Positions 1-64,000 of a DNA stretch of 64,000 nucleotides are shown here, piece after piece. The number at the start of each line of letters is the position of its first letter. Position 1 is the first letter of the stretch. Position numbers and translations under genes: made by a program. The notes below the pieces were generated by a model that saw only the letters and a program-made list of their open reading frames with translations, had not been told where the DNA came from and searched no databases. The stretch spans positions 1,798,001 through 1,862,000 of the forward strand of contig NZ_CP082362.1 of assembly GCF_020740535.1 (NCBI RefSeq). The letters are read 5' to 3'. This DNA comes from Streptomyces profundus. Lineage in GTDB: Bacteria > Actinomycetota > Actinomycetes > Streptomycetales > Streptomycetaceae.

Positions 1-3000
1 CTCGCGGGCGAAGAGGACGGTGCCGCCGCTGGCGCCCAGCAGATCGCGGTGGGCGATCGGCGAGGAGCCGCGCAACTCCACGTCGGCCGGCACCCTGAGG
101 TGGCCGTCGACGCGGTACCAGCCGGCCGGCAGGTAGACGATGCCGCCGCCGTCGGCCGAGGCCGCGTCCAGCGTCGCTTGGAGGGCGTCGGTCGCGTCCG
201 TCTCGGGCAGCACGCCCACGCCGCGCGGGGCGTCCGTCACCTGGAGCACGCCGCGCTCGGCCCTGGGGGTGGTGGCGGGCTCGTAGGCGGGGGCCTCGCC
301 CGGGAGTTCGTAGACGGTGCCGCTGGTGGGGCCGACCAGTTCGGTGTCGGTGAGCTTCACATACAGCTCGCCCCGGTTCTGGACGGACGCCTCGCTGCCC
401 TCCAACACGCTGTCGACCAGGCCGAAGCCCCAGCGGGAGGTGAAGTCGGCGGTGCGCACGGCGATATCGGTGTCGCGGACCTCCGTCCGCACGAGGGAGC
501 CGGCGAAGTTGATCCGCTGGCCCTCCACCACGTCGATGCCGATCCGGTAGTCGGCGACGCCGATGTCGATGAACTCGTCCCACTCCAGGTCGCCCAGGAC
601 GAGCCCGGTGCCGTTGGCGCGGGTCCAGGCGTCGAGCGCGGCGCGCTCCGGCGGGTCGTAGGCGGTGGGCGCCTCGGCCCAGAAGCGGTTGTTGAGGTGC
701 ACGTTCTGCCAGGTGCCGACGTCGGCGCCGTTGTAGGCGCGGACGCCCTCGAAGAGCGCGGTGCCCTGGATGTCGCGCAGCGTGGTGGACTCGTGGGTCT
801 GGCCGCCGGACGGGGCCTCGCCCTGGTCGCTTGGCATGGTGGAGATCCCGATGCCCCGGTAGGAGTTGAGCAGGGTCACCTCGGCGACGGTGGCCATCAT
901 GTAGTTCTCGTTGCCGATCCAGGCCCGGCCCGGGATCTCGAAGGTGTGGTTGTAGGGGACGGGCTCCGCCGCGCTCTGGTTCGGGTAGTAGGTGCTCACG
1001 CCGATGACGCCGGCGCTGCCGCCGATCCGGAAGAGGCTGGGCCCGTCGTCGCCCGGCGCGAGATCGGCCAGCAGGACGGTGCCCAACTCGGCGTCCGCCT
1101 GGCCCAGGTAGTCGGGGTTGCGGTCGCCGCGCACCGTGCAGAAGGCGTGCACCTCGATGGTGTCGGTGACCAGATAGCTCCCCGACGGCAGCCAGACGGT
1201 GCCGCCGCCGGCGTCCACGCAGGCGTGGACGGCCCGCTGGATGGCGTCCGTCGAGTCCCGTTCACCGGTGGGGTCGGCGCCGAAGTCGGTGGCGTCGAAG
1301 TCGGCCACGATCCAGTCGTCGGTGGGGAACTCCGTCTCCACCAGCCGGGGTTCGGGGGTGACCACGCGCTCCTCGCGGATCTCGAACTCGGTGACGGTCT
1401 GCCGGGTGGCGCCCTCGCCGTAGCCGTGCAGGGCGACCCGGACATGGCGGGCGTCGACGGTGTCGAACCGCACCCGGACGCCCCGGTCGGGCCCGGTGCC
1501 GCCGCCCTCCCTGACGTCGGTGAACTCCTCGCCGTCGAGGGAGGTCTGGACGGTGAACGCGGACGGGTAGCGGTCGGCGAAGGAGAGCCGCACGTCGTTG
1601 ACTGGCGTCGCCTCGCCCAGGTCGACGGTGAGCCACTCGCCCTGCCCGGCCTCGGAGCTGTGCCACGCCGTGTCGAGCGAGCCGTCGACGGCCGCCTCCG
1701 GCGCCGCACCGCTGCTCGCGGTGATCGCGGCGCCACGGGCCAGGTTGGTGCTGTGGGCGGTGGCCTGGGCGGCGGTCAACTCCTGGTGCAGGGTGCGCAG
1801 CGCGTCCTTGGCCCGCTCCTCCGTGGTCGCGGGGTCGTCGGCGACGGCGCGGGCCGTGTCGATGACGGCGCGCAGCGCGTCGCGGGTGCCCGGCGGGTAC
1901 TGGCCGTCCCGGTCGCCCTCGCGGACGGTGCCGAGCACCCGTTCGGCGTGGTCGAGGTGGCGGAGAAGTCCCGCGGTGGGCTCCAGGCCGTCGGCGAGCA
2001 CCGCGATCCGGACGGCGGCCACGGTGAGTTGGACGTCGTCCCCGCCGCCGGGGGCGAGGCGGAAGTCGTTGTTGTTGGCGCGGTTGGTGAGCTGTGCGTC
2101 GTCCAGCGCGAAGGTGTGGGTGAGCCACTCGCCGGTGCCGCCCTGCCGGGCCGGGTCCGCCGCCTTGAACGCGGCCTCGGGGGAGTCGTACTGCAACTCG
2201 ACGCTGCCGGGGCCGTCGTCCAGGTAGTCCACGCTGACCAGCGTCTGCCCGGTCACCGCGTAGGCGTGGGTGTCGGCGACATTGGCGTAGAAGTAGGTGG
2301 TGCCGGCGGCGCGGTCGGTGCGCCAGTAGGTGCGGCCCTCGTGGTCGCCGGTGACCAGGCCCGCCGCGTTGTCGCCGGCGGTGAAGACCACCCGGTCCCC
2401 GCTGGGCGCCGGGCCCAGCGTGGCGTTGGCGCCCGCGATGCCCATCCGGACGGCGGCGACGGTGATATCGGCCGGTTCGCCGCCGTCCTCGCCGGAGAGC
2501 CGGAACGAGCCGTCCGCCTCGGGTGGCAGCTCAAGGGCCGCGGTGCGCCAGCCGTCCTCGCCCGCGACCGGCAGCCGCAGTTCGGCGTCGCCGCTGTTCA
2601 GCAGCAGCTCGTCGGCCCCGGTGTCCCGGTAGGTGACGCTGACCACCCGGGACGCCGCCTGGGGCAGCGCGGCCAGCCACTCGTCGTCGGCGGTCAGCGC
2701 CAGGTGGTCGGTGCCGGCGGCCAGGTCGGTCGCCCAGTAGCCCCGGCCGTCGAACTCGCCGGTGACCAGCCCCTCCTCGTTCTCCCCCGCCGTGGCGGCC
2801 AGGCCCAGGGTGGTGGCCTCGGGGCCGAGGTCGGCGCCGACGCCCTCCGGGTACATCAGCAGGCCGACGGGGTCCGCCTCCGCCGGTGTCGAGCCGGCCG
2901 GCTGGGCGTGGGCGGCCGGCAGCGGGCCGACCAGGGCAAGGCCCAGCAGCGCCACGGGGACGGTGCGGCGGAGCCTGGCCCTCGATCTCCTAGGGAAACT

Positions 3001-3015
3001 CACTGACAGGGGCAC
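1..3015 (-). CDS. Secreted multidomain right-handed beta-helix protein (GH55/pectate-lyase-like), 3' end outside window
   Basis: Partial gene: the 3' end lies beyond position 1, so at least 1004 residues. The first GTG (3015) has GGAGG six bases upstream; a second in-frame GTG lies at 3003. The product opens with a signal peptide (Arg-rich start, hydrophobic VALLGLALVG, cleavage near AHA-Q). Two similar beta-sandwich modules follow (about 35-165 and 165-310), each with a GxYWxTDxAAGT motif. Then come a helical FIVAR-like segment (about 340-420), an F5/8 type C (discoidin) module (about 425-545) and a beta-helix region opening with DFGADPTGERDSTDAIQ. A second such opening (DATDALQATLD...GGGIVYLP) lies near 920. 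Two tandem helix starts recall GH55 beta-1,3-glucanases, but I cannot assign a substrate. The start overlaps the end of the mannosidase gene, implying translational coupling. It probably acts on extracellular polysaccharide. Confidence 0.8.
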   Translation of the reverse strand, partial: MPLSVSFPRRSRARLRRTVPVALLGLALVGPLPAAHAQPAGSTPAEADPVGLLMYPEGVGADLGPEATTLGLAATAGENEEGLVTGEFDGRGYWATDLAAGTDHLALTADDEWLAALPQAASRVVSVTYRDTGADELLLNSGDAELRLPVAGEDGWRTAALELPPEADGSFRLSGEDGGEPADITVAAVRMGIAGANATLGPAPSGDRVVFTAGDNAAGLVTGDHEGRTYWRTDRAAGTTYFYANVADTHAYAVTGQTLVSVDYLDDGPGSVELQYDSPEAAFKAADPARQGGTGEWLTHTFALDDAQLTNRANNNDFRLAPGGGDDVQLTVAAVRIAVLADGLEPTAGLLRHLDHAERVLGTVREGDRDGQYPPGTRDALRAVIDTARAVADDPATTEERAKDALRTLHQELTAAQATAHSTNLARGAAITASSGAAPEAAVDGSLDTAWHSSEAGQGEWLTVDLGEATPVNDVRLSFADRYPSAFTVQTSLDGEEFTDVREGGGTGPDRGVRVRFDTVDARHVRVALHGYGEGATRQTVTEFEIREERVVTPEPRLVETEFPTDDWIVADFDATDFGADPTGERDSTDAIQRAVHACVDAGGGTVWLPSGSYLVTDTIEVHAFCTVRGDRNPDYLGQADAELGTVLLADLAPGDDGPSLFRIGGSAGVIGVSTYYPNQSAAEPVPYNHTFEIPGRAWIGNENYMMATVAEVTLLNSYRGIGISTMPSDQGEAPSGGQTHESTTLRDIQGTALFEGVRAYNGADVGTWQNVHLNNRFWAEAPTAYDPPERAALDAWTRANGTGLVLGDLEWDEFIDIGVADYRIGIDVVEGQRINFAGSLVRTEVRDTDIAVRTADFTSRWGFGLVDSVLEGSEASVQNRGELYVKLTDTELVGPTSGTVYELPGEAPAYEPATTPRAERGVLQVTDAPRGVGVLPETDATDALQATLDAASADGGGIVYLPAGWYRVDGHLRVPADVELRGSSPIAHRDLLGASGGTVLFARE

Positions 3016-6000
3016 GGACTTCCTCCCGGTTCCTGGGGGACGGAGTGAGCCGAACAGTGCGGATCTCGAACGGCCGGAGCCGCAACGGGATCGCGGGGTG
3101 GTGCGGGTGGATCGGGTGGTGACCTTCCGGGTTCTCCAACAGATCGCAGTCGGCGGCCCGGGCGAGGGGGAAGGCGGGGGTGAGGGTGGCGCGGGCGGCG
3201 CCGCCATGGGCCTCGTAGAGGCGCACGACCAGATCGCCCGAGCGGTCGTCGGCGAGCTTGACCGCCTCGATCACCACCTGGTCGTTGTCGACCGCGACCA
3301 GCGGCGCGACGTCCACCGCGCCGGGGCGGGCGCGCGGCGGGAGGTTGAGGTCGTAGCCGCCGGCGAGCGCGGCGGCCAGATCGGCGCCGGGCTCGATGGC
3401 GTAGGCGAAGCTGTGCCGCCCCCGGTCGGCCTGGGGGTCGGGGCTGTGCGGGGCGCGCAGCAGGCTGAGCCGGACGGTGGTCGTGGTGCCGCCGTCCTCG
3501 GGCCTGGTGTCGCGGGCGATGTCATGGCCGTAGGTGGAGTCGTTGAGGACGGCGGCGCCCCAGCCGTGCTCCCCGACATGCAGCCAGCGGTGCTGCCACA
3601 GCTCGTAACGGGCCGCGTCCCAGCTGGTGTTGGTGTGGGTGGGGCGGCGCACATGGCCGAACTGGATCTCGGCGCTCTCGTGCTCGGCGTGGATGTCCAG
3701 CGGCCAGGCGGCCTTGAGCACGGTGTCCCGCTGCTGCCAGTCGATATCGGTGCGCACCGTCAACCTGCGGCTGCCGGCGACCAGTTCGAGGTGCTGCGTC
3801 AGCCGGGAGGCGCCGAAGGCGCGCGCCACCCGGACGACGGCCAGCCGCGGTCCCGCGTCGACGAGGGTGACCGACTCGGCCAGGTCGAGGTCCTCGACGA
3901 CCTCGCGGTAGGAGCGGTCGATGTTCCAGGCGCTCCACCTGGTGGGGTGGTCCGGGTGGATCTGGAGCAGGTTGCCGGCCGCGCCGGGGGCGATGGTCTC
4001 CCGGTCGGCGGCCGGATCGTAGAGCGAGGTGACCAGGCCCCTGGCGTCGATCCGCACCCGCACCAGCCCGTTGTCCAGCAGCACTTCGCCGTCCGCGTCG
4101 GTGACCGTGACCGGCGCGGGTGCCGGGGCGGGCGCCGATGCGCCGGCGCCGAGCGCCGGCGCGCGGGCGGGGAGCGCGATCCGGCCGTCGGCGAGCCGCT
4201 GCGCCCCTGCGGGCGCGGGGGAGCCGGCCGGGAGCACGGCGACGCCGGTGCGGTCGAACGGGCCGGCGTTGAACACGGTGACCGCGTCGCCGGCGTCCTG
4301 GTCGGGGACCAGCGCGGCGAGCGCCTGGCCGATGATCCGCTCCAGCTCGGCGTGGATCTCGCCGTAGAGCTGCTCGGCCTCGCGGTGCACCCAGGCGATG
4401 GAGGTGCCCGGCAGGATGTCGTGGAACTGGTTGAGCAGCACCCGCCGCCACAGCTCGCTGAGCCGCTCGTACGGATAGGCGAAGCCGGCCGTCAACGCGG
4501 CCGTGGCGGACCAGAGTTCGGCCTCGCGCAGCAGCGACTCGGCGCGCCGGTTGCCGCGTTTGGTGCGGGCCTGGCTGGTGTAGGTGCCCCGGTGCGTCTC
4601 CAGATACAGCTCGCCGCGCCAGACGGGGAGCCGTTCGTCCCGCTCCTCGTACTCGGCCCTGGCCTCGGCGAAGAAGGCGCCCGGGTCGGAGAGGCGCACC
4701 CGGGGCGAGCCCTCCAGATCGCGCAGCCTGGCGGCGCGCTCCAGCATCTCCCGGGTCGGGCCGCCGCCGCCGTCGCCGAAGCCGAACGGGGCCAACGAGT
4801 GTCCCGCCGTCGCCTTGTCGGCGAAGTTCCGCTCGGCGTGGGCGAGTTCGGCGCCCGTCAGCTCGGCGTTGTAGCTGTCGATGGGCGGGAAGTGGGTGAA
4901 GATCCGGGTGCCGTCGATGCCCTCCCAGTCGAAGGTGTGGTGCGGCAGCCGGTTGGTCTCGTTCCACGACAGCTTCTGGGTGAGGAACCAGCGGGCGCCC
5001 GCGAGGGTCGCCAGCTGGGGGTAGGCGGCGGTGTAGCCGAAGGAGTCGGGCAGCCAGACGCCGTCCGTCGTGACGCCCAGCTCCTCGGCGAAGAAGCGCC
5101 GCCCGTACACGAGTTGACGGGCCAGCGCCTCACCGCCCGGGAGATTGCCGTCGGCCTCCACCCACATGCCACCGACCGGCACCCAACCGCCGTCGGCCAC
5201 CGCCCGCTTGATCCGTTCGAAGATCTCCGGGTAGCGCTCCTGGATCCACGCGTACTGCTGGGCGGACGAGCAGGCGAAGACCAGCCCCGGGTACTCCTCG
5301 GCCAGCGTGGTCATGTTGGCGAAGGTGCGGGCGCACTTGCGGACGGTCTCGCGGACGGGCCACAGCCAGGCCGAGTCGATGTGCGCGTGCCCGACGGCGT
5401 GCACGGTGTGCGCCGAGGCGTGCGCGGGGCTGGCCAGCGCGGGGGCCAACGCGCGGCGGCCCAGCGCCGCCGTCCCGGCGACATCCGTCGGATCCACGGC
5501 GTCCATGGCGCGTTCCAGGGCGCGCAGGACGCGGTGGCGGCGGGGTGTCTCGGGCGGGAGCTGGCGCATCAGCTGGTCCAACACCTCGATGTCGTGCAGC
5601 AGATGCCAGACGTCGTCCTCGCGGACGGCGATCTCGGCGACTTCGAGGCGGTAGAGCGGCTCGTCCCCCGCGGTGGCCCGGTCGCCGTAGTGGGTGTTCC
5701 GGCCCGCGCTGCCGACGATCGGCGGGTTGGCGGCCAGCTCGACCAGCAGCTCGACGGGCTCGCCGCCGGCGGCGGACCCGGCGAGCAACACGGTGCGGTG
5801 ATAGGGGTGCAGGCCCTGGAGCGGGGTGCCGGACGCGGTGTGCACCAGGCCCTCGGCCTGCCCGCCTGGCCCCTTGGCGTAGTCGAAGCCGAGGTCGAAC
5901 ACGGCCTCGACGCGGCGCCCGGCCCAGTCGGCCGGGACGGTGGCCGCGGCCCGCAGCCAGGTGGTGGCCCAGGGGCCGCCCCAGGACTCGCCGTGCCGGA

Positions 6001-6166
6001 ACGGCTCGTAGGGGGCCGTCAACGCCTCCCGCACCGGCACCGGTTCGCCCGGCGCCCGCCAGACCGTCAGCGCGAACGGCACCCTCGGCCCGTGGAGGGC
6101 CGGGCGCAGCCGCTCGGCGAGGAAGACGGCGACACGTTCCTCGATCAGCCGTCGGTTGTCATGCAC
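2990..6166 (-). CDS. GH38 alpha-mannosidase (copy A)
   Basis: 1058 residues, the normal length for bacterial class II alpha-mannosidases. The zinc-site motif VGHAHIDSAWLWP is near residue 260 and the nucleophile motif LPDSFGY near 370. The block around FLTQKLSWNETN, the DGGGGPTREM motif and the C-terminal beta-sandwich are also typical of GH38. No signal peptide is visible, so it should be cytoplasmic, trimming alpha-mannosides taken up by the cell. It starts 2 bp after the DUF2264 stop and overlaps the beta-helix gene, so the three genes form one tight operon. A paralogue lies at 10727-13795; the two share the whole domain plan but have clearly diverged. The family assignment is secure. The linkage specificity (alpha-1,2, 1,3 or 1,6) cannot be read from sequence. 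Confidence 0.95.
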   Translation of the reverse strand: MHDNRRLIEERVAVFLAERLRPALHGPRVPFALTVWRAPGEPVPVREALTAPYEPFRHGESWGGPWATTWLRAAATVPADWAGRRVEAVFDLGFDYAKGPGGQAEGLVHTASGTPLQGLHPYHRTVLLAGSAAGGEPVELLVELAANPPIVGSAGRNTHYGDRATAGDEPLYRLEVAEIAVREDDVWHLLHDIEVLDQLMRQLPPETPRRHRVLRALERAMDAVDPTDVAGTAALGRRALAPALASPAHASAHTVHAVGHAHIDSAWLWPVRETVRKCARTFANMTTLAEEYPGLVFACSSAQQYAWIQERYPEIFERIKRAVADGGWVPVGGMWVEADGNLPGGEALARQLVYGRRFFAEELGVTTDGVWLPDSFGYTAAYPQLATLAGARWFLTQKLSWNETNRLPHHTFDWEGIDGTRIFTHFPPIDSYNAELTGAELAHAERNFADKATAGHSLAPFGFGDGGGGPTREMLERAARLRDLEGSPRVRLSDPGAFFAEARAEYEERDERLPVWRGELYLETHRGTYTSQARTKRGNRRAESLLREAELWSATAALTAGFAYPYERLSELWRRVLLNQFHDILPGTSIAWVHREAEQLYGEIHAELERIIGQALAALVPDQDAGDAVTVFNAGPFDRTGVAVLPAGSPAPAGAQRLADGRIALPARAPALGAGASAPAPAPAPVTVTDADGEVLLDNGLVRVRIDARGLVTSLYDPAADRETIAPGAAGNLLQIHPDHPTRWSAWNIDRSYREVVEDLDLAESVTLVDAGPRLAVVRVARAFGASRLTQHLELVAGSRRLTVRTDIDWQQRDTVLKAAWPLDIHAEHESAEIQFGHVRRPTHTNTSWDAARYELWQHRWLHVGEHGWGAAVLNDSTYGHDIARDTRPEDGGTTTTVRLSLLRAPHSPDPQADRGRHSFAYAIEPGADLAAALAGGYDLNLPPRARPGAVDVAPLVAVDNDQVVIEAVKLADDRSGDLVVRLYEAHGGAARATLTPAFPLARAADCDLLENPEGHHPIHPHHPAIPLRLRPFEIRTVRLTPSPRNREEVRAPVSEFP

Positions 6167-6168
6167 GA

Positions 6169-8190
6169 TCAGTGGCTCTCCGTTGGATTGACCGACGAAC
6201 TGGCCGTCGGACCGGCCGGCGTCCGCGATACGGATGGCAGCCGGACGACGTCATGGGCGCCGTCCGGCCAGTCGAGGGTGACTATGTCGGTGCCAGGGCC
6301 GGTGGCGATGCCGCCCTCCGAGGCGAGGGACAGCGCCGGCAGGGCGGCGAGGTCGAGCCGCTCGTCGCCCAGGTGTGCCGCCGCCGCGTAGATCTCGCCC
6401 AGGCGCACCGGGCCGCCGCTGGTCAGCACGGGGGTGGCGGAGCGCGGCCCCAGCGGGTTGCTGTCGGCGTGCCGCCGCACCAGCGGGTGGCCGAGGCCGC
6501 GCAGCGCGACCAGGCTGGACACCAGCCCGTTCGACCCGGTCACCCGCGCCCTGGCGCCGACGGTGTCCCGGCGGGTCCAGCCGCTGCCCGCGTCCGTCAC
6601 CGGCAGCGCCCAGCCGCCGAACCGCAGCGTCAACGGGCGGTCCGGGTCGGTGGGTTCGGCCGGGTCGACGCGGGCGATCCGGACCTCGACCGCGCCGCGC
6701 AGCGCGGAGGCCACGGTGATCCAGGGGCCGAGCCGGTACGCCGTCTCGGGCCCGCCGAACGGGTCCCACTCCTCGTCGGCCGGCCAGTGCGCGCGGCTGC
6801 GGGAGACGCCGACGCCGTTTCTGACGCTGATCCGGGTGAGCGGTCTGCGGTGGGCCGCGAACCCCTCCTCGTCCAGCAGCGTGACGGTGGAGTCCAGCGG
6901 GCCGCCGGACGGGTCGGCCGGCATCTCGGGCGCGGTGTGGGTGGAGTACCCGAGCCGGGCGTAGGCCGGGTCGTCGGAGGCGAACCGGGCCGGATCGGCG
7001 TGGTCGCTGCCGTGGTTGACCACCCGCACCACGCCGTCCCGCGCGGTGCCGGACACCAGCCAGCCGGGGGCGGCGAGGGTGCGGGCGAAGTCGCCGCGCT
7101 CCACCGGGAGCGGCTCGTCGGGGGCCGTCCACACCGGGTGGTCGGCGGGCAGCAGCAGCCCGGCGAAGCCCTTGCTCGCCCAGTACGGCGAGGCGGGCCC
7201 CGAGTACACCTGCCGGATGCGGGGGAAGGGGTGGTGCCAGCCCAGGGTGAGCAGGCCCTCGCCGTCGACCGCGCCATGGCCGAGGAAGTGCCGCAGCGCT
7301 CCGCCGGTGAGCCGTCGGGTCAGCCCCGGCGGGTAGGGCGTGGCGTCGAACAACTCCCCGGCCCAGACGGGCGCCAGGGTGGCGAAGCGGTAGGTGAGCG
7401 AGCGCCCCTGGATCAGCGGGGACCCGTTGGCGCCGACCAGACGCGCGTGGTCGTCGAGGAACCGCCGCAGCCGCTCCCGGTAGTGGTCGAGGCGCCCGGG
7501 TGGCGCCGCTTCGCCGAGGATCCGGCAGAACCACAGCGGGTAGAAGTGCATCGCCCAGCCGTTGTAGTGGTCGTAGTTGCGGTGGGCGCCGCCGGTCAGC
7601 CCGTCGCTGTACCAGCCGTCGCCGGTGTACCACTGGTCGGTGAGCGCGATGGTGCGCTCCAGGTCCTCGGCGCGCCAGGGGCCGCCGGCCGCCCGGCTGA
7701 ACGCCTCGGTGACCGCCTGGAACCAGATCCAGTTGTTGCCCGGCATCGGGTCGCCGACCATCTCGCCCAGCCAGGCGAGGAGTCGGGCCCGAGCGGGGTC
7801 GGTCAGCCGGTCCCAGATCCAGGGGCGGGTCTCGTGCAGGGCGATGGCGATGGAGGCGGCCTCCACCTTGGCCTGGTTCCGTTCGGCGAAGGTGGGCCAG
7901 CGCTCGGGGCCTTGTGGATCGACCCCGGCGGTGAGCCCCTCCGCGTACCACTCGGCGAGGCCGAGCGGGTCCGCGCCGCGCGCGCCGGCCAGCCGGAAGG
8001 CGGCGAGCAGGAAGGTGCGGGCGAAGCCTTCGAGCCCGTCGCTCCAGCGGCCGTTGGCGCTGGGCGGCCCCGGCAGGTGGATCTGGGCGCGCCGCTCGGT
8101 GGCGTGGGGCCGAACGGCGAGCAGCAGCCGGTCGGCCGTCTCCTCCCAGACGGCACGGGAGGACGTCTCCCGGTCGTCGAGTGTGCTCAT
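6169..8190 (-). CDS. DUF2264 domain protein, probable glycan-active enzyme
   Basis: 673 residues, matching the usual DUF2264 length. The N-terminal two thirds looks like an (alpha/alpha)6-type fold: SDGLEGFARTFLLAAFR near 50, GNNWIWFQAV near 150, the aromatic run YDHYNGWAMHFYPLW near 210. A beta-rich C-terminal part follows. No signal peptide is visible. From memory, DUF2264 proteins have been placed in a glycoside hydrolase family (GH154, beta-glucuronidase-like); I could not check this, so the substrate is open. It is the first gene of the operon with GH38-A and the beta-helix protein. The ATG at 8190 follows an AAGGGGGA ribosome site, and a good promoter lies about 30-60 bp upstream (8221-8250). 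Confidence 0.85.
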   Translation of the reverse strand: MSTLDDRETSSRAVWEETADRLLLAVRPHATERRAQIHLPGPPSANGRWSDGLEGFARTFLLAAFRLAGARGADPLGLAEWYAEGLTAGVDPQGPERWPTFAERNQAKVEAASIAIALHETRPWIWDRLTDPARARLLAWLGEMVGDPMPGNNWIWFQAVTEAFSRAAGGPWRAEDLERTIALTDQWYTGDGWYSDGLTGGAHRNYDHYNGWAMHFYPLWFCRILGEAAPPGRLDHYRERLRRFLDDHARLVGANGSPLIQGRSLTYRFATLAPVWAGELFDATPYPPGLTRRLTGGALRHFLGHGAVDGEGLLTLGWHHPFPRIRQVYSGPASPYWASKGFAGLLLPADHPVWTAPDEPLPVERGDFARTLAAPGWLVSGTARDGVVRVVNHGSDHADPARFASDDPAYARLGYSTHTAPEMPADPSGGPLDSTVTLLDEEGFAAHRRPLTRISVRNGVGVSRSRAHWPADEEWDPFGGPETAYRLGPWITVASALRGAVEVRIARVDPAEPTDPDRPLTLRFGGWALPVTDAGSGWTRRDTVGARARVTGSNGLVSSLVALRGLGHPLVRRHADSNPLGPRSATPVLTSGGPVRLGEIYAAAAHLGDERLDLAALPALSLASEGGIATGPGTDIVTLDWPDGAHDVVRLPSVSRTPAGPTASSSVNPTESH

Positions 8191-8220
8191 GGGTTCCCCC
8201 TTCGTGTGCCGAGACGGGGC

Positions 8221-8250
8221 TATGTAAATTCAATGGATTGTCTAAGTCAA
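8221..8250 (-). promoter_or_regulatory. Promoter with overlapping operator for the DUF2264-GH38-beta-helix operon
   Basis: On the minus strand TTGACT (8250-8245) and TACATA (8226-8221) are 18 bp apart, giving a leader of roughly 24 nt before the ATG at 8190. The spacer holds a perfect palindrome, CAATCCATTG. The promoter of the second mannosidase (10691-10720) matches at 23 of 30 positions, including all of TTGACTTA and TCCATTG. This is an A/T-rich island in otherwise very GC-rich DNA. I infer a repressor site read by one of the two ROK regulators. Confidence 0.7.
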
Positions 8251-8389
8251 TGCTCCGCGCCCGGAAATCTCGCCGACTCCCCCACGCCTCCGGGGTCGGC
8301 GCCCCCAAGGAGGCGGGCAAAGCGGGCAGTTGTCCCTTCCGCCCCGGCGGGAGGTGGTCAATTAGTACTTTTACAGGGGGTGGTGGAAG

Positions 8390-10582
8390 GTGTTGGATGG
8401 ACCCATGCATGACCTTCCGGAACTCCCGCTCTCCGAGACGGCGCGGCAGGCGCTCCTCAACTGGGCGGCCGGGCGCGAGGATCGCGAGGTGCGCGCCCGC
8501 ATCATCCTGGACGCCGCCGACGGCGTCTCGATCTCGGACAGCGCCCGCGCCCTGGGCATCTCCCGGCCCACCGTCACGTCCTGGCGCGCCCGCTACACGG
8601 CCCAGGGACTTGAGGGCCTTGAGCACCGGCCCCGCAGCGGCCGACCACCCCGCATAGACGAGGCGGATGTGATCGCCGCGACGCTGGCGGGCCCGCCGGC
8701 CCCCCGTCGCTCCTGGTCCGCGCGCGCCCTCGCCGACCATCTGGGCATCTCGCACACGGCGTTGAGCGCGGTGTGGCGGCGCTGGGGCGTCGACGGCGAG
8801 ACGTTCTCGCCGGTCACCGTGCCCACCGACCCGCCGCTGCGCTGGGAGCAGCCGCTGCTGCTCGGCATCTGGCGGGACGCGGAGGCCGCCGTCCTGGTGG
8901 TGGCCGAGCGCGCGCCCGAGGCGCGCCGGGCGGGCGCCCCCGCGCCGGCCGCCGAGCGCACGGCGCGCGGCGCGGCGCTCGCGGCGGAGCTCTCGCTGCC
9001 GCGCGCCAGCCGGCTACGGGTGTCGGCGGAGGGCCGCGCCGAGCTGGCCGCCCTGCTGCACACCGTCGCCGACGGCGCCTCTCGCGTCGGCCCCTCCCGG
9101 CTGCTGGTCTGGGATCCGGGCGGCGACCTGGCCGGGTCGGGGCCCAGGGTCGGCGACGAGACCTGGCATCTGGCCGCCGACTCCATGAGCTGGTCCGCGA
9201 CCCTGAGCGCGATCTGCTCCCTGGAGCTGCTGCACTCCCCCACGACCGCGCGCCCGATGCTGGACTCCCTGCTGGACGCGCTCCGTTCGGACCGCTCGGT
9301 GTGGCGCCGGCCCGACGAGGGCGCGGCGCCAGGGCCCCCGCCGCGCACCCCGCGCGCCTTCGACCAGCTGGCCCTCGGCTCGTTCAACGAGAAGCTGGTG
9401 ATCGGGAGCATCAGGGAGGCCGGCGCGCTCAGCCGGGTGGAGATCGCCCAGCGCACCGGGCTCACCCCGCAGGCGGTTTCGCGCATCACGCGCAACCTGC
9501 TGACCTCCGAGTTCCTCGTGGAGGACGTCCATCGGCCGGCGGGCAAGGGGAAGCCCAGGGTGCCGCTGCGGCTGCGCGCCGACGCCGCGCACGCCATCGG
9601 CATCCATCTGGACCCCGAGATGATCACCCAGGTCGTGGTGGACCTGTGCGGCGGCGTGGTGGCCAGGCGGCAGCTCTCGCTGCACGAGCGGCGCGATCCG
9701 GAGTGGGTGATCGCGCAGGTGACGCGGATGGCCCAGGAGGCCATCGCGGAAGCCCGTCCGGCCTCCGATCCGCTGCTCGGCGTCGGGGTCGCGGTGCCGG
9801 GCCCGCTGGACGCCGAGGCCGGCGTGATCAGGAACCCCCCGCTCTTCGACGGATGGCACGACGTCCCGCTGCGGGAGGAGTTGGCCGAGCGGCTGGGCAT
9901 TCCGGTGGTCCTGGAGAAGGACGTCACGGCGGCGGCCATCGGCGAACGCTGGATCGGCGCCGTCGAGCGGGCGGGCGACTTCGTCTACCTCTATCTGGGC
10001 GCCGGCGCCGGCTGTGGTGCCTTTCTCAACGGCGATGTCTACCGGGGACGCACCGGCAATGCCGGGGAGTTCGGCGAGCTGTGCGCGCTGAGCGTGGGCC
10101 GGCTGACCGACGAGGGCGGCCCGGCGATGGTGGCCGAGTGCGCGCCGATCCCCACGGTGGTGGCGCGGGCGGCGGCGGCCGGGATCGTCGGCGCCGACGA
10201 TCCGGCGGCCTACGAGCGGGCCTGCGCCGCCGCCCTCGCCGGGGACGAGAGCGCGCTCTCGATCTTCCGCTCGGTGGCCCGGGTGGTGGCCAGGGGCGCG
10301 GTCGGCGTGACGGATCTGCTGGACACCGCGCTGCTGATCGTGGGCGGCCCGGCCGTCCGGCCCGAGGTGACGGAGCTGTTCCTCGCGGAGATCGACACGG
10401 CGGTCAACCGCTTCCCGGTGGCCAGCGACATCCGCCGGGTGCGGGTGGCGCACTCGCTGCTCAACGAGTCGGCGGCGGCGGTGGGCGCGGCGTCCAGCGT
10501 GTTCCACGCCGTCTTCGCGCCCCGGTTGCGCACCCACATCACCCCCCTGGGGGGTCAGGACATTCCCCTTGACGGCAACTAA
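8390..10582 (+). CDS. Fusion regulator: degenerate IS630-type transposase joined to a ROK family repressor
   Basis: 730 residues, almost twice a normal ROK repressor. Residues ~15-80 are an IS630-type helix-turn-helix (RARIILDAADGVSISDSARALGIS...GLEGL followed by RPRSGRPP). Residues ~90-135 are the second winged helix of such transposases (SWSARALADHLGISHTALS..WRRWG). Residues ~138-308 follow the order of the DDE domain, but the first acidic position reads VAE instead of VDE (172-173) and the SWLNQVE block reads SWSATLS (267-273), so catalysis is probably lost. From ~325 a full ROK protein follows: winged helix (LSRVEIAQRTGLTPQAVSR), sugar-kinase fold, VAVPGPLD, GAGAGCG and NAGEFGE. The kinase-type cysteine zinc motif is absent. 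The GTG at 8390 and an ATG at 8405 are alternative starts. It is divergent from the DUF2264 operon and upstream of GH38-B, whose promoters share an operator. Confidence 0.85.
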   Translation: MLDGPMHDLPELPLSETARQALLNWAAGREDREVRARIILDAADGVSISDSARALGISRPTVTSWRARYTAQGLEGLEHRPRSGRPPRIDEADVIAATLAGPPAPRRSWSARALADHLGISHTALSAVWRRWGVDGETFSPVTVPTDPPLRWEQPLLLGIWRDAEAAVLVVAERAPEARRAGAPAPAAERTARGAALAAELSLPRASRLRVSAEGRAELAALLHTVADGASRVGPSRLLVWDPGGDLAGSGPRVGDETWHLAADSMSWSATLSAICSLELLHSPTTARPMLDSLLDALRSDRSVWRRPDEGAAPGPPPRTPRAFDQLALGSFNEKLVIGSIREAGALSRVEIAQRTGLTPQAVSRITRNLLTSEFLVEDVHRPAGKGKPRVPLRLRADAAHAIGIHLDPEMITQVVVDLCGGVVARRQLSLHERRDPEWVIAQVTRMAQEAIAEARPASDPLLGVGVAVPGPLDAEAGVIRNPPLFDGWHDVPLREELAERLGIPVVLEKDVTAAAIGERWIGAVERAGDFVYLYLGAGAGCGAFLNGDVYRGRTGNAGEFGELCALSVGRLTDEGGPAMVAECAPIPTVVARAAAAGIVGADDPAAYERACAAALAGDESALSIFRSVARVVARGAVGVTDLLDTALLIVGGPAVRPEVTELFLAEIDTAVNRFPVASDIRRVRVAHSLLNESAAAVGAASSVFHAVFAPRLRTHITPLGGQDIPLDGN

Positions 10583-10591
10583 GTAGCTTGT

Positions 10592-10652
10592 CGCCGCAGG
10601 GCGGGGCGAACGGGCTTGCGCCGCATCGCACTTCGTTACCTGCCCTGCGGCG
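10592..10652 (+). terminator. Inverted repeat after the ROK fusion gene
   Basis: A perfect 11-bp inverted repeat (CGCCGCAGGGC at 10592-10602, GCCCTGCGGCG at 10642-10652) encloses 39 bases just after the stop codon. There is no T-run. It could end the regulator transcript before the mannosidase promoter at 10691. The large loop makes this only a candidate. Confidence 0.35.
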
Positions 10653-10690
10653 GCCAGACCCGAGCGGGCCGGCCGGGCGACCGTCCGGCG

Positions 10691-10720
10691 TTGACTTACT
10701 ACATCCATTGGCTTTTCATA
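10691..10720 (+). promoter_or_regulatory. Promoter/operator of the second GH38 gene, leaderless
   Basis: TTGACT (10691-10696) and TTCATA (10715-10720) are 18 bp apart. Transcription should begin about 7 bases after the -10, which is the ATG at 10727, so the mRNA is probably leaderless. The spacer carries ACATCCATTGG, the same core as in the promoter at 8221-8250 (23 of 30 positions identical overall). This fixes the start of the gene at 10727 and argues against the in-frame upstream extension. Confidence 0.75.
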
Positions 10721-10726
10721 ACGGTC

Positions 10727-13700
10727 ATGCACCGTGACCCCGCCCTTATCGAACGACGCCTCCACCGCGTGCTCACCCAGCGTCTGATCCCCGCCGTACA
10801 CGCGCACGGCATCCCGCTCGACATCGGGGTGTGGCCCGTGTCCGGCGAACCCGTGCCCGTCGCCGAAGGGCTCGGGGCGAGCTACCGCCCCGTCTCCGTC
10901 GGCCACCGCTGGGGCCCCGCCTGGTCCACCTGCTGGTTCCGCGTCAGCGGCACCGTGCCGCCCGAGTGGGCCGGGCGGCGCGTCGAGGCGGTCCTCGACC
11001 TCGGCTTCGACGCCACCAAGGCCGGCTTCGCCGCCGAGGGGCTCGCCTACCGCGCCGACGGCTCGCCCGTCAAAGCGCTCAACCCGCGCAACGCCTATCT
11101 CACCGTGGCCGAGGAGGCCGTCGGCGGCGAGGAGTTCGTCTTCTACGTGGAGGCCGCGGCCAACCCGCTGATCCTGGACGACGGCCCCGGCGGCGTGCCC
11201 TTCCTGCCCACCCGCTCCGGCGACCGCGCCCCCTGGCTGGGCGAGGGCTCCGAGGGCGGCGACGGCGAGGCCGGTGAGGCGGGTGAACCGATCTATCGGC
11301 TGGCCAGGGCCGAGCTGGCCGCCTTCGACCCGGACGTCTGGGAGTTGACCCAGGACCTCGACGTGCTGGGCGGCCTGCTGGCCGAGCTGCCCGCGGAGGA
11401 CACCCGCCGCTGGCAGCTGCTGCGCGCCGTGGAGAGCGCCCTCGACGCCGTCGACCTGCACGACATCGCCGGCACGGCCGCCGAGGCCAGGCGGCGCCTC
11501 GCCCCCGCGCTGGCCGTCCCCGCCGTCGAGGGCGCGCACCGGATCTCCGCCGTCGGCCACGCGCATATCGACACCGCCTGGCTCTGGCCGCTGCGCGAGA
11601 CCGTCCGCAAGGTGGCGCGCACCGTCGCCAACGTCACGTCGCTGATGGACGAACACCCCGAGTTCCGCTTTGTGATGTCCCAGGCGCAGCAGCTCGCCTG
11701 GCTCAAGGAGCACCGCCCCGAGGTCTTCGCGCGGGCCGTGGAGAAGGTGCGCACCGGGCAGTTCCTGCCCGCCGGCAGCCTCTGGGTGGAGCCGGACACC
11801 AACATCACCGGCGGCGAGTCGCTGGCCCGCCAGTTCGTGCACGGAAAGCGCTTCTATCTCGACGAGTTCGGGATCGAGACCGAGGAGATGTGGCTGCCCG
11901 ACACCTTCGGCTACAACGCGGCGCTGCCGCAGCTGATGAAGCTGGCCGGGGTGCGCTGGTTCCTCACCCAGAAGATCTCGTGGAACACCACCAACGACTT
12001 CCCGCACCACACCTTCTGGTGGGAGGGCATCGACGGCACCCGGATCTTCAGCCACTTCCCGCCCGTCGACAGCTACAACGCCGAGCTGTCGGGGCGCGAG
12101 ATCGCCCACAGCGAGCGGAACTTCCGGGACAAGGGCCTGGCCAACCGCTCCCTGGTGCCCTTCGGCTACGGCGACGGCGGCGGCGGGCCGACCCGCGAGA
12201 TGCTGGGCCGGGCCGCCCGGCTCGGCGACCTCGCCGGCTCGGCCCGGGTCGACATCGAGGGCCCGGCCGAGTTCTTCGCCAAGGCGCACGAGGAGTACGG
12301 GGAGAGAGCGCCCGTCTGGGTGGGCGAGCTGTATCTGGAGCTCCACCGAGGCACCCTCACCAGCCAGTTGGCCACCAAGCAGGGCAACCGCCGCGGCGAA
12401 CACCTGCTCCGCGAGGCCGAGCTGTGGTGCGCCACGGCCACCCTGCGCACCGGCGCCGACTACCCCTACGAGCGGCTCGACCGGCTCTGGAAGACCGTCC
12501 TCACCCACCAGTTCCACGACATCCTGCCGGGCTCCTCCATCGCCTGGGTCCACCAGGAGGCCGAGGAGACCTACGCCGAGGTCGCCGCCGATCTCGGCGA
12601 GCTGATCGACGGAGCGCAGCGCGCCCTCGCGGGCCCCGCCGACACCGGCGGCACCCTGGTCTTCAACGCCGCGCCCCACGCGCGCGGCGGCGTCCCCGCG
12701 CTGGGCGCGGGCCCCGCGCCCGCGCCCGCGGCGCCCCGGCCGCTCGCCGACGGCGCCCCGTTCGTCCTGGACAACGGGCTGCTGCGGGTCACCGTGGACG
12801 AGCGCGGCCTGGTCACCTCGATCCACGACATCGCGGCGGACCGCGAGGCGGTCGCCCCGGGATCCGCCGCCAACCTGCTCCAGCTGCACCAGGACTTCCC
12901 CAACCAGTGGGACGCCTGGGACGTCGACAGCTTCTACCGCAACGCGGTCACCGACCTCACCGAGGCGGACGAGGTGACGCCGACGCCCGACGGCGGCGTG
13001 CGGGTGGTCCGCACGGTGGGAGCGTCCCGGATCGAGCAGACGCTCACGCTGCCGGCGGGCGTCCGCCGCCTGGACATCGACACATCCGTGGACTGGCGGG
13101 AGCGCGAGCGGCTGCTCAAGGTGGCGTTCCCGCTCGACCTGCGCGCCGAACTCTCGCGCGGCGAGATCCCGTTCGGCCACACCCCGCGTCCCACGCACAG
13201 CAACACCAGCTGGGAGGCGGCCAAGTTCGAGTTCTGCGCCCACCGCTACCTCCAGGTCGAGGAGCCGGGCTTCGGCGCCGCGCTGGTCAACGACTCCACC
13301 TACGGGCACGAGGTGACCAGGGACGTCCGGGCGGACGGCGGCTCCACCACCACGCTGCGGCTCTCGCTGCTGCGCGGCGCCCGCTTCCCCGATCCGGAGG
13401 CGGACCTGGGGCACCACCGGCTGCGGTACGCCCTGGTGGTGGGCGCCTCGCTCGGCGACGCCATCCGCGAGGGCTACCACTTCAACCTGCCGGAGCGCCG
13501 GATCCCCGGCGACCGGCCGGTGGCGCCGCTGGTGTCGCTGGACAACGACGCCGTGGTGATCGAGGCGATCAAGCTGGCCGACGACGGCTCGGGCGATCTG
13601 GTGATCCGGCTCTTCGAGTCCCTCGGCGGTCGCGCCACCGCGCGGCTCACCACGGACTTCGCCGTCGCAGGCGCCGCCGTGACCGACCTGCTGGAGCGGC

Positions 13701-13795
13701 CGTCGGCCGACGAGCCGACGCCGGACCTGGCCCGTCTCTCGCTGCGGCCGTTCGAGATCCGCACGCTGCGGCTGACCCCGGCGGCGCGCGGCTGA
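10727..13795 (+). CDS. GH38 alpha-mannosidase (copy B)
   Basis: 1022 residues from the ATG at 10727. That start is supported by the promoter spacing and by alignment with copy A (both begin MH..., then xLIExR). The zinc motif VGHAHIDTAWLWP is near residue 280 and the nucleophile motif LPDTFGY near 390. SWNTTNDFPHHTF, GDGGGGPTREM and the C-terminal STYGHEV..RPFEIRTLRLTP blocks are all conserved. No signal peptide is seen, so it should act in the cytoplasm. An acidic insert (GEGSEGGDGEAGEAGE, near 170) is absent from copy A. No ribosome site precedes the ATG, as expected for a leaderless mRNA. Having two GH38 enzymes under related promoters suggests they cleave different alpha-mannosidic linkages of the same glycan. 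Confidence 0.95.
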   Translation: MHRDPALIERRLHRVLTQRLIPAVHAHGIPLDIGVWPVSGEPVPVAEGLGASYRPVSVGHRWGPAWSTCWFRVSGTVPPEWAGRRVEAVLDLGFDATKAGFAAEGLAYRADGSPVKALNPRNAYLTVAEEAVGGEEFVFYVEAAANPLILDDGPGGVPFLPTRSGDRAPWLGEGSEGGDGEAGEAGEPIYRLARAELAAFDPDVWELTQDLDVLGGLLAELPAEDTRRWQLLRAVESALDAVDLHDIAGTAAEARRRLAPALAVPAVEGAHRISAVGHAHIDTAWLWPLRETVRKVARTVANVTSLMDEHPEFRFVMSQAQQLAWLKEHRPEVFARAVEKVRTGQFLPAGSLWVEPDTNITGGESLARQFVHGKRFYLDEFGIETEEMWLPDTFGYNAALPQLMKLAGVRWFLTQKISWNTTNDFPHHTFWWEGIDGTRIFSHFPPVDSYNAELSGREIAHSERNFRDKGLANRSLVPFGYGDGGGGPTREMLGRAARLGDLAGSARVDIEGPAEFFAKAHEEYGERAPVWVGELYLELHRGTLTSQLATKQGNRRGEHLLREAELWCATATLRTGADYPYERLDRLWKTVLTHQFHDILPGSSIAWVHQEAEETYAEVAADLGELIDGAQRALAGPADTGGTLVFNAAPHARGGVPALGAGPAPAPAAPRPLADGAPFVLDNGLLRVTVDERGLVTSIHDIAADREAVAPGSAANLLQLHQDFPNQWDAWDVDSFYRNAVTDLTEADEVTPTPDGGVRVVRTVGASRIEQTLTLPAGVRRLDIDTSVDWRERERLLKVAFPLDLRAELSRGEIPFGHTPRPTHSNTSWEAAKFEFCAHRYLQVEEPGFGAALVNDSTYGHEVTRDVRADGGSTTTLRLSLLRGARFPDPEADLGHHRLRYALVVGASLGDAIREGYHFNLPERRIPGDRPVAPLVSLDNDAVVIEAIKLADDGSGDLVIRLFESLGGRATARLTTDFAVAGAAVTDLLERPSADEPTPDLARLSLRPFEIRTLRLTPAARG

Positions 13796-13798
13796 CCC

Positions 13799-13840
13799 GG
13801 GGCGCGGGCCGGTCGCGCGGTGCGCCGGCCCGCGCGCCCC
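13799..13840. terminator. Bidirectional terminator-like hairpin between GH38-B and ROK
   Basis: The convergent genes ending at 13795 (plus) and 13853 (minus) are separated by a very GC-rich hairpin. GGGGCGCGGGCCGG (13799-13812) pairs with CCGGCCCGCGCGCCCC (13825-13840) around a 12-base loop, with one small bulge. The placement fits a shared terminator. Confidence 0.55.
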
Positions 13841-13852
13841 CGGGGGGGCGCG

Positions 13853-15046
13853 CTATCGCAGGAGCAGGGACTGGGGGCGCGCCGAGAGCGTGCGGTCCAG
13901 CACCAGGCAGGCGGCCCCCACCGCGCCCACGTCCTCGCCCACCCCGGTGCTGGTCACCTTCGTGGGGTGGATCTTCTTCACGAACGGCGACTGTTCCACC
14001 ATGTCCGGGATGATCCGCAGGAAGCGCTCCCGGAGATGGGTCCAGATCGGTCCGCCGAAGACGATCAGCTCCGCGTCCACCAGCGTCGCGGCGGCGGCCA
14101 CCCCCCGGCCCACCCGCACCGCCCAGCGGTCGATGATGTCGCCGGCCGTGGCGTTCTCCTCGGCCAGCCGGCTCAGCTCGGCCAGCCCGCGCTCGGCGTC
14201 CCGGGGGCCGAGCGGGGTGAACTCATGGCCCAGCACGCCCAGTTGGATGCCCTCGTCGACCATGGCCCGGGTGGTGCAGGCCGCCCCGAGCCCGCCGACC
14301 TCGCCGGCGTTGCCCGACACGCCGCGCAGCACCGTGTCCTCGACGACCAGGCCCATGCCCGACCCGGTGCCCAGATAGAAGAAGAGAAAGTTGCCGGTGT
14401 CGGTGGCCGCGCCGGCCCAGTGCTCCGCCGTCGCCGCGGCGATCACGTCCTTGTCCAGCAGCACGGGCAGGCCGGTCTCCGCGCTGAGGAAGTCCCGCAG
14501 CGGCACCCGGCCCCAGCCCTCCAACTCCGGCGGATCGACCACCAGACCAGCGGACATGTCCACCGGCCCAGGGGCGGCGATCCCCACGCCCAGGATCCGC
14601 TCCCTGGGCACCCCGGACTCCTCGATCAGCGTCTGGAGCGAGGCGCTGATGCCGGCCAACGTGTGATCCGGGTCGGCGACGCGCGGCGTGGGGGTGCGCA
14701 GCCGGGTCACCACCCGCCCCAGCAGGTCGAGCACCACATAGGTGATCACCGCTGGATCCAGATGCACCCCGACGGCGAACCTGGCCTCCGGGCTGACCTG
14801 GAGCAGGGTCCGCGGCTTGCCGGTGCCGCTGCTCTTCTTGCCCGTCTCCCGCGCCAGTCCGTGGTCGAGCAGCCGGCGGCAGATGTTGGAGACGGTCTGC
14901 GCCGACAGGCCGGTGGCCCCGGCCAACTCCACCCGGCTCAGCCCCTCGGGCACCCGACGGATCGCGTCCAGCACCACGGACTCGTTGAAGTCGCCCATAC
15001 GTGGCAGGTTGGTGCCGCGCCGGATCGTCAACTGCTGCCTGCCCAT
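13853..15046 (-). CDS. ROK family transcriptional repressor
   Basis: 397 residues, normal for ROK/NagC-XylR type repressors. The N-terminal winged helix is at about 20-75 (LSRVELAGATGLSAQTVSNICRRL). The sugar-kinase-like part has VGVHLDP, GIAAPGPVD, LDKDVIAAATAEHW, YLGTGSGMG and GNAGEVGG. The Cys-rich zinc motif of true ROK kinases is missing, as in the fusion regulator, so a regulatory role is likelier than glucokinase activity. The ATG at 15046 has GGAGG about nine bases upstream. It sits between GH38-B and the GH71/99-like gene, so I expect it to sense a sugar released from the glycan and to control this island, possibly through the CCATTG-type sites. The ligand is unknown. Confidence 0.9.
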   Translation of the reverse strand: MGRQQLTIRRGTNLPRMGDFNESVVLDAIRRVPEGLSRVELAGATGLSAQTVSNICRRLLDHGLARETGKKSSGTGKPRTLLQVSPEARFAVGVHLDPAVITYVVLDLLGRVVTRLRTPTPRVADPDHTLAGISASLQTLIEESGVPRERILGVGIAAPGPVDMSAGLVVDPPELEGWGRVPLRDFLSAETGLPVLLDKDVIAAATAEHWAGAATDTGNFLFFYLGTGSGMGLVVEDTVLRGVSGNAGEVGGLGAACTTRAMVDEGIQLGVLGHEFTPLGPRDAERGLAELSRLAEENATAGDIIDRWAVRVGRGVAAAATLVDAELIVFGGPIWTHLRERFLRIIPDMVEQSPFVKKIHPTKVTSTGVGEDVGAVGAACLVLDRTLSARPQSLLLR

Positions 15047-15260
15047 CGCCTATGTCCTCCAGGAGGAAACGTCGGGGAGCGCGTCGAACGCCCGGGCCCC
15101 GGGGGCCGATCGACACACCTGGGTCGCGTCCCCGGCACCCCGACGGCGTCCCCGCTCCGGCTCCGGCCTCGGCCGCTGGCCAGAACGGCCGTCGTGGCCG
15201 CCTGACCGCCCCAATCTACTCCCGGCCGCCGGAGGACTCTGTTCCCGGCCGCCAGAACCA

Positions 15261-15283
15261 CATTGTAAATCAATACGATGGAG
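15261..15283. promoter_or_regulatory. A/T-rich operator-like site upstream of ROK and the epimerase remnant
   Basis: ATTGTAAATCAAT (15262-15274) with GATGGAG just after it is an isolated A/T-rich patch between divergent genes. Read on the minus strand it is CCATCGTATTGATTTACA. This resembles the CAATCCATTGAATTTACA core of the promoter at 8221-8250 with small shifts. I see no clear -35 element. It may be a diverged third site for the same repressor. Confidence 0.35.
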
Positions 15284-15333
15284 CCGGTGGGGCCTCCCGG
15301 TCCCGGAACTCCCGGGGGAGCCCCACCGACCGG

Positions 15334-16107
15334 GTGCCGTTCGAGGACGACAGGGCGGTCGGCTGCCCGGTGGGCGACATCAGGGACGGCGACTTCGTCG
15401 CCTCCGCCCTGCTCGGGCCCGGGGGGCCGGTCGCCGGCGTCGCGCATCTGGCGGCGATCCCGGCTCCTGGGCAGGTCTCCGAGGAGGAGACGCTCGACCA
15501 GAACGTGCTGGGCAGCTATGTGGTGCTCCACCAGGCGGGCCGGCTCGGGGTGCGGCGGGCGGTGGCCGCCTCCAGCATCTCGGCCTTCGGCCTGGCCTGG
15601 GCGGACCGCGACCTCTCCCCGCGCTATGTGCCGGTGGACGAGGACCACCCCACGATGGCGGTGGACTGCTACGGGCTGTCGAAGGTCCTCGCCGAGGAGG
15701 TGGCCGCCTTCAGCACCAGGCGCTGGGGGCTGGGGACCGTCTGCCTGCGCTTCCCCTTCGTGGGCACCGGCGACCGTCTGGCGCGGCAACTGGCCCGCGT
15801 CCACGAGGACTCGGGCGGCCACCGCCGGGACCTCTGGGCCTGGCTCGACACCAGGGACGCGGCGCGCGCCGTCCTGGCCGGCCTCACCGCACCGCTGGGC
15901 GGGCATCACGTGATCTCGGTGAGCGCGGACGACACCTCGGCCCTCGAACCCACCGAGGAACTGCTGCGCGCGCACCATCCCGACAGCCCGTTGACCCGCC
16001 GGCTTCCCGCGCACAGCGCGGTCTACGACAACACCAGGGCCCGGGAGATCCTCGGGTTCCGCCCGCACCATCCATGGCGCGGCGAGCAGCCACCCCACGT
16101 CGGCTGA
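15334..16107 (+). pseudogene. NAD-dependent epimerase/dehydratase, 5' truncated
   Basis: The frame encodes most of a short-chain NAD-dependent epimerase: VAGVAHLAAIPAPG, NVLGSYVVLHQAGRLGVRRAVAASS, the catalytic YGLSK motif (Tyr and Lys present), RFPFVGTGD and the C-terminal DNTRAREILGFRPHHPWR. The family's first strand with the GxxGxxG nucleotide-binding loop is absent. Upstream in this frame is only low-complexity sequence without a plausible start; GTG 15334 is the nearest candidate and lacks a good ribosome site. I therefore treat it as an N-terminally deleted, probably inactive gene. Intact relatives commonly sit with sugar-acid or glycoside catabolic genes. A frameshift in the first 100 bases is an alternative explanation. 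Confidence 0.65.
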
Positions 16108-16159
16108 CGGCGCCCATGGCCCATCCCTCTCTCCGTCCCCCCAGGAAGGACCCCCCACC

Positions 16160-17434
16160 ATGGCAGTCTCGCGCCGCACCTTCGTCACCACGGCGCTCGC
16201 CGTGCCGGCGGCGGGCGCCGTGTTCGGCACGGCCTACGCCCAGGCGACCTCGACCGACGAGGCCGAGCCCCGGAACGTCAGGGCGCGCGCCAGCGAACCT
16301 GGCGACGTCGTCGGCAAGATCACCACCGGCTACCAGGGCTGGTTCGCCGCCGCGGGCGACGGCTCCCCCATCGACGCCTGGTGGCACTGGGCGCCGGACA
16401 TGGGGCAGACGCCGTCGCCCAGCAACAACGGCATCATCAGCTGGCCCGACATGCGGGACTACGAGACCGGATACCAGACGGACTTCCCCGCGCTGGGCAA
16501 CGGCCAGCCGGCGACGCTCTTCTCCAGCCACGACGACCAGACGGTGGACACCCACTTCCGTTGGATGGCGGAGAACTCCATCCACACGGCCGCGCTGCAA
16601 CGCTTCAACCCCAACGGGCACGAGGGCCCCACCCGCGACGCGATGACGGAGAAGGTCCGCGCCGCGGCCGAGGCCCACGGCGTGCGGTTCTACGTCATGT
16701 ACGACATCACGGACTGGTTGGCGATGCGGGAGGAGATCACCGTCGACTGGACGGAGAAGATGTCCGCCCACACCGAATCCCCCGAGTACGCCCGGCAGAA
16801 CGGCAAGCCGGTGGTGGGGATCTGGGGCCCTGGCTTCGCCGACGAGAAGCGGCCCTTCACCCCGGACGAGTGCCTGGAGGTCATCCGGTGGTTCCAGGAC
16901 CAGGGCTGCTATGTGATGGGCGGGGTGCCCACGCACTGGCGCAGCGGGGACCGTGACTCCCGGCCCGGCTTCGAAGAGGTCTACCTGGCCTTCGACATGC
17001 TCTCGCCGTGGATGGTCGGCCGGCTGGGCACCGTCGAGGAGCTGGACGCGTTCTACGAGTCCAACCTCCTGCCGGACCAGCGGGAGTGCGACGCCGCCGG
17101 CATCGACTACCAGCCGTGTGTGATGCCGGGGAACCTCCAGGAGGGGCACCGGGCGCATGGCGACTTCATGTGGCGCATGTTCTACAACACCGTCCGAGCG
17201 GGGGCCCAGGGCCTCTACATATCGATGTTCGACGAGTACAACGAGGGGAACCAGATCGCCAAGACCGCCGAGACCAGCGCGGACGTGCCGGCCGGGGAGG
17301 ACTTCCTGGCCCTGGACGAGGACGGCACGCCCTGCTCGGCCGACTACTACCTGCGGCTGACCGGCGACGGCGGGCGGATGCTCGCCGGCGAGATCGAACT
17401 CACCGAGACCAGGCCGACCCCACCGGTCGTCTGA
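16160..17434 (+). CDS. Secreted GH71/GH99-like glycoside hydrolase
   Basis: 424 residues. A twin-arginine signal (SRRTFVTTALAVPAAGAVFG, cleavage near AYA-Q) opens the protein, so it is probably Tat-exported. The mature part starts with KITTGYQGWFAA and DAWWHW, then SHDDQTVDTHFRWMAENSIHTAALQRF, GVRFYVMYDITDW, KPVVGIWGPGF and the late MFDEYNEGNQI with two acidic residues. This is the pattern of the GH71/GH99-like TIM-barrel group, which includes endo-alpha-mannanases and endo-alpha-mannosidases. I infer an alpha-linked polysaccharide substrate. With the two cytoplasmic GH38 enzymes, outside endo-cleavage followed by inside exo-trimming is a reasonable model. GGAAGGA lies 9 bases before the ATG. 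No promoter is evident in the 52-bp gap upstream. Confidence 0.8.
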   Translation: MAVSRRTFVTTALAVPAAGAVFGTAYAQATSTDEAEPRNVRARASEPGDVVGKITTGYQGWFAAAGDGSPIDAWWHWAPDMGQTPSPSNNGIISWPDMRDYETGYQTDFPALGNGQPATLFSSHDDQTVDTHFRWMAENSIHTAALQRFNPNGHEGPTRDAMTEKVRAAAEAHGVRFYVMYDITDWLAMREEITVDWTEKMSAHTESPEYARQNGKPVVGIWGPGFADEKRPFTPDECLEVIRWFQDQGCYVMGGVPTHWRSGDRDSRPGFEEVYLAFDMLSPWMVGRLGTVEELDAFYESNLLPDQRECDAAGIDYQPCVMPGNLQEGHRAHGDFMWRMFYNTVRAGAQGLYISMFDEYNEGNQIAKTAETSADVPAGEDFLALDEDGTPCSADYYLRLTGDGGRMLAGEIELTETRPTPPVV

Positions 17435-17460
17435 CGGGCGGCCAACCGCCCCACCCGGCA

Positions 17461-17500
17461 CCCCGGGTGGCCCTTCACCTGCCGGAAGGGCCGCCCGGGG
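17461..17500. terminator. Strong hairpin between convergent GH71/99-like and amylase genes
   Basis: CCCCGGGTGGCCCTTC (17461-17476) pairs with GAAGGGCCGCCCGGGG (17485-17500), a 16-bp stem with one G-T pair and an 8-base loop. It lies midway between two converging stop codons, so it likely terminates both transcripts. Just beyond it a 14-bp unit, CCGAATCCGCTCGG, is repeated head to tail at 17508-17537. Confidence 0.75.
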
Positions 17501-17585
17501 CCTCAGCCGAATCCGCTCGGCCGAATCCGCTCGGCGGGGTGCGCCAACGGGGTTCGCCCAGCGGGGTTCCCTCAGCGGGGTTGCC

Positions 17586-19679
17586 TCAGGGCAGATACGG
17601 CCCTGGCGAGCCCACCCGACCGGGGGCCGTGGTGAGATCGGTGTCAAGGACATAGACCGCGAGGCCGCCCTTGCCCGGCGCGGCCACCGAGAGCGTGCCG
17701 TCGGTGACGGCCACCCGCTCCCCGCTCACGGCGTCGGTGTAGGAGCCGTCGGGGATGCCGGTGAAGCGCGCGCCATGGGTGATGGTGACCAGCGCGAAGC
17801 TGTCCGTCTCGGCGTCGGTGTAGCGACGCTTGAACGCCATCTCCCCGTCGATGCCCTCGGTGGAGTACTGCCCCTTCTGGAGGGCCGGGATGGCCCGGCG
17901 TATCTCGTTGAGCCGCTGGACGTGCCGCACCAGGGGCTGTTCGAGGGTCTCCGCTATCGGCCCGCTGGCGCTCTCCACCCGGGAGTAGTCGGAGACCGTC
18001 AACTCGCCCTCCAGATGGTCCCCGTAGTAGGCCCGCCCGGTGGTGGCCAGGGGACAGCTGGGACCGCAGTCGATCCGCTGCCCCGCCTGGAACTCGATCT
18101 CGGAGCCGTAGTAGAGCGTGGGGATGCCGCGGAACGTCCACATCAGGGCCATGTTCTCGGCCCAGGCGTCGGTGCCCTCGGCGTAGCGTTGCTCGCTCTT
18201 GTTGGGTCCGTAGTCGTGGCTGTCCACATAGACGGTGTTGTAGGTGGCGTCGTGGGTGGAGTCGTCGGAGTCCCGCCCGTTGTGGAACGCGTTCCGCGCC
18301 GAACCGAAGTTCATGTGCATCCGCATGTCGATGATGTTCATGCCGGAGAACTGGCTGTGGTCCGGCTGGTGGTAGGAGTTGCCGTCGAGGAAGGCGTTGT
18401 CGGAGACGGGCTGTCCCTCGGGGCCGAGACCGTTCTCGTGCTCGTACTCCTCCAGGACCGCCTCGGCGTCGTCGGCGCTGTACTCCTGGCGTGGCTGCCA
18501 GGTGAAGAACTGCGCCGAGTGGTTGACCGAGCCACGGTTCCACTTGTCGTTGACGAACGCGGCCACCTCGCCGAAGACGTAGAAGTCCTGGGCCTTCTCC
18601 TCGCCGTACTTCTCCACCAGTTTGGCCTCGATGGCCGGCAGGAAGTGGCGCGTCCAGATGACCCTCGGGATGTGGACCGCGGTGTCCACCCGGAAGCCGT
18701 CGACCCCCATGTCGATGAAGCGGTCGTAGGCGTCGATCAGATAGTCCTGGACCTCGGCGTCCTCGGTGTTGAGGTCGGCCAGGTCGTCATGGAGCCAGCA
18801 GCTGCGGGAGTCCTCGCCCTCCCAGTTGCCTATCCAGCACTGGTGGTAGTAGTTCGCCGGGAAGAGGCCGGTGGTGGGGTTGGGCCACTGGCACTCGTAG
18901 ACGCGATAGCCCTCGGGGCTGGTGTGGTCCGTCGGTTGTCCCCACCTCGGGCACGCGTTGTCCGCCGGCTCCTCGTGGGACCAGACGTCCCCGTTGTAGG
19001 GGTGCCCGTTCTCGTCCTCGACCAGCGGGTCGTAGACGCGTCCCTCCTCGGGCGTGTCGTAGAACCAGTCCCACTGCTCGTCCTGGACCCCGAACACCGT
19101 GGGTTCGTAGAGCCCCCGCGCGCCCCAGCGTGAGCTGTGGTTGTAGACGACGTCCTGGTAGATCTTCAGGCCCTTGTCGTGCGCGGTGTCGATCAGCTCC
19201 TGATAGGACGTGCCGTCGGACTCCAGACGCGGGTCGACCTCGTAGAAGTCGTAGCCGTGGTAGCCGTGGAAGTCGTAGTCGGAGCGGTTGAGCACGACGG
19301 GCGTGATCCAGACGGCCGAGAAGCCGAGGCCCTTGATGTAGTCGAGCTTGTCGGCCAGCCCCTGGAAGTCGCCCCGGAACATGGGGTCGTCGTACTCGGC
19401 GTTGCCCGATCTCTCGTGCTGGCTGCCGCCCCGGTTGTTCGAGCTGTCGCCGTCGTAGAACCGGGCGGTCATCACGAAGTAGATCGCGTCTTCTCTGGGG
19501 TCGCCGCCCAACATGCTGGCCGGCTCAGCCGCGGCCGGCCGGGCCGCGGCCGGGCTCGGGGCCTGCGGGGTGGCTCCGCTGCCGTGGGCGGGAAGCAACG
19601 CGGCGAGCAGGGCGGCGACCACCAGGCCCAGCGCGGCCGACCACCACCGCCTGTGCCGTCTTCTCCGGGGGGTGTTCAA
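17586..19679 (-). CDS. Secreted GH13 alpha-amylase
   Basis: 697 residues from a TTG start at 19679, chosen because AGGAG lies five bases upstream and a signal peptide follows at once (RRRRHRRWW then ALGLVVAALLAALLP, cleavage near the Ala/Pro-rich stretch). All GH13 core motifs are present: DVVYNH (~175), GFRVDTAVH with the nucleophile Asp (~329), FGEVA with the acid/base Glu (~368) and VDSHD (~485). GIPTLYYGSE and a short C-terminal beta domain (ALVTITHGARF) complete it. No starch-binding module is seen. The product should hydrolyse extracellular alpha-glucans. A MalR-like operator lies 60-110 bp upstream, so maltose induction is expected. It has its own promoter and is probably independent of the mannan genes. 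Confidence 0.93.
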   Translation of the reverse strand: MNTPRRRRHRRWWSAALGLVVAALLAALLPAHGSGATPQAPSPAAARPAAAEPASMLGGDPREDAIYFVMTARFYDGDSSNNRGGSQHERSGNAEYDDPMFRGDFQGLADKLDYIKGLGFSAVWITPVVLNRSDYDFHGYHGYDFYEVDPRLESDGTSYQELIDTAHDKGLKIYQDVVYNHSSRWGARGLYEPTVFGVQDEQWDWFYDTPEEGRVYDPLVEDENGHPYNGDVWSHEEPADNACPRWGQPTDHTSPEGYRVYECQWPNPTTGLFPANYYHQCWIGNWEGEDSRSCWLHDDLADLNTEDAEVQDYLIDAYDRFIDMGVDGFRVDTAVHIPRVIWTRHFLPAIEAKLVEKYGEEKAQDFYVFGEVAAFVNDKWNRGSVNHSAQFFTWQPRQEYSADDAEAVLEEYEHENGLGPEGQPVSDNAFLDGNSYHQPDHSQFSGMNIIDMRMHMNFGSARNAFHNGRDSDDSTHDATYNTVYVDSHDYGPNKSEQRYAEGTDAWAENMALMWTFRGIPTLYYGSEIEFQAGQRIDCGPSCPLATTGRAYYGDHLEGELTVSDYSRVESASGPIAETLEQPLVRHVQRLNEIRRAIPALQKGQYSTEGIDGEMAFKRRYTDAETDSFALVTITHGARFTGIPDGSYTDAVSGERVAVTDGTLSVAAPGKGGLAVYVLDTDLTTAPGRVGSPGPYLP

Positions 19680-19739
19680 CTCAACTCCTGGATGAGGTTG
19701 GTGGAGACCCGACGCGCCTGCGGCTCTCCAGGAGGTCAC

Positions 19740-19786
19740 AAGAAGCTGCAACTTCTTGCGGAAGTTCTTGCCGAACTCCTCGCAAG
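19740..19786 (-). promoter_or_regulatory. Candidate MalR operator upstream of amylase
   Basis: AAGAAG-CTGCAA-CTTCTT (19740-19757) is a palindrome. Within the same stretch CTTGCG (19755-19760) faces CGCAAG (19781-19786), with CTTGCC (19767-19772) between them. Repeated CTTGC/GCAAG elements in amylase and malE promoters of streptomycetes are bound by the LacI-type repressor MalR. The position, 60-107 bp before the start, suits a promoter-overlapping repressor site. The operator assignment is inference from motif resemblance. Confidence 0.6.
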
Positions 19787-19921
19787 TTACAGAATCGCCA
19801 CCAGGCGGCACAGAGGAGCGACGGTGCGCCTCTTGTGGAGATTGCGAAGACCGCGTGACGTGGCGACGCACGCCTCGGTGGTCGGTGGCGTGTTCCGACG
19901 GTCCGTGGCCGCAGGGGGCGT

Positions 19922-20890
19922 TCAGCGGTTGACGGACTCGCCCTGGTGGACGAAGGAGTGCAGCGCCCGGTCGAGACCGGGGCGGTCGGGGAGCCCGTCG
20001 GTGTCGTTGGCGCACTGCACCACGAGGGCGGCGACGGCGGCGCCCTGGGCGAGAGCCCGCTGGGGCGGCAAGGCGCTCAGCCGGCCGGCGAGAAAGCCCA
20101 CGGCGAAGGCGTCCCCCGCGCCGACCGGGTCCACCACCGGCACGGTGAACGCCTCCTGCCGCCAGGCCCCGTCGGCCGTGTGGCAACTGGCCGCCTTGTC
20201 CCGGTGTTTGACGACCACGGTCTTGGGGCGGGCGGCGAGCAGCCCGTCCACGGCGGCCCGCGACGGCCGTCCGGGAAGCAGGAGTTCCAGCTCGTCCGCA
20301 CCCGCCAGCACCAGATCCACGCGTTCCAGCAGCGGACCGACGACCTCGCGCCAGCGATCCGCCGAGCCGATCTTGAACCGCACGTTGGGGTCGAGCGAGA
20401 CCGGCACGCCCTGTTCCCCGGCCAGCTCCAGCAGTCGCTCGGTGGCCCGGTGTGCGGAGGCCGACAGCATGGGCGTGATGCCGGTCAGATGCAGCAGCCG
20501 GGCGCCGCCCAGCGCCTCGGGGCGCAGCTCGGCCGCCTCCAGCCGGGAGGCGGCGGAGCCCGCCCGGTAGTACTGCACGTCGATGGCCCGCGACGGGTGG
20601 CTGTCGCGCACCAGCATCCCGGTGTAGCCCGAGGGATCGACGACCGCGTAGGAGGTGTCGATGCCGTCGGAGCGCAGGGCGGACAACACGGCCCGCCCCG
20701 CGGGGTCGTCGCCCACCCGGCCCAGCCAGCGGCTGGCGTAGCCCAGCCTGGCCAGGCCGGCGGCGACATTGCTCTCGGCGCCGGCGATCGACCGCCGGAA
20801 GGTGGTGGCGTGCGCCAGGGGCACGCCCGGCTCGGCCAGCAGCAGGGTCATCGCCTCGCCGCAGACCACCACGTCAGGTGTCACACTCAT
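19922..20890 (-). CDS. PfkB family sugar kinase, probably 2-keto-3-deoxygluconate/galactonate kinase
   Basis: 322 residues with the PfkB pattern: GEAMTLLLAEP at the start, the substrate-binding GAESNVAAGLARLG (~37), and the C-terminal ATP/anion-hole signature VVDPVGAGDAFAVGFL (~250) with catalytic Asp. The ATG at 20890 overlaps the aldolase stop by four bases (ATGA), so the pair is translationally coupled. The enzyme should phosphorylate a 2-keto-3-deoxy sugar acid and pass it to the aldolase next door. With a galactonate-dehydratase-like gene nearby, 2-keto-3-deoxygalactonate is a likely substrate, although the family usually carries the KdgK label. I leave the gene symbol open for that reason. 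Cytoplasmic. Confidence 0.85.
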   Translation of the reverse strand: MSVTPDVVVCGEAMTLLLAEPGVPLAHATTFRRSIAGAESNVAAGLARLGYASRWLGRVGDDPAGRAVLSALRSDGIDTSYAVVDPSGYTGMLVRDSHPSRAIDVQYYRAGSAASRLEAAELRPEALGGARLLHLTGITPMLSASAHRATERLLELAGEQGVPVSLDPNVRFKIGSADRWREVVGPLLERVDLVLAGADELELLLPGRPSRAAVDGLLAARPKTVVVKHRDKAASCHTADGAWRQEAFTVPVVDPVGAGDAFAVGFLAGRLSALPPQRALAQGAAVAALVVQCANDTDGLPDRPGLDRALHSFVHQGESVNR

Positions 20891-21519
20891 GCCGCCCGCC
20901 CCTTCGCGACGCGTAGATAGGTTCTGGCCCGTTCGCGCAGTGCGTCCAGGTCCCCTCCGTCGGCGGCGTCGCCCACCAGCGGGGAGCCCACCCCCACCGC
21001 CGTGGCGCCGCCCGCCAGATAGCCGTCGGCCGCCTCGGCGTCCACGCCGCCCACCGGCACCAGCGGCACGTCGGGGAACGGGCCGCGCAGCGCCCTCAGA
21101 TAGCGCGGCCCGCCCATCGAGTCGGCGGGGAAGACCTTGACGGCCGTGGCCCCGGCGGCCAGGGCGGCGATGATCTCGCTGGGGGTCAACGCCCCGGCCA
21201 GCGTGGGCAGTCCCAGGCGGCGCGCCTCCGTCAGCCCCGCGCCGAGCCCGGGTGTCACGACGAAGGCGGCTCCGGCGTCCCGCGCCGCCCTCGCGTCCTC
21301 GGCGGTCAGCACGGTGCCGGCGCCCAGGGGCGCTTCGGGCCCCAGCTCGGCGCTGGCCTCGCGGATCACCTCCAGGGCGTCCCGCCCGGTGAGGGAGACC
21401 TCCACCAGGCCCACGCCCTCCTCGGCCAGCGTGCGCACCGCACGGATGGCGGCGTCCCGGTCGGTGCCCCTGACGATGGCCAGCAGCCGCCGGCCGCGCA
21501 GGAGTTCCAGCAGGTTCAT
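20887..21519 (-). CDS. eda: KDPG/KDPGal aldolase
   Basis: 210 residues, the typical size of class I 2-keto-3-deoxy-6-phosphogluconate aldolases. Visible motifs are LLAIVRG at the N-terminus, VEVSLT with its Glu (~40), GAGTVL (~67), VTPG (~87) and the Schiff-base lysine in AVKVFPAD (~126). GGVDAE and AVGVGSPLV follow. It cleaves the phosphorylated product of the neighbouring kinase to pyruvate and glyceraldehyde 3-phosphate. In this setting it may be the galactonate-pathway form (DgoA). Its natural upstream partner, the dehydratase, is separated by 243 bp that hold a MITE, so the aldolase-kinase pair may now depend on read-through or on a promoter in that gap. Confidence 0.9.
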   Translation of the reverse strand: MNLLELLRGRRLLAIVRGTDRDAAIRAVRTLAEEGVGLVEVSLTGRDALEVIREASAELGPEAPLGAGTVLTAEDARAARDAGAAFVVTPGLGAGLTEARRLGLPTLAGALTPSEIIAALAAGATAVKVFPADSMGGPRYLRALRGPFPDVPLVPVGGVDAEAADGYLAGGATAVGVGSPLVGDAADGGDLDALRERARTYLRVAKGRAA

Positions 21520-21561
21520 CGTGGGGCCTTCCTTCGGGGTGACGGGCCGCTGTCGCCCGGC

Positions 21562-21729
21562 CTAGTGCCGCGTCAGCCAAGGTTTGCCCCGCTCGCCGCC
21601 CTGGCACGCACACTCGCTGCGTTAGCCGAGAGCCCAGGTAGGACAACTACATGCGGCTCCCGGCTGCCTGGCGATCGCACGCACCAGGACACCTCGCTAC
21701 CGGGCAAACCCCGACTGACACGGCACTAG
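21562..21729. mobile_element. 168-bp MITE (copy 1)
   Basis: A 168-bp unit bounded by CTAG on both sides. The ends are imperfect inverted repeats: TAGTGCCGCGTCAGCCAAGG inward on the left and TAGTGCCGTGTCAGTCGGGG on the right, with about 26 bp showing four mismatches. Similarity continues with GGTTTGCC. No coding capacity is seen. A second copy at 48056-48223 has the same length and differs at only five positions. CTAG/TA target use and short inverted ends are typical of non-autonomous elements moved by IS630/Tc1-mariner transposases. It separates the dehydratase from the aldolase-kinase pair. Confidence 0.85.
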
Positions 21730-21762
21730 CCTCGCAGATCGGCTCGGCCGCCGCCGCGCCGC

Positions 21763-22908
21763 TCACCATTCGGCGAAGCCGCCGTCGGGATGCCGCCAGA
21801 CGGGGTTGCGCCAGGAGTGGCCCACCCGGTCGGCGGCGCGCACCGCGGCCTCGTCCACGGTGACGCCGAGTCCCGGCAGTTCGGTGCGGTGGGCATGGCC
21901 GTCGACGAAGCGGAACGGCTCGGGATCCAGCACATAGGAGAGCAGGTCGGCCTCCCGGTTGTAGTGGATGCCCAGACTCTGCTCCTGGATCAGGAAGTTC
22001 GGGGTGGCGAACACCACCTGGAGGCTGGCGGCCAGGGAGATCGGGCCCAGGGGGCAGTGCGGTGCCAGATGCGCGCCGAAGGTCTCCGCCAGCGAGGCGA
22101 CGCGCCGCACCTCGGAGATCCCGCCGGCGTGCGAGAGGTCGGGCTGCACCACGGCCACCCCGGCCTGGAGCACCTGGAGGAAGCCCGCGCGGTCGTAGAT
22201 CCGCTCGCCCGTCGCGATGGGCACCGGACCGGCCTCGACCAGTCCCCGCAGGATGTGGTTCTGCTCGGGAGGCAGCGGCTCCTCCACGAACAGCGGGTGG
22301 AGCGGGGCGAGTTCGTCGAGCAGCCGGCGGGAGTTGGCGGCGGTGAAGCGGCCGTGGCAGTCCACCGCTATGTCCCGTTCGTCGCCGAGCACCTCCCTGG
22401 CGGTGGCCACCCGGGCGACCACGGCCCCGATCTCGGCCACGCTGGCGTGCGGTCGGACGCGGCCGGCCGCGTTCATCTTGACGGCGGTGAAGCCGGCCTC
22501 CACCTGGGCCGAGATCTGGTCGGCGAGCTCGTCGGGATCGTCTCCGCCGACCCAGGCGTAGACGCGTGCCCGGTCCCGCACCGGCCCGCCGAGCAGGCGG
22601 TGCACGGGCACGCCGTGGCGCTTGCCCACGATGTCCCACAGCGCCTGGTCGATGCCGGCCACGGCGCTGGAGAGCACGGGGCCGCCACGGTAGAAACCCC
22701 CCTTGGTGAGGACCTGCCAGTGGTCCTCGACGCGCGTGGGGTCCCGGCCGACGAGGTACTCGGCCAGCACCTCGACGGCGGCGCGGACCACCTCGGCGCG
22801 CCCCTCCACGACGGGCTCACCCCACCCGACGATGCCGATGTCCGTCTCCACCCGACAGAAGAGCCAACGGGGCGGAACCATGAACGTCTCGATCCGGGTG
22901 ATTCTCAT
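21763..22908 (-). CDS. dgoD: Galactonate dehydratase-like enolase superfamily enzyme
   Basis: 381 residues, standard for the mandelate racemase/D-galactonate dehydratase group. The N-terminal capping domain leads into the barrel. Metal ligands are seen in VDCHGR (Asp, ~190), FVEEPLPPE (Glu, ~216) and ATGERIYDR (Glu, ~243). HCPLGPISLAA (~295) holds a His typical of galactonate and mannonate dehydratases. The reaction is dehydration of an aldonic acid to a 2-keto-3-deoxy acid. D-galactonate is the best fit because of the DgoD-like LSHAGGI and HCPLGPI stretches and the aldolase/kinase partners, but other aldonates are possible. It has a long leader (about 240 bp) to the best promoter candidate. 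A divergent GntR regulator is the obvious controller. Confidence 0.85.
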   Translation of the reverse strand: MRITRIETFMVPPRWLFCRVETDIGIVGWGEPVVEGRAEVVRAAVEVLAEYLVGRDPTRVEDHWQVLTKGGFYRGGPVLSSAVAGIDQALWDIVGKRHGVPVHRLLGGPVRDRARVYAWVGGDDPDELADQISAQVEAGFTAVKMNAAGRVRPHASVAEIGAVVARVATAREVLGDERDIAVDCHGRFTAANSRRLLDELAPLHPLFVEEPLPPEQNHILRGLVEAGPVPIATGERIYDRAGFLQVLQAGVAVVQPDLSHAGGISEVRRVASLAETFGAHLAPHCPLGPISLAASLQVVFATPNFLIQEQSLGIHYNREADLLSYVLDPEPFRFVDGHAHRTELPGLGVTVDEAAVRAADRVGHSWRNPVWRHPDGGFAEW

Positions 22909-23138
22909 TCCGCTGTGCCCCTTTGGTGCTCTGTGCTCTGTGCGTTGTGCCTGCTGTGCGCGCTATGCCTGGTCTGGACGCTCCGGACCCCCTCCGGGTT
23001 CCGCGCGCCGCCGGCGGCCGGCGAGTCCGCCCCCGTCTGTTGACGCTCGGCGCCCTCGGACTGTTGCCTCCGGGCCTGCCCCATCTCCCCGGCGGGTCGG
23101 GCTCCCGTTCCGCGTGGCGCCCCCGCCCGCCCCAAAGG
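22909..23138. other. Non-coding leader between dgoD and its candidate promoter
   Basis: Together with the site at 23139-23181 this fills the 347-bp gap between dgoD and the GntR gene. It holds a TGTGC-rich stretch (22926-22965, several CTGTGC/TTGTGCC repeats) and no open frame with convincing codon usage. If the promoter near 23160 is used, this would be a 240-nt 5' leader. I see no recognisable riboswitch. Confidence 0.4.
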
Positions 23139-23181
23139 TGTATGACATGTTGACGATAAACAGGGAGGTCGGACGCGTCAA
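23139..23181 (-). promoter_or_regulatory. Promoter and FadR-type operator for dgoD
   Basis: On the minus strand TTGACG (23181-23176) and TATCGT (23158-23153) are 17 bp apart. Just downstream is TGTCATACA (plus-strand TGTATGACA, 23139-23147), a TGT-N3-ACA palindrome like the short G/T..A/C sites of FadR-subfamily GntR proteins. The patch is A/T-rich against its surroundings. The regulator gene starts 75 bp away on the other strand, so autoregulation is possible too. Confidence 0.5.
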
Positions 23182-23255
23182 CGACCCGATGCCGCCATGC
23201 GGAAGAACACCACAGCGGCTGGGTGGGCGGGGAACCTGACTGATAGGTTCGCCCG

Positions 23256-24008
23256 GTGAGTGAGGAACCGACTCCCCCCGGCAGTGCCCCGACCACGCTG
23301 GAAGCGGCCGTGTCCGGGATCGAGGTGCTGATCTTCGACGAGCTCGATCCCGGCATGTCGCTGCCCTCCGAAGGCGAGTTGGCGACCGCCCTCGGCGTCA
23401 GTCGCCTCACCGTGCGCGAGGCGCTCAAGGTGCTCGCCGCGCGCGGCCTGGTCGCGCTGAGCAAGGGCCGCAGGCCCCGGGTGCTTGAGCCCGACAGCTC
23501 CGTGTTCTCCGGGCACTTCACCGCCACCATGCGGCGGGACCCCGGCGCCCTGCTGGAGTTCCTCGACGTGCGCGAGGCGCTGGAGGTCCAGGCCGTCACG
23601 CTCGCCGCCAGGCACGCGTCGCGCTCGGCCCTCCAGGCCGCCCAGTCGGCGCTGGACGGCATGGCCGACGCGGCGGCGGATCTGTCGACCCCGGCCGAGG
23701 TCGCCCGCTACCACCGGTGCGATGTGGCCTTTCACGAGGCCCTCGCGCTCGCCAGCGGCAACCGCGTGCTGGTCTTTCTGCTGGAGGGCCTGCGGGAGTC
23801 GCTGCGGCACAGCTTCGAGCGCGGCCTGGAGGGCAACGTGCTGCGCGGACGGTCCGTTCAGGATGTGCTCGCGACGCATCGCGCCGTTCTCGCCAAGGTG
23901 CGGGCGCGGGACGCGAGGGGCGCGGCCGACGCCATGCGGGAGTGCCTCAGGGACGCGCGCAACGACCTGCGCGCCGCGCTGGACCCGACGAACCGGGCCC
24001 GCCGCTGA
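23256..24008 (+). CDS. GntR/FadR family transcriptional regulator
   Basis: 250 residues from a GTG start. An N-terminal winged helix has PSEGELATALGVSRLTVREALKVLAARGLV (residues ~40-70). It is followed by an all-helical FCD ligand domain with its metal-binding pattern: an Asp in LEFLDVREALE, His in CDVAFHEAL, and LATHRAVL. This is the FadR subgroup, which typically senses organic acids or sugar acids. It is divergent from dgoD and closes the sugar-acid module, so I infer it represses that module and responds to galactonate or a derivative, like DgoR of enterobacteria. AACCT-N7-AGGTT (23233-23249) lies directly before the start and could be an autoregulatory site; the mRNA may be leaderless. 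Confidence 0.9.
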   Translation: MSEEPTPPGSAPTTLEAAVSGIEVLIFDELDPGMSLPSEGELATALGVSRLTVREALKVLAARGLVALSKGRRPRVLEPDSSVFSGHFTATMRRDPGALLEFLDVREALEVQAVTLAARHASRSALQAAQSALDGMADAAADLSTPAEVARYHRCDVAFHEALALASGNRVLVFLLEGLRESLRHSFERGLEGNVLRGRSVQDVLATHRAVLAKVRARDARGAADAMRECLRDARNDLRAALDPTNRARR

Positions 24009-24035
24009 GGGGTCGCCCTCGCGGGATGGTCGCGT

Positions 24036-24680
24036 TCAGGCCCGCGCGGGCCGGGAGTTGTCCAGGGCCAGGTGTACCGCCAGGCCGCCCAGCACCGTGC
24101 CCATCACATACCGCTGGGCGCGCAGCCAGCCGGGCCGCCGCCCGAGGAACACCGCGATCGCCCCCGCCGCCAGCACGAACGACCCGTTCACGGCGACCCC
24201 GATGACCACCTGGACGCTGCCCAGCAGGAAGCCCTGCACCATCACGTTGCCCGCCTGCGGATCCACGAACTGGGGGATGAGCGAGAGGTACATGAGGGCG
24301 ATCTTCGGGTTGAGCAGGCAGGTCATCAGCCCCATGGTGAAGAGCCGGCGGGAGGACTCGGCCGGCAGGTCCTGGCGCGCGAAGGCCGACACCCCGCCGG
24401 GGCGCAGCGTCTTCCAGGCCAGCCAGGCCAGATAGCCGGCGCCGGCCAGTTTCACCGCGAGATAGAGGCCGGGCACGACGGTGAAGACCACCGACAGGCC
24501 GAGGTTCGCCGCCGTCAGATAGGTCAGGAAGCCGAGCGCCACGCCGCAGAGCGACACCAGACCCGCGGTCCGCCCCTGGGTGATGCTGCGCGACACCAGA
24601 TAGATCATGTTGGGGCCCGGGGTCAGCACCATCCCGAGGGCCACCGCCGCGACACCGACTACCGCACCTGCTGTGATCAT
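24036..24680 (-). CDS. LysE family amino-acid exporter
   Basis: 214 residues from the ATG at 24680 (GGGGA upstream); an in-frame GTG eight codons earlier is possible. The N-terminal signature GMVLTPGPNMIYLVSRSI is characteristic of the LysE/RhtB superfamily. Hydrophobic segments at about 3-23, 37-60, 65-85, 115-135, 145-170 and 185-205 fit the six-helix topology. NPKIALMYLSLIPQF in the middle is also conserved. It should export amino acids or similar small molecules across the cytoplasmic membrane by proton exchange. The substrate cannot be predicted. It converges with the GntR gene and shares no obvious operon. Confidence 0.9.
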   Translation of the reverse strand: MITAGAVVGVAAVALGMVLTPGPNMIYLVSRSITQGRTAGLVSLCGVALGFLTYLTAANLGLSVVFTVVPGLYLAVKLAGAGYLAWLAWKTLRPGGVSAFARQDLPAESSRRLFTMGLMTCLLNPKIALMYLSLIPQFVDPQAGNVMVQGFLLGSVQVVIGVAVNGSFVLAAGAIAVFLGRRPGWLRAQRYVMGTVLGGLAVHLALDNSRPARA

Positions 24681-24825
24681 CAGACCAGGATCCCCGACGC
24701 GCACCGTGCAGCACCAGTGAAATCCTCTACCGTCGACACTGAAGCGTCACTGAAGTGTCACGGCCCCCGCCCGGCGGGAAAAAGCGGTTGCCGCAAGCGA
24801 GTTGGCTGCCCCAGCATCGTCCGAC

Positions 24826-25626
24826 ATGGAGCCAACGCTGACCTCGCAGGGCGTCCGGGAGTTCGTCGAGCGGGGCTTTGTGCGCGTGGACGGCGCGTTC
24901 TCCTGCGAGGTGGCGGAGGCGGGGCAGGCCGAGCTGTGGCCGTTGGCCGGGGTCGATCCGGCGGATCCCTCGACCTGGGCCGGCCCGGTGGTCCGGATCG
25001 AGGGGTCGGCGGCCGAGCCGTTCCGGCAGGCGGCCAACACCGAGCGGCTCAGGAGCGCCTTCGACCAACTGGTCGGCGCCGGCCGCTGGTTGCCCCGGCT
25101 GGGCCTCGGCACCTTTCCGATCAGGTTTCCGCACCCCGAGGAGCCGGGCGACGACGGCTGGCATCTGGACGCCGGCTTCCTCGGCGAGGGCGGCGAGGGC
25201 GGCGCGTACCGCGTCAACCTGCGCTCGCGCGGCCGGGCCCTGCTGATGCTCTTCCTCTTCACCGATGTCGGGGAGGACGACGCCCCGACCCGGATCAAGG
25301 TCGGTTCGCATCTGGACGTGCCCCCGTTCCTGCGGGACGCCGGGGAGGAGGGGCGGGGCTTCTTCGAGCTGTGCGAGGCGTTGGACGCGGCGGGCCGGTT
25401 GGACGCGCCCGACCGCCCCGTCGCCAGCGCGACGGGGCGGGCCGGTGATGTGTACCTGTGTCATCCCTTCCTGATCCATGGCGCGCAGCCGCATCGGGGC
25501 GTTCGGCCCCGGATCATCGCCCAGCCGCCGTTGGAGCCGGTGGCGCCGCTCCAGTTGGCGCGGGCCGACGGGGCCTACTCCCCGGTCGAGGAGGCCGTCC
25601 GCCGTGGCCTCGGCCAGGCAGGTTGA
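24826..25626 (+). CDS. PhyH-type Fe(II)/2-oxoglutarate dioxygenase
   Basis: 266 residues from ATG 24826 (a TTG eight codons earlier is in frame). The iron-binding facial triad is visible as WHLDAG (His and Asp, ~110) and LCHPFLIHGAQPHRG (His, ~220). The co-substrate-binding Arg should be the RPRII that follows. The double-stranded beta-helix pattern and length match the phytanoyl-CoA dioxygenase superfamily, which includes many oxygenases of secondary metabolism and small-molecule hydroxylation. No neighbour points to a substrate, and the gene stands alone between LysE (divergent) and the protease (convergent). Soluble and cytoplasmic. Confidence 0.8.
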   Translation: MEPTLTSQGVREFVERGFVRVDGAFSCEVAEAGQAELWPLAGVDPADPSTWAGPVVRIEGSAAEPFRQAANTERLRSAFDQLVGAGRWLPRLGLGTFPIRFPHPEEPGDDGWHLDAGFLGEGGEGGAYRVNLRSRGRALLMLFLFTDVGEDDAPTRIKVGSHLDVPPFLRDAGEEGRGFFELCEALDAAGRLDAPDRPVASATGRAGDVYLCHPFLIHGAQPHRGVRPRIIAQPPLEPVAPLQLARADGAYSPVEEAVRRGLGQAG

Positions 25627-25648
25627 GCGCCGGGACCCGGCCGGGGCG

Positions 25649-28600
25649 CTATCTCCGGTGCAGATAGGCGCGTTCCACGGTCTGGCTGACCTGGTTGCCC
25701 GCCGCGTCGGTCGCCGTGACCCGCAGGGTGACGCGGGCGTCCGAGCGGATGTCGCTGGGCCGCTTCAGCGTGACCTCGAACGCGTTGTCACGGCGCTCGC
25801 GGATTCGTTGGGCGTCGACAAAGGTCTCGCCGTCGTCCCAGGACGCCTCGACGTCGAGGGAGACCCGCCGGGGCGCGGCCAGCCCGTCCTGGTGCCGGAC
25901 GGCGATGTCGACGGTGTGCTGGCGTCCGCGCCCGACGGCGTTGTCGGTGTTCACCCCCAGGTCGTAGTCGAGTTGCAGCAGCGGCAGCGGCGTGCCCTCC
26001 TCGGTGCCGGTGTCCGAGCGGAAGCGCCAGCTGGTCGCGGTCGCGGTGGCGAACGTCCAGGCGTCCCCGCCCCTGGCCGTGGTGAGGTCGAGGCGGTAGT
26101 CCCCCGCCCCGGCCGGCACCGCGAAGTCGGCGCTGCCGGAGCCGGCCTCGCCGACCAGCTCCCCGTCGGCGTGCAGCGTCGCGGCGATCTGGTCGCCGCC
26201 GATGGCGGGCCCGTGGTGCCCGTGGGCGTCGGTGAACTCGGGGATGCGCACGGAGAGCGTGTCGCCGACGCGGACGCTGGGACGGGCGTGGCCGACCGGG
26301 ATGGCGGGGCGGACGGGCCCGGCGAACCAGGACTCGGTCTCCCGTTCCCTCGCCTGGTAGGCGCGCTGCTCACCGCGGAGCGCGATGGCGGTCACCGGGA
26401 AGTCGTACTGCCAGGGCAGCACATAGTGCACGAAGTGCTGCCAGACGGTGTCGCCGCCGGTGATGTACTCGGTGCGCTCCTCGCCGGTGGCGACGTCGCG
26501 CGGCGAGTCGAGCAGGGCGACGGTCTGGTGGGGGCGCCAGCTGATCCGTTGCGCCGACGCCCAGTCGGGGTCGCCGGTGTCGGTGTACCGGCTCTGGACG
26601 CGGGCCCCCTCGTGTTCCCTGACGGTGTGCACCACCCGGTCGGGGATGTGCCCGGCGGACACCTGCATCACGTCGTAGAGGTAGGGGCTCGCCGGGGTGG
26701 ACCTGAAGGTGACCTGGGTGCGGCGGGACTCGGCGCGGTCGCGCAGCGCCTCGCCCTCCTCGTGGCTGATCCTGATCAGCGGCACCGCGGTTCTGGTGGT
26801 GCCGTTGGGGCGCCAGCGGGTCCAGGCCGTCTGGTCCTGGGCGGCGACCATCACGACGCCGCGTGCCCCCGCCTCCTGGGCGCGTTCGGTGAAGGCGAGG
26901 TAGTCGCCCGGGTCTCCCTGGACGATCGCCAGCTTGCCGCGCGCCCGGGAGAAGTCGGGGTCGCGGGCCGGGCCCGCGTCGGCCACCTCAAGGCGGTCGC
27001 GGTCCTCGAAGAGCGAGGACATCGGCAGATAGTAGGGCCGCAGGTCGATCCGGGTGCCGGGGACGTCGGCGGTGAGCAGCGGGGCGAGCAGCTGCCAGCG
27101 GGAGGCGAACTCGAAGCTCCCCTCGTCGACCGGCTCGGTGGGCGAGACCAGCAGATGTGACTGCCCGACCGGGTAGGTCACCGAGTGGGTCCAGCGGTGC
27201 CCGTCGTACTCGCGGTGGCTCTGGTAGCTGAACCAGTTGCGCTGCTCGGCCGGCCGCGGGGTGCGGATCTCCACCGGGGTGACCTCCCGCAGGTCGAGGG
27301 TGACCTCGGTGTCCTCGGTGATCTCCACCTCGGGCCGGTAGACGGCGCGCAGTTGGGGCAGCCCGTCCTCGGGGTCCCTGGTCGAGGAGGAGGTCTGGAC
27401 GAAGGCGTAGCTGCCCTCCTCCACCTCGGCGGTCGCCGGGCCGTTGGTATCGGGGACGACGAAGCCCTCGGGGCTCCAGATCATCGGCCAGTGCCGGGTG
27501 CTGATCTCGCCGTCGGGCAGGATCACGGTCGGCGTGAGCGTGTGGGTCGGCCCGTTGACGACCAGGCTGACGGTGGTGCGGACGGTGTGCGTCCCGTCCT
27601 CCGTGGTGGCCGCCAGGCTGCCGTAGTAGCGACCGCGCTCGGCCGCCTCCGGATCGGGGGTGAGGGTGACCGAGCTGGTCTCCCCGGGGGCGACCGTCAC
27701 GGATTCGGCGCTCAACGCGACGGCCCCGGCGGGGAGTTCCCGGCCGCCCGTGGTGGCCAACGTCAGGTCGAGGGCGAGGGTGACGGGCTCGTCCGTGGTG
27801 TTGGTGTGGTGGACGGTGACCGGTTCCGCCGGGTTCTCCTGGCCGGTGGTGAAGGGGCCGACGGCCACGGTCCCGGTGGCGGTCAGGCCGCCGGTGGCCG
27901 TGGCCAGGTCGATGCGGCCACCGCCCTGTTCGGTGATCGCGAGCCCCTCGGCCGGCAGCGCGGTGGAGATCAGCGCGTCCTTCAGCCGGGGCGCGCTCCA
28001 CTCCGGGTGTGCCTGCGCCAACAGCGCGGCGGCGCCGGCCACATGGGGGCTGGCCATGGAGGTGCCGGAGGCGGCGGTGTGCCGCGCGTCCACCGGGCTG
28101 CCCATCGTGGTGCCGGAGGCGCGGGCCGCGACGATGCCCACGCCGGGGGCGGTGACATCGGGTTTGACGGCGCCGTCGCCGAACCGCGGGCCCCTGCTGG
28201 AGAACGGTGCGAGGAGCTCGTCCCGGTCCACGGCGCCCACGGTGAGGGCGGCGTCGGCGACGCCGGGCGAGCCCACGGTGCGGGGGCCGCTCTCGCCCCG
28301 GTTGCCGGCCGAGACCACGAAGAGGGTGTCGGTCTCGGCGGAGAGCGCGTTGAGCGCCAGGCTCATCGAGTCGGTGCCGTCGCTGACGATGTCCGCGCCC
28401 AGGCTCATGTTGACCACGTCGGCGCCCTGTTCGGCGGCCCACTCCATGCCGGCGATCACCTGCGACTCGGAGCCGGTCCCGCTGTCGCCCAGCACCTTGC
28501 CGACCAGGAGGTCCGCCTCGGGTGCCACGCCCTGGCGGGCGCCGTCCGAGGCGGCGCCGCTGCCGCCGACGGTCGCGGCGACATGGGTGCCGTGGCCGTG

Positions 28601-29410
28601 CGCGTCATGGGTGCCGCCGCTGCCGGAGAAGTCCTCGGCGGCCGTGATCCGGCCGGCCAGATCGGGGTGTTCGGCGTCCGCGCCGGTGTCCAGCACGGCG
28701 ACGCTGACGCCGGCGCCGCGCAGCCCCGAGTCCCAGGCGGCGCCGGTGTTGATCTGGTCGACGCTGCGGTCCAGATCCGCCGTGACCAGGCCGTCCAGCA
28801 GGACCCGGGGCAGGGCGCCGGCCTCGGCGATGGAGGGCTGTTCGTCCTCGGGGAGGAGCTCGGCCCAGAAGTCGCCCAGTCGTTCCTGGGGGATGCGCAC
28901 CGACTGGGCGTCGATGCTCTCCAGGGTGAACGAGGGGGCCGAGTCCTCATGGAGGGTGGTCAGTTCGGCGGCGGCCGAGGCGGAGACGCCCTCGGGGCGG
29001 ATCACCAGCAGCGGCAGCGTCTCGGTCCGCGCCGTGTCGAGACCCTGCTCGATCAGCGAGCCGACCTGGAACAGCCGCTGGTCCAGGGTGCCGGCGGCGA
29101 CCAGCGGCCAGGCGTCGGCCGGGAGTACGGTCAGCTCGCCGTCCAACTCCATGGTGTGGAAGGCGATGTCGTCCCGGCCGGGCGCGGGTTCGATCTGGGC
29201 GACCTGCCGGCCGCCCTCGACATCTGTCACGGTCACCGCGTCGCCGGTGACCAGCCGCACCGTGTGGCCGCCGGCCGGCGGCCCGGCTCCCCCGGCGCCG
29301 GACAGCGGGCCGCCCGGGTCGGCGGGTTCGGCGGCGGCGGGTCCCGCCGTGCCCGCGGCGAGCAGAAGTCCCATGGCTAGCGCCGCCGTTCGGCGGATCG
29401 ACCATCTCAT
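25649..29410 (-). CDS. Secreted S8 subtilisin-like serine protease, large multidomain
   Basis: 1253 residues with a Sec signal (RRTAALAMGLLLAAG, cleavage near AAA-EP). A propeptide-like region covers about 35-220. The catalytic domain has the full triad: VLDTGAD (Asp, ~240), HGHGTHVAATVG (His, ~275) and GTSMASPHVAGAAAL (Ser, ~449), with the oxyanion Asn in SAGNRG (~365). Beta-sandwich domains follow, then a PA-like insert (GDYLAFTERAQEAGARGVVMV, ~840) and a C-terminal Ig-like part ending DAAGNQVSQTVE. Large two-part subtilases of this kind are common in streptomycetes and degrade external protein. No sortase or wall anchor is seen, so it is probably released. It is divergent from a TrmB/LuxR-type regulator that may control it. 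Confidence 0.93.
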   Translation of the reverse strand: MRWSIRRTAALAMGLLLAAGTAGPAAAEPADPGGPLSGAGGAGPPAGGHTVRLVTGDAVTVTDVEGGRQVAQIEPAPGRDDIAFHTMELDGELTVLPADAWPLVAAGTLDQRLFQVGSLIEQGLDTARTETLPLLVIRPEGVSASAAAELTTLHEDSAPSFTLESIDAQSVRIPQERLGDFWAELLPEDEQPSIAEAGALPRVLLDGLVTADLDRSVDQINTGAAWDSGLRGAGVSVAVLDTGADAEHPDLAGRITAAEDFSGSGGTHDAHGHGTHVAATVGGSGAASDGARQGVAPEADLLVGKVLGDSGTGSESQVIAGMEWAAEQGADVVNMSLGADIVSDGTDSMSLALNALSAETDTLFVVSAGNRGESGPRTVGSPGVADAALTVGAVDRDELLAPFSSRGPRFGDGAVKPDVTAPGVGIVAARASGTTMGSPVDARHTAASGTSMASPHVAGAAALLAQAHPEWSAPRLKDALISTALPAEGLAITEQGGGRIDLATATGGLTATGTVAVGPFTTGQENPAEPVTVHHTNTTDEPVTLALDLTLATTGGRELPAGAVALSAESVTVAPGETSSVTLTPDPEAAERGRYYGSLAATTEDGTHTVRTTVSLVVNGPTHTLTPTVILPDGEISTRHWPMIWSPEGFVVPDTNGPATAEVEEGSYAFVQTSSSTRDPEDGLPQLRAVYRPEVEITEDTEVTLDLREVTPVEIRTPRPAEQRNWFSYQSHREYDGHRWTHSVTYPVGQSHLLVSPTEPVDEGSFEFASRWQLLAPLLTADVPGTRIDLRPYYLPMSSLFEDRDRLEVADAGPARDPDFSRARGKLAIVQGDPGDYLAFTERAQEAGARGVVMVAAQDQTAWTRWRPNGTTRTAVPLIRISHEEGEALRDRAESRRTQVTFRSTPASPYLYDVMQVSAGHIPDRVVHTVREHEGARVQSRYTDTGDPDWASAQRISWRPHQTVALLDSPRDVATGEERTEYITGGDTVWQHFVHYVLPWQYDFPVTAIALRGEQRAYQARERETESWFAGPVRPAIPVGHARPSVRVGDTLSVRIPEFTDAHGHHGPAIGGDQIAATLHADGELVGEAGSGSADFAVPAGAGDYRLDLTTARGGDAWTFATATATSWRFRSDTGTEEGTPLPLLQLDYDLGVNTDNAVGRGRQHTVDIAVRHQDGLAAPRRVSLDVEASWDDGETFVDAQRIRERRDNAFEVTLKRPSDIRSDARVTLRVTATDAAGNQVSQTVERAYLHRR

Positions 29411-29505
29411 CAGCGTTATGCCCTCTCTCTTCGTGCGACCCCCTGCTCGTACGCGCGTCCCGCTCCAGAATCAGGCCGCTCAGGCGGCGTGTCACCCAAT
29501 CCATC

Positions 29506-29521
29506 TGTCGCGATGGCGACA
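29506..29521. promoter_or_regulatory. Palindrome between the protease and its divergent regulator
   Basis: TGTCGC-GATG-GCGACA is a perfect 6+6 palindrome, followed at once by a second overlapping one (GACATGTC, 29518-29525). It lies 96 bp before the protease start and 106 bp before the regulator start. That is a suitable place for a shared operator. Confidence 0.45.
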
Positions 29522-29626
29522 TGTCAGCACTGCGCCAACGCGGGCGAAATTCGGCCACATGGGATGATGGCCAGGACGGCGGGCGGGGGCGCGCGGTGGC
29601 TCGACTCCGCCGGGTGGGAGGCACGA

Positions 29627-30628
29627 ATGCTGGACGCGGCGGGACTCTCGGTGGACGAGGAGGCCGTCTACCGCCTGTTGGTGACGGTGTGGTCGGCCAC
29701 CGCGGACGAGGTCGCCGGGCGCGTCGGACGCCCGGTCGGCGAGGCGGCCGAGGTGTTGGCCCTGCTGGAGCGCCGGGGGTTGGCGCACCGCGTCGAGCAT
29801 CCCGCCGGGGCCTACTCGGCCAGCCCGCCCGATGTCGCCCTGCTGCCGGAACTCCAGCGCAGGTCCGTCGCGTTGGACCGGGCGCGGGCCGCCGTCACGG
29901 ATCTGCTGGACACCTACCGCGACACGCTGCGCCGGCACGACCCGGGCCAGCTGATCGAGGTGGTGACGGGCGCCGAGGCGCTGCGGAGGCGCATCCACCA
30001 GGTGCAGAGCGACGCGCGCCACGAGATGCTCTGGTTCTGCAAGGCGCAGTATGTGGCGATGTCGTCGGAGAGCAACACGACGGAGTTCGAGGCGCTGGCG
30101 CGCGGGGTGCGGTACCGGGTGCTCTACGAGCGGGCGTACTTCGACGGCGCAGGCGCGGTGGACAGCCTGGTCGCGGGGGTACGCGCGGGCGAGGAGGCGC
30201 GTTCGGTGCCGGCGCTGCCGCTGCGGATGGCCATCGCCGACCGGGAGTTGGCGATCTGCCCGCTGGTGCCCGGCGGCCCGCAGGGCAGCCCCGAGCAGCC
30301 GACGGCCGCGGTGGTCAGGGGCAGCAGCCTGCTTGAGGCGCTGCTCGCGCTCTTCGAACGCTCCTGGGAGCACGGTGTCCCGCTGCGGGTCGACGCCTCG
30401 GGCGCGCTCCGCGGGACCACGGACGACGCGGACGGGGAGCGTCTTTCGGCCAGTGACCGGCATCTGCTGTCGCTACTGGTCGCCGGGGTCACGGACAAGG
30501 CCATCGCCAGCCAGCTGCGGCTCAGCCAGCGGACGGTGCAGCGGCGGGTACAGGGCCTGATGGTGGTGACGGGGGCCGCGACGAGGATGCAACTGGCCTG
30601 GCTGGCGGCCCGCAAGGGCCTGATCTGA
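29627..30628 (+). CDS. TrmB/LuxR-like helix-turn-helix regulator
   Basis: 333 residues from ATG 29627, chosen over earlier in-frame codons because GGGAGG lies five bases upstream. The N-terminal part (LSVDEEAVYRLLVTVWSATADEVAGRVGRP, 1-60) is a TrmB-type winged helix. The middle has a phospholipase-D-like sensor pattern (EVVTGAEALRRRIHQVQSDARHEMLWF). The C-terminus is a LuxR/GerE helix-turn-helix (LSLLVAGVTDKAIASQLRLSQRTVQRRVQGLM, ~270-310). This double-HTH layout is a known actinobacterial group often found beside secreted hydrolases. Divergence from the S8 protease with a palindrome between them supports local control. The signal is unknown. Confidence 0.85.
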   Translation: MLDAAGLSVDEEAVYRLLVTVWSATADEVAGRVGRPVGEAAEVLALLERRGLAHRVEHPAGAYSASPPDVALLPELQRRSVALDRARAAVTDLLDTYRDTLRRHDPGQLIEVVTGAEALRRRIHQVQSDARHEMLWFCKAQYVAMSSESNTTEFEALARGVRYRVLYERAYFDGAGAVDSLVAGVRAGEEARSVPALPLRMAIADRELAICPLVPGGPQGSPEQPTAAVVRGSSLLEALLALFERSWEHGVPLRVDASGALRGTTDDADGERLSASDRHLLSLLVAGVTDKAIASQLRLSQRTVQRRVQGLMVVTGAATRMQLAWLAARKGLI

Positions 30629-30637
30629 GCACCGGCC

Positions 30638-31285
30638 TCAGGCGCCGGCCAGCCCGTGGCGGATGGCGAAGATCGCCAGTCGGACCCGGGTGGGGCTGGC
30701 GGTCTTCCGCATCAGGCTGCCGATATGGGTCTTCACCGTGGTCAGCCCCACATGCATCCGGGCGGCGATCTCCGCGTTGCTCAACCCGGCGCCCACACAG
30801 GCCAGCACCTGCCGCTCCCGCTCGGTCAGCGCCGGTGGCCTCGCGGGCGGGCGCTCGGCGCGCCACGCGGTGGTGGCCTGGGCCACCACCCGGGCCAGCA
30901 CGGCGCCGCTGAACGGGCTGCCGCCGGCCGCCGCCTGGCGGATCGCGTCGAGCAGCTCGTTGGGGGCGGCGTCCTTGGCCAGGAAGCCGCAGACGCCGGC
31001 GTCCAGCGCCGGGTAGAGGTGCTCGTCGTCGTCGAAGGTCGTCAGCACCACCACGCGGGTGGCGGGGCGCTCGGCGAGGATGCGTCGGGTGGCGCCGGTG
31101 CCGTCCATACCGGGCATTCTGAGGTCCATCAACACGACATCGGGCGTGACCTCGGCGGCCAGTCGCACGGCATCCGCGCCATGGGCGGCCTCGCCGACGA
31201 CCGCGATGTCGTCCGTGGACTCGCAGAGCATCCGCAGTCCGGCCCGCACCAGTTGCTGGTCGTCCACCAACAGCGTGTGGATCAT
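30638..31285 (-). CDS. NarL/LuxR family response regulator
   Basis: 215 residues from ATG 31285 (GGGGAAG upstream; an in-frame ATG seven codons earlier is less likely). The receiver domain is complete: LLVDDQ (acidic pocket), the phospho-acceptor Asp in VVLMDLRMPG (~53), a switch Thr in VLTTFDD and Lys in FLAKDA (~104). The C-terminal GerE helix-turn-helix reads LTERERQVLACVGAGLSNAEIAARM (~150-185). It is the partner of the histidine kinase 45 bp upstream. Targets are unknown; the nearest candidates are the methyltransferase, MFS exporter and protease genes on either side. Confidence 0.93.
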   Translation of the reverse strand: MIHTLLVDDQQLVRAGLRMLCESTDDIAVVGEAAHGADAVRLAAEVTPDVVLMDLRMPGMDGTGATRRILAERPATRVVVLTTFDDDEHLYPALDAGVCGFLAKDAAPNELLDAIRQAAAGGSPFSGAVLARVVAQATTAWRAERPPARPPALTERERQVLACVGAGLSNAEIAARMHVGLTTVKTHIGSLMRKTASPTRVRLAIFAIRHGLAGA

Positions 31286-31330
31286 GGCCGCTTCCCCATC
31301 CCGCATCCCCGACTCAGGTGTTCTCCCGGC

Positions 31331-32530
31331 TCAGCACTCCCGGCGCTCGACCGCGCCCGCCATCGGGGCCGGGGCGGGCATGGAGGCCCGCAGCAGCCAG
31401 CCGTCGCCCTCGGGGCCCGCGGTGACCGTGCCGCCGAACAGCGCGACGCGTTCCCGCAACCCCTCAAGACCATAGCCGGGGGGCAGCGAGAGCGCGTCGG
31501 CGGCCGGGGCGCCGTCGCCCCGGTCGTGGATCTCGACCTCGGCCGCCCCCGCGTCGAACGTCACCGAGATCCGGGCGTGGGTGCCGGCGCCCGCGTGTTT
31601 GGCGACGTTGGTCAGGCCCTCCTGGACGACGCGCAGCACGGCGAGGCCGCGCAGCGCGTCAAGCCCCGCGATGCCGGGGTCGACATGGGTCCGCAGCACC
31701 AGGCCGCTGCGGGCGCAGCGGTCCGCCACGCCCTCGACCGCGGCCGGGAGTTCGGCCGGCTCGACCAGCAGCGAACGCGTCGGATCGGTGACGGAGGCCG
31801 GATCGCGCAGCACGCCGACCAGCCGCCGCAGGTCGGCCAGCGCCGTGGTGGCGGAGCCGTGCACATCGTCCAGCACGGTGCGCACCTCGGGGCGCAGATC
31901 GGGCAGCACCTCCCTGGCCACCCCGACGCGCAGCGCCATGGAGGCCACATGGTGCGCCACCAGATCGTGCAGCTCGCGGGCCAGCTCGGTGCGCTCCGCG
32001 AGTCGGGCGCCGAGCGCCGCCAGCTCGCGGCGCTCCTCGGCCTCCCGGGCGCGCGCCTGGGCCTGGGCCAGATGCTGGTTGGCCGAACGCAGCCAGCAGC
32101 CGAGCAGCAGCGGGGCGGCGACCAGCACCACCAGCCGGTAGGCGATGGCGGCCGGATCGGTGTGGTTCTCGTGGCCCGCCTGCACCAGCACATAGGCGCA
32201 GACCAGCGGCAACGCCCCGGGCAGCGCCAGCTTCGGCGGGCGGCGGGCGGCGAGTTCGATCAGCGCGACGGTGGCCGTCACCTTGGCGGCGACCGGCATG
32301 GCGTCGGCCAGCGGGTGCGCGAGGACCACCAGCAGCGATTCGACGGCCAGCACCGGCAGCGGCCAGATCCCGCCGGGCAGGAAGGCCAGACCGGCGGCCA
32401 GGGTGAACGCCCAGTCGGCGAGCGTGGGTTGGTCCGGTTGTACGAACAGCAGATAGCCCGGGCCGATCAGCAGCGGCAGCAGCCGTACCGGTCCCGTCCG
32501 GTGGCCCGCCGCGTGCGTCAGCCAGTTCAT
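31331..32530 (-). CDS. NarL-type sensor histidine kinase
   Basis: 399 residues from ATG 32530 (GGGGG seven bases upstream). The N-terminal half has about four to five hydrophobic membrane segments (between residues 15 and 145) and no large extracellular domain. A short coiled coil (LAQAQARAREAEERRELAAL) leads to the HisKA_3 box RELHDLVAHHVASMALRVG with phospho-acceptor His (~190). The ATP-binding region is recognisable from VVQEGLTNVAKHAGAG (N box, ~295), HDRGDG and GYGLEGLRERV. This is a DesK/NarX-like intramembrane sensor. It is probably cotranscribed with the response regulator downstream and divergent from the methyltransferase. Confidence 0.92.
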   Translation of the reverse strand: MNWLTHAAGHRTGPVRLLPLLIGPGYLLFVQPDQPTLADWAFTLAAGLAFLPGGIWPLPVLAVESLLVVLAHPLADAMPVAAKVTATVALIELAARRPPKLALPGALPLVCAYVLVQAGHENHTDPAAIAYRLVVLVAAPLLLGCWLRSANQHLAQAQARAREAEERRELAALGARLAERTELARELHDLVAHHVASMALRVGVAREVLPDLRPEVRTVLDDVHGSATTALADLRRLVGVLRDPASVTDPTRSLLVEPAELPAAVEGVADRCARSGLVLRTHVDPGIAGLDALRGLAVLRVVQEGLTNVAKHAGAGTHARISVTFDAGAAEVEIHDRGDGAPAADALSLPPGYGLEGLRERVALFGGTVTAGPEGDGWLLRASMPAPAPMAGAVERREC

Positions 32531-32682
32531 CCGCATGCCCCCGAAGGTAGCCCGCCGCCGCCCCGCGCGGCTCCTGCCCGGGGACGACGCCGGTCTCCTC
32601 CCGAGGGCCGGTGGGTCCGGCCGGCGCGCCGATGCGCCGGGGCCGGGGAAGCGGGCAGAGTGGCCGGTGCCGACCCCAACAC

Positions 32683-32746
32683 GGCCCGTCCGATCAGCTC
32701 AGGGCGCCGTCAGGCCCCGTCCGATCGCCGCCGGCCCCGTCCGATC
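32683..32746 (+). repeat. Three phased direct repeats upstream of a methyltransferase
   Basis: GGCCCGTCCGATC (32683-32695), GGCCCCGTCCGATC (32713-32726) and GGCCCCGTCCGATC (32733-32746) are spaced 30 and 20 bp start to start, on the same face of the helix. The last ends 14 bp before the ATG at 32761. They sit between divergent genes (kinase and methyltransferase), so they may bind an activator or the neighbouring response regulator. Confidence 0.45.
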
Positions 32747-32760
32747 AGGGAACGAACGCC

Positions 32761-33450
32761 ATGCCCTCCACCGCGACCGCCGCTCGCCCCTCGAACCGTG
32801 CCCTCTTCGCGCGGGAGTTCCTGCGGAGCCCGCTGCGCACCGCCTCGCTGGTGCCGAGTTCGCGGGCGCTCGGCGCGCGCATGGTGGCCGGGCTGCCGGC
32901 CAGGGGCAACCCGGTGGTCGTCGAGCTCGGCCCCGGCACCGGGGCGTTCACCGGCGCGATCAGCGCCAGCCTGGGCGGTCGGGGGCGGCAGTTGGCGGTG
33001 GAGGTGAACGAGCGTCTCGCGGCCGATCTGCGTCCGCGCCATCCGGGCGTCGAGGTGATCACGGGGAGCGCGGGCCTCCTTCCCGAGCTGCTCGCCGAGC
33101 GCGGCGTCGGCGCGGTGGACGCGATCGTCAGCGGGCTGCCCTGGACGGTGTACTTCGACGGGCCGCGCCCGCTGGCCCAGGCGCTGGCCGAGGTGTTGGC
33201 GCCGACCGGGGTGCTGACGCAGTTCAGCTATCCCTGGACCGCCTGGGCCCCGCCGGCGCGGCGTCAACGGGCCGAGCTGCGCGCGGCGTTCGAGGAGCTG
33301 CTGGTGACGAGGACGGTGTGGCGGAACGTGCCGCCGGCGCTGGTCTACGTGGCCAGGCGGCCCCGGTCCTCGGCGTCGCCAGCGGAGCCGTCGCCGCCCT
33401 CCGCTTCGGTGCCGGTGCCGGCGGTGGCGTCGGTGGCGTCGGTTCGCTGA
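32761..33450 (+). CDS. Class I SAM-dependent methyltransferase (phospholipid N-methyltransferase-like)
   Basis: 229 residues. The SAM-binding motif I is VVVELGPGTGAFTGAI (~52). An acidic residue in AVEVNERLA ends strand 2, and AIVSGLPWTVYF with PTGVLTQFSY follow. The pattern, including the N-terminal FAREFLRSPLRTASLVPSS, matches the PmtA/rRNA-dimethylase-like group often annotated as phospholipid methyltransferases. The substrate is not certain. The C-terminal ~35 residues are Ser/Pro/Ala low complexity and lie over the antisense 3' end of the MFS gene. The ATG is preceded by AGGGA. Possible regulatory repeats lie just upstream. Confidence 0.8.
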   Translation: MPSTATAARPSNRALFAREFLRSPLRTASLVPSSRALGARMVAGLPARGNPVVVELGPGTGAFTGAISASLGGRGRQLAVEVNERLAADLRPRHPGVEVITGSAGLLPELLAERGVGAVDAIVSGLPWTVYFDGPRPLAQALAEVLAPTGVLTQFSYPWTAWAPPARRQRAELRAAFEELLVTRTVWRNVPPALVYVARRPRSSASPAEPSPPSASVPVPAVASVASVR

Positions 33451-34721
33451 CGGCGGCGCGCGCGCTCCATCGCGCGCCACTCGGGGCGCACCCAGATGAC
33501 CGGCCCTGGCAGCAGGTAGAGCACCGCGCAGGCCACCAGCACCGGGCCCACGCCCACGCCGGCGACGGCCAGCCCGCCGAGCACGCCGCCCAGCGGGATG
33601 CCGGCCCAGGCCAGCGAGCCGAACAGCGCGGTCACCCGCCCCAACAGCGGGCGCGGCACCAGCTCGATGGCCAGCGCGCCGATGATCGGGTTGAGGAAGC
33701 CGGCGCCGAACCCGCACACCGCGAAGACGGCGGCCACCCCCCAGAGCGGGAGCTGACCGGTCAGCGCCCAGGCCAGCGCGAGATAGCGGGGGAGGCCGGT
33801 CGCGATAATGCCGATGACCAGCACCGGCCGTCGGCGCAGCCGGTGGGCGAAGGAAGCCGCGATCACGCTGCCGAGGATGGCGGTCGTCCCCATCGCCGCG
33901 CCCAGCAGCCCGATCGCCGAGGGCCCGAACCCGGTCTCGTTGGCCCAGACCGGCAGGAGCACGGCCACCAGGGCGGCGTCCAGCAGGTTGGTGAGGGTGA
34001 TCGCCCCGGCGAGGGTCAACAGCAGCGGCGTGCGGCGCAGATGGTGGAAGCCCACGGCCAACTGGCCCCAGTAGCCCCGCTCCTCGCCCTCCGAGCCCGG
34101 CTCCGCCGGCACCGCGCGCCCCATGCCCCGGGGCAGCGTCAGCCCGATGATCACCGAACCGAGCACGAAGCAGGCCGCGTTGAAGCCGAGCCCGGCGAGC
34201 GGGCCGATCAGCGCCACCAGACCGCCGCCGGCCAGGGCGCCGGCCGTGCTGGCCAGCCGCTCCATCGCGCCGGAGATCCCGGTGGCCCGCTCCAGCGGCA
34301 CCGCGGAGCGCTCGGCGGCCTCGGGGATCAGGACCTGCTTGGCCAGATCGCCCGGCCCCCTGGTGGCGCCGACGAGGGCGACCAGCGCCAGCAGCATCGG
34401 GAACGGCAGCGCGCCGGCGGCGTCCAGCAGCGGGACGAGACCGATGGACAGCGCGCTGACCAGGTCCGTCGTCCAGGACACCACCCGGGGCCCGATGCGG
34501 TCCACCACCGGCCCGCTGAGCGCCTTGGCCAGCACATAGGGCGCCATCTCGCAGAACGCGACCAGCCCGGTCTGGGCGGCGCTGCCGGTGGAGACCAGGA
34601 CGAACCAGGGCAGCGCGATGGCCGCGATCCTGCTGCCCAGCTGGGCTATGCCAAAGCCGGCCAACACCCCGACCAGCGGCCGGAGTCGTTGGCTCCGGGA
34701 CACCTCGACGGGGACGCTCAC
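33345..34721 (-). CDS. MFS transporter
   Basis: 458 residues with about 11-12 hydrophobic segments, the standard major-facilitator size. GPVVDRIGPRVV between segments 2 and 3 is the MFS motif A position. The topology and sequence resemble drug or enterobactin exporters of the MFS_3 type. It overlaps the upstream ArsR gene by four bases (ATGA), so the two are coupled and the transporter should be derepressed by the ArsR ligand. The last ~35 residues are a hydrophilic TDATDATAGTGTEAEGGDG tail that lies antisense to the end of the methyltransferase gene (106 bp overlap). Export of a toxic small molecule is the likely role. Confidence 0.9.
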   Translation of the reverse strand: MSVPVEVSRSQRLRPLVGVLAGFGIAQLGSRIAAIALPWFVLVSTGSAAQTGLVAFCEMAPYVLAKALSGPVVDRIGPRVVSWTTDLVSALSIGLVPLLDAAGALPFPMLLALVALVGATRGPGDLAKQVLIPEAAERSAVPLERATGISGAMERLASTAGALAGGGLVALIGPLAGLGFNAACFVLGSVIIGLTLPRGMGRAVPAEPGSEGEERGYWGQLAVGFHHLRRTPLLLTLAGAITLTNLLDAALVAVLLPVWANETGFGPSAIGLLGAAMGTTAILGSVIAASFAHRLRRRPVLVIGIIATGLPRYLALAWALTGQLPLWGVAAVFAVCGFGAGFLNPIIGALAIELVPRPLLGRVTALFGSLAWAGIPLGGVLGGLAVAGVGVGPVLVACAVLYLLPGPVIWVRPEWRAMERARRRQRTDATDATAGTGTEAEGGDGSAGDAEDRGRLAT

Positions 34722-35356
34722 GACGGCTCGTCCGAATCGGCCCCGTCCAACCCGGGGAGCACATGCAGCACCAGGGAGACCCGCTCGGCGTCTTCCGGGG
34801 CGTTCTCGTCGGCCAGATCGTATCGGCGGTACCGGCCGATCACCTCGGAGATCTCCCCGCGCAGCGCCTTGGCCTCGCCCGGGGTGAGCCGCAGCAGCGC
34901 GTCATTGAACGACACGACAGCGCTCCACGGCTCGGGCATGGTCTCCAGTTCGTTGAGCGCCTTCTGGGCGAGCAGGGTGTGCGAGGCGACGATGGAGCGC
35001 AGATAGCCGAGGGTGGCGTCCATCTCGCGGGCGGCCAGCTCCCGGTCGTGGAAGGAGGTGGCCTGGTAGACCGAACGCCACCAGCGGTCGCGTCCGTTGC
35101 CCCGCTCGGTGTCCTCCTCGACGAAGCCGGCGGCGGCGAGTTGGCGCAGGTGGTAGCTCGTCGCGCCGGAGGTCAGCTCCAGGCGCTGCGCCAAACGGGT
35201 GGCGGTGGCGGGGCCGTGTATCCGGAGCAGGCCCACCAGCCGCACCCGCACCGGATGCGCCAGGGCGCGCAGCCCCTTCGCGTCCAACTCAACGTACTTG
35301 AGGGGGATTTCGGGACCTCGGGGAGAGGCGGCCACTTCGTCGTCCGAGTCGCTCAT
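34718..35356 (-). CDS. ArsR family transcriptional regulator
   Basis: 212 residues. The winged helix is at about 28-95 (LRALAHPVRVRLVGLLRIHGPATATRLAQRLELTSGATSYHLRQL). A longer helical C-terminal region resembles the second half of YdfF/Rv2887-like ArsR proteins. No Cys-rich metal site is visible, so an organic ligand is likelier than a metal. A large perfect palindrome begins 13 bp upstream of the ATG. Being first in a coupled pair with the MFS gene, it most likely represses its own operon and releases it when the exported compound binds. Confidence 0.9.
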   Translation of the reverse strand: MSDSDDEVAASPRGPEIPLKYVELDAKGLRALAHPVRVRLVGLLRIHGPATATRLAQRLELTSGATSYHLRQLAAAGFVEEDTERGNGRDRWWRSVYQATSFHDRELAAREMDATLGYLRSIVASHTLLAQKALNELETMPEPWSAVVSFNDALLRLTPGEAKALRGEISEVIGRYRRYDLADENAPEDAERVSLVLHVLPGLDGADSDEPS

Positions 35357-35368
35357 GGCACCACCCTA

Positions 35369-35406
35369 GATTGCCAACACTTCTTTGCAAAGAGTTGTTG
35401 GCAATC
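35369..35406. promoter_or_regulatory. Palindromic operator of the ArsR-MFS operon
   Basis: GATTGCCAACA (35369-35379) and TGTTGGCAATC (35396-35406) form a perfect 11-bp inverted repeat. A second palindrome, CTTTGCAAAG (35383-35392), lies inside it. The A/T-rich block ends 13 bp before the ArsR ATG, where it would cover the promoter. Confidence 0.75.
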
Positions 35407-35533
35407 TCCCTGACGTCCGCCTTTACCTCTTCCAGGGTCCGCTTTGCCAGGTTTTTTGTTGACTCGGGCAACGTCCTGGGGATCTCTTTGTCCTTATGCT
35501 CAGCACGAATTCCCGCCTGCGGAGGGCACGTTC

Positions 35534-36013
35534 ATGGTGACGCGGCGCACCCCACTGCCGGGCGTCGGCACCCAGTACGACCTCGCCACCCGGGACGGCC
35601 GCCACATCTCGGTGGTGGCCCACGACGACGGACGCCGCTTCGTCGGCTTCTACGCGTCGGACGACCCCGACGCCTGCCAGGGCACCGTCCCCCTGGACGC
35701 GCAGGAGGCCGCCCGACTGGCCTCGATCATCGCGCCCGACCACGCCGACCACGCCCTGCCCGGCGGGGAACTCGGCCTGGACCTGGTGACCGAACGCGTC
35801 CCGATCGGCCCCGACTCCCCCTACCGGGGACGGCCGTTGGGCGACACCAGGGCCCGCACCCGCACCGGGGCCTCCATCGTCGCCGTGCTGCGCAGGACCA
35901 GCACCCACCCCTCGCCCAGCCCGGACTTCCGGCTGGAGGCGGGCGACACGCTGCTGGTCGTCGGCACCCGCGAGGGCGTGGACGACCTCTCCGACATCAT
36001 CGCCGGCGCGTGA
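35534..36013 (+). CDS. Cation:proton antiporter regulatory subunit (KhtT-like, TrkA-C domain)
   Basis: 159 residues. The N-terminal half (TPLPGVGTQYDLATRDGRHISVVAHDDGRR) is typical of KhtT-like proteins. The C-terminal RCK_C/TrkA-C domain includes GASIVAVLRR and FRLEAGDTLLVVGTREGVDDL. The ATG at 35534 has GGAGGG eight to nine bases upstream. It should sit on the cytoplasmic face of the antiporter encoded 142 bp downstream and gate it in response to a ligand such as a dinucleotide or pH. The gene pair is a familiar actinobacterial arrangement. Confidence 0.88.
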   Translation: MVTRRTPLPGVGTQYDLATRDGRHISVVAHDDGRRFVGFYASDDPDACQGTVPLDAQEAARLASIIAPDHADHALPGGELGLDLVTERVPIGPDSPYRGRPLGDTRARTRTGASIVAVLRRTSTHPSPSPDFRLEAGDTLLVVGTREGVDDLSDIIAGA

Positions 36014-36155
36014 CCGGCGGGCCGCCGACGGCCCGCCTCAGCGCCGCGCCCGGCGCCGAACCCGCCCACCGCGCGGGCGGCCACGCGCCGGAGCCGACCA
36101 CCGACGACACATGCGGCGCCCAGCGCGGCAGGGCGAACTGAAAGTGCGGTGACTC

Positions 36156-37373
36156 TTGCACGACACCACAACCATGCTGATCGAGCTGGGGGCGGTCGTC
36201 CTGGGCCTCGGCCTGGTGGGGCGACTCGCGGGGCGGCTCGGCCTCTCCCCCATCCCGCTCTACCTGCTCGCCGGACTCGCCTTCGGCCACGGCGGGCTGC
36301 TCCCGCTGGACACCACCGAGGGCTTCATCGAGGTGGGCGCCGAGATCGGCGTCATCCTGCTGCTGCTGATGCTGGGCCTTGAGTACACCGCGCCCGAGCT
36401 GGTGGACAGCCTCAAGACGCAGTACCCCTCCGGCATCGTCGACCTCGCCCTGAACGCGACGCCCGGCGCGCTGCTCGGCCTCCTGCTGGGCTGGGGCCCG
36501 GTGGGGGCGCTGGCGCTGGCCGGCGTCACCTACATCTCCTCGTCCGGGGTGATCGCCAAGGTGCTCACCGACCTCAACCGGCTGGGCAACCGGGAGACCC
36601 CGGTGATCCTGGGCATCCTGGTGATCGAGGACCTGACCATGGCGGTCTATCTCCCGGTCCTGTCCACGGTGTTGGCCGGCGTCGGGCTCGCCAGCGGGAG
36701 CGTCACCCTGGCCATCGCCCTCGGCACCGCAAGCGTCGCGCTCTTTGTCGCGCTGCGACACGGCCGGTGGATCAGCAAGGCGGTCTCCTCCGACAACGCG
36801 GAGATGCTGCTGCTGGTCGTGCTCGGGCTGACGCTGCTCGTCGCCGGGATCGCGCAGCGCCTCCAGGTGTCGGCCGCGGTGGGCGCGTTCCTCGTCGGCA
36901 TCGCCCTCTCCGGCGAGGTGGCACACACCACCCGCCGGCTGTTCATGCCGCTGCGCGACCTCTTCGCGGCGGTGTTCTTCGTGTTCTTCGGGCTCTCCAC
37001 CACGCCAAGCGACATACCGCCGGTGCTGGTGCCGGCGCTCGTCCTCGCCGTGGTGACCGCGCTCACCAAGATCGCGACGGGCTGGTACGCGGCCCGCCGC
37101 GCGGGCATCGGGCCGCGCGGCAGGCTGCGGGCCGGCGGCGCGCTGGTGGCACGGGGCGAGTTCTCCATCGTGATCGCCGGCCTCGCCACGGCCAGCGAGC
37201 CCAGGGTCGCGCCCGTGGCCACCGCCTATGTGCTGATCCTGGTCATCGTCGGCCCGCTGGCCGCCCGTTGGACGGAGCCGGTGGCCCGCCACCTGATGGA
37301 GCGGCGCGCGGCGCGGCAGGCGCAGGTGGCGCTGGTCAACGAGGCGCGCCCGGCGACCGGGGCCGGCTCCTGA
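36156..37373 (+). CDS. CPA2 monovalent cation:proton antiporter (KhtU-like)
   Basis: 405 residues, with 12-13 hydrophobic segments of the Na+/H+ exchanger fold: SPIPLYLLAGLAFGHGGLLPL, GVILLLLMLGLEY, TYISSSGVIAKVL, ILVIEDLTMAVYLPVL with the conserved acidic pair, and a GGALVARGEFSIVIAGLA segment. It lacks a cytoplasmic TrkA domain of its own; the KhtT-like partner upstream supplies it. The start used here is TTG 36156 (product begins MHDTTTMLIELG); an ATG at 36174 is the alternative. The pair should extrude K+ or Na+ in exchange for protons. Confidence 0.9.
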   Translation: MHDTTTMLIELGAVVLGLGLVGRLAGRLGLSPIPLYLLAGLAFGHGGLLPLDTTEGFIEVGAEIGVILLLLMLGLEYTAPELVDSLKTQYPSGIVDLALNATPGALLGLLLGWGPVGALALAGVTYISSSGVIAKVLTDLNRLGNRETPVILGILVIEDLTMAVYLPVLSTVLAGVGLASGSVTLAIALGTASVALFVALRHGRWISKAVSSDNAEMLLLVVLGLTLLVAGIAQRLQVSAAVGAFLVGIALSGEVAHTTRRLFMPLRDLFAAVFFVFFGLSTTPSDIPPVLVPALVLAVVTALTKIATGWYAARRAGIGPRGRLRAGGALVARGEFSIVIAGLATASEPRVAPVATAYVLILVIVGPLAARWTEPVARHLMERRAARQAQVALVNEARPATGAGS

Positions 37374-37418
37374 CGCGACCGCGGCACGGCCGGGCCGTCG
37401 CGGCCCGGCCGACCGCCG

Positions 37419-38225
37419 TCAGCCCTCGGCGAGCGGCAGCGTCTCCCCCGTCTCCAGCAGCGTCTTGAGGTTGGAGATGATCACCGGCCAGCCCTGGCTG
37501 ACCGAATCGCGCATCTCGCTGTCCGGGCCGAACCCGTCGTGTGTCACGGTCAGCTTGACGGCCTCGCCCAGCGGCTCGATCTCGAAGGTGACCCGCGAGA
37601 CCGGCTCCCGCTGCAACTCGGCGAGGCGCTCCTCGCTCCAGCCGAACATCTCGGCCATCTCAGGGCGGTAGCCGTGCCAGCCGTAGCTCAGCAGCCGCCC
37701 CGGCTCGGCGGCCAACACCCGCTGCCCCCAGTCCTCGTAGGGCCGCGCCGGATCCATCCGCCAGCGCACCGGCGCCCCCGGCCGCCAGTCGGACTCGGGC
37801 CCGGTGTCCTCGAAGTAGCGTCGAATGAAGTCGGGTTCCGTCAACGCCTGCCACAGACGTTCAGGGGTGGTGCGGATCACGGTCACATAGACAAAGGCGG
37901 GGTGGGGCATCTCGCTCTCCAGGGTGTCGCGCATCTCGGCCAGCGCCCGTAGCCGCGGGCGTTGGTAACGGCCGATCCAGCGTTCGGCGATGTCGTTGAC
38001 GGGGACCGCGTTGAGGTAGTGCAACTTCTCCCGCCCGCGCCGCACCGTCGTGACCAACAGCGCCGCCTCCAGCACCGCCAGATGCTTCGCCACGGCCTGC
38101 CGCGTCATCCCCAGCCCCGCGCACAGCTCCCGCAGGGTCTGGCCGTCGCGGGCGCGCAACCGGTCGAGCAGCTGCCGACGGCTGCGGTCGGCGAGCGCCT
38201 TGAACACCTCGTCCATGGCCTCCAT
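37419..38225 (-). CDS. ArsR-type HTH fused to an SRPBCC (AHSA1) domain
   Basis: 268 residues from ATG 38225 (GGGGG five bases upstream); ATG 38216 is an alternative. The N-terminal ~95 residues are an ArsR winged helix (FKALADRSRRQLLDRLRARDGQTLRELCAGLGMTRQAVAKHLAVLE). Residues ~110-265 form an AHSA1/START-like domain (VYVTVIRTTPERLWQALTEPDFIRRYF, KLTVTHDG). This fusion is a recognised actinobacterial layout in which the SRPBCC cavity probably binds a hydrophobic ligand and controls DNA binding. A short palindrome lies 16 bp upstream, so autoregulation is likely. No partner gene is coupled to it. Confidence 0.88.
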   Translation of the reverse strand: MEAMDEVFKALADRSRRQLLDRLRARDGQTLRELCAGLGMTRQAVAKHLAVLEAALLVTTVRRGREKLHYLNAVPVNDIAERWIGRYQRPRLRALAEMRDTLESEMPHPAFVYVTVIRTTPERLWQALTEPDFIRRYFEDTGPESDWRPGAPVRWRMDPARPYEDWGQRVLAAEPGRLLSYGWHGYRPEMAEMFGWSEERLAELQREPVSRVTFEIEPLGEAVKLTVTHDGFGPDSEMRDSVSQGWPVIISNLKTLLETGETLPLAEG

Positions 38226-38241
38226 CCTGACCCCCGACAAT

Positions 38242-38261
38242 AGGCAACCAAACAGTTGCCT
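38242..38261. promoter_or_regulatory. Palindrome upstream of the ArsR-SRPBCC gene
   Basis: AGGCAAC-N6-GTTGCCT is a perfect inverted repeat starting 16 bp upstream of the ATG at 38225. Its size and placement fit an ArsR autoregulatory operator. Confidence 0.6.
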
Positions 38262-38312
38262 GTCCAGTCGGCGGGGCCCTCCCACGTGCCCGCTTCGAGC
38301 TGTGCCGGGGAG

Positions 38313-38353
38313 ATGCCTCGTTAGGCCGAAGGGATGAGGCATGATTCGGAATC
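38313..38353 (-). repeat. IS200/IS605 right-end-like hairpins
   Basis: ATGCCTC (38313-38319) pairs with GAGGCAT (38336-38342). Directly next to it is the palindrome GATTCGGAATC (38343-38353). They overlap and follow the 3' end of the TnpB remnant, where IS605 elements carry subterminal hairpins and the guide-RNA (omega RNA) scaffold. With the nuclease gene deleted, no function is expected now. Confidence 0.45.
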
Positions 38354-38506
38354 GTGACCCCACCCACGCGTGAACGCGCGGGCTTCCTGTGTCGGTGGCC
38401 AGGCCGCCGCGCGGAGGACCAGCCCGGCCCCGTTGCGGACGTTCGTCGCCCCGACGTGGTCCGCGTTCGCGGCGAACCCGCGGGCCGTGCACGGGAACCT
38501 GTCCTG
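38321..38506 (-). pseudogene. TnpB (IS605 OrfB) C-terminal fragment
   Basis: About 60 codons ending at 38321 match the end of TnpB: FPCTARGFAANADHVGATNVRNGAGLV. This is the zinc-ribbon and the last catalytic-Asp region (DHVGATN). The expected second Cys of the CxxC pair is replaced (CTARG), and everything upstream of this piece is missing. It follows a TnpA fragment in a different frame, so an internal deletion joined the two genes of one element. Inactive. Confidence 0.75.
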
Positions 38507-38565
38507 GGTGACGCGGTTCCCCTGCGCGGCAGCGCCGTTCGGCGGGAAGCCGCCGGGCGGCTTGG

Positions 38566-38847
38566 GGAGGTGAAGCCCTTGAACCGGTTGGCCACGTACG
38601 GGGCCGACGACTTCGGGTCGTGCCTCACGAACAGGTGGACGTGGTCGGGCATGACGTCGAGTGCCACGATCTCCCATCCCCGTTCGTCGGCGTTCTGCCG
38701 GATCAGTTCGTCCAGTCGTTCCGCGACCCGGCCGTCGAGGGCCGGACGGCCGTACTTCGGGCACCGCACCACGTGGAGCCCGAGGTCATACACTCCGCCG
38801 GAGAACCGGCGAACCTCCCTGGTCACGGCCACGCGATCGCTATACAC
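38566..38847 (-). pseudogene. TnpA (IS200/IS605 Y1 transposase) N-terminal fragment
   Basis: About 94 codons from GTG 38847 match the start of IS200/IS605 TnpA: GVYDLGLHVVRCPKYGRP, then the HUH metal motif in MPDHVHLFVRHDP, then YVANRFKGFTS. Homology stops there, before the helix with the catalytic tyrosine. The sequence then runs into low-complexity DNA and the TnpB fragment. The transposase cannot be active. Confidence 0.8.
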
Positions 38848-38948
38848 ACGCCGCAGGTCCAGCGCGGCAGAGAGATGGGCTCAGGTGAACAGCGCAGATC
38901 CGCACACACAGCAAAGGCCGGAACAGCCCGGAGAAGCCGTTCCCCACC

Positions 38949-38962
38949 CCGCTGAAGCGGGA
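38949..38962. repeat. Small hairpin, possible IS605 left end
   Basis: CCCGCT-GA-AGCGGG lies 102 bp upstream of the TnpA fragment and 20 bp before the kinase gene. IS200/IS605 left ends carry short hairpins of this kind. It could equally belong to the kinase leader. Confidence 0.35.
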
Positions 38963-38982
38963 CGTCCCCTGGACAGGTCCTG

Positions 38983-40407
38983 ATGGGAATCGTCGCCGGC
39001 CTCGACAGCTCGTCCGCCTACACCCGCATCGTCGTCTGTGACGCGACCACGGGGCAGATCCTGCGCCACGGCCACGCCGAGCATCCGACCGGCGAGTCCG
39101 CCCCCGAGTCCTGGCTGCTCTCCCTCGGCGAGGCCGCCGACGGCGGCATGCTGGAGGACGTCTCCGCGATCGGCGTCTCCGCCCAACCGCACAGCGTCGT
39201 CCCGCTGGACGCCGACGGCGCCCCGGTGCGGCCCGCGCTGGCCGGCGCCGACGACCGGGCGCGGTCCGCCGCGTTCAGCCTGGTCGACGCGCTCGGCGGC
39301 AAGGCCGCCTGGGCCGAGGCCGTCGGCTCCGTCCCCCAGCCGACCCACCCGGTGGCCCAACTCCGCTGGCTGGCCCGCGAGGAGCCGGACGCCGCCCGGC
39401 GCACCACCACCGTGCTCCAGCCGCAGGACTGGCTCGTCTGGCAACTGCTCGGCCGCCCGGGCCGCTGGACCACCGACCGGGGCGGCGCCTCCGGCACCGG
39501 CTACTGGTCGGCCGTCTCCGGCAACTGGCGCCACGAGCTGGCCGAACTCGCCATCGGCCACCCCGTCAGCCTCCCCGAGGTGCTCGGCCCGGCCGAGGCC
39601 GCCGGCCGCACCCCCGAGGGCCTGCTGATCTCCGCCGGCACCGGCGAGACCATGTCCGCCGCGTTCGGCCTGGGCGTCGGCAAGGGCGACGCCGTCGTCT
39701 CGCTCGGTGCCTCAGGATCCGTCTGCGCCGTCCACCACGAGGCGCTGACCGACCCCTCGGGCACCATCACCGGCTACGCCGACGCCACCGGCCACCACCT
39801 GCCCGTGGTGCGCACCCTCAACGGCACCCGGGTGCTGCGGGGAGCCGCCGAGATGCTCGGCCGGGACCTCACCGAGCTCTCCGAGCTCGCCCTCACCTCC
39901 ACCCCCGGCGCCCACGGCCTCGTCCTCCTCCCCTACCTCGCGGGCGAACGCACCCCCGACCTCCCCCACACCGCCGGCACCCTGGCCGGCCTGCGGCGGG
40001 AGAGCATGAAGCCGGAGCACCTGGCCAGGGCGGCCTTCGAGGGCATGCTCTGCGGCCTCGCCGACGCGGCGGAGGTTCTGCGCCGGCGCGGCGTGGTCAT
40101 CGACCGGGTCTTCCTGCTGGGCCAGACCGCGACCCTGCCGGCCGTCAAACAGCTGGCCGCCGGGCTGCTCGGCGCCCGCGTGGTGATCCCCGAGCCGGCC
40201 GACTACACCGCGCTCGGCGCGGCCCGCCAGGCCGCGTGGGCCCAGGGCGTGGCGGACGGCGGCCTCACGGCGGACGAACCACCGGCCTGGCCCGAGGCCA
40301 GGGGCGAGATCTTCGAGCCCGACGACGAGGAAACCGCGGTCGGCTCCGCCGTCCGCCAACAGTTCGTCGCCGTGCGGGAGGAGACCCACCCCCAGGCGAT
40401 GCCCTAG
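38983..40407 (+). CDS. xylB: FGGY family carbohydrate kinase (xylulokinase-like)
   Basis: 474 residues, the normal size. The N-terminal phosphate loop region is VAGLDSSSAYTRIVVCD. SAQPHSVVPLDADG, the substrate-site DDRAR, and the FGGY_C part (VVSLGASGSVCA, LLPYLAGERTPDLP, VFLLGQTATLPAVKQL) follow. GERTPDLPHTAG is close to that of actinobacterial xylulokinases. It phosphorylates D-xylulose, or a related ketose, in the cytoplasm. No xylose isomerase or transporter is beside it. GGACAGG lies five bases before the ATG. Confidence 0.8.
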   Translation: MGIVAGLDSSSAYTRIVVCDATTGQILRHGHAEHPTGESAPESWLLSLGEAADGGMLEDVSAIGVSAQPHSVVPLDADGAPVRPALAGADDRARSAAFSLVDALGGKAAWAEAVGSVPQPTHPVAQLRWLAREEPDAARRTTTVLQPQDWLVWQLLGRPGRWTTDRGGASGTGYWSAVSGNWRHELAELAIGHPVSLPEVLGPAEAAGRTPEGLLISAGTGETMSAAFGLGVGKGDAVVSLGASGSVCAVHHEALTDPSGTITGYADATGHHLPVVRTLNGTRVLRGAAEMLGRDLTELSELALTSTPGAHGLVLLPYLAGERTPDLPHTAGTLAGLRRESMKPEHLARAAFEGMLCGLADAAEVLRRRGVVIDRVFLLGQTATLPAVKQLAAGLLGARVVIPEPADYTALGAARQAAWAQGVADGGLTADEPPAWPEARGEIFEPDDEETAVGSAVRQQFVAVREETHPQAMP

Positions 40408-40423
40408 CGATGCCCTGGCCGGC

Positions 40424-40444
40424 CCGGCCGGACGGTCCGGCCGG
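40424..40444. terminator. Hairpin between xylB and hrdA
   Basis: CCGGCCGGA-CGG-TCCGGCCGG is a perfect 9-bp stem with a 3-base loop, 17 bp after the xylB stop and before the convergent hrdA stop at 40551. No T-run follows, as is common in streptomycetes. Confidence 0.6.
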
Positions 40445-40550
40445 CGGCCGTCGCGCCGGCGGACGAACCCCGGCCCGCGGCGGCCCGCAAGGGCACCTCG
40501 CCGTCGAGCGGTCGCCGTGGGGGCCGGCCCGGGTTCGGGGTCGGTTCGGG

Positions 40551-41567
<1,017 letters not shown>

Positions 41568-41724
41568 GTGGACGACCTCCAGGGGGTCGCGGCGGGAGCG
41601 GAGCGGCACCGCCCCCAGTGTGAGGTACACCTGAGTCCGGCCACGAGATGCGTGCGACCACTATTTTCGCCGGCTTGGCGCGCGGTGCGCCCAGGCCCGG
41701 TGAGATGGCCCGAAGGGCCGGCGT

Positions 41725-43650
41725 TCAGGCGGAGTAGAGCGCCTCGACGCCGCGCTCCCTGAGGGCCGTGCGGTACTGCTCCAGCGTCCACAGCTCGTGG
41801 CGCGCCTCGGCGGCCCTGGTGTTGCCCGACTGGGCCTCCGCGCGGCGCGCGTCCGACTCAAGCTGCTGGATGCGGCGGTTGACGGCGGCCAGCCGCACCT
41901 CGACGAGGCGCAGCCCCGCGTAGCCGTCGACCTCGCGCTGCCGGCGGCGGGAGACCTGGAGCGGCTCGACGGACAGCTCGTTGATCAGCACCCGCAGCGT
42001 GTCGTCCGGGGCGGCCTCGCGGACCCGGGCCAGATAGTCGTCATCGGCCGAGACGACGCCGCCGGCGTCCAGGATGACGCGGCGGACCAGCGCGTACGGC
42101 GGGGCGGTGAACTCGTCCTCGCCATAGGCGTCGAAGGCGGGGGCGACCAGCTCGGGGAACTGGAGCGCGAGCTTGAGCAGTTCGCGCTCCCCGGCGTGCG
42201 CCGGGTTGCGGAGGTTCAGCGCCGGCCCGGGGGCGGCGGGGCGGGTGGGCTCGGGGGACGAAGCGAACGGCGCGGCCGTCCTGGAGGCGGGGCGTTGCTG
42301 CGCGCGGCCCCGGTTCCAGCGGGCCAGCTGGCCGATGCGGCGCACCACGAAGCCGGTGTCCTGGATGCCGACCAGGCCGGCGAGCCGGACCGCGTACTCG
42401 TGTTGGATCGCGGAGTCCTTGATCTGGGCGACGATGGGCGCCGCGTGTTCCAGCGCGGCGGACCTGCCCTCGGCGGTGTCCATGTTGTGGCTGGCGACGA
42501 TCGACTGGATGGCGAACTCGAAGAGCGGGGCGCGGGTTTCGATCAGTTCCTTGACCGCCTGGTCGCCCTGGGCGATGCGCAGCTCGCAGGGGTCCATGCC
42601 GCCGGGCGAGACGGCGATGAAGGTGTGCGCGGCGAACTTCTGGTCGTCCTCGAAGGCGCGCAGCGCGGCCTTCTGGCCGGCCGCGTCCCCGTCGAAGGTG
42701 AACACCACCTCGCCGGCGCTGTGCGCGGTGGAGCTGTCCAGCAGCAGCCGGCGCAGGATCTTGACATGCTCGCCGCCGAAGGCGGTGCCGCAGGTGGCGA
42801 TGGCGGTGGTGATGCCGGCGAGGTGGCAGGCCATCACGTCGGTGTAGCCCTCGACGACCACCGCGCGGTTGCTGTTGGCGATGTCCCGTTTGGCGAGGTC
42901 GATGCCGTAGAGCACCTGGGACTTCTTGTAGATCGGGGTTTCCGGGGTGTTGAGGTACTTGGGGCCGTTGTCGTCGTCGCGGAGCTTGCGGGCGCCGAAG
43001 CCGACGACCTCCCCCGTGATGTCCCTGATGGGCCAGATCAACCGGCCCCGGAAGCGGTCGATCGGGCCGCGCCGGCCGTCCTGGGCGAGGCCGGCGAGCA
43101 ACAGCTCGCGGTCGGTGAAGCCGGAGCCGCGCAGATAGCGGACCAGATGATCCCAGCCGACGGGGGCGTAGCCCACGCCGAAGTGCTCGGCGGCGGCCTG
43201 GTCGAAGCCGCGCTCGGCGAGGAACGCGCGGCCGATCTCGGCCTCGGGCGAGCCGAGACGCTCGGCGTAGAAGCGGGCGGCGGCGCGGTGCGCCTCGATC
43301 AGCCGGGTGCGCTCGCCCTGCTGCCGGCCCGGGTTGTATCCGCCCTGCTCGTAGCGGAGGGTGACGCCGGCCTGGGCGGCCAGCCGCTCCACCGCCTCGG
43401 AGAAGGAGAGATGCTCCATCTTCATCACGAAGGCGAGGGTGTCCCCGCCCTCCTGGCAGCCGAAGCAGTGGAAGAGGCCCTTGCTCGGACTGACGTGGAA
43501 GGAGGGCGACTTCTCGTCGTGGAAGGGGCAGAGGCCCTTGAGGTTGCCGCCGCCGCCGGGACGCAGCTGGAGGTACTCCGAGACGACGGCGTCGATCGGG
43601 ACCGCGTCCCGCACCGTCTTCACGTCGTCATCGTTGATCCTGCCCGCCAC
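41725..43650 (-). CDS. dnaG: DNA primase
   Basis: 641 residues. The zinc-binding domain is intact (C41, H44, C62, C65 in CPFH...CFGC). The RNA-polymerase core is seen from RGRLIWPIRD and FGARKLRDDDNGPKYLNTPET. The TOPRIM domain has VVVEGYTDV (Glu) and FTFDGDAAG (DxD type). A Pro/Ala-rich linker (~445-475) joins the helicase-binding C-terminal domain. It synthesises RNA primers at the replication fork. The ATG opens MAGRINDDDVKTVRD, the usual actinobacterial start. Confidence 0.97.
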   Translation of the reverse strand: MAGRINDDDVKTVRDAVPIDAVVSEYLQLRPGGGGNLKGLCPFHDEKSPSFHVSPSKGLFHCFGCQEGGDTLAFVMKMEHLSFSEAVERLAAQAGVTLRYEQGGYNPGRQQGERTRLIEAHRAAARFYAERLGSPEAEIGRAFLAERGFDQAAAEHFGVGYAPVGWDHLVRYLRGSGFTDRELLLAGLAQDGRRGPIDRFRGRLIWPIRDITGEVVGFGARKLRDDDNGPKYLNTPETPIYKKSQVLYGIDLAKRDIANSNRAVVVEGYTDVMACHLAGITTAIATCGTAFGGEHVKILRRLLLDSSTAHSAGEVVFTFDGDAAGQKAALRAFEDDQKFAAHTFIAVSPGGMDPCELRIAQGDQAVKELIETRAPLFEFAIQSIVASHNMDTAEGRSAALEHAAPIVAQIKDSAIQHEYAVRLAGLVGIQDTGFVVRRIGQLARWNRGRAQQRPASRTAAPFASSPEPTRPAAPGPALNLRNPAHAGERELLKLALQFPELVAPAFDAYGEDEFTAPPYALVRRVILDAGGVVSADDDYLARVREAAPDDTLRVLINELSVEPLQVSRRRQREVDGYAGLRLVEVRLAAVNRRIQQLESDARRAEAQSGNTRAAEARHELWTLEQYRTALRERGVEALYSA

Positions 43651-43751
43651 GACCGCAGTCTACGGCGCACCACCGACACTCCGACGGGCCCCCGACGGCT
43701 GCCGGGGCCGACCGGCGGTCCACGGCATGCGCCACCGCTGCGAATAATCAG

Positions 43752-43774
43752 GGGCAATACGGGATAAGTTGCCC
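43752..43774. promoter_or_regulatory. Inverted repeat in the dnaG-poxB intergenic region
   Basis: GGGCAA-N11-TTGCCC with A/T-rich flanks (GAATAATCA before it, GATAAG inside it) lies 39 bp before the oxidase ATG. It is a plausible promoter/operator for that gene. I cannot name the regulator. Confidence 0.4.
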
Positions 43775-43812
43775 ACTGGTCGGCAGGGACGTCCGAGAGG
43801 TGGTTGGTGGCC

Positions 43813-45555
43813 ATGGCCAAGCAGACGGTGGCGCAGCAGTTCGTGGAGATCCTGCTGCGGTCGGGCGTGAGACGGCTGTACGGGGTGGTCGGCGACAGCC
43901 TCAACCCGGTGGTGGACGCGGTGCGGCGCACCAAGGGCATCGACTGGGTGCAGGTGCGGCACGAGGAGACCGCCGCGTTCGCCGCCGGCGCCGAGGCGCA
44001 GCTCACCGGCACGCTGGCCGCCTGCGCCGGCTCCTGCGGCCCGGGCAACCTCCATCTGATCAACGGCCTCTTCGACGCGCACCGCTCCATGGCCCCGGTG
44101 CTGGCGCTGGCCTCCCACATCCCCAGCGCGGAGATCGGCACCAGCTACTTCCAGGAGACCCATCCGGAGCGGCTCTTCCTGGAGTGCAGCCACTACTGCG
44201 AGCTGATCTCGAACCCGGAGCAGATGCCCAGGGTGCTCCAGACCGCCATCCAGCACGCGATCGGCCGGGGCGGGGTCAGCGTGGTGGCGCTGCCGGGGGA
44301 CATCGCCGACCAGCAGGTTCCCGAGCGGGCCGAGGAGCACGCGCTGGTCACCAGCAGGCCCACCGTGCGCCCCTCGGACGAGCAGATCGACCAGCTGGTG
44401 GAGATGGTGGACCAGGCCAGGCGGGTCACGCTGTTCTGCGGTGGCGGCGTCGCCGGCTCGCACCGGGAGGTGATGGAGTTCGCCCAGCGGGTCAAGTCCC
44501 CGGTGGGGCACGCGCTGCGCGGCAAGGAGTTCATCCAGTACGACAACCCGTTCGATGTGGGGATGAGCGGGCTGCTGGGCTATGGCGCCGCCTATGAGGC
44601 CACCCACGAGTGCGATCTGCTGATGCTGCTGGGCACCGACTTCCCGTACAACGCGTTCCTGCCTGACGATGTGCGGATCGTCCAGGTCGATGTCCGCCCC
44701 GAGCACCTGGGGCGGCGCTCCAAGCTGGACCTCGGGGTGTGGGGCGACGTCGGGGAGACCCTGCGCTGTCTGACGCCCCGGGTGAAGGAGAAGAAGAACC
44801 GCCGCTTCCTGGACCGGATGCTGAAGAAGCACGTCGACGCCCTGGAGGGCGTGGTGCACGCCTACACCCGCAAGGTGGAGAAGCACGTCCCGATCCATCC
44901 GGAGTATGTCGCCTCGGTGCTGGACGAGGAGGCCGCCGACGACGCGGTGTTCACCGTGGACACCGGGATGTGCAACGTCTGGGCCGCCCGTTATCTCACC
45001 CCCAACGGCAAGCGCAGGGTGATCGGTTCCTTCCGGCACGGTTCGATGGCCAACGCGCTGCCGCAGGCCATCGGCGCCCAGTTCCTGGACCGGCGGCGCC
45101 AGGTGGTGTCCATGTCGGGGGACGGCGGGTTCACCATGCTGATGGGCGACTTCCTCACCCTGGTCCAGTACGACCTGCCGGTGAAGGTGGTGCTCTTCAA
45201 CAACTCGTCGCTCGGCATGGTCGAGCTGGAGATGATGGTCGGCGGCCTGCCGGCCTACGGCACCAGCTACCGCAACCCGGACTTCGCCGCGATGGCCGAG
45301 GCCGTGGGGGTGCGGGCCAGCCGCGTGGAGAAGCCCAAGGACCTGCGGCACGCCCTGCGCGACGCGCTGCGCCACAAGGGCCCCGCGCTGGTGGATGTGG
45401 TGACCGACCCCAACGCGCTCTCCATCCCGCCCAAGATCAAGGCCGAGATGGTGACGGGCTTCGCGCTCTCCGCCGGCCGGATGGTGCTGGACGGCGGGGT
45501 CGGCCGGATGGCCCAACTCGCCCGCTCCAACCTGCGGAACGTGCCCCGGCCCTGA
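43813..45555 (+). CDS. poxB: Thiamine-diphosphate-dependent pyruvate oxidase (PoxB-like)
   Basis: 580 residues from ATG 43813 (GTG 43807 with GAGAGG six bases upstream is the alternative). The N-terminal Pyr domain has GVVGDSLNPVVDAV and the activating Glu in VRHEETAAFAA (~50). The central domain has FCGGGVAGSHREV. The PP domain carries the thiamine motif MSGDGGFTMLMGDFLTLVQYDLPVKVVLFNN. This matches quinone-dependent pyruvate dehydrogenases and related acetolactate-synthase-like enzymes, which convert pyruvate to acetate and CO2 at the membrane. A C-terminal lipid-binding stretch like that of E. coli PoxB is not obvious. Confidence 0.85.
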   Translation: MAKQTVAQQFVEILLRSGVRRLYGVVGDSLNPVVDAVRRTKGIDWVQVRHEETAAFAAGAEAQLTGTLAACAGSCGPGNLHLINGLFDAHRSMAPVLALASHIPSAEIGTSYFQETHPERLFLECSHYCELISNPEQMPRVLQTAIQHAIGRGGVSVVALPGDIADQQVPERAEEHALVTSRPTVRPSDEQIDQLVEMVDQARRVTLFCGGGVAGSHREVMEFAQRVKSPVGHALRGKEFIQYDNPFDVGMSGLLGYGAAYEATHECDLLMLLGTDFPYNAFLPDDVRIVQVDVRPEHLGRRSKLDLGVWGDVGETLRCLTPRVKEKKNRRFLDRMLKKHVDALEGVVHAYTRKVEKHVPIHPEYVASVLDEEAADDAVFTVDTGMCNVWAARYLTPNGKRRVIGSFRHGSMANALPQAIGAQFLDRRRQVVSMSGDGGFTMLMGDFLTLVQYDLPVKVVLFNNSSLGMVELEMMVGGLPAYGTSYRNPDFAAMAEAVGVRASRVEKPKDLRHALRDALRHKGPALVDVVTDPNALSIPPKIKAEMVTGFALSAGRMVLDGGVGRMAQLARSNLRNVPRP

Positions 45556-45559
45556 GCCG

Positions 45560-46921
45560 TCAGCGCCAGCTGGGCTCGTCGGTGCCGAGGCGGCCCGACG
45601 GGCTGGCCCAGTCGCGGGGCGCGCCCGCGTAGTCGAGCGGCGTCCTGGCGTGGTCGAGGAGCCCGTGCGGGGACGCGGTCCTGGTCAGCCAGGGCTCGGC
45701 GGCGTAGGGGGCGCCGTCCAACGGCTGCGGGGCGATGCCGCCCAGCAGCCAGGAGGCGGTGCCGGCGAGCGAGAGCCGCAGCTGGCGCCCGGCGCCGTCC
45801 GTTCCGCGCTCGGTCAGCGCCCGCAGCACGGCGGCGGCCAGCAGATAGCCGGTGCCGTGGTCCAGCGCCTGCGCGGGCAGCACGCCGGGCGTCCCGTCGT
45901 CGGCGGCCTCGACGGCCGCGATGCCGCTCGCCGCCTGGACCAGGCTGTCGAAGCCACGGCGCCCGGCCCAGGGGCCGCTCCAGCCCCAGGCGTTGAGCTG
46001 GGCGACGACCAGCCCGGGACGCCGCGCCAGCAGCGCCTCGGGCGCCAGGCCATGGCGGTCCAACGCGCCCGGACGGTAGCCGGTGACCACCACGTCGGCC
46101 GAGGCGAGCAGCTCGTCGAAGCGCCGCAGATCCCCGGGCGCCGCCAGATCGAGCAACGTGGAACGTTTGCCCATCCCGGTGTCGGCGTGCGCGTCCTCGT
46201 CCTCCCGCAGCCGGGGCGAGTCAACGCGCAGCACGTCGGCGCCGAGCAGCGCCAGGCTCCTGGTGGCGACGGGGCCGGCGATCACCCGGGTCAGGTCCAG
46301 CACCCGCACCCCGCTGGCGGGCAGCCCCCCGTCCCTGGGCACCGGCGCCGCCCCGGACCCGACGCGCCACGACTCGACCAGCGGCAGATCGGCGGGACGG
46401 GCCTCGGGAGCCACCACGACGGCAAGGCCGCCCTCGGCGTGCACGGCCTCCCGCACCGCCGCCGCCGGGCGGCCCGCCAGCTCGCTCCGCAACCGCTCGA
46501 CCAGCCCGCGCTCGTCCCCGCTGTCCGGGATGCCCAGCGCGCTCAGCAACCGGGCACGGTGGTGCGGATAGTTGGCATGCGTCCGCACCCAGCCGTCCGC
46601 CGCCCGCCAGAACCCGGAGAGCGGCGCGAACGAGGTCGGCACCCGCCCGTCGACGCGCAGCCACCGCTCGCTGACGAACGCCGTCGCCACCGCGGCCTCC
46701 CGCACCCGCACGGCCGGCACCTCGCCGCCCCGACGGTGCCACAGCAGTTCGGCGGCGGCCAGCGAGCAGGCCCCGACCGTCGCCCTGGCCAGCTCCCGCA
46801 CCGGCAGCCGGGCCGGCAACACGCCGTCGGCGCCCTCGAAGGACACCCCCCGCACGAGTTCGGCCGGCCCGCCCAGGGCGGCCCAGACATCGGCGGTCGC
46901 GCGGTCCACGGTGTTCGTCAT
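45560..46921 (-). CDS. CaiB/BaiF family CoA transferase
   Basis: 453 residues, longer than the 390-430 of simple family III CoA transferases. The core signature VRVLDLTRVIAGPVATRSLALLGADVLRVDSP is placed unusually late (~205). The catalytic-Asp region around GMGKRSTLLDL and the GYRPGAL block follow it. The N-terminal 200 residues seem to be a second, degenerate CoA-transferase half (TFAPLSGFWRAADGWVRTHANYPHH). That tandem layout is known for some actinobacterial members. The acyl substrate is unknown. Its stop lies four bases from that of the converging poxB gene. Confidence 0.85.
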   Translation of the reverse strand: MTNTVDRATADVWAALGGPAELVRGVSFEGADGVLPARLPVRELARATVGACSLAAAELLWHRRGGEVPAVRVREAAVATAFVSERWLRVDGRVPTSFAPLSGFWRAADGWVRTHANYPHHRARLLSALGIPDSGDERGLVERLRSELAGRPAAAVREAVHAEGGLAVVVAPEARPADLPLVESWRVGSGAAPVPRDGGLPASGVRVLDLTRVIAGPVATRSLALLGADVLRVDSPRLREDEDAHADTGMGKRSTLLDLAAPGDLRRFDELLASADVVVTGYRPGALDRHGLAPEALLARRPGLVVAQLNAWGWSGPWAGRRGFDSLVQAASGIAAVEAADDGTPGVLPAQALDHGTGYLLAAAVLRALTERGTDGAGRQLRLSLAGTASWLLGGIAPQPLDGAPYAAEPWLTRTASPHGLLDHARTPLDYAGAPRDWASPSGRLGTDEPSWR

Positions 46922-47004
46922 CCGGCCAGCCTCGCATCCACCCGGCCGGCCCCGTCAGCGCGGGAACCGCCATTGACCTGGCATCCTCCGCCACGCCCGG
47001 CGGC

Positions 47005-47994
47005 TCAGCGGATGTCCAACACCTGATGGACCGGCAGCCTCGACGTCGCCGGGGCCTCGGCGCCATAGCCGAGCCGCAGCACCGCGTGCGGCTGGCCGGC
47101 CGGCAGCAGCGGATCGCGGGCGATCCAGCCCAGGTCGATCCAGGCCGGCGAGGCGGAGCTGACCGCGGCCGACAGCCCGTGCGCCGTGCCCACCAGCAGC
47201 GCCCGCTCCAGCGCCTGCCCCGCGCGCACCCAGTCCGCCGGCCGGTCCTCGGCCGTGGACAGCAGCGCCAGCTGCGGCGGCGGCCCTTCGGCGCCACCCG
47301 GCGGAGCCTCGGCCGGCGCCTGCCGGCCGGCGAAGTCCCGCACCCGCACCGGCTGGTGCGCCGGCGCGTCGGCCGGCTCGCGCGGATCCTCGACCTCCGT
47401 CCAGCCGGCCAGCTCCGACACCCGGCCCGGGTCGGCGAAGTCCCGGCCCTCCGCGTCCCGCACCAGTTCGAGCACGCCCCTGGCGTGCCAGGGCGAGGCG
47501 AACAGCAGCTGGCCGCCCTCCCGTTCCGCCGCCCGCCGCAGCTCGCCCCTGACCGGGTCCGGCACCCGTTCCTCGCCGTAGGGCTCGCGGCTGGTGTGCC
47601 GGCGGTCGATCTGCGCCGCCAGCTCCGCCAGGGCGGCCAGCTCCGCCGCCCCGTGCGGATCGTCGTCCGCCGGCGGCCTGGCCAGCCGCACCGTCGCCAG
47701 CAGGCGCGGATCGTAGGGATCGGGCAGCACCCGGTGGTCCGCGCGCCAGCCCGCCGCGGCGGCGGCCACCCGCAGGTTGAGCAGCGCGGCGCCGCAGCCC
47801 ATGTGCAGCGCCCGGCCGTCCGGGTCGGAGTGCGGCAGCACCCGCTCCATCGCCGCGCGCAGCTGGAGCGTCCCGCTGTCGACCCGGTAGCGGAACCGCC
47901 ACGGCTGCGCGTTGTGCAGCGAGGGCGCGGCCGTGGCGGCCTCGACCAGCGAGGTCAGGGTCCGCTCCGAGGGGATCTCCGTCCGCACTCCCAC
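47005..47994 (-). CDS. Acg-like nitroreductase family flavoprotein
   Basis: 329 residues. It shows the duplicated nitroreductase pattern of the Acg family: the N-terminal SLVEAATAAPSLHNAQPWRFR gives the FMN-phosphate residues, and RALHMGCGAALLNLRVAAAAAGW and RRHTSREPYGEERVP follow. The C-terminal half has LLVGTAHGLSAAVSSASPAW and PHAVLRLGYG. Members such as mycobacterial Acg bind FMN without easy turnover and are linked to hypoxia or stress. The role here is unknown. It is followed upstream by a MITE (48056-48223) that fills most of the gap to the next gene. Confidence 0.85.
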   Translation of the reverse strand: MGVRTEIPSERTLTSLVEAATAAPSLHNAQPWRFRYRVDSGTLQLRAAMERVLPHSDPDGRALHMGCGAALLNLRVAAAAAGWRADHRVLPDPYDPRLLATVRLARPPADDDPHGAAELAALAELAAQIDRRHTSREPYGEERVPDPVRGELRRAAEREGGQLLFASPWHARGVLELVRDAEGRDFADPGRVSELAGWTEVEDPREPADAPAHQPVRVRDFAGRQAPAEAPPGGAEGPPPQLALLSTAEDRPADWVRAGQALERALLVGTAHGLSAAVSSASPAWIDLGWIARDPLLPAGQPHAVLRLGYGAEAPATSRLPVHQVLDIR

Positions 47995-48055
47995 CGCACC
48001 TCCACCCGCGCGCCCCGGCGACGCCGCCTCTCGTCACGGCCCGCCATAGGGCCTT

Positions 48056-48223
48056 CTAGTGCCGCGTCAGCCAGGGTTTGCCCCGCTCGCCGCCCTGGCA
48101 CGCACACTCGCTGCGTTAGCCGAGAGCCCAGGTAGGACAACTACATGCGGCTCCCGGCTGCCTTACGATCGCACGCACCAGGACACCTCGCTACCGGACA
48201 AACCCCGACTGACGCGGCACTAG
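48056..48223. mobile_element. 168-bp MITE (copy 2)
   Basis: Same length and ends as the copy at 21562-21729, with five substitutions (about 97% identity). It is bounded by CTAG (48056-48059 and 48220-48223). The terminal inverted repeats are better matched here (TAGTGCCGCGTCAG at both ends). It has no coding capacity. Its right boundary CTAG contains the stop codon of the flavoprotein gene (TAG on the minus strand, 48222-48220). Confidence 0.88.
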
Positions 48224-49518
48224 CTCCCCCGCGCCGATCGCGCCTCCTCGGCCGGCAGGTCGTCGAGCAGCGAGGTGAGCGGCACCCCGGGATCGGCCAG
48301 CGCCACCGGGTCCACCTGGCGGTCGCTGCGCACCAGCCGCTGGATGGCGTCCGTCACCTCCCAGACGTTCATGTTCAGGCCGGCCAGCACCCGGTTCTCC
48401 CGCAGCCAGAACGCGACGAACGCCCGCTGTTCGACGTCCCCCCGCCACACCACCCGGTCGTAGTCGCCGGCCGGCGCCCAGCCCGAGTACTCCAGGCCCA
48501 TGTCGTACTGGTCGGAGAAGAAGTACGGCACCCGGTCGAAGACCACCTCGCGCCCCAGCATGGCGCGCGCCGCCGCCGAACCGGCGTGCAGCGCGTTGGC
48601 CCAGTGCTCCACCCGGCGCAGGTCCCGGCCCGCGCCCAGCTCCTGCGCGGCCACGTCCCCGGCGGCGAAGATCGAGGGATCGCTGGTGCGCAGCGAGGCG
48701 TCGACCGCGATCCCGCCCACGCCCTCGGCGGCGAGCTCCAGGCCGGCCGAAGCGGCCAGCGCGGTGCGCGGCCCGGCGCCGATCGCCGCCAGCACCGCGC
48801 GGGCCGGCAGCCGCTCGCCCGCCTCCGTGCGCACCCCGGAGACGATGCCGTTCCTGCCCTCGACGGCGGCCAGCCGATCGCCGAACAGGAACCGCACCCC
48901 GTGCGCCACATGCAGCTCCGTCAACACCGCGCCGACCTCGGGGCCCAACACCCGGTGCAGCGGCCCAGGCGCCGGCTCCACCACCGTGACCGGCACGCCC
49001 AGCTCCCTGGCCGCCGCCGCCACCTCAAGGCCGATCCAGCCGGCGCCGGCGATCACCAGCGGATCGTCGTCCCGACCGCCGCCGGTGAGCACGCCCCGCA
49101 GATGGTCGGCGTGGGAGAGCCGACGCAGATGGTGCACGCCGGCCAGCTCGGTCCCCGGGACGCCGAGCCGCCGGGGCTCGGCGCCCGTGGTCAACAGCAG
49201 CGCGTCATACGGCAGCCGGGTGCCGTCCCCGAGACGCACCTCGCGCCGCTCCCGGTCGATCGCCACGGCCGGCTGCCCCAGGTGCAGCTCGACGCGGTTC
49301 TGCGCGTACCAGCCCGCCGGATGCACGAAGACGCTCTCCCGCACCGCCCGGCCGGCCAGGTAGCCCTTGGACAACGGCGGTCGCTCATACGGTTGTTCGT
49401 GCTCGTCGCCGATCAGTATGACCCGCCCGGTAAAGCCCTCGGCCCGCAGCGTCTCCGCCGCCTTGGCACCCGCGAGCCCACCGCCGATGATGACAAATGT
49501 TCGGTGTGTCCCGTCCAC
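48220..49518 (-). CDS. Ferredoxin/rubredoxin reductase-like FAD oxidoreductase
   Basis: 432 residues from GTG 49518 (GGGAGG six bases upstream). The FAD-binding motif FVIIGGGLAGAKAAETL opens the protein. YERPPLSKGYLAG, the NAD-binding VIAGAGWIGLEVAAAARELG (~150) and the second FAD motif IFAAGDVA (~290) are all present. The C-terminal reductase domain has YFFSDQYDMGLEYSGWA. This pattern belongs to NAD(P)H-ferredoxin reductases that serve P450s or dioxygenases, though no such partner is adjacent. Its stop codon is provided by the border of the MITE. The original C-terminus may have been trimmed by a few residues, but the protein is full length for the family. Confidence 0.88.
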   Translation of the reverse strand: MDGTHRTFVIIGGGLAGAKAAETLRAEGFTGRVILIGDEHEQPYERPPLSKGYLAGRAVRESVFVHPAGWYAQNRVELHLGQPAVAIDRERREVRLGDGTRLPYDALLLTTGAEPRRLGVPGTELAGVHHLRRLSHADHLRGVLTGGGRDDDPLVIAGAGWIGLEVAAAARELGVPVTVVEPAPGPLHRVLGPEVGAVLTELHVAHGVRFLFGDRLAAVEGRNGIVSGVRTEAGERLPARAVLAAIGAGPRTALAASAGLELAAEGVGGIAVDASLRTSDPSIFAAGDVAAQELGAGRDLRRVEHWANALHAGSAAARAMLGREVVFDRVPYFFSDQYDMGLEYSGWAPAGDYDRVVWRGDVEQRAFVAFWLRENRVLAGLNMNVWEVTDAIQRLVRSDRQVDPVALADPGVPLTSLLDDLPAEEARSARGS

Positions 49519-49647
49519 CCACTGCCTCCCTGACCGGCTCGAATCCCCCTTGGGAGCCTGCCCCACCGGGCGCGGCACCGGAAGAGGGCGGTGCCGCTCG
49601 AACCCGCCGCGCGCCCCCGCCGCGCGCCCCCGCCGCCCGACGCGCCG

Positions 49648-50943
49648 TCAGCCGGTGAGCCGCGCGTGCCGGGCCCGCGCGGCGCCGTCCGTCAACGCCG
49701 CTATCTGATCGACGATCACCCGCAGCCGCTCCTCGTCCCCCCGCGCGCCGGCGAACAGCGCCCGGTACTGCGGATCGAGCCCCTCGGGCGCGCGCCGCAC
49801 CAGCGCGGCGCTCAACTCGGCCAGCAGCGCGCGCTGTTCACCGCGCGCCCGCGCCTGCTCCGGACGCTGCATCACATGCACATCCGCCACCGCCTTCAGC
49901 ACGGCGCACTCAAGGCGGGTGCCCGGGGGCACCACCACATCCGCCGCGTAGCGCCGCAGCCGGCCAGGACCGTACCGCTCCCGGGTCGCGCCCTCGGCCG
50001 CCAGGCAGAACCGGCCGATCAGCTGACTCGTCGCCCCCTTCAACCTGGCCTGCGCCAACGCGCCACCGTCGTAGTCATGCGGCCACCACTCCTGCGCCAG
50101 CAGCCGGTCCAACGCCTCGGCCAACGCCTCCCGCGCGGTCCCCGCCGGGGCGTAGCGCCGCGCCGCCACCGCGAAGACCGCCTCCCGCTCGGGGCCGGCC
50201 ACCAGCGCCTTCGGGGCCAGATGCCCGGCGTGCAGACCGTCCTCGACATCGTGCACCGAGTACGCCACATCGTCCGCCCAGTCCATCACCTGCGCCTCGA
50301 AACACCGCCGGCCGGCCGGCGCCGAGGCCCGCAGCCAGCGGAAGACCGGCAGATCGTCGTCGTACACCCCGTACTTCGGCGACCCGGGATCCGCCTCGTT
50401 CCCGCCACGCGGCCACGGGTACTTGGTGGCCGCGTCCAGGGTGGCCCTGGTCAGGTTCAGCCCGAAGAAACGCGGTCCGGCGCCGTCCCGGTCGCCGCCC
50501 TGGTCGCCGCCCGCGCCGGTCAGGTGCTTGGGCTCCAACCGCGTCAACAGCCGCAACGACTGCGCGTTGCCCTCGAAGCCGCCACAGGCGGCGGCCACCT
50601 CGTCCAGCACCCGCTCACCGTTGTGACCGAACGGCGGATGCCCCAGATCGTGCGCCAGACACGCCGCCTCCACGATGTCCGGATCGCAGCCGAACGCGGC
50701 GCCCAGATCGCGGCCGATCTGCGCGCACTCCAACGAGTGCGTCAACCTGGTCCGCGGCGCCGCGTCCCAGTCCGGCCGGACGGTGCTCTCGTCCAACGTG
50801 ACCACCTGCGTCTTGCCGGCGAGCCGGCGCAGCGCGGACGAGTGCTGCACCCGCGCGCGATCCCGCTGGAACGCGGTGCGACCTGGCCGCTTGTCCGGCT
50901 CCGCGTCGAACCGCTGGGCCGCTTCCGGCTCATATCCGCTCAT
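49648..50943 (-). CDS. dgt: dGTP triphosphohydrolase
   Basis: 431 residues. The HD-domain metal ligands are visible: [13 protein letters not shown] (His, ~68), [14 protein letters not shown] (His-Asp, ~97), and a later Asp in [17 protein letters not shown] (~220). [20 protein letters not shown] near the start is also characteristic. It hydrolyses dGTP (or other dNTPs) to the nucleoside and triphosphate in the cytoplasm. The neighbourhood of dnaG and the nitrate genes is core chromosome. Its upstream region is an unusual GC-rich repeat field (51011-51800). Confidence 0.95.
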
Positions 50944-51010
50944 GTCTCCGACGGTAGCCCCTGCGGGGGGCTCAGCCGCCCGCCGCCCGCCGCCTGCCGG
51001 CGGGGGGTCT

Positions 51011-51800
51011 CTCCCCCACCCGCCCGCCCCTTTGCCTGCGGCGGGGTGCTGCCGGCGGGCGCGCCGGCGCTCCGCGCCTGGTTTTTGTCCCCGCCCACCC
51101 GCCCTTTCGCCTGCCGGCGGGTGCTGCGGGTGGCGCGCCGGCGCTCCGCGCTAGGTTCTTTTCCCCACCCGCCCGCCCTTTCGCCTGCCGGCGGGGTGCT
51201 GCGGGTGGGCGCGCTGGCGCTCCACGCCAGGTTCTTGTCCCCACCCGCCCGCCCTTTCGCCTGCCGGCGGGGTGCTGCGGGTGGGCGCGCTGGCGCGCCG
51301 GGCTTTTTCCCCGCCCGCCCGCCCCTTTTGCCTGCGGCGGGGTGCTGTGGGTGGGCGCTGCCGCGCGGGGGTCTTCAGTCCCGCCAACCCGCCCCATTTG
51401 CCCGCCGGCAGGGCGCTGCCGGCGGGCGCTGCACCCCGGCTGGTGCCCCACCCCGTTTACCTACCGCCGGGGCGCCCCGGCACTCCGGTGTCAGCCCACC
51501 GCCCCTCTTGCCTGCGGCGAGGTGCTGCCGGACGCCACCGCGGCTGGCCGGTCGACGAGAACCGCCGGCACCGCCGCAGGCGGGAGAGCGGGCGAAGCCC
51601 ACGGCGCACAGCGCCGCGCCGCGGACGAACCCGAGGCCGCCGGCGAAAGCCCGGCGCGCAACGCCGGCAGCCGGCCCACCCACAGCACCCCGCCGCAGGC
51701 AAAGGGGGCGGGTGGGCGGGGGCAAAACCCCGCCGGCGGGGGCCCGCGTGGCAGCGCCGGTCCGCACCCCGCCGCAGGCAAAAAGGGCGGGTGGGTGGGA
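51011..51800. repeat. GC-rich degenerate tandem repeat field with inverted copies
   Basis: The 876-bp gap between dgt and the sirohydrochlorin chelatase gene has no gene. It holds about eight degenerate direct units of 40-77 bp starting near 51013, 51089, 51163, 51239, 51309, 51380, 51447 and 51495. The shared core reads CCACCCGCCCGCCC, then TTTGCCTGCGGCGGGGTGCT, then GCGGGTGGGCGC. Two units in the opposite orientation lie near 51673-51726 and 51762-51800, so the field as a whole can fold back on itself. Units 3 and 4 are nearly identical over about 55 bp, suggesting recent duplication. Long open frames across it are only a consequence of base composition. Confidence 0.75.
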
Positions 51801-51819
51801 GAAAAAAGGGCCGGTCGGG

Positions 51820-52551
51820 TCAGCCCGCCGTCGTCGCCAGGGCCGGCGCGGCCAGAGCGCTTCGCGCTTGGTCGTAGCGGTGCAGCAGCAGCCGCGCGAG
51901 CGCCGGGTGGTTGCCGAGGGGGGCCGCCGCCACGCCGGGGGCCTGCTCGGCGCAGCGGGTGGCGAACCGGCCGGGGGCGGTGAAGCAGGAGGCGAGGGCG
52001 ATCTCCCGGTGGCCCTGTGCGCGCAGCGCCGCGACGGCGTCGGGGACGGTCGGGGTGGCGGCGGAGGCGTAGGCGGGGAGCACCGGCACGCCGCCGAGGC
52101 GGGTGGCGAGCATGGCCGCGGTGTAGGCGGTGCCGGCCGCCGACTCGGGGTCGCGCGATCCGGCGGCGGCCAGGACGACGGCGGTGCCGGGCCGGTAGCC
52201 GGCTTCGACGAGTCGGCTGTGGAGTGCCTCGGCGAGCAGCGGGTGGGGGCCGAGGCTGCCGGCGACGGTGGCGCGCAGCCGGTGGGAGACGGCCGCGACG
52301 GCGCCGGGGATGTCGTGTTTGACGTGGTAGCCGCGGCTGAAGAGCAGCGGCACCAGGACGGCGGTGCCGCCCAGCCGGGCGAGCGTGTCGCCGAGAAGGG
52401 GGCGGTCCACGTCCAGGTGGCCGAGTTCGACGCGGACGGCGGGGCGGAGGGCGCGGACCAGTCGCAGCAGCGCGCGGACCGACGGCTCGGCGCGCGGGTC
52501 GGGGGACCCGTGGGCGACGGCGACCAGGGTGGGCAGGCTGCGGTCGGTCAT
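51820..52551 (-). CDS. Sirohydrochlorin chelatase (CbiX family)
   Basis: 243 residues, two CbiX-type halves. The N-terminal LVAVAHGSPDPRA holds the metal-site His. AVLVPLLFSRGYHVKHDIPGAV contains the second conserved His. VVLAAAGSRDPES begins the second half and LASCFTAPGRF ends it. Such proteins insert iron (or cobalt) into sirohydrochlorin. Being divergent from the assimilatory nitrate reductase and near NirB genes, it most likely makes siroheme for the nitrite reductase. The last residues precede the repeat field. Confidence 0.88.
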   Translation of the reverse strand: MTDRSLPTLVAVAHGSPDPRAEPSVRALLRLVRALRPAVRVELGHLDVDRPLLGDTLARLGGTAVLVPLLFSRGYHVKHDIPGAVAAVSHRLRATVAGSLGPHPLLAEALHSRLVEAGYRPGTAVVLAAAGSRDPESAAGTAYTAAMLATRLGGVPVLPAYASAATPTVPDAVAALRAQGHREIALASCFTAPGRFATRCAEQAPGVAAAPLGNHPALARLLLHRYDQARSALAAPALATTAG

Positions 52552-52703
52552 GGGCCAAGCTTCGGGCCGGGGCGTTGCGTGCGTGTTGCCGAGGTGTCAC
52601 GACCGTTCGTGCGGTTGCTCACTTTCGCGTGGCGGGGGGACTGAGCCGTGCGCACCCGGCGGGTAACGCGCCGCGCGCGGGGACGAAACACGCGCGCCGC
52701 ACC

Positions 52704-54830
52704 ATGAGCGCCATGACGCACGCCACGGCACGGCCGGCCATCGACACGCACTGCCCGTACTGCGCGCTCCAGTGCGGCATGCGGCTGGCGCCCGGCGGCG
52801 GGGTCGGGGTGGAGGTGCGGGAGCGTCCGGAGTTCCCGGTGAACCGTGGCGCGCTCTGCGGGAAGGGGCGGACCGCGCCCGAGGTGCTGTCGTCGGCGGT
52901 GCGGTTGACGGAGCCGCTGGTGCGGGACGAGGCGTCGGGCGCGTTGCTGCCGGCCTCGTGGGAGACGGCGTTGGACCGGGTGGCGGCGGGGCTCGCCGGG
53001 GTGCGGGCGCTCCATGGCGCGGACGCCGTCGGGGTGTTCGGGGGTGGTGGGCTGACCAACGAGAAGGCGTACGCGTTGGGCAAGTTCACCCGGCTGGTGC
53101 TGGGCAGTTCGCAGATCGACTACAACGGCAGGTTCTGCATGTCATCGGCGGCGGCGGCCGGCACCAGGGCGTTCGGCGTGGACCGGGGGCTGCCGTTCCC
53201 GTTGGCCGATGTGCCGCGCACGGGCTGTGTGCTGTTGGTGGGGTCCAATCCGGCGGAGACGATGCCGCCGGCGCTGCGGTACTTCACGGAGCTGCGGGAG
53301 AACGGCGGCACGTTGATCGTGGTCGATCCGCGGCGCACGCGGACGGCCGAGCAGGCGGATCTCCATCTGGCGCCGCGTCCCGGCACGGATCTGGCGTTGG
53401 CGCTCGGGATGCTGCACCTGGTGGTGGCCGAGGGCCGGGTGGACGAGGCGTTCGTCGCGGAGCGCACCTCGGGGTGGCCCGCGGCGCGGGCCGCCGCGAT
53501 GGCGCACTGGCCGGAGTGGGTCGAGCGGATCACGGGGGTGTCCGTGCCCCAACTCAGGGCGGCCGTCGAGATGTTCTGCGCGCCCGAGGCGGCGATGGTG
53601 CTGACGGCGCGCGGCCCCGAGCAGCAGGCGAAGGGCACGGACACGGTGGGGGCCTGGATCAATCTGTGCCTGGCGACGGGCCGGGCGGGGCGCCCGTTCT
53701 CCGGCTACGGGTGTCTGACGGGGCAGGGCAACGGGCAGGGGGGCCGGGAGCACGGGCAGAAGGCGGACCAGCTGCCCGGCTACCGGCTGCTGGCCGATCC
53801 GGCGGCGCGGGCGCATGTCGCTGGGGTGTGGGGGGTGGCGCCCGAGTCGCTGCCGGGGCCTGGGCGCAGCGCCTACGAGTTGCTGGACGCGTTGGGGCGG
53901 GACACCCCGGACGGGGTGCGGGCGCTGTTGTTGTTGGCGTCCAACCCGGTGGTCTCGGCGCCTCGGGCGGCGCATGTGGAGGAGCGGATGCGGGCGCTTG
54001 ACCTCCTGGTGGTCTGCGATGTGGTGCTCTCGGAGAGCGCGCGGCTGGCGGATGTGGTGTTGCCGGTGACGCAGTGGGCCGAGGAGACGGGCACCCTGAC
54101 CAATCTGGAGGGGCGGGTGCTGTTGCGGCGCCGGGCGGTGGATCCGCCGCCCGGGTGCCGCAGCGATCTGGAGGTGCTGCACGCGCTGGCGGCCAGGTTG
54201 GGGTGGGAGAAGGGATTTCCCAGCGATCCGGCGGAGGTCTTCGAGGAGCTGCGGCGCGCCTCGGCCGGCGGCAGGGCGGACTACTCGGGTATCACCTACG
54301 CGCGGATCGAGGCGGAGGACGGCGTGTTCTGGCCGTGTCCCGAAGGGGACGGCGGGCCGCCGCATCCGGGGACGCCCAGGATGTTCCTGGACCGGTTCGC
54401 CACCGAGGACGGCCGGGCCAGGTTCGCGCCGGTCAGCCACCGCCCCTCGGCCGAGGAGCCGGACGAGGAGTACCCGGTGTTGTTGACGACGGGGCGGGTG
54501 CTGGCGCAGTACCAGTCGGGGGCGCAGACCCGGCGGGTCGCCGAGTTGAACGCGGCGGCGCCCGGGCCCTTCGTGCAGCTGCATCCCCGGTTGGCGGGGC
54601 GGTTGGGCGCGGTCGAGGGGGACGCGCTGGCGGTGGTGTCGCGGCGCGGGCGGGCGGTGGCGCCGGCGCGGATCAGTCCGGACATCCGGCCTGACACGGT
54701 GTTCATGCCGTTCCACTGGCCGGGTGAGGGGCGGGCCAACTCGTTGACGAACCCGGCGCTGGATCCGACGTCGCGGATGCCGGAGTTCAAGGTGTGCGCG
54801 GTGCGGGTGGAGCTGGTCGGCGGGGACTGA
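52704..54830 (+). CDS. nasA: Assimilatory nitrate reductase, molybdopterin subunit
   Basis: 708 residues from ATG 52704 (upstream in-frame codons have no ribosome site). The N-terminal [4Fe-4S] motif is CPYCALQCGM followed by CGKG. Mo-bisMGD motifs follow: VFGGGGLTNEKAYALGKF, IDYNGRFCMSSA, VGSNPAETMP, GRPFSGYGCLTGQGNGQGGREHG, VVLPVTQWAEETGTLTNLEGR, and the C-terminal TTGRVLAQYQSGAQTRR..FVQLHP. There is no signal peptide, so it is the cytoplasmic assimilatory form reducing nitrate to nitrite. The sirohydrochlorin chelatase is divergent, and NirB-type genes lie 6.6 kb downstream. Confidence 0.93.
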   Translation: MSAMTHATARPAIDTHCPYCALQCGMRLAPGGGVGVEVRERPEFPVNRGALCGKGRTAPEVLSSAVRLTEPLVRDEASGALLPASWETALDRVAAGLAGVRALHGADAVGVFGGGGLTNEKAYALGKFTRLVLGSSQIDYNGRFCMSSAAAAGTRAFGVDRGLPFPLADVPRTGCVLLVGSNPAETMPPALRYFTELRENGGTLIVVDPRRTRTAEQADLHLAPRPGTDLALALGMLHLVVAEGRVDEAFVAERTSGWPAARAAAMAHWPEWVERITGVSVPQLRAAVEMFCAPEAAMVLTARGPEQQAKGTDTVGAWINLCLATGRAGRPFSGYGCLTGQGNGQGGREHGQKADQLPGYRLLADPAARAHVAGVWGVAPESLPGPGRSAYELLDALGRDTPDGVRALLLLASNPVVSAPRAAHVEERMRALDLLVVCDVVLSESARLADVVLPVTQWAEETGTLTNLEGRVLLRRRAVDPPPGCRSDLEVLHALAARLGWEKGFPSDPAEVFEELRRASAGGRADYSGITYARIEAEDGVFWPCPEGDGGPPHPGTPRMFLDRFATEDGRARFAPVSHRPSAEEPDEEYPVLLTTGRVLAQYQSGAQTRRVAELNAAAPGPFVQLHPRLAGRLGAVEGDALAVVSRRGRAVAPARISPDIRPDTVFMPFHWPGEGRANSLTNPALDPTSRMPEFKVCAVRVELVGGD

Positions 54831-54875
54831 CGGGTGGACGGGCGTCGGGTTGCGGGCCGCTGGGCGGCGGGCAGC

Positions 54876-55238
54876 ATGGAGGGCATGGACGACCTCACCC
54901 GGCTCGCCGACGAACATCTGGCGCAGGCTCTCACGGCCGATCACGGGCGCAGCGCGCATCTCTTCCTGCGGGACGGCCCGTTGCGGCAGAGCGTCATCGC
55001 GCTGGCCGGCGGTGCGCGTCTTGACGAGCACGAGGCGCCGCCAGCGGCGAGCGTCCAGGTGCTGCGGGGCGAGGTGGTGATCAGCTGGGGCGCGGACGAG
55101 GTCACGCTGCGCGCCGGCCAGCTGGCCCGGGTGCCGCGGGAGCGGCACGATCTGACGGCGGTGAGCGACGCGGTGGTGCTGCTCACCTCGGTGACGGCCA
55201 ACCCCGAGCCGGTGGTCGTATACGACACCCGGCGCTGA
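54876..55238 (+). CDS. Small cupin-domain protein
   Basis: 120 residues from ATG 54876 (ATG 54885 is equally possible). The sequence has the cupin pattern: LDEHEAPPAASVQVLRGEVVISWG, then LRAGQLARVPRERHDLTAVSDAVVLLT. Histidines occupy two of the usual metal positions. Such single-domain cupins can be enzymes, isomerases or binding proteins; nothing decides among these here. It starts 45 bp after nasA on the same strand and may be cotranscribed with it. Confidence 0.75.
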   Translation: MEGMDDLTRLADEHLAQALTADHGRSAHLFLRDGPLRQSVIALAGGARLDEHEAPPAASVQVLRGEVVISWGADEVTLRAGQLARVPRERHDLTAVSDAVVLLTSVTANPEPVVVYDTRR

Positions 55239-55386
55239 AGGTGACTCCGCGTAGCGGTTGAGGGCCCGTCTCCCCCGGACGGCTCCCGGGGCCCTCCTGC
55301 CCTCTGTTCGGGGCGACTTCGTCCGGTGTGCCGTTGTCAGAGGGGCGCTATAAGGTGACCGCGAGCGACGAGCCGGGGGGCCCAGC

Positions 55387-56784
55387 ATGAACGAACCGAC
55401 GGGGAGCGAGGAAACGAGTTCGCTTCCGCCATGGCCGCCGCCGCTCCCGGCGCGCGCGGTGTCCCGGCCGCCGGAGGTGCCGCCCGAGGTGCGGGCGGCG
55501 GTCGCTGAGCGGCTGGGCGCCCTGCTGTCGCCGCTGCGGCTGCTCGGCCATCTGGCGCTGCTCTCGCTGCTCTGCCTGGACGCGGCGTTCCTGGTGGCGG
55601 CGCTGGAGATGAGCGCCGAAGGGGAGGACGGGCAGGCGCTGACGGCGCTGGCCATCGGCATCCCGCTGCTGGCCGCGCTGACGGCCTGGTTGACGGTGCT
55701 GGTGCGCCGGAGCCGTGGTTCGGACGCCTGGTTGGCCGCGCGGCTGCGGGAGGCCCCGGGGGCGGCGCCGAGGCTGGCGGGGCGCCGGCTGCTGTGGGGG
55801 CTGGTCTCCGTCGCCCTGCTGCTGATGGGGCTGGTCTGCGGCGGTACGGCCCTGCGCGAGGTGGTGTTCGAGGGCCCGCGGACGGGCGACACCTATGTGG
55901 CGGCCGGGCTGGCTTCCTGGGGGGTGCTCCTCGTGGTCGCCGGGGTGGTGGTGCTGGTGCGTTCCCTGCGCCATCGGTCGCGCCCCGCCCCGGGCGGCGA
56001 GATCGCCGGGCTGCCCGGCCAGCGGCGGGCGGGCTCCTCGCCCGCCGTCGAGCCTCCTCGGCACCCCCCGCACAGCTATCGGGGCCGCATGGCGCAGCTC
56101 TACTCCGGCTACAAGGTGGACACCGAGCCGATAGCCGCGCATCGGCTCAGCCGGCGGCTGAGCCGATGGATCCCGGCGCTGTCCCGCTGGCAGGTGCTCG
56201 CGCTCACCTGCCTGGGGTGCCTGCTGGCCTGTGCGCTGGCGGCGGCGACGGCGGTGCTGCCGCCGCGCGTCGGGGATCTGGCGATCTGGCCGCTGCTGCT
56301 GCTCACCATCGGCTCGCTGCTGGCGCTGCTCCTGGAGTTGGTGCACTACGGCAGCCGCACGGGCTATCTCGTGGTGGTGGTGTTGGGCGGGGTGGCGCTG
56401 GTCATCATGGCCTGGCAGGGGTATCGGGATCTGGCCCTGCGGGACCGGGGCGAGTGGATCTCGGCCGAGGTGGTGGACAGGCGCAACCCGCCGCGCGGCG
56501 GGGTCACGTGCGGGGTGCGCCCCGAGGGGGAGCGCGATCCGCTCTCCCAGCGGCTCTCGGGCTGTCGTGATCTCCCGGTCGGCGCCTGGATCGAGGTGTT
56601 CCACGATCCGGAGGATCGGGTGCCGCCGGCCCGTTCGGTGCCGGATCTGGCGCTGCCCCTGTGGTTCGGCGGGATAGGCGCGACGCTGCTGCTGGGGTCG
56701 GCGCTGCTCTCGGCCAACCGGGGCCACAGCAGACGGCGCGAGCTCGACCTGGTGGGCCCGCCCCCGGAGGGCGAACGCGGCTGA
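55387..56784 (+). CDS. Multi-pass membrane protein of unknown function
   Basis: 465 residues. A Pro-rich cytoplasmic start is followed by hydrophobic segments at about 55-75, 80-105, 135-155, 175-195, 255-280, 285-305, 315-335 and 425-445. The loop around 345-420 has GEWISAEVVDRRNPPRGG, a Cys pair (TCGVRP..SGCRDL) and VGAWIEVFHDPEDRVPPARSV. This recalls DUF3592-type domains, in which a small beta domain sits between two membrane segments. I cannot assign a role. TATAAG at 55349-55354 is a likely -10 element, 33 bp before the ATG. Confidence 0.75.
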   Translation: MNEPTGSEETSSLPPWPPPLPARAVSRPPEVPPEVRAAVAERLGALLSPLRLLGHLALLSLLCLDAAFLVAALEMSAEGEDGQALTALAIGIPLLAALTAWLTVLVRRSRGSDAWLAARLREAPGAAPRLAGRRLLWGLVSVALLLMGLVCGGTALREVVFEGPRTGDTYVAAGLASWGVLLVVAGVVVLVRSLRHRSRPAPGGEIAGLPGQRRAGSSPAVEPPRHPPHSYRGRMAQLYSGYKVDTEPIAAHRLSRRLSRWIPALSRWQVLALTCLGCLLACALAAATAVLPPRVGDLAIWPLLLLTIGSLLALLLELVHYGSRTGYLVVVVLGGVALVIMAWQGYRDLALRDRGEWISAEVVDRRNPPRGGVTCGVRPEGERDPLSQRLSGCRDLPVGAWIEVFHDPEDRVPPARSVPDLALPLWFGGIGATLLLGSALLSANRGHSRRRELDLVGPPPEGERG

Positions 56785-56892
56785 GGGCCGAGGGGCCGAC
56801 GGGGTTGCCCGGGGCCGTTGCGGAGTTGATCGGAGAGGTTCGGGTACGTTCGCACGCAGTGACGCCGGTCGGCGGAAGGAGCGTGGCTGCGG

Positions 56893-58356
56893 ATGGGTGC
56901 CCTGGGGCGGTTGGACCGACGGATCTTCGCGCGGGTGGCGGCGGCCGAGCCGCCGGGAGTGCAGGCGGTGTTGCCCCGGCTGAGCCGGGCGGCCAACCAC
57001 AGCCGGCTCTGGTTGGCGTCGGCGGGCGCGATCGCCGCGCTCGGCGGCCGGCCGGGGCGGCGGGCCGCCGCCCGCGGCATCGCCGCGCTCGCGCTGGCGT
57101 CGCTGACCAGCAATGTCTTCGTCAAGTACGCCGCCCGCAGGGAGCGTCCGCTGATCGACGGGGTGCCGCTGGCGCGGAGGTTGGCGACGCCGCCGCGCAG
57201 CAGTTCGTTCCCCTCGGGCCATGCCGCCTCGGCCGCCGCCTTCGCCACGGGTGTCGCCCTTGAGTCGGGCCGGATCGGCGCGGCCGTGGCGCCGGTCGCC
57301 GGGGCGGTGGCCGTCTCCCGGGTCTATGTCGGGGTGCACTATCCGGCGGATGTGCTGGTCGGTTGCGCGCTGGGCGTGGGCGCCGCGCTGATCACCCACC
57401 GCTGGTGGCCGCGCCGCGCCGCCGAGACGGGCCTGCGGCACCACTCGGCCGCCGCGCCCGCGCTGCCAGGCGGCGCGGGCCTGGTGATCGTGGTCAACGA
57501 GAGCGCGGGGCAGGGCGGTTCGGACGCCACCCGGCTGCGCGAGCTGCTGCCGGAGGCCGAGGTCAGGGAACGCGCCGAGGACGGCGATCTGTTGGCGCTG
57601 CTCGACGAGGCGGTCGAGCTGGCGGCCGAACGCGGCGGCGCGCTCGGGATCTGCGGCGGCGACGGCAGCGTCAACGCGGCGGCGGCCAGGGCCGTCGACC
57701 GGGGGGTGCCGCTGGCCGTCTTCCCCGGCGGCACGCTCAACCACTTCGCGCTGGACACCGGGATAGACACCTTCGAGAGCACGGTCGAGGCCGTGGCGGA
57801 GGGCCGTGCCATAGCGGTCGACCTCGCCCGGGTCCGCCCGGTGGGGCGCGCGAAGGGCCCCACCACCCACTTCGTCAACACCTTCAGCATCGGCCTCTAC
57901 CCCGAACTGGTCCGCGCCCGGGAGGCGTTGGAGGGCAGGATCGGCAAGTGGCCGTCGGCCGTGGTGTCGCTGGCGCGGGTGCTGCGCACCGGGCGGCCGA
58001 TCGAGGTGGAGATCAACGGCCGGGCCCAGCGCCTCTGGCTGCTGTTCGCGGGCAACGGCCTGTACTCCCCCGAGGGCTTCGCCCCGGCGCACCGCACCCA
58101 GCTCGACGACGGCCTGCTGGACGTCCGCACGGTGCGGGCGGACCGGCGGCTGGCCCGCACGCGGGTGGTGCTGGCGGCGCTCACCGGCACCCTGGGGCAG
58201 TCGGGCGTCTACGCCGCCGCACGGCTGCCCAGGCTGCGTCTCTCCGGCCTGGGCGAGGGAAACGCGCTGGCCTACGACGGGGAGGCGGGCCCGGCCCCCG
58301 ACGATCTGCTGATCGACAAGCACCCCCGCCCGCTCACCGTCTACCGCCGGCGCTGA
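56893..58356 (+). CDS. PAP2 phosphatase-diacylglycerol kinase family fusion protein
   Basis: 487 residues in two parts. Residues ~1-180 are a PAP2 (lipid phosphatase) domain with its three motifs: KYAARRERP, SFPSGHAAS and SRVYVGVHYPADV. Residues ~195-487 are a lipid-kinase domain (VIVVNESAGQGGSD, GICGGDGSVNAAAARA, FPGGTLNHFALDTGI, and a late LLFAGNGLYSPEG). The PAP2 half has several hydrophobic helices, so the protein is at the membrane. It could couple dephosphorylation and phosphorylation of lipids, or act in polyprenyl-phosphate or phosphatidate turnover. The fusion recurs in actinobacteria. The ATG follows GGAAGGAG by 13 bases, which is long. Confidence 0.9.
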   Translation: MGALGRLDRRIFARVAAAEPPGVQAVLPRLSRAANHSRLWLASAGAIAALGGRPGRRAAARGIAALALASLTSNVFVKYAARRERPLIDGVPLARRLATPPRSSSFPSGHAASAAAFATGVALESGRIGAAVAPVAGAVAVSRVYVGVHYPADVLVGCALGVGAALITHRWWPRRAAETGLRHHSAAAPALPGGAGLVIVVNESAGQGGSDATRLRELLPEAEVRERAEDGDLLALLDEAVELAAERGGALGICGGDGSVNAAAARAVDRGVPLAVFPGGTLNHFALDTGIDTFESTVEAVAEGRAIAVDLARVRPVGRAKGPTTHFVNTFSIGLYPELVRAREALEGRIGKWPSAVVSLARVLRTGRPIEVEINGRAQRLWLLFAGNGLYSPEGFAPAHRTQLDDGLLDVRTVRADRRLARTRVVLAALTGTLGQSGVYAAARLPRLRLSGLGEGNALAYDGEAGPAPDDLLIDKHPRPLTVYRRR

Positions 58357-58387
58357 CGGTCGAGCGGGCGCGCCGCGCCCACCGGCC

Positions 58388-58660
58388 TCAGAGGGTGACC
58401 AGCATGGTGTCCGAGTCGCCGTCACGCCCCACCGTGACAGAGCCGCGCGAGCGGTAGAGGGAGACGGCCGCGTTGCCGTCCTCCACGCCCAGGCTGAGCC
58501 GGCGGACGCCCCGCCGCGCCGTCCTCGGCGATCACGCCGAAGTCGCCGCCCCCGGGTCGGCCAGCGCCCGCTCCCTGGAGAACCGCGCCTGGCCCCGCCA
58601 GTTGAACGCCTCCAGCAGCATGTCGGTGAGGAACGGCGCCTCGGACGTCAGGGTCTCCCG
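58388..58660 (-). pseudogene. GNAT acetyltransferase with internal deletions
   Basis: Three pieces of one GNAT-like protein follow each other in different frames. An N-terminal part reads EAPFLTDMLLEAFNWRGQARFSRERALADP. Then come a short GDFGVIAEDG in another frame and a C-terminal RRLSLGVEDGNAAVSLYRSRG..VGRDGDSDTMLVTL ending at 58388. About half the expected ~170 residues, including the acetyl-CoA loop, are gone, and no good start codon precedes the first piece. The 5' end overlaps the AraC gene. A decayed gene. Confidence 0.75.
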
Positions 58661-59601
58661 TTGTCGCTGGCCACCAGGCCCCGGTGGCCGCTCGGTGTGA
58701 CGCCGCGCTCCCGTTTGAACGCGGTGCTCAGCGCGAACGCGCTGCCGTAGCCGGCGCGGCGGGCGACGCCCTCGACCGTGAGGTCGGGGTTGCCCAGCAG
58801 CTCGGCCGCCAGGTCGAGGCGGCGGTCCGTGAGATAGGCCATCGGCGGTCGGCCGACCAGCTCGCTGAAGCGGCGCGCCAGCGCGGCCCTGGAGACACCG
58901 ACCTTCGCCGCCACCGAGGCGACCGTCCAGGGGTGCGCGGGGTGTTCGTGCAGCAGCCGGAGCGCCGGGCCGACCACGGGGTCGACATGCGCGCGGTACC
59001 AGCCGGGCGGCTCGCTGTGCGGCCGTTCGAACCAGGCGCGCAGCACCGAGATCAGCAGCAGGTCGAGGACGCGGGCGAGGACCACGTCCTGCGCGGCGGC
59101 CTCCCTGGCGATCTCCTTGCTCAGCAGCGGCATCAGCGTGGAGTCCCAGTCGCGCTCGCGCAGGGTCAGCAGCGGGGGCAGCGCCTTGAGGAGCCCGCCC
59201 GAGACCCCGCTGGCCATCGGGTAGGTGCCGATCAGCAGCTCGTGGCTGCCGTCCTCGTCGGTGCCCCAGGTGCGGGTGCCGAGGGTGAGCGTCGCGCACA
59301 TGTCGGTGCCGTCAGGGGCCACACAGCAGCCGCCGGGACGGATGTCGGCCTGCGGTTCGGTGAGCGGATCGTCCGCCACCACATAGTGCGAGAGGCCGCT
59401 CAGCACGGCGACCCCGCCGGCGGTCAACTGCCGTGGCTCGCCCTCGGCCGGCACCACCCAGGTGGTGCCGCGCACCACGCACACCAGGGTCAACGGCGCC
59501 TCGTCCCGCACCGTCACCGCCCAGGGCGGGCTCATCAGGGCGCGCAGCAGGAAGGCGCCCCGGGCCCTGGGGCCCTCCAACAGGCTGGTCAGCGGGTCCA
59601 T
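58648..59601 (-). CDS. AraC family transcriptional regulator
   Basis: 317 residues from ATG 59601 (MDPLTSLLEGPRARGAFLL). The N-terminal ~190 residues are a cupin-type sensor (AraC_binding/Cupin_6 pattern: LTLVCVVRGTTWVVP, LTAGGVAVLSGLSHYVV). The C-terminal two helix-turn-helix motifs read WTVASVAAKVGVSRAALARRFSELVG and LTVEGVARRAGYGSAFALSTAFKRERGVTPS. It is divergent from an NmrA-like oxidoreductase 82 bp away. In this common arrangement the regulator controls the neighbouring reductase. Confidence 0.92.
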   Translation of the reverse strand: MDPLTSLLEGPRARGAFLLRALMSPPWAVTVRDEAPLTLVCVVRGTTWVVPAEGEPRQLTAGGVAVLSGLSHYVVADDPLTEPQADIRPGGCCVAPDGTDMCATLTLGTRTWGTDEDGSHELLIGTYPMASGVSGGLLKALPPLLTLRERDWDSTLMPLLSKEIAREAAAQDVVLARVLDLLLISVLRAWFERPHSEPPGWYRAHVDPVVGPALRLLHEHPAHPWTVASVAAKVGVSRAALARRFSELVGRPPMAYLTDRRLDLAAELLGNPDLTVEGVARRAGYGSAFALSTAFKRERGVTPSGHRGLVASDNGRP

Positions 59602-59682
59602 GGCCGACAGCTTAGACGCTCGCTTATGGCGGCGAGCCGATGAGCCATGTCCCCGGGCGCGCACCGCTGTTGAACTGGCCAC

Positions 59683-60534
59683 ATGACAACGAACAGCGCC
59701 CACCCCCGGCAAGAGATCGCCCCGCACGAGATCCTGGTCGTCGGCGGCACCGGCAAGAGCGGACGCCGCGTCGCCGCCCTGCTGCCCGGCGCCCGGATCG
59801 GCTCCCGTTCCGGCACGCCGCCGTTCGACTGGCGGACGCCGAGCGGCTGGGCGCCCGTCCTCGACGGCGTCCGGGCCGTCTACCTCAGCTATCCGACGGA
59901 CGTGGCCGCGCCGGGCGCGGCCGACGACCTCGCGGCGTTCGCCGGCCTGGCCCGCGAACACGGCGTGCGGCGCCTGGTGTTGCTCTCCGGGCGCGGCATG
60001 CCGTGGGCCGCCGACTCGGAGCGGGCGATCACCGCCTCAGGGCTGGACTGGACGGTGCTGCGCGGCAGTTGGTTCAGCCAGAACTTCAGCGAGGAGTTCC
60101 TGCGCGACGAGGTGCGCGCCGGCTCGTTCACGCTGCCGGTGCCGGCCTCGACGGCCGAGCCGTTCGTGGACCTCGACGATCTGGCGGAGGTGGCGGTCGC
60201 CGCCCTGACCCGGCCCGGACACGCGGGCCGCGTCCACGAGTTGACCGGGCCGAGGGCGCTCACCATGACCGAGACCGCCCGGGTCCTGTCGGCGGCCGTC
60301 GGCCGCCCCGTCGCCTTCCGTTCGGTGGCTGCCGACGACTACCGGGCGGCGCTCGTCGCCCAGGGCGTCCCGGGCGAGGAGGCGGATCTGCTGGTCCACC
60401 TCTTCACGGAGATCTTCGACGGCAGGAACACCCCGGTCACCGCCGATGTGCCCACCCTGCTGGGCCGCCCGGCCAGGGACTTCGCCGACTACGCCACCCG
60501 GGCCGCCGCCACCGGCGCCTGGGCCCCGGAGTGA
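59683..60534 (+). CDS. NmrA-like NAD(P)-binding protein
   Basis: 283 residues. The Rossmann motif ILVVGGTGKSGRRVAALL is near residue 18. VYLSYPTD and VRRLVLLSGRGMP follow, with WTVLRGSWFSQNFSEEFLRD where the NmrA/TMR family has its substrate loop. There is no catalytic YxxxK, so this is the atypical SDR group that binds or reduces small molecules such as quinones, or acts as a redox sensor. It is divergent from an AraC regulator, its probable controller. Confidence 0.85.
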   Translation: MTTNSAHPRQEIAPHEILVVGGTGKSGRRVAALLPGARIGSRSGTPPFDWRTPSGWAPVLDGVRAVYLSYPTDVAAPGAADDLAAFAGLAREHGVRRLVLLSGRGMPWAADSERAITASGLDWTVLRGSWFSQNFSEEFLRDEVRAGSFTLPVPASTAEPFVDLDDLAEVAVAALTRPGHAGRVHELTGPRALTMTETARVLSAAVGRPVAFRSVAADDYRAALVAQGVPGEEADLLVHLFTEIFDGRNTPVTADVPTLLGRPARDFADYATRAAATGAWAPE

Positions 60535-60556
60535 CGGGAACGCGGCCCGGCGGGCG

Positions 60557-61093
60557 TCACCAGACGTCGCCGTCGCGCCAGTCGCAGACCAGCTCGGCCG
60601 TGAGATCGATCGGAACCCCGGAGAGCGGGAGGACGAAGACACCGTCGTCGTCCTCCTCGGTGCGGGCGATGCCCAGCGGGGTGAGCGCCCAGGTGAGCCC
60701 CTGCCAACGGCGCCAGCCCCGGTCGGCGTAGAAGCCGAGGGCCTCCTCCGTGGCGGAGAGGGCGCCCAGTTCGAAGCCGCCCCGGATCACCCGCTCCAAC
60801 GCGGCCATCAGCGCGGCGCCATGGCCCCGGCGGCGGCGGTCGGCGCGGACCACCACGCCCTCCACATAGCCGGTGCGCAGCGCCCGGCCGCCGTGCAGGA
60901 CCCGCCGTTGCACGACCGAGGCGTGCCCGATCAGCTCGTCGTCCTCCCACAGCAGGGCGTGGACGCCGCCGAGCGCGTGTTCCCAGTCCTGGTCGGTCAT
61001 ATCGCCGCCGAAGACCGTGTCGAGGAGGGCTCTCGCGGCGGACAGCGTGGGGACGTCCAGGTCAGCGGTGTGCGCGGTACGCAGCTCGGTCAT
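60557..61093 (-). CDS. AAC(2')-type aminoglycoside N-acetyltransferase homologue
   Basis: 178 residues from ATG 61093, the size of AAC(2')-I enzymes. The sequence follows the family closely: an N-terminal RTAHTADLD, then DWEHALGGVHALLW, GHASVVQRRVLHGGRALRTGYVEGVVVRADRRRRGHGAALM (acetyl-CoA loop), LGALSATEEALGFYADRGW, and the C-terminal AELVCDWRDGDVW. These enzymes acetylate the 2' amino group of aminoglycosides. In mycobacteria and Providencia the chromosomal versions also have housekeeping roles. It lies inside the nitrate/nitrite region and converges on the NmrA gene. Substrate and physiological role are untested here. Confidence 0.88.
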   Translation of the reverse strand: MTELRTAHTADLDVPTLSAARALLDTVFGGDMTDQDWEHALGGVHALLWEDDELIGHASVVQRRVLHGGRALRTGYVEGVVVRADRRRRGHGAALMAALERVIRGGFELGALSATEEALGFYADRGWRRWQGLTWALTPLGIARTEEDDDGVFVLPLSGVPIDLTAELVCDWRDGDVW

Positions 61094-61475
61094 GTGTGCC
61101 ATCCTCGCAGCCACCACCGACACCAGGCGGCGGGCCGCCGGTGTCGGCGTGCGCCGGACGGCCTTTGCCTGTGCGGTGACGGCGCCGTGTTGGGTCGGAC
61201 CCGACGGTGCACGGTGGGGTCTGGTGGGTCCGCTGGGGGCCAGTGGGGGCCGGTGAGGCCATTGAGAAAATAGTGGATCATCATGCGAGCCGGGTGAAGA
61301 GCGCCTTCGCGCCCGAGCACGCGGGGGCGCGCCCCGGCACGCCCCCGATCTCACCACGGCGTCCGCCGCGTCGTTCACCTGCTCACAACGGGCCCCTCGG
61401 GCCGGGGAGCGCAGCGTTGCGCCCGGGAAACGGACGCGATGCGGTCGGGAAACAGCCGCCGCGCACGCTCACCCC
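61094..61475. other. Divergent intergenic region, 382 bp
   Basis: Between the AAC(2')-type gene (minus) and the NirB-like gene (plus). It contains the palindrome GTCGG-AC-CCGAC near 61194-61205, a G-rich stretch (GGTCTGGTGGGTCCGCTGGG and following, 61217-61255) and the only A/T-rich patch (ATTGAGAAAATAGTGGATCA, 61261-61280). Promoters for both genes should lie here. I could not identify a convincing GlnR box by eye. Confidence 0.4.
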
Positions 61476-62729
61476 ATGAGGTCGAGATCCCGGGTCGTGA
61501 TCGTCGGCGGCGGCATGGCCGGCGCCCGGCTCGCCCGTGCCCTGGGCGCTGGCGGTCCTGAGGCTCCGGAGGTGACGGTGGTCGCCGAGGAGCGGCATCC
61601 GGCGTACAACCGGGTGCTGCTGGCCGAGGTGCTCGCCGGGCGCTACCCGGCGGAGGTGATCGAACTGCCCGCCGCCGGGCCCGCCATCGACTGGCGGGGC
61701 GGCACCCGGGTGGTGGGCATCGACCGTGGCCGCCGGCTGGTCCGCTGCGACGACGGCGCCGAACTTCCCTACGACGCACTGGTGTTGGCCACCGGAAGCA
61801 ACCCGGTGCTGCCGCCGCTGCGCGGCCTGACCCCGCCCGCCGGCGGCGAACTCCCGGACGGGGTGCACGCGTTCCGCACCCTGGACGACGCGCTGGCGCT
61901 GGCCGACGAGGCCGGGCACGGCCGCCAGGCCGTGGTCGTCGGCGGCGGGCTGCTGGGCGTCTCGGCCGCCAGGGCGCTGGCGGCCAGGGGCGCGCGGGTG
62001 GTGCTGGCGCAGCAGGGCGGATCACTGATGGAGCGTCAACTGGACGCCTCGGCGGCCACGTTGCTCGCCGAACATCTGACCGCGCGCGGTGTCGAGATCC
62101 ACACCGAGTGCCGGGTGCGGGCGCTGCGCGTCGAACGGGACGGCGCGCGCCGCCGGGTGCGGGGCGTTGAGCTGGCCGACGGTTTCGTATTGGACGCCGA
62201 CCTCGTGGTGCTGGCCTGCGGGGTGCGGCCCCGCGTCGGCCTGGCCCGGTCCTCGGGTCTGACGCTGGGCGCGCGCGGCGGGATCGCCGTCGACGACCGG
62301 CTCGCGACCAGCGATCCCGCCGTCCACGCGGTGGGCGACTGCGCCGAGCACGCCGGCCGGCTCTACGGGCTCGCGGGGCCGGCGCAGGACCAGGCCGACG
62401 TGCTGGCCTCGGTGCTGACCGGCGGGCCCGCCCGTTACGCCGGGACCAGGGCGCTGACCAGGCTGACGCTGCCGGCCGCCGCCGGTGGGCCGCTCGATCT
62501 GGCCGCCTTCGGCGCCACCTCGGCGGAGCCGGGCGACGACGAGGTGCGGCTCACGGACGCCACCCGGGGTGCCTACCGCAAGCTCGTGGTCCGTGGCGAC
62601 CGGCTGCGCGGCGGGATCCTCGTCGGGGATCTCGCGAGCGTCGGCACGCTGGCCCGCGCCTGGGAGGGCGACGAGCCGCTGCCCGACACCTCCCTGCTCC
62701 ATCTGCTCACCCACGACGGAGGGTTGTGA
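61476..62729 (+). CDS. NirB-like FAD/NAD(P) oxidoreductase
   Basis: 417 residues. It opens with the FAD motif VVIVGGGMAGARLARAL. PAYNRVLLAEVLAGRY and LATGSNPVLPPLRG follow, with a second nucleotide motif AVVVGGGLLGVSAARALAARGARVV (~150) and the late VHAVGDCAEH (~290). It resembles the flavoprotein part of nitrite reductase large subunits but ends before any siroheme or Fe-S domain. It is four bases upstream of the larger NirB gene, so they form an operon. It may pass electrons from NAD(P)H to the nitrate or nitrite reductase; a cytoplasmic electron-transfer role for NasA is attractive. Confidence 0.85.
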   Translation: MRSRSRVVIVGGGMAGARLARALGAGGPEAPEVTVVAEERHPAYNRVLLAEVLAGRYPAEVIELPAAGPAIDWRGGTRVVGIDRGRRLVRCDDGAELPYDALVLATGSNPVLPPLRGLTPPAGGELPDGVHAFRTLDDALALADEAGHGRQAVVVGGGLLGVSAARALAARGARVVLAQQGGSLMERQLDASAATLLAEHLTARGVEIHTECRVRALRVERDGARRRVRGVELADGFVLDADLVVLACGVRPRVGLARSSGLTLGARGGIAVDDRLATSDPAVHAVGDCAEHAGRLYGLAGPAQDQADVLASVLTGGPARYAGTRALTRLTLPAAAGGPLDLAAFGATSAEPGDDEVRLTDATRGAYRKLVVRGDRLRGGILVGDLASVGTLARAWEGDEPLPDTSLLHLLTHDGGL

Positions 62730-62732
62730 CCC

Positions 62733-64000
62733 ATGTCCCACACGTCCGCGAGCACGTCCGCGCGCACGTCCGCGAGTCGTTCGCAGCCGGGCGAGACCAT
62801 CGTGGTGATCGGCCACGGCATGGTCGGCCAGCGTTTCCTTGAGGAGTTGGTCGACCGTGGGGTGACCGGGCGCGCCCGGGTGGTGGTGCTCGCCGAGGAG
62901 GTGCGGCCGGCCTACGACCGGGTGCGTCTCACCTCCTGGTTCACCGGGACCAGCGCCGAGGAACTCTCCCTGACGCCCGAGGGCTTCATGGCGCGGCACG
63001 GCATCGAGCTGTGCCTGGGCGATCCGGCGGTGGCCGTGGACCGGGCGGCCCGCACGGTGGCCACGCGCTCCGGGCGGGTGGTCGGGTACGACACGCTGGT
63101 GCTGGCCACCGGCTCCTACCCGTTCGTGCCGCCGGTGCCGGGATCGGACGCCGCCGGCTGCTTCGTCTACCGCACCATCGAGGATCTGGAGGCGATCAGG
63201 GCCGGCGCCCGGTCGGCGCGCGGCGGTGTGGTGGTGGGCGGCGGGCTGCTCGGCCTCGAAGCGGCCGGCGCGCTGCGCGGCCTGGGCCTCGACACCCATG
63301 TGGTGGAGTTCAACGCCCGGTTGATGGCGCTCCAGGTGGACGAGGGCGGCGGCAGCGCGCTGCGCCGCACCGTTGAGGGAATGGGCCTCACCGTGCACAC
63401 CGGCGTGGGCGCACAGGAGATCGTCACCGACGCCTCGGGCGCCGTCGAGGGGATGGCGCTCTCGGACGGTTCCACGGTGGCCACGGATCTGGTGGTCTTC
63501 TCCGCCGGGGTCCGCCCGCGCGATCAGCTGGCCAGGGAGGCCGGGTTGACGGTCGGCCAGCGCGGCGGCATCGCCGTCGACGACCGCTGCCGCACCTCCG
63601 ACCCCCGGGTGTTCGCCATCGGTGAGTGCGCGCTGGCCAGCGACGGTACGGTCTACGGCCTGGTGGCGCCCGGCTACGAGATGGCCGCTGCCGCCGCCGA
63701 CGCCGTGGCGGGGCGGGACGGCGCGACGTTCACCGGCGCCGACACCTCGACCAAGCTCAAGCTGCTGGGCGTGGACGTGGCCAGCTTCGGCGACGCGCAC
63801 GGCCGCACCGACGGCTGTCTCGACGTGGTCTACGCGGACTCCCGCGCCGGCGTCTACAAGAAGCTGGTGGTGGGCCGGGACGGGACGCTGCTGGGCGGGG
63901 TGCTGGTCGGCGACGCGGACTCCTACGGCCTGCTGCGCCCGTTGACGGGGAGCGTGCCGCCGGCGGCGCCCGAACAGCTGGTGCTCCCCGCAGGGCTTGC
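62733..64000 (+). CDS. nirB: Nitrite reductase [NAD(P)H] large subunit, 3' end outside window
   Basis: At least 422 residues, cut by the right edge. The ATG at 62733 follows the upstream stop by three bases. After a Ser/Thr-rich start come the FAD motif IVVIGHGMVGQRFLEEL, YDRVRLTSWF, LATGSYPFVPPVPG, the NAD(P) motif GGVVVGGGLLGLEAAGALRGLG, and the FAD motif VFAIGECALA. The TKLKLLGVDVASFGDAHG stretch is characteristic of NirB. The [2Fe-2S] and siroheme-[4Fe-4S] domains should lie beyond the window. It reduces nitrite to ammonium, completing the pathway begun by NasA, and needs the siroheme made with the CbiX-like chelatase. Confidence 0.93.
   Translation, partial: MSHTSASTSARTSASRSQPGETIVVIGHGMVGQRFLEELVDRGVTGRARVVVLAEEVRPAYDRVRLTSWFTGTSAEELSLTPEGFMARHGIELCLGDPAVAVDRAARTVATRSGRVVGYDTLVLATGSYPFVPPVPGSDAAGCFVYRTIEDLEAIRAGARSARGGVVVGGGLLGLEAAGALRGLGLDTHVVEFNARLMALQVDEGGGSALRRTVEGMGLTVHTGVGAQEIVTDASGAVEGMALSDGSTVATDLVVFSAGVRPRDQLAREAGLTVGQRGGIAVDDRCRTSDPRVFAIGECALASDGTVYGLVAPGYEMAAAAADAVAGRDGATFTGADTSTKLKLLGVDVASFGDAHGRTDGCLDVVYADSRAGVYKKLVVGRDGTLLGGVLVGDADSYGLLRPLTGSVPPAAPEQLVLPAGL

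Follow-up and report, generated by a model that had tools for sequence, protein, structure and literature searches.

The gene at 8390–10582 on the plus strand encodes, in one open reading frame, an IS630-type transposase N-terminus followed by a complete ROK regulator, as the initial annotation had proposed. We think it reasonably likely that the product is a ROK repressor of alpha-mannoside catabolism, in which a captured and dead IS630 transposase would serve as an added DNA-binding module. The gene lies in a window of 64,000 nucleotides (G000:C1:1798001–1862000) of a 7.65 Mb genome, G000. It starts at GTG 8390 or at the in-frame ATG 8405, giving 730 or 725 residues, and the shorter form corresponds to the protein-database entry P0002.

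The N-terminus carries two helix-turn-helix (HTH) domains of the IS630 type, HTH1 at 8462–8644 (residues 25–85) and, with the linker before it, HTH2 at 8645–8797 (residues 86–136). The middle region at 8798–9334 (residues 137–315) probably derives from the IS630 catalytic region, remodelled and catalytically dead. The winged HTH (wHTH) of the ROK part (MarR_2, 9389–9517, residues 334–376, Pfam E 1.2e-8) stands directly before the ROK domain (PF00480, 9599–10495, residues 404–702, Pfam E 1.3e-31), and all these segments are on the plus strand. According to the Pfam analysis, HTH_29, HTH_28, HTH_23 and HTH_32 match within residues 31–128, and the stretch 136–320 submitted alone matched no Pfam family. 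The NCBIfam IS630 model (NF033545) matches residues 35–135 with 75–78 bits, below its cut-off of 100, and it matches all of the 42 fusion N-termini scanned. These matches confirm the IS630 nature that had been assigned to both N-terminal HTHs. By its domains the fusion protein is a ROK regulator with a predicted response to a sugar ligand, and it is not an IS630 transposase.

The N-terminal alignment was scanned against one genome per species, and 66 loci were obtained. Nine of them (L109, L120, L122, L123 and L125–L129) were counted as non-fusions, and 57 remain. The ROK motif is in the same open frame as the IS630-type N-terminus at 48 of the 57, counting L081 and L091, which are interrupted or have masked bases. 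Seven of the remaining nine loci reach a contig end, in L102 the ROK part lies in a different frame, and at L106 ROK was not matched. By tblastn, the ROK part was detected at 49 loci (the 48 in-frame loci and L102). At L102, L106 and L081 the fusion gene is broken or interrupted. As the same frame is kept at 48 of the 57 loci, the junction is not an artefact. In this genome scan the fusion loci belong to Streptomyces, Actinacidiphila, Streptacidiphilus, Catenulispora and Actinospica. A protein search with residues 1–330, restricted to proteins of about 400–1280 residues and to the 7,999 candidates with the most words in common, gave 50 proteins of 660–961 residues, each with a precomputed ROK domain (50/50), and Nonomuraea fusions are among them. 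The recorded proteins of the Nonomuraea fusions P0050 and P0051 start after HTH1.

The dN/dS ratios were estimated by a simple counting method against five orthologues. They are 0.15–0.27 for residues 1–128 (the HTHs) and 0.43–0.87 for residues 129–305 (the middle region), both in ATG numbering, 0.06–0.28 for the linker and wHTH, and 0.23–0.32 for the ROK domain. By this estimate both N-terminal HTHs are under purifying selection. The proposal that the fusion is conserved and selected is borne out by the HTH ratios and by the 48 in-frame loci in five genera.

A tree of the ROK domains was calculated without rows of fewer than 300 aligned residues and without rows with stops or masked letters. 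Three rows were labelled as fused by hand, L082 and L124 (N-terminus matched by tblastn) and L006 (cut by a contig end, with the middle region visible). The 51 fused domains stand on one side of a branch and the 23 non-fused domains on the other, with an SH-aLRT support of 100 by a quick method. Within the tree, subfamily I (15 rows, support 98) and subfamily II (36 rows, support 100) form two groups. In a tree of the HTHs (117 columns), both fusion subfamilies stand together against the IS630 and standalone proteins (95/83). Because the fused ROK domains separate from the non-fused ones, a single fusion probably took place early in the history of the carrier genera. Later transfer of the fusion between genera may have occurred.

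The motifs around the catalytic triad are present in 97, 101 and 102 of the 102 IS630 transposases compared. In the window protein, the motifs read VAE at residues 171–173 and SWSATLS at residues 267–273, and in the alignment W241 takes the place of the second catalytic Asp. The catalytic positions are occupied by A172 (aligned by eye with a two-residue gap) or R174 (gap-free hhalign), W241 and S273. Among 79 fusion rows, in which the window is counted twice (as P0001 and P0002, which have different starts but are otherwise the same), the three columns hold A/G/T/C, W/F/L and C/G/S/R/A/T/H, and an acid is found in 0 of 79. When the register is relaxed, an Asp occurs within 171–175 in 14 rows and next to W241 in 10 rows, including D242 of the window. 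No row has both, Glu within 272–274 occurs in none, and any row has at most one of the three acids. The replacement of at least two acids, proposed from the VAE and SWSATLS motifs, thus holds at all three aligned positions. Judged from these columns, the transposase part is catalytically dead and its triad is lost.

Standalone IS630-like proteins were observed in two places. L122 (8923–9927), P0052–P0068 and P0070 come from Nocardioides where named, and no DDE_3 domain is listed for them. The D motifs are found in 0 of 18 of these proteins and the E motif in 2 of 18, and L122 matches the window N-terminal residues 22–296 at 33%. These proteins are apparently a separate domestication. In Streptomyces, the standalone proteins L162–L166 have IS630 HTHs about 45–52% identical to those of the fusion, with a decayed catalytic region and lost triad motifs, and they group as a separate clade in the HTH tree.

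The profile of the full N-terminus aligns end to end with the 102 IS630 transposases (7–336 against 3–342). The middle region without the HTHs aligns with the IS630 profile over 165–171 columns, scoring 29.6 for subfamily I, 36.0 for both subfamilies and 41.9 for subfamily II. Column-shuffled controls of the middle profiles (100 each, 300 in total) gave means of 12.4–13.9 and a maximum of 21.8, and reversed profiles gave 12.9–16.6. From real neighbouring proteins, 32 control segments were prepared. Thirty of them score 21.9 or less (the eight of these printed cover 9–18 columns), and two ROK segments containing the wHTH score 33.5 and 32.0, over 47 columns only. The middle of subfamily I alone (29.6) scores below these two segments, yet its alignment is full-length and in register. 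An earlier, wider cut of the same middle gave 27.0 over 98 columns only. Against the standalone dead proteins, the middle region scores 27.8 and 23.9 over 166 columns, and the subfamily-II middle 22.1 over 17 columns only. The alignment with IS630 includes an H..P..SW block and the C-terminal PFxW motif. W305, which corresponds to the Trp of the IS630 PFxWT motif and immediately precedes the junction region, is invariant across all 79 fusion rows, and PFxWT is present in 100 of the 102 IS630 transposases.

The middle domain was also folded alone by structure prediction (pLDDT 86.6). Foldseek listed no RNase-H or DDE match for this model (best E 1.0), although absence from such a list is not proof. 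VIA returned no RNase-H match and no family for the middle domain alone, and DDE_3 matched 0 of 41 fusion members. The initial annotation had read the first 310 or so residues as a whole transposase with an RNase-H-like DDE fold. The end-to-end profile alignment and the HTHs speak for the first part of this reading; the fold itself was not recognized at residues 137–315 by either Pfam or Foldseek. For this reason the middle region is at best remodelled. Its descent from the IS630 catalytic region is probable, the sole support being the profile–profile comparison.

HTH1 remains close to an intact transposase. In residues 25–82, 32 of 58 residues are identical to the intact IS630 transposase L109, and 13 of 19 in the recognition region. 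In a fold search with the whole N-terminus, structures of TnsB, Mos1 and Pax top the PDB list, weakly (E 0.013–0.4). The VIA match for the same segment mostly spans residues 8–78, and the viral structure library gave one nameless match below E 0.001. In genome G000, NF033545 detects the fusion locus; at two more places it matches weakly, at the level of the HTH (24.4 and 22.2 bits). A DDE_3 search gave no match.

The fusion gene is flanked by GH38 and DUF2264 genes. A GH38 alpha-mannosidase gene (2990–6166) and a DUF2264 gene (6169–8190) lie on the minus strand, the latter divergent from the fusion gene. A second GH38 alpha-mannosidase gene follows on the plus strand (10727–13795, the ATG at 10727 taken from the sequence), and then an ordinary non-fused ROK paralogue with MarR_2 and ROK domains on the minus strand (13853–15046). 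In the fetched flanks of up to 9 kb, GH38 is present at 53 of 57 fusion loci and DUF2264 at 13 of 57. No GH38 was found in the fetched flanks of L095, L099, L112 and L115. Genome G000 has four GH38 matches in its 7.65 Mb, two of them at the fusion locus. At 16160–17434 of the window there is a weak GH99 match (25.6 bits against a cut-off of 33), which would suit an alpha-mannan theme.

Both GH38-side transcription units are preceded by TTGACTTA-N4-ATCCATTG and a CAT-containing presumed -10 element. The palindrome AATCCA-N-TGGATT is located in the spacer between the -35 and -10 elements, both of which are presumed from the sequence. For the DUF2264–GH38 pair, the presumed promoter/operator is at 8222–8250 on the minus strand (TTGAC...AATCCATTGAATT...TACAT), with the palindrome at 8227–8239 (one mismatch). 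For the second GH38 gene, it is at 10691–10720 on the plus strand, with the palindrome at 10702–10714 (two mismatches). With up to two mismatches, the palindrome is present at every subfamily-I locus but L079 (17 of 18) and at 2 of 43 other loci, 39 of the 43 being fusions. Genome G000 has 19 such sites against 5 for a control pattern; two are at the fusion locus, and the site at 8227 is one of only two single-mismatch palindromes in the genome.

The pattern with its promoter context was found in 4 of 343 genomes of the order, beside the fusion in G483 and a non-fused ROK in G493, G421 and G375. In the last three, the non-fused ROK gene adjoins the site and GH38 is nearby. The exact palindrome occurs at nine places in eight of 295 Streptomyces genomes. 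One is beside a fusion (G128, judged by coordinates), and two are beside non-fused ROKs (G014 and G255). At the other six no ROK or GH38 was detected within about 7 kb, and three of these are inside longer hairpins as judged by eye. In total, five non-fused ROK genes with no detectable IS630 part adjoin the palindrome, and GH38 is near four of these genes. L071 has a second perfect palindrome (L071:12388), at the 5' end of a gene whose product contains a PF02826 (2-hydroxyacid dehydrogenase) domain, a possible extra member of the regulon. L095, a subfamily-II locus, also has a perfect palindrome (L095:959), which is distant from the fusion gene.

Near the GH38 genes of subfamily II, no palindrome was found. 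Within about 70 bases upstream of GH38, the promoter string TTGACTTGATAACAC...TTTTACAT is present at 20 of 28 subfamily-II loci examined (L082–L124), and this string is perhaps the operator of subfamily II. Just upstream of the fusion gene in the window, AGTACTTTTAC is located at 8364–8374 on the plus strand, and, with one mismatch allowed, it is also present in this position at 12 of 18 subfamily-I loci. By the same rule it was found at none of the 43 other loci and none of the 5 loci with a non-fused ROK. Three of the 12 loci (L071, L076 and L078) contain an additional copy at another place. The motif may be an autoregulatory site, and equally possibly a part of the promoter. Most of the IS630 copies compared in relatives start with a CTAGTG- or CTAGTC-like sequence at one or both ends. 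These ends do not clearly resemble AGTACTTTTAC or the palindrome, and they suggest no site.

Two of the alternative explanations concern the origin of the protein. A recent chance fusion, a frameshift artefact or a decaying gene without function would agree with the broken copies and with the rarity of subfamily I in Streptomyces, which was found in at least 8 of 295 genomes searched, among the matches listed. The conservation of the fusion refutes this explanation: the in-frame loci extend over five genera, dN/dS is far below 1 in the HTHs and the ROK domain, and GH38 is in the flanks at nearly all loci. We give it practically no weight. It is also conceivable that only a paired-type double HTH is derived from a transposase, and that residues 137–315 were gained in a separate step, as an unrelated domain or linker. 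The failure of DDE_3, Foldseek and VIA to recognize the middle region is in favour of this, as are its fast evolution and low-complexity inserts. Such an origin is nevertheless unlikely. The profile alignment is collinear over 165–171 columns and scores above the shuffled controls; the H..P..SW block and the PFxW motif, with its invariant W305, are aligned; and IS630-like standalone proteins with lost triads exist.

The other alternative concerns the operator. If the IS630-derived HTHs, not the ROK wHTH, recognized the GH38 operator, the near restriction of the palindrome among fusion loci to subfamily I and the well-kept recognition region of HTH1 would be accounted for. However, the five ROK genes in which no IS630 part was detected also carry this palindrome, set in the same promoter context, and subfamily II has the IS630 HTHs with no palindrome near its GH38 genes. 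We therefore regard this assignment as very unlikely. Since the non-fused ROKs share the site, the palindrome is probably read by the ROK wHTH. Of the two kinds of target suggested in the initial annotation, transposon-end-like DNA and sugar-responsive operators, the second has a candidate in the sugar-gene site, which would probably belong to the ROK wHTH.

For the repression, the inducer and the assignment of each HTH to a site, we infer the following scheme. An IS630 transposase would have been fused, probably once, to a ROK repressor of the flanking GH38 and DUF2264 genes. Loss of the catalytic triad from the transposase part would have gone along with remodelling of its catalytic domain into a fast-evolving scaffold, with the two IS630 HTHs retained as a second DNA-binding module. 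A dimer of the ROK wHTH on AATCCA-N-TGGATT, between the -35 and -10 elements, would block the GH38-side promoters, and binding of a mannose-derived inducer to the ROK domain would lift the block. A second, putative site, perhaps upstream of the fusion gene itself, would be bound by the IS630 HTH pair, leading to autoregulation or bridging. A more elaborate version is possible, though doubtful: the ROK wHTH would sit on the alpha-mannosidase promoters and the IS630 HTHs elsewhere, and the dead catalytic domain would pair two copies, as transposases pair transposon ends, to form a sugar-controlled DNA loop. If this is true, the end-pairing machine of IS630 has been turned into a switch of metabolic genes.

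In animals, host regulators that captured the DNA-binding part of a transposase have been described. Here, a jumping-gene protein has seemingly been built into an ordinary metabolic switch. The fusion occurs in several actinobacterial genera, in one gene neighbourhood, and its candidate operator is clear. Sister regulators that are not fused but have this operator provide natural controls. Thus, the contribution of the captured transposase is directly testable in a Streptomyces. The initial annotation knew of no regulator with this layout, and we also found no described counterpart among the papers listed from the literature searched, which leaves most subscription journals outside. By their titles, the papers listed on domesticated IS630 elements are reviews or concern eukaryotes. 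Within the same literature, we found no described case of a bacterial DDE transposase captured by a host regulator.

NagC and Mlc are encoded beside or before sugar-catabolic genes and have a palindromic site in the promoter, and the fusion locus is alike. NagC, Mlc and XylR have one N-terminal HTH, whereas the fusion protein has about 310 more residues with two transposase-type HTHs. The order of a wHTH followed by the ROK domain is common to the fusion and to the ROK repressors NagC, Mlc, XylR and RokB of Streptomyces coelicolor (for RokB, PMC4856308). With the IS630/Tc1-mariner transposases, the fusion protein shares the two HTHs with a GRP-type linker, a collinear catalytic-type region and a PFxW-like end. 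Unlike them, it has no triad, its middle is not seen by Pfam or Foldseek, a ROK part is attached, and its genome has no DDE_3 match.

Pax domains are among the cases in which a transposase DNA-binding part is found in a host regulatory protein. In the eukaryotic fusions SETMAR, CSB-PGBD3 and KRABINER, such a part is likewise joined to a host regulatory protein (PMC12062965, citing Cosby et al. 2021). The present fusion differs from these three in being bacterial, in having a domain of the sugar-sensor type and in residing in one catabolic gene neighbourhood. TldR is a nuclease-dead TnpB. The TldR proteins are bacterial transcriptional regulators derived from TnpB, in which a transposon protein became a regulator (PMC13418256). 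Unlike the fusion protein, TldR is RNA-guided, is not derived from a DDE transposase and has no fused sugar sensor. Among regulators co-opted from mobile elements, Ner/SfsB is a case in which an HTH protein of such an element was recruited to control sugar genes (PMC8987985). Ner/SfsB is a reused phage repressor, whereas here a transposase is joined to a host regulator. By its domain composition, the protein fits the wider idea of a host–transposase fusion, in which a transposase-type DNA-binding part is in frame with a host regulatory domain and is kept by selection.
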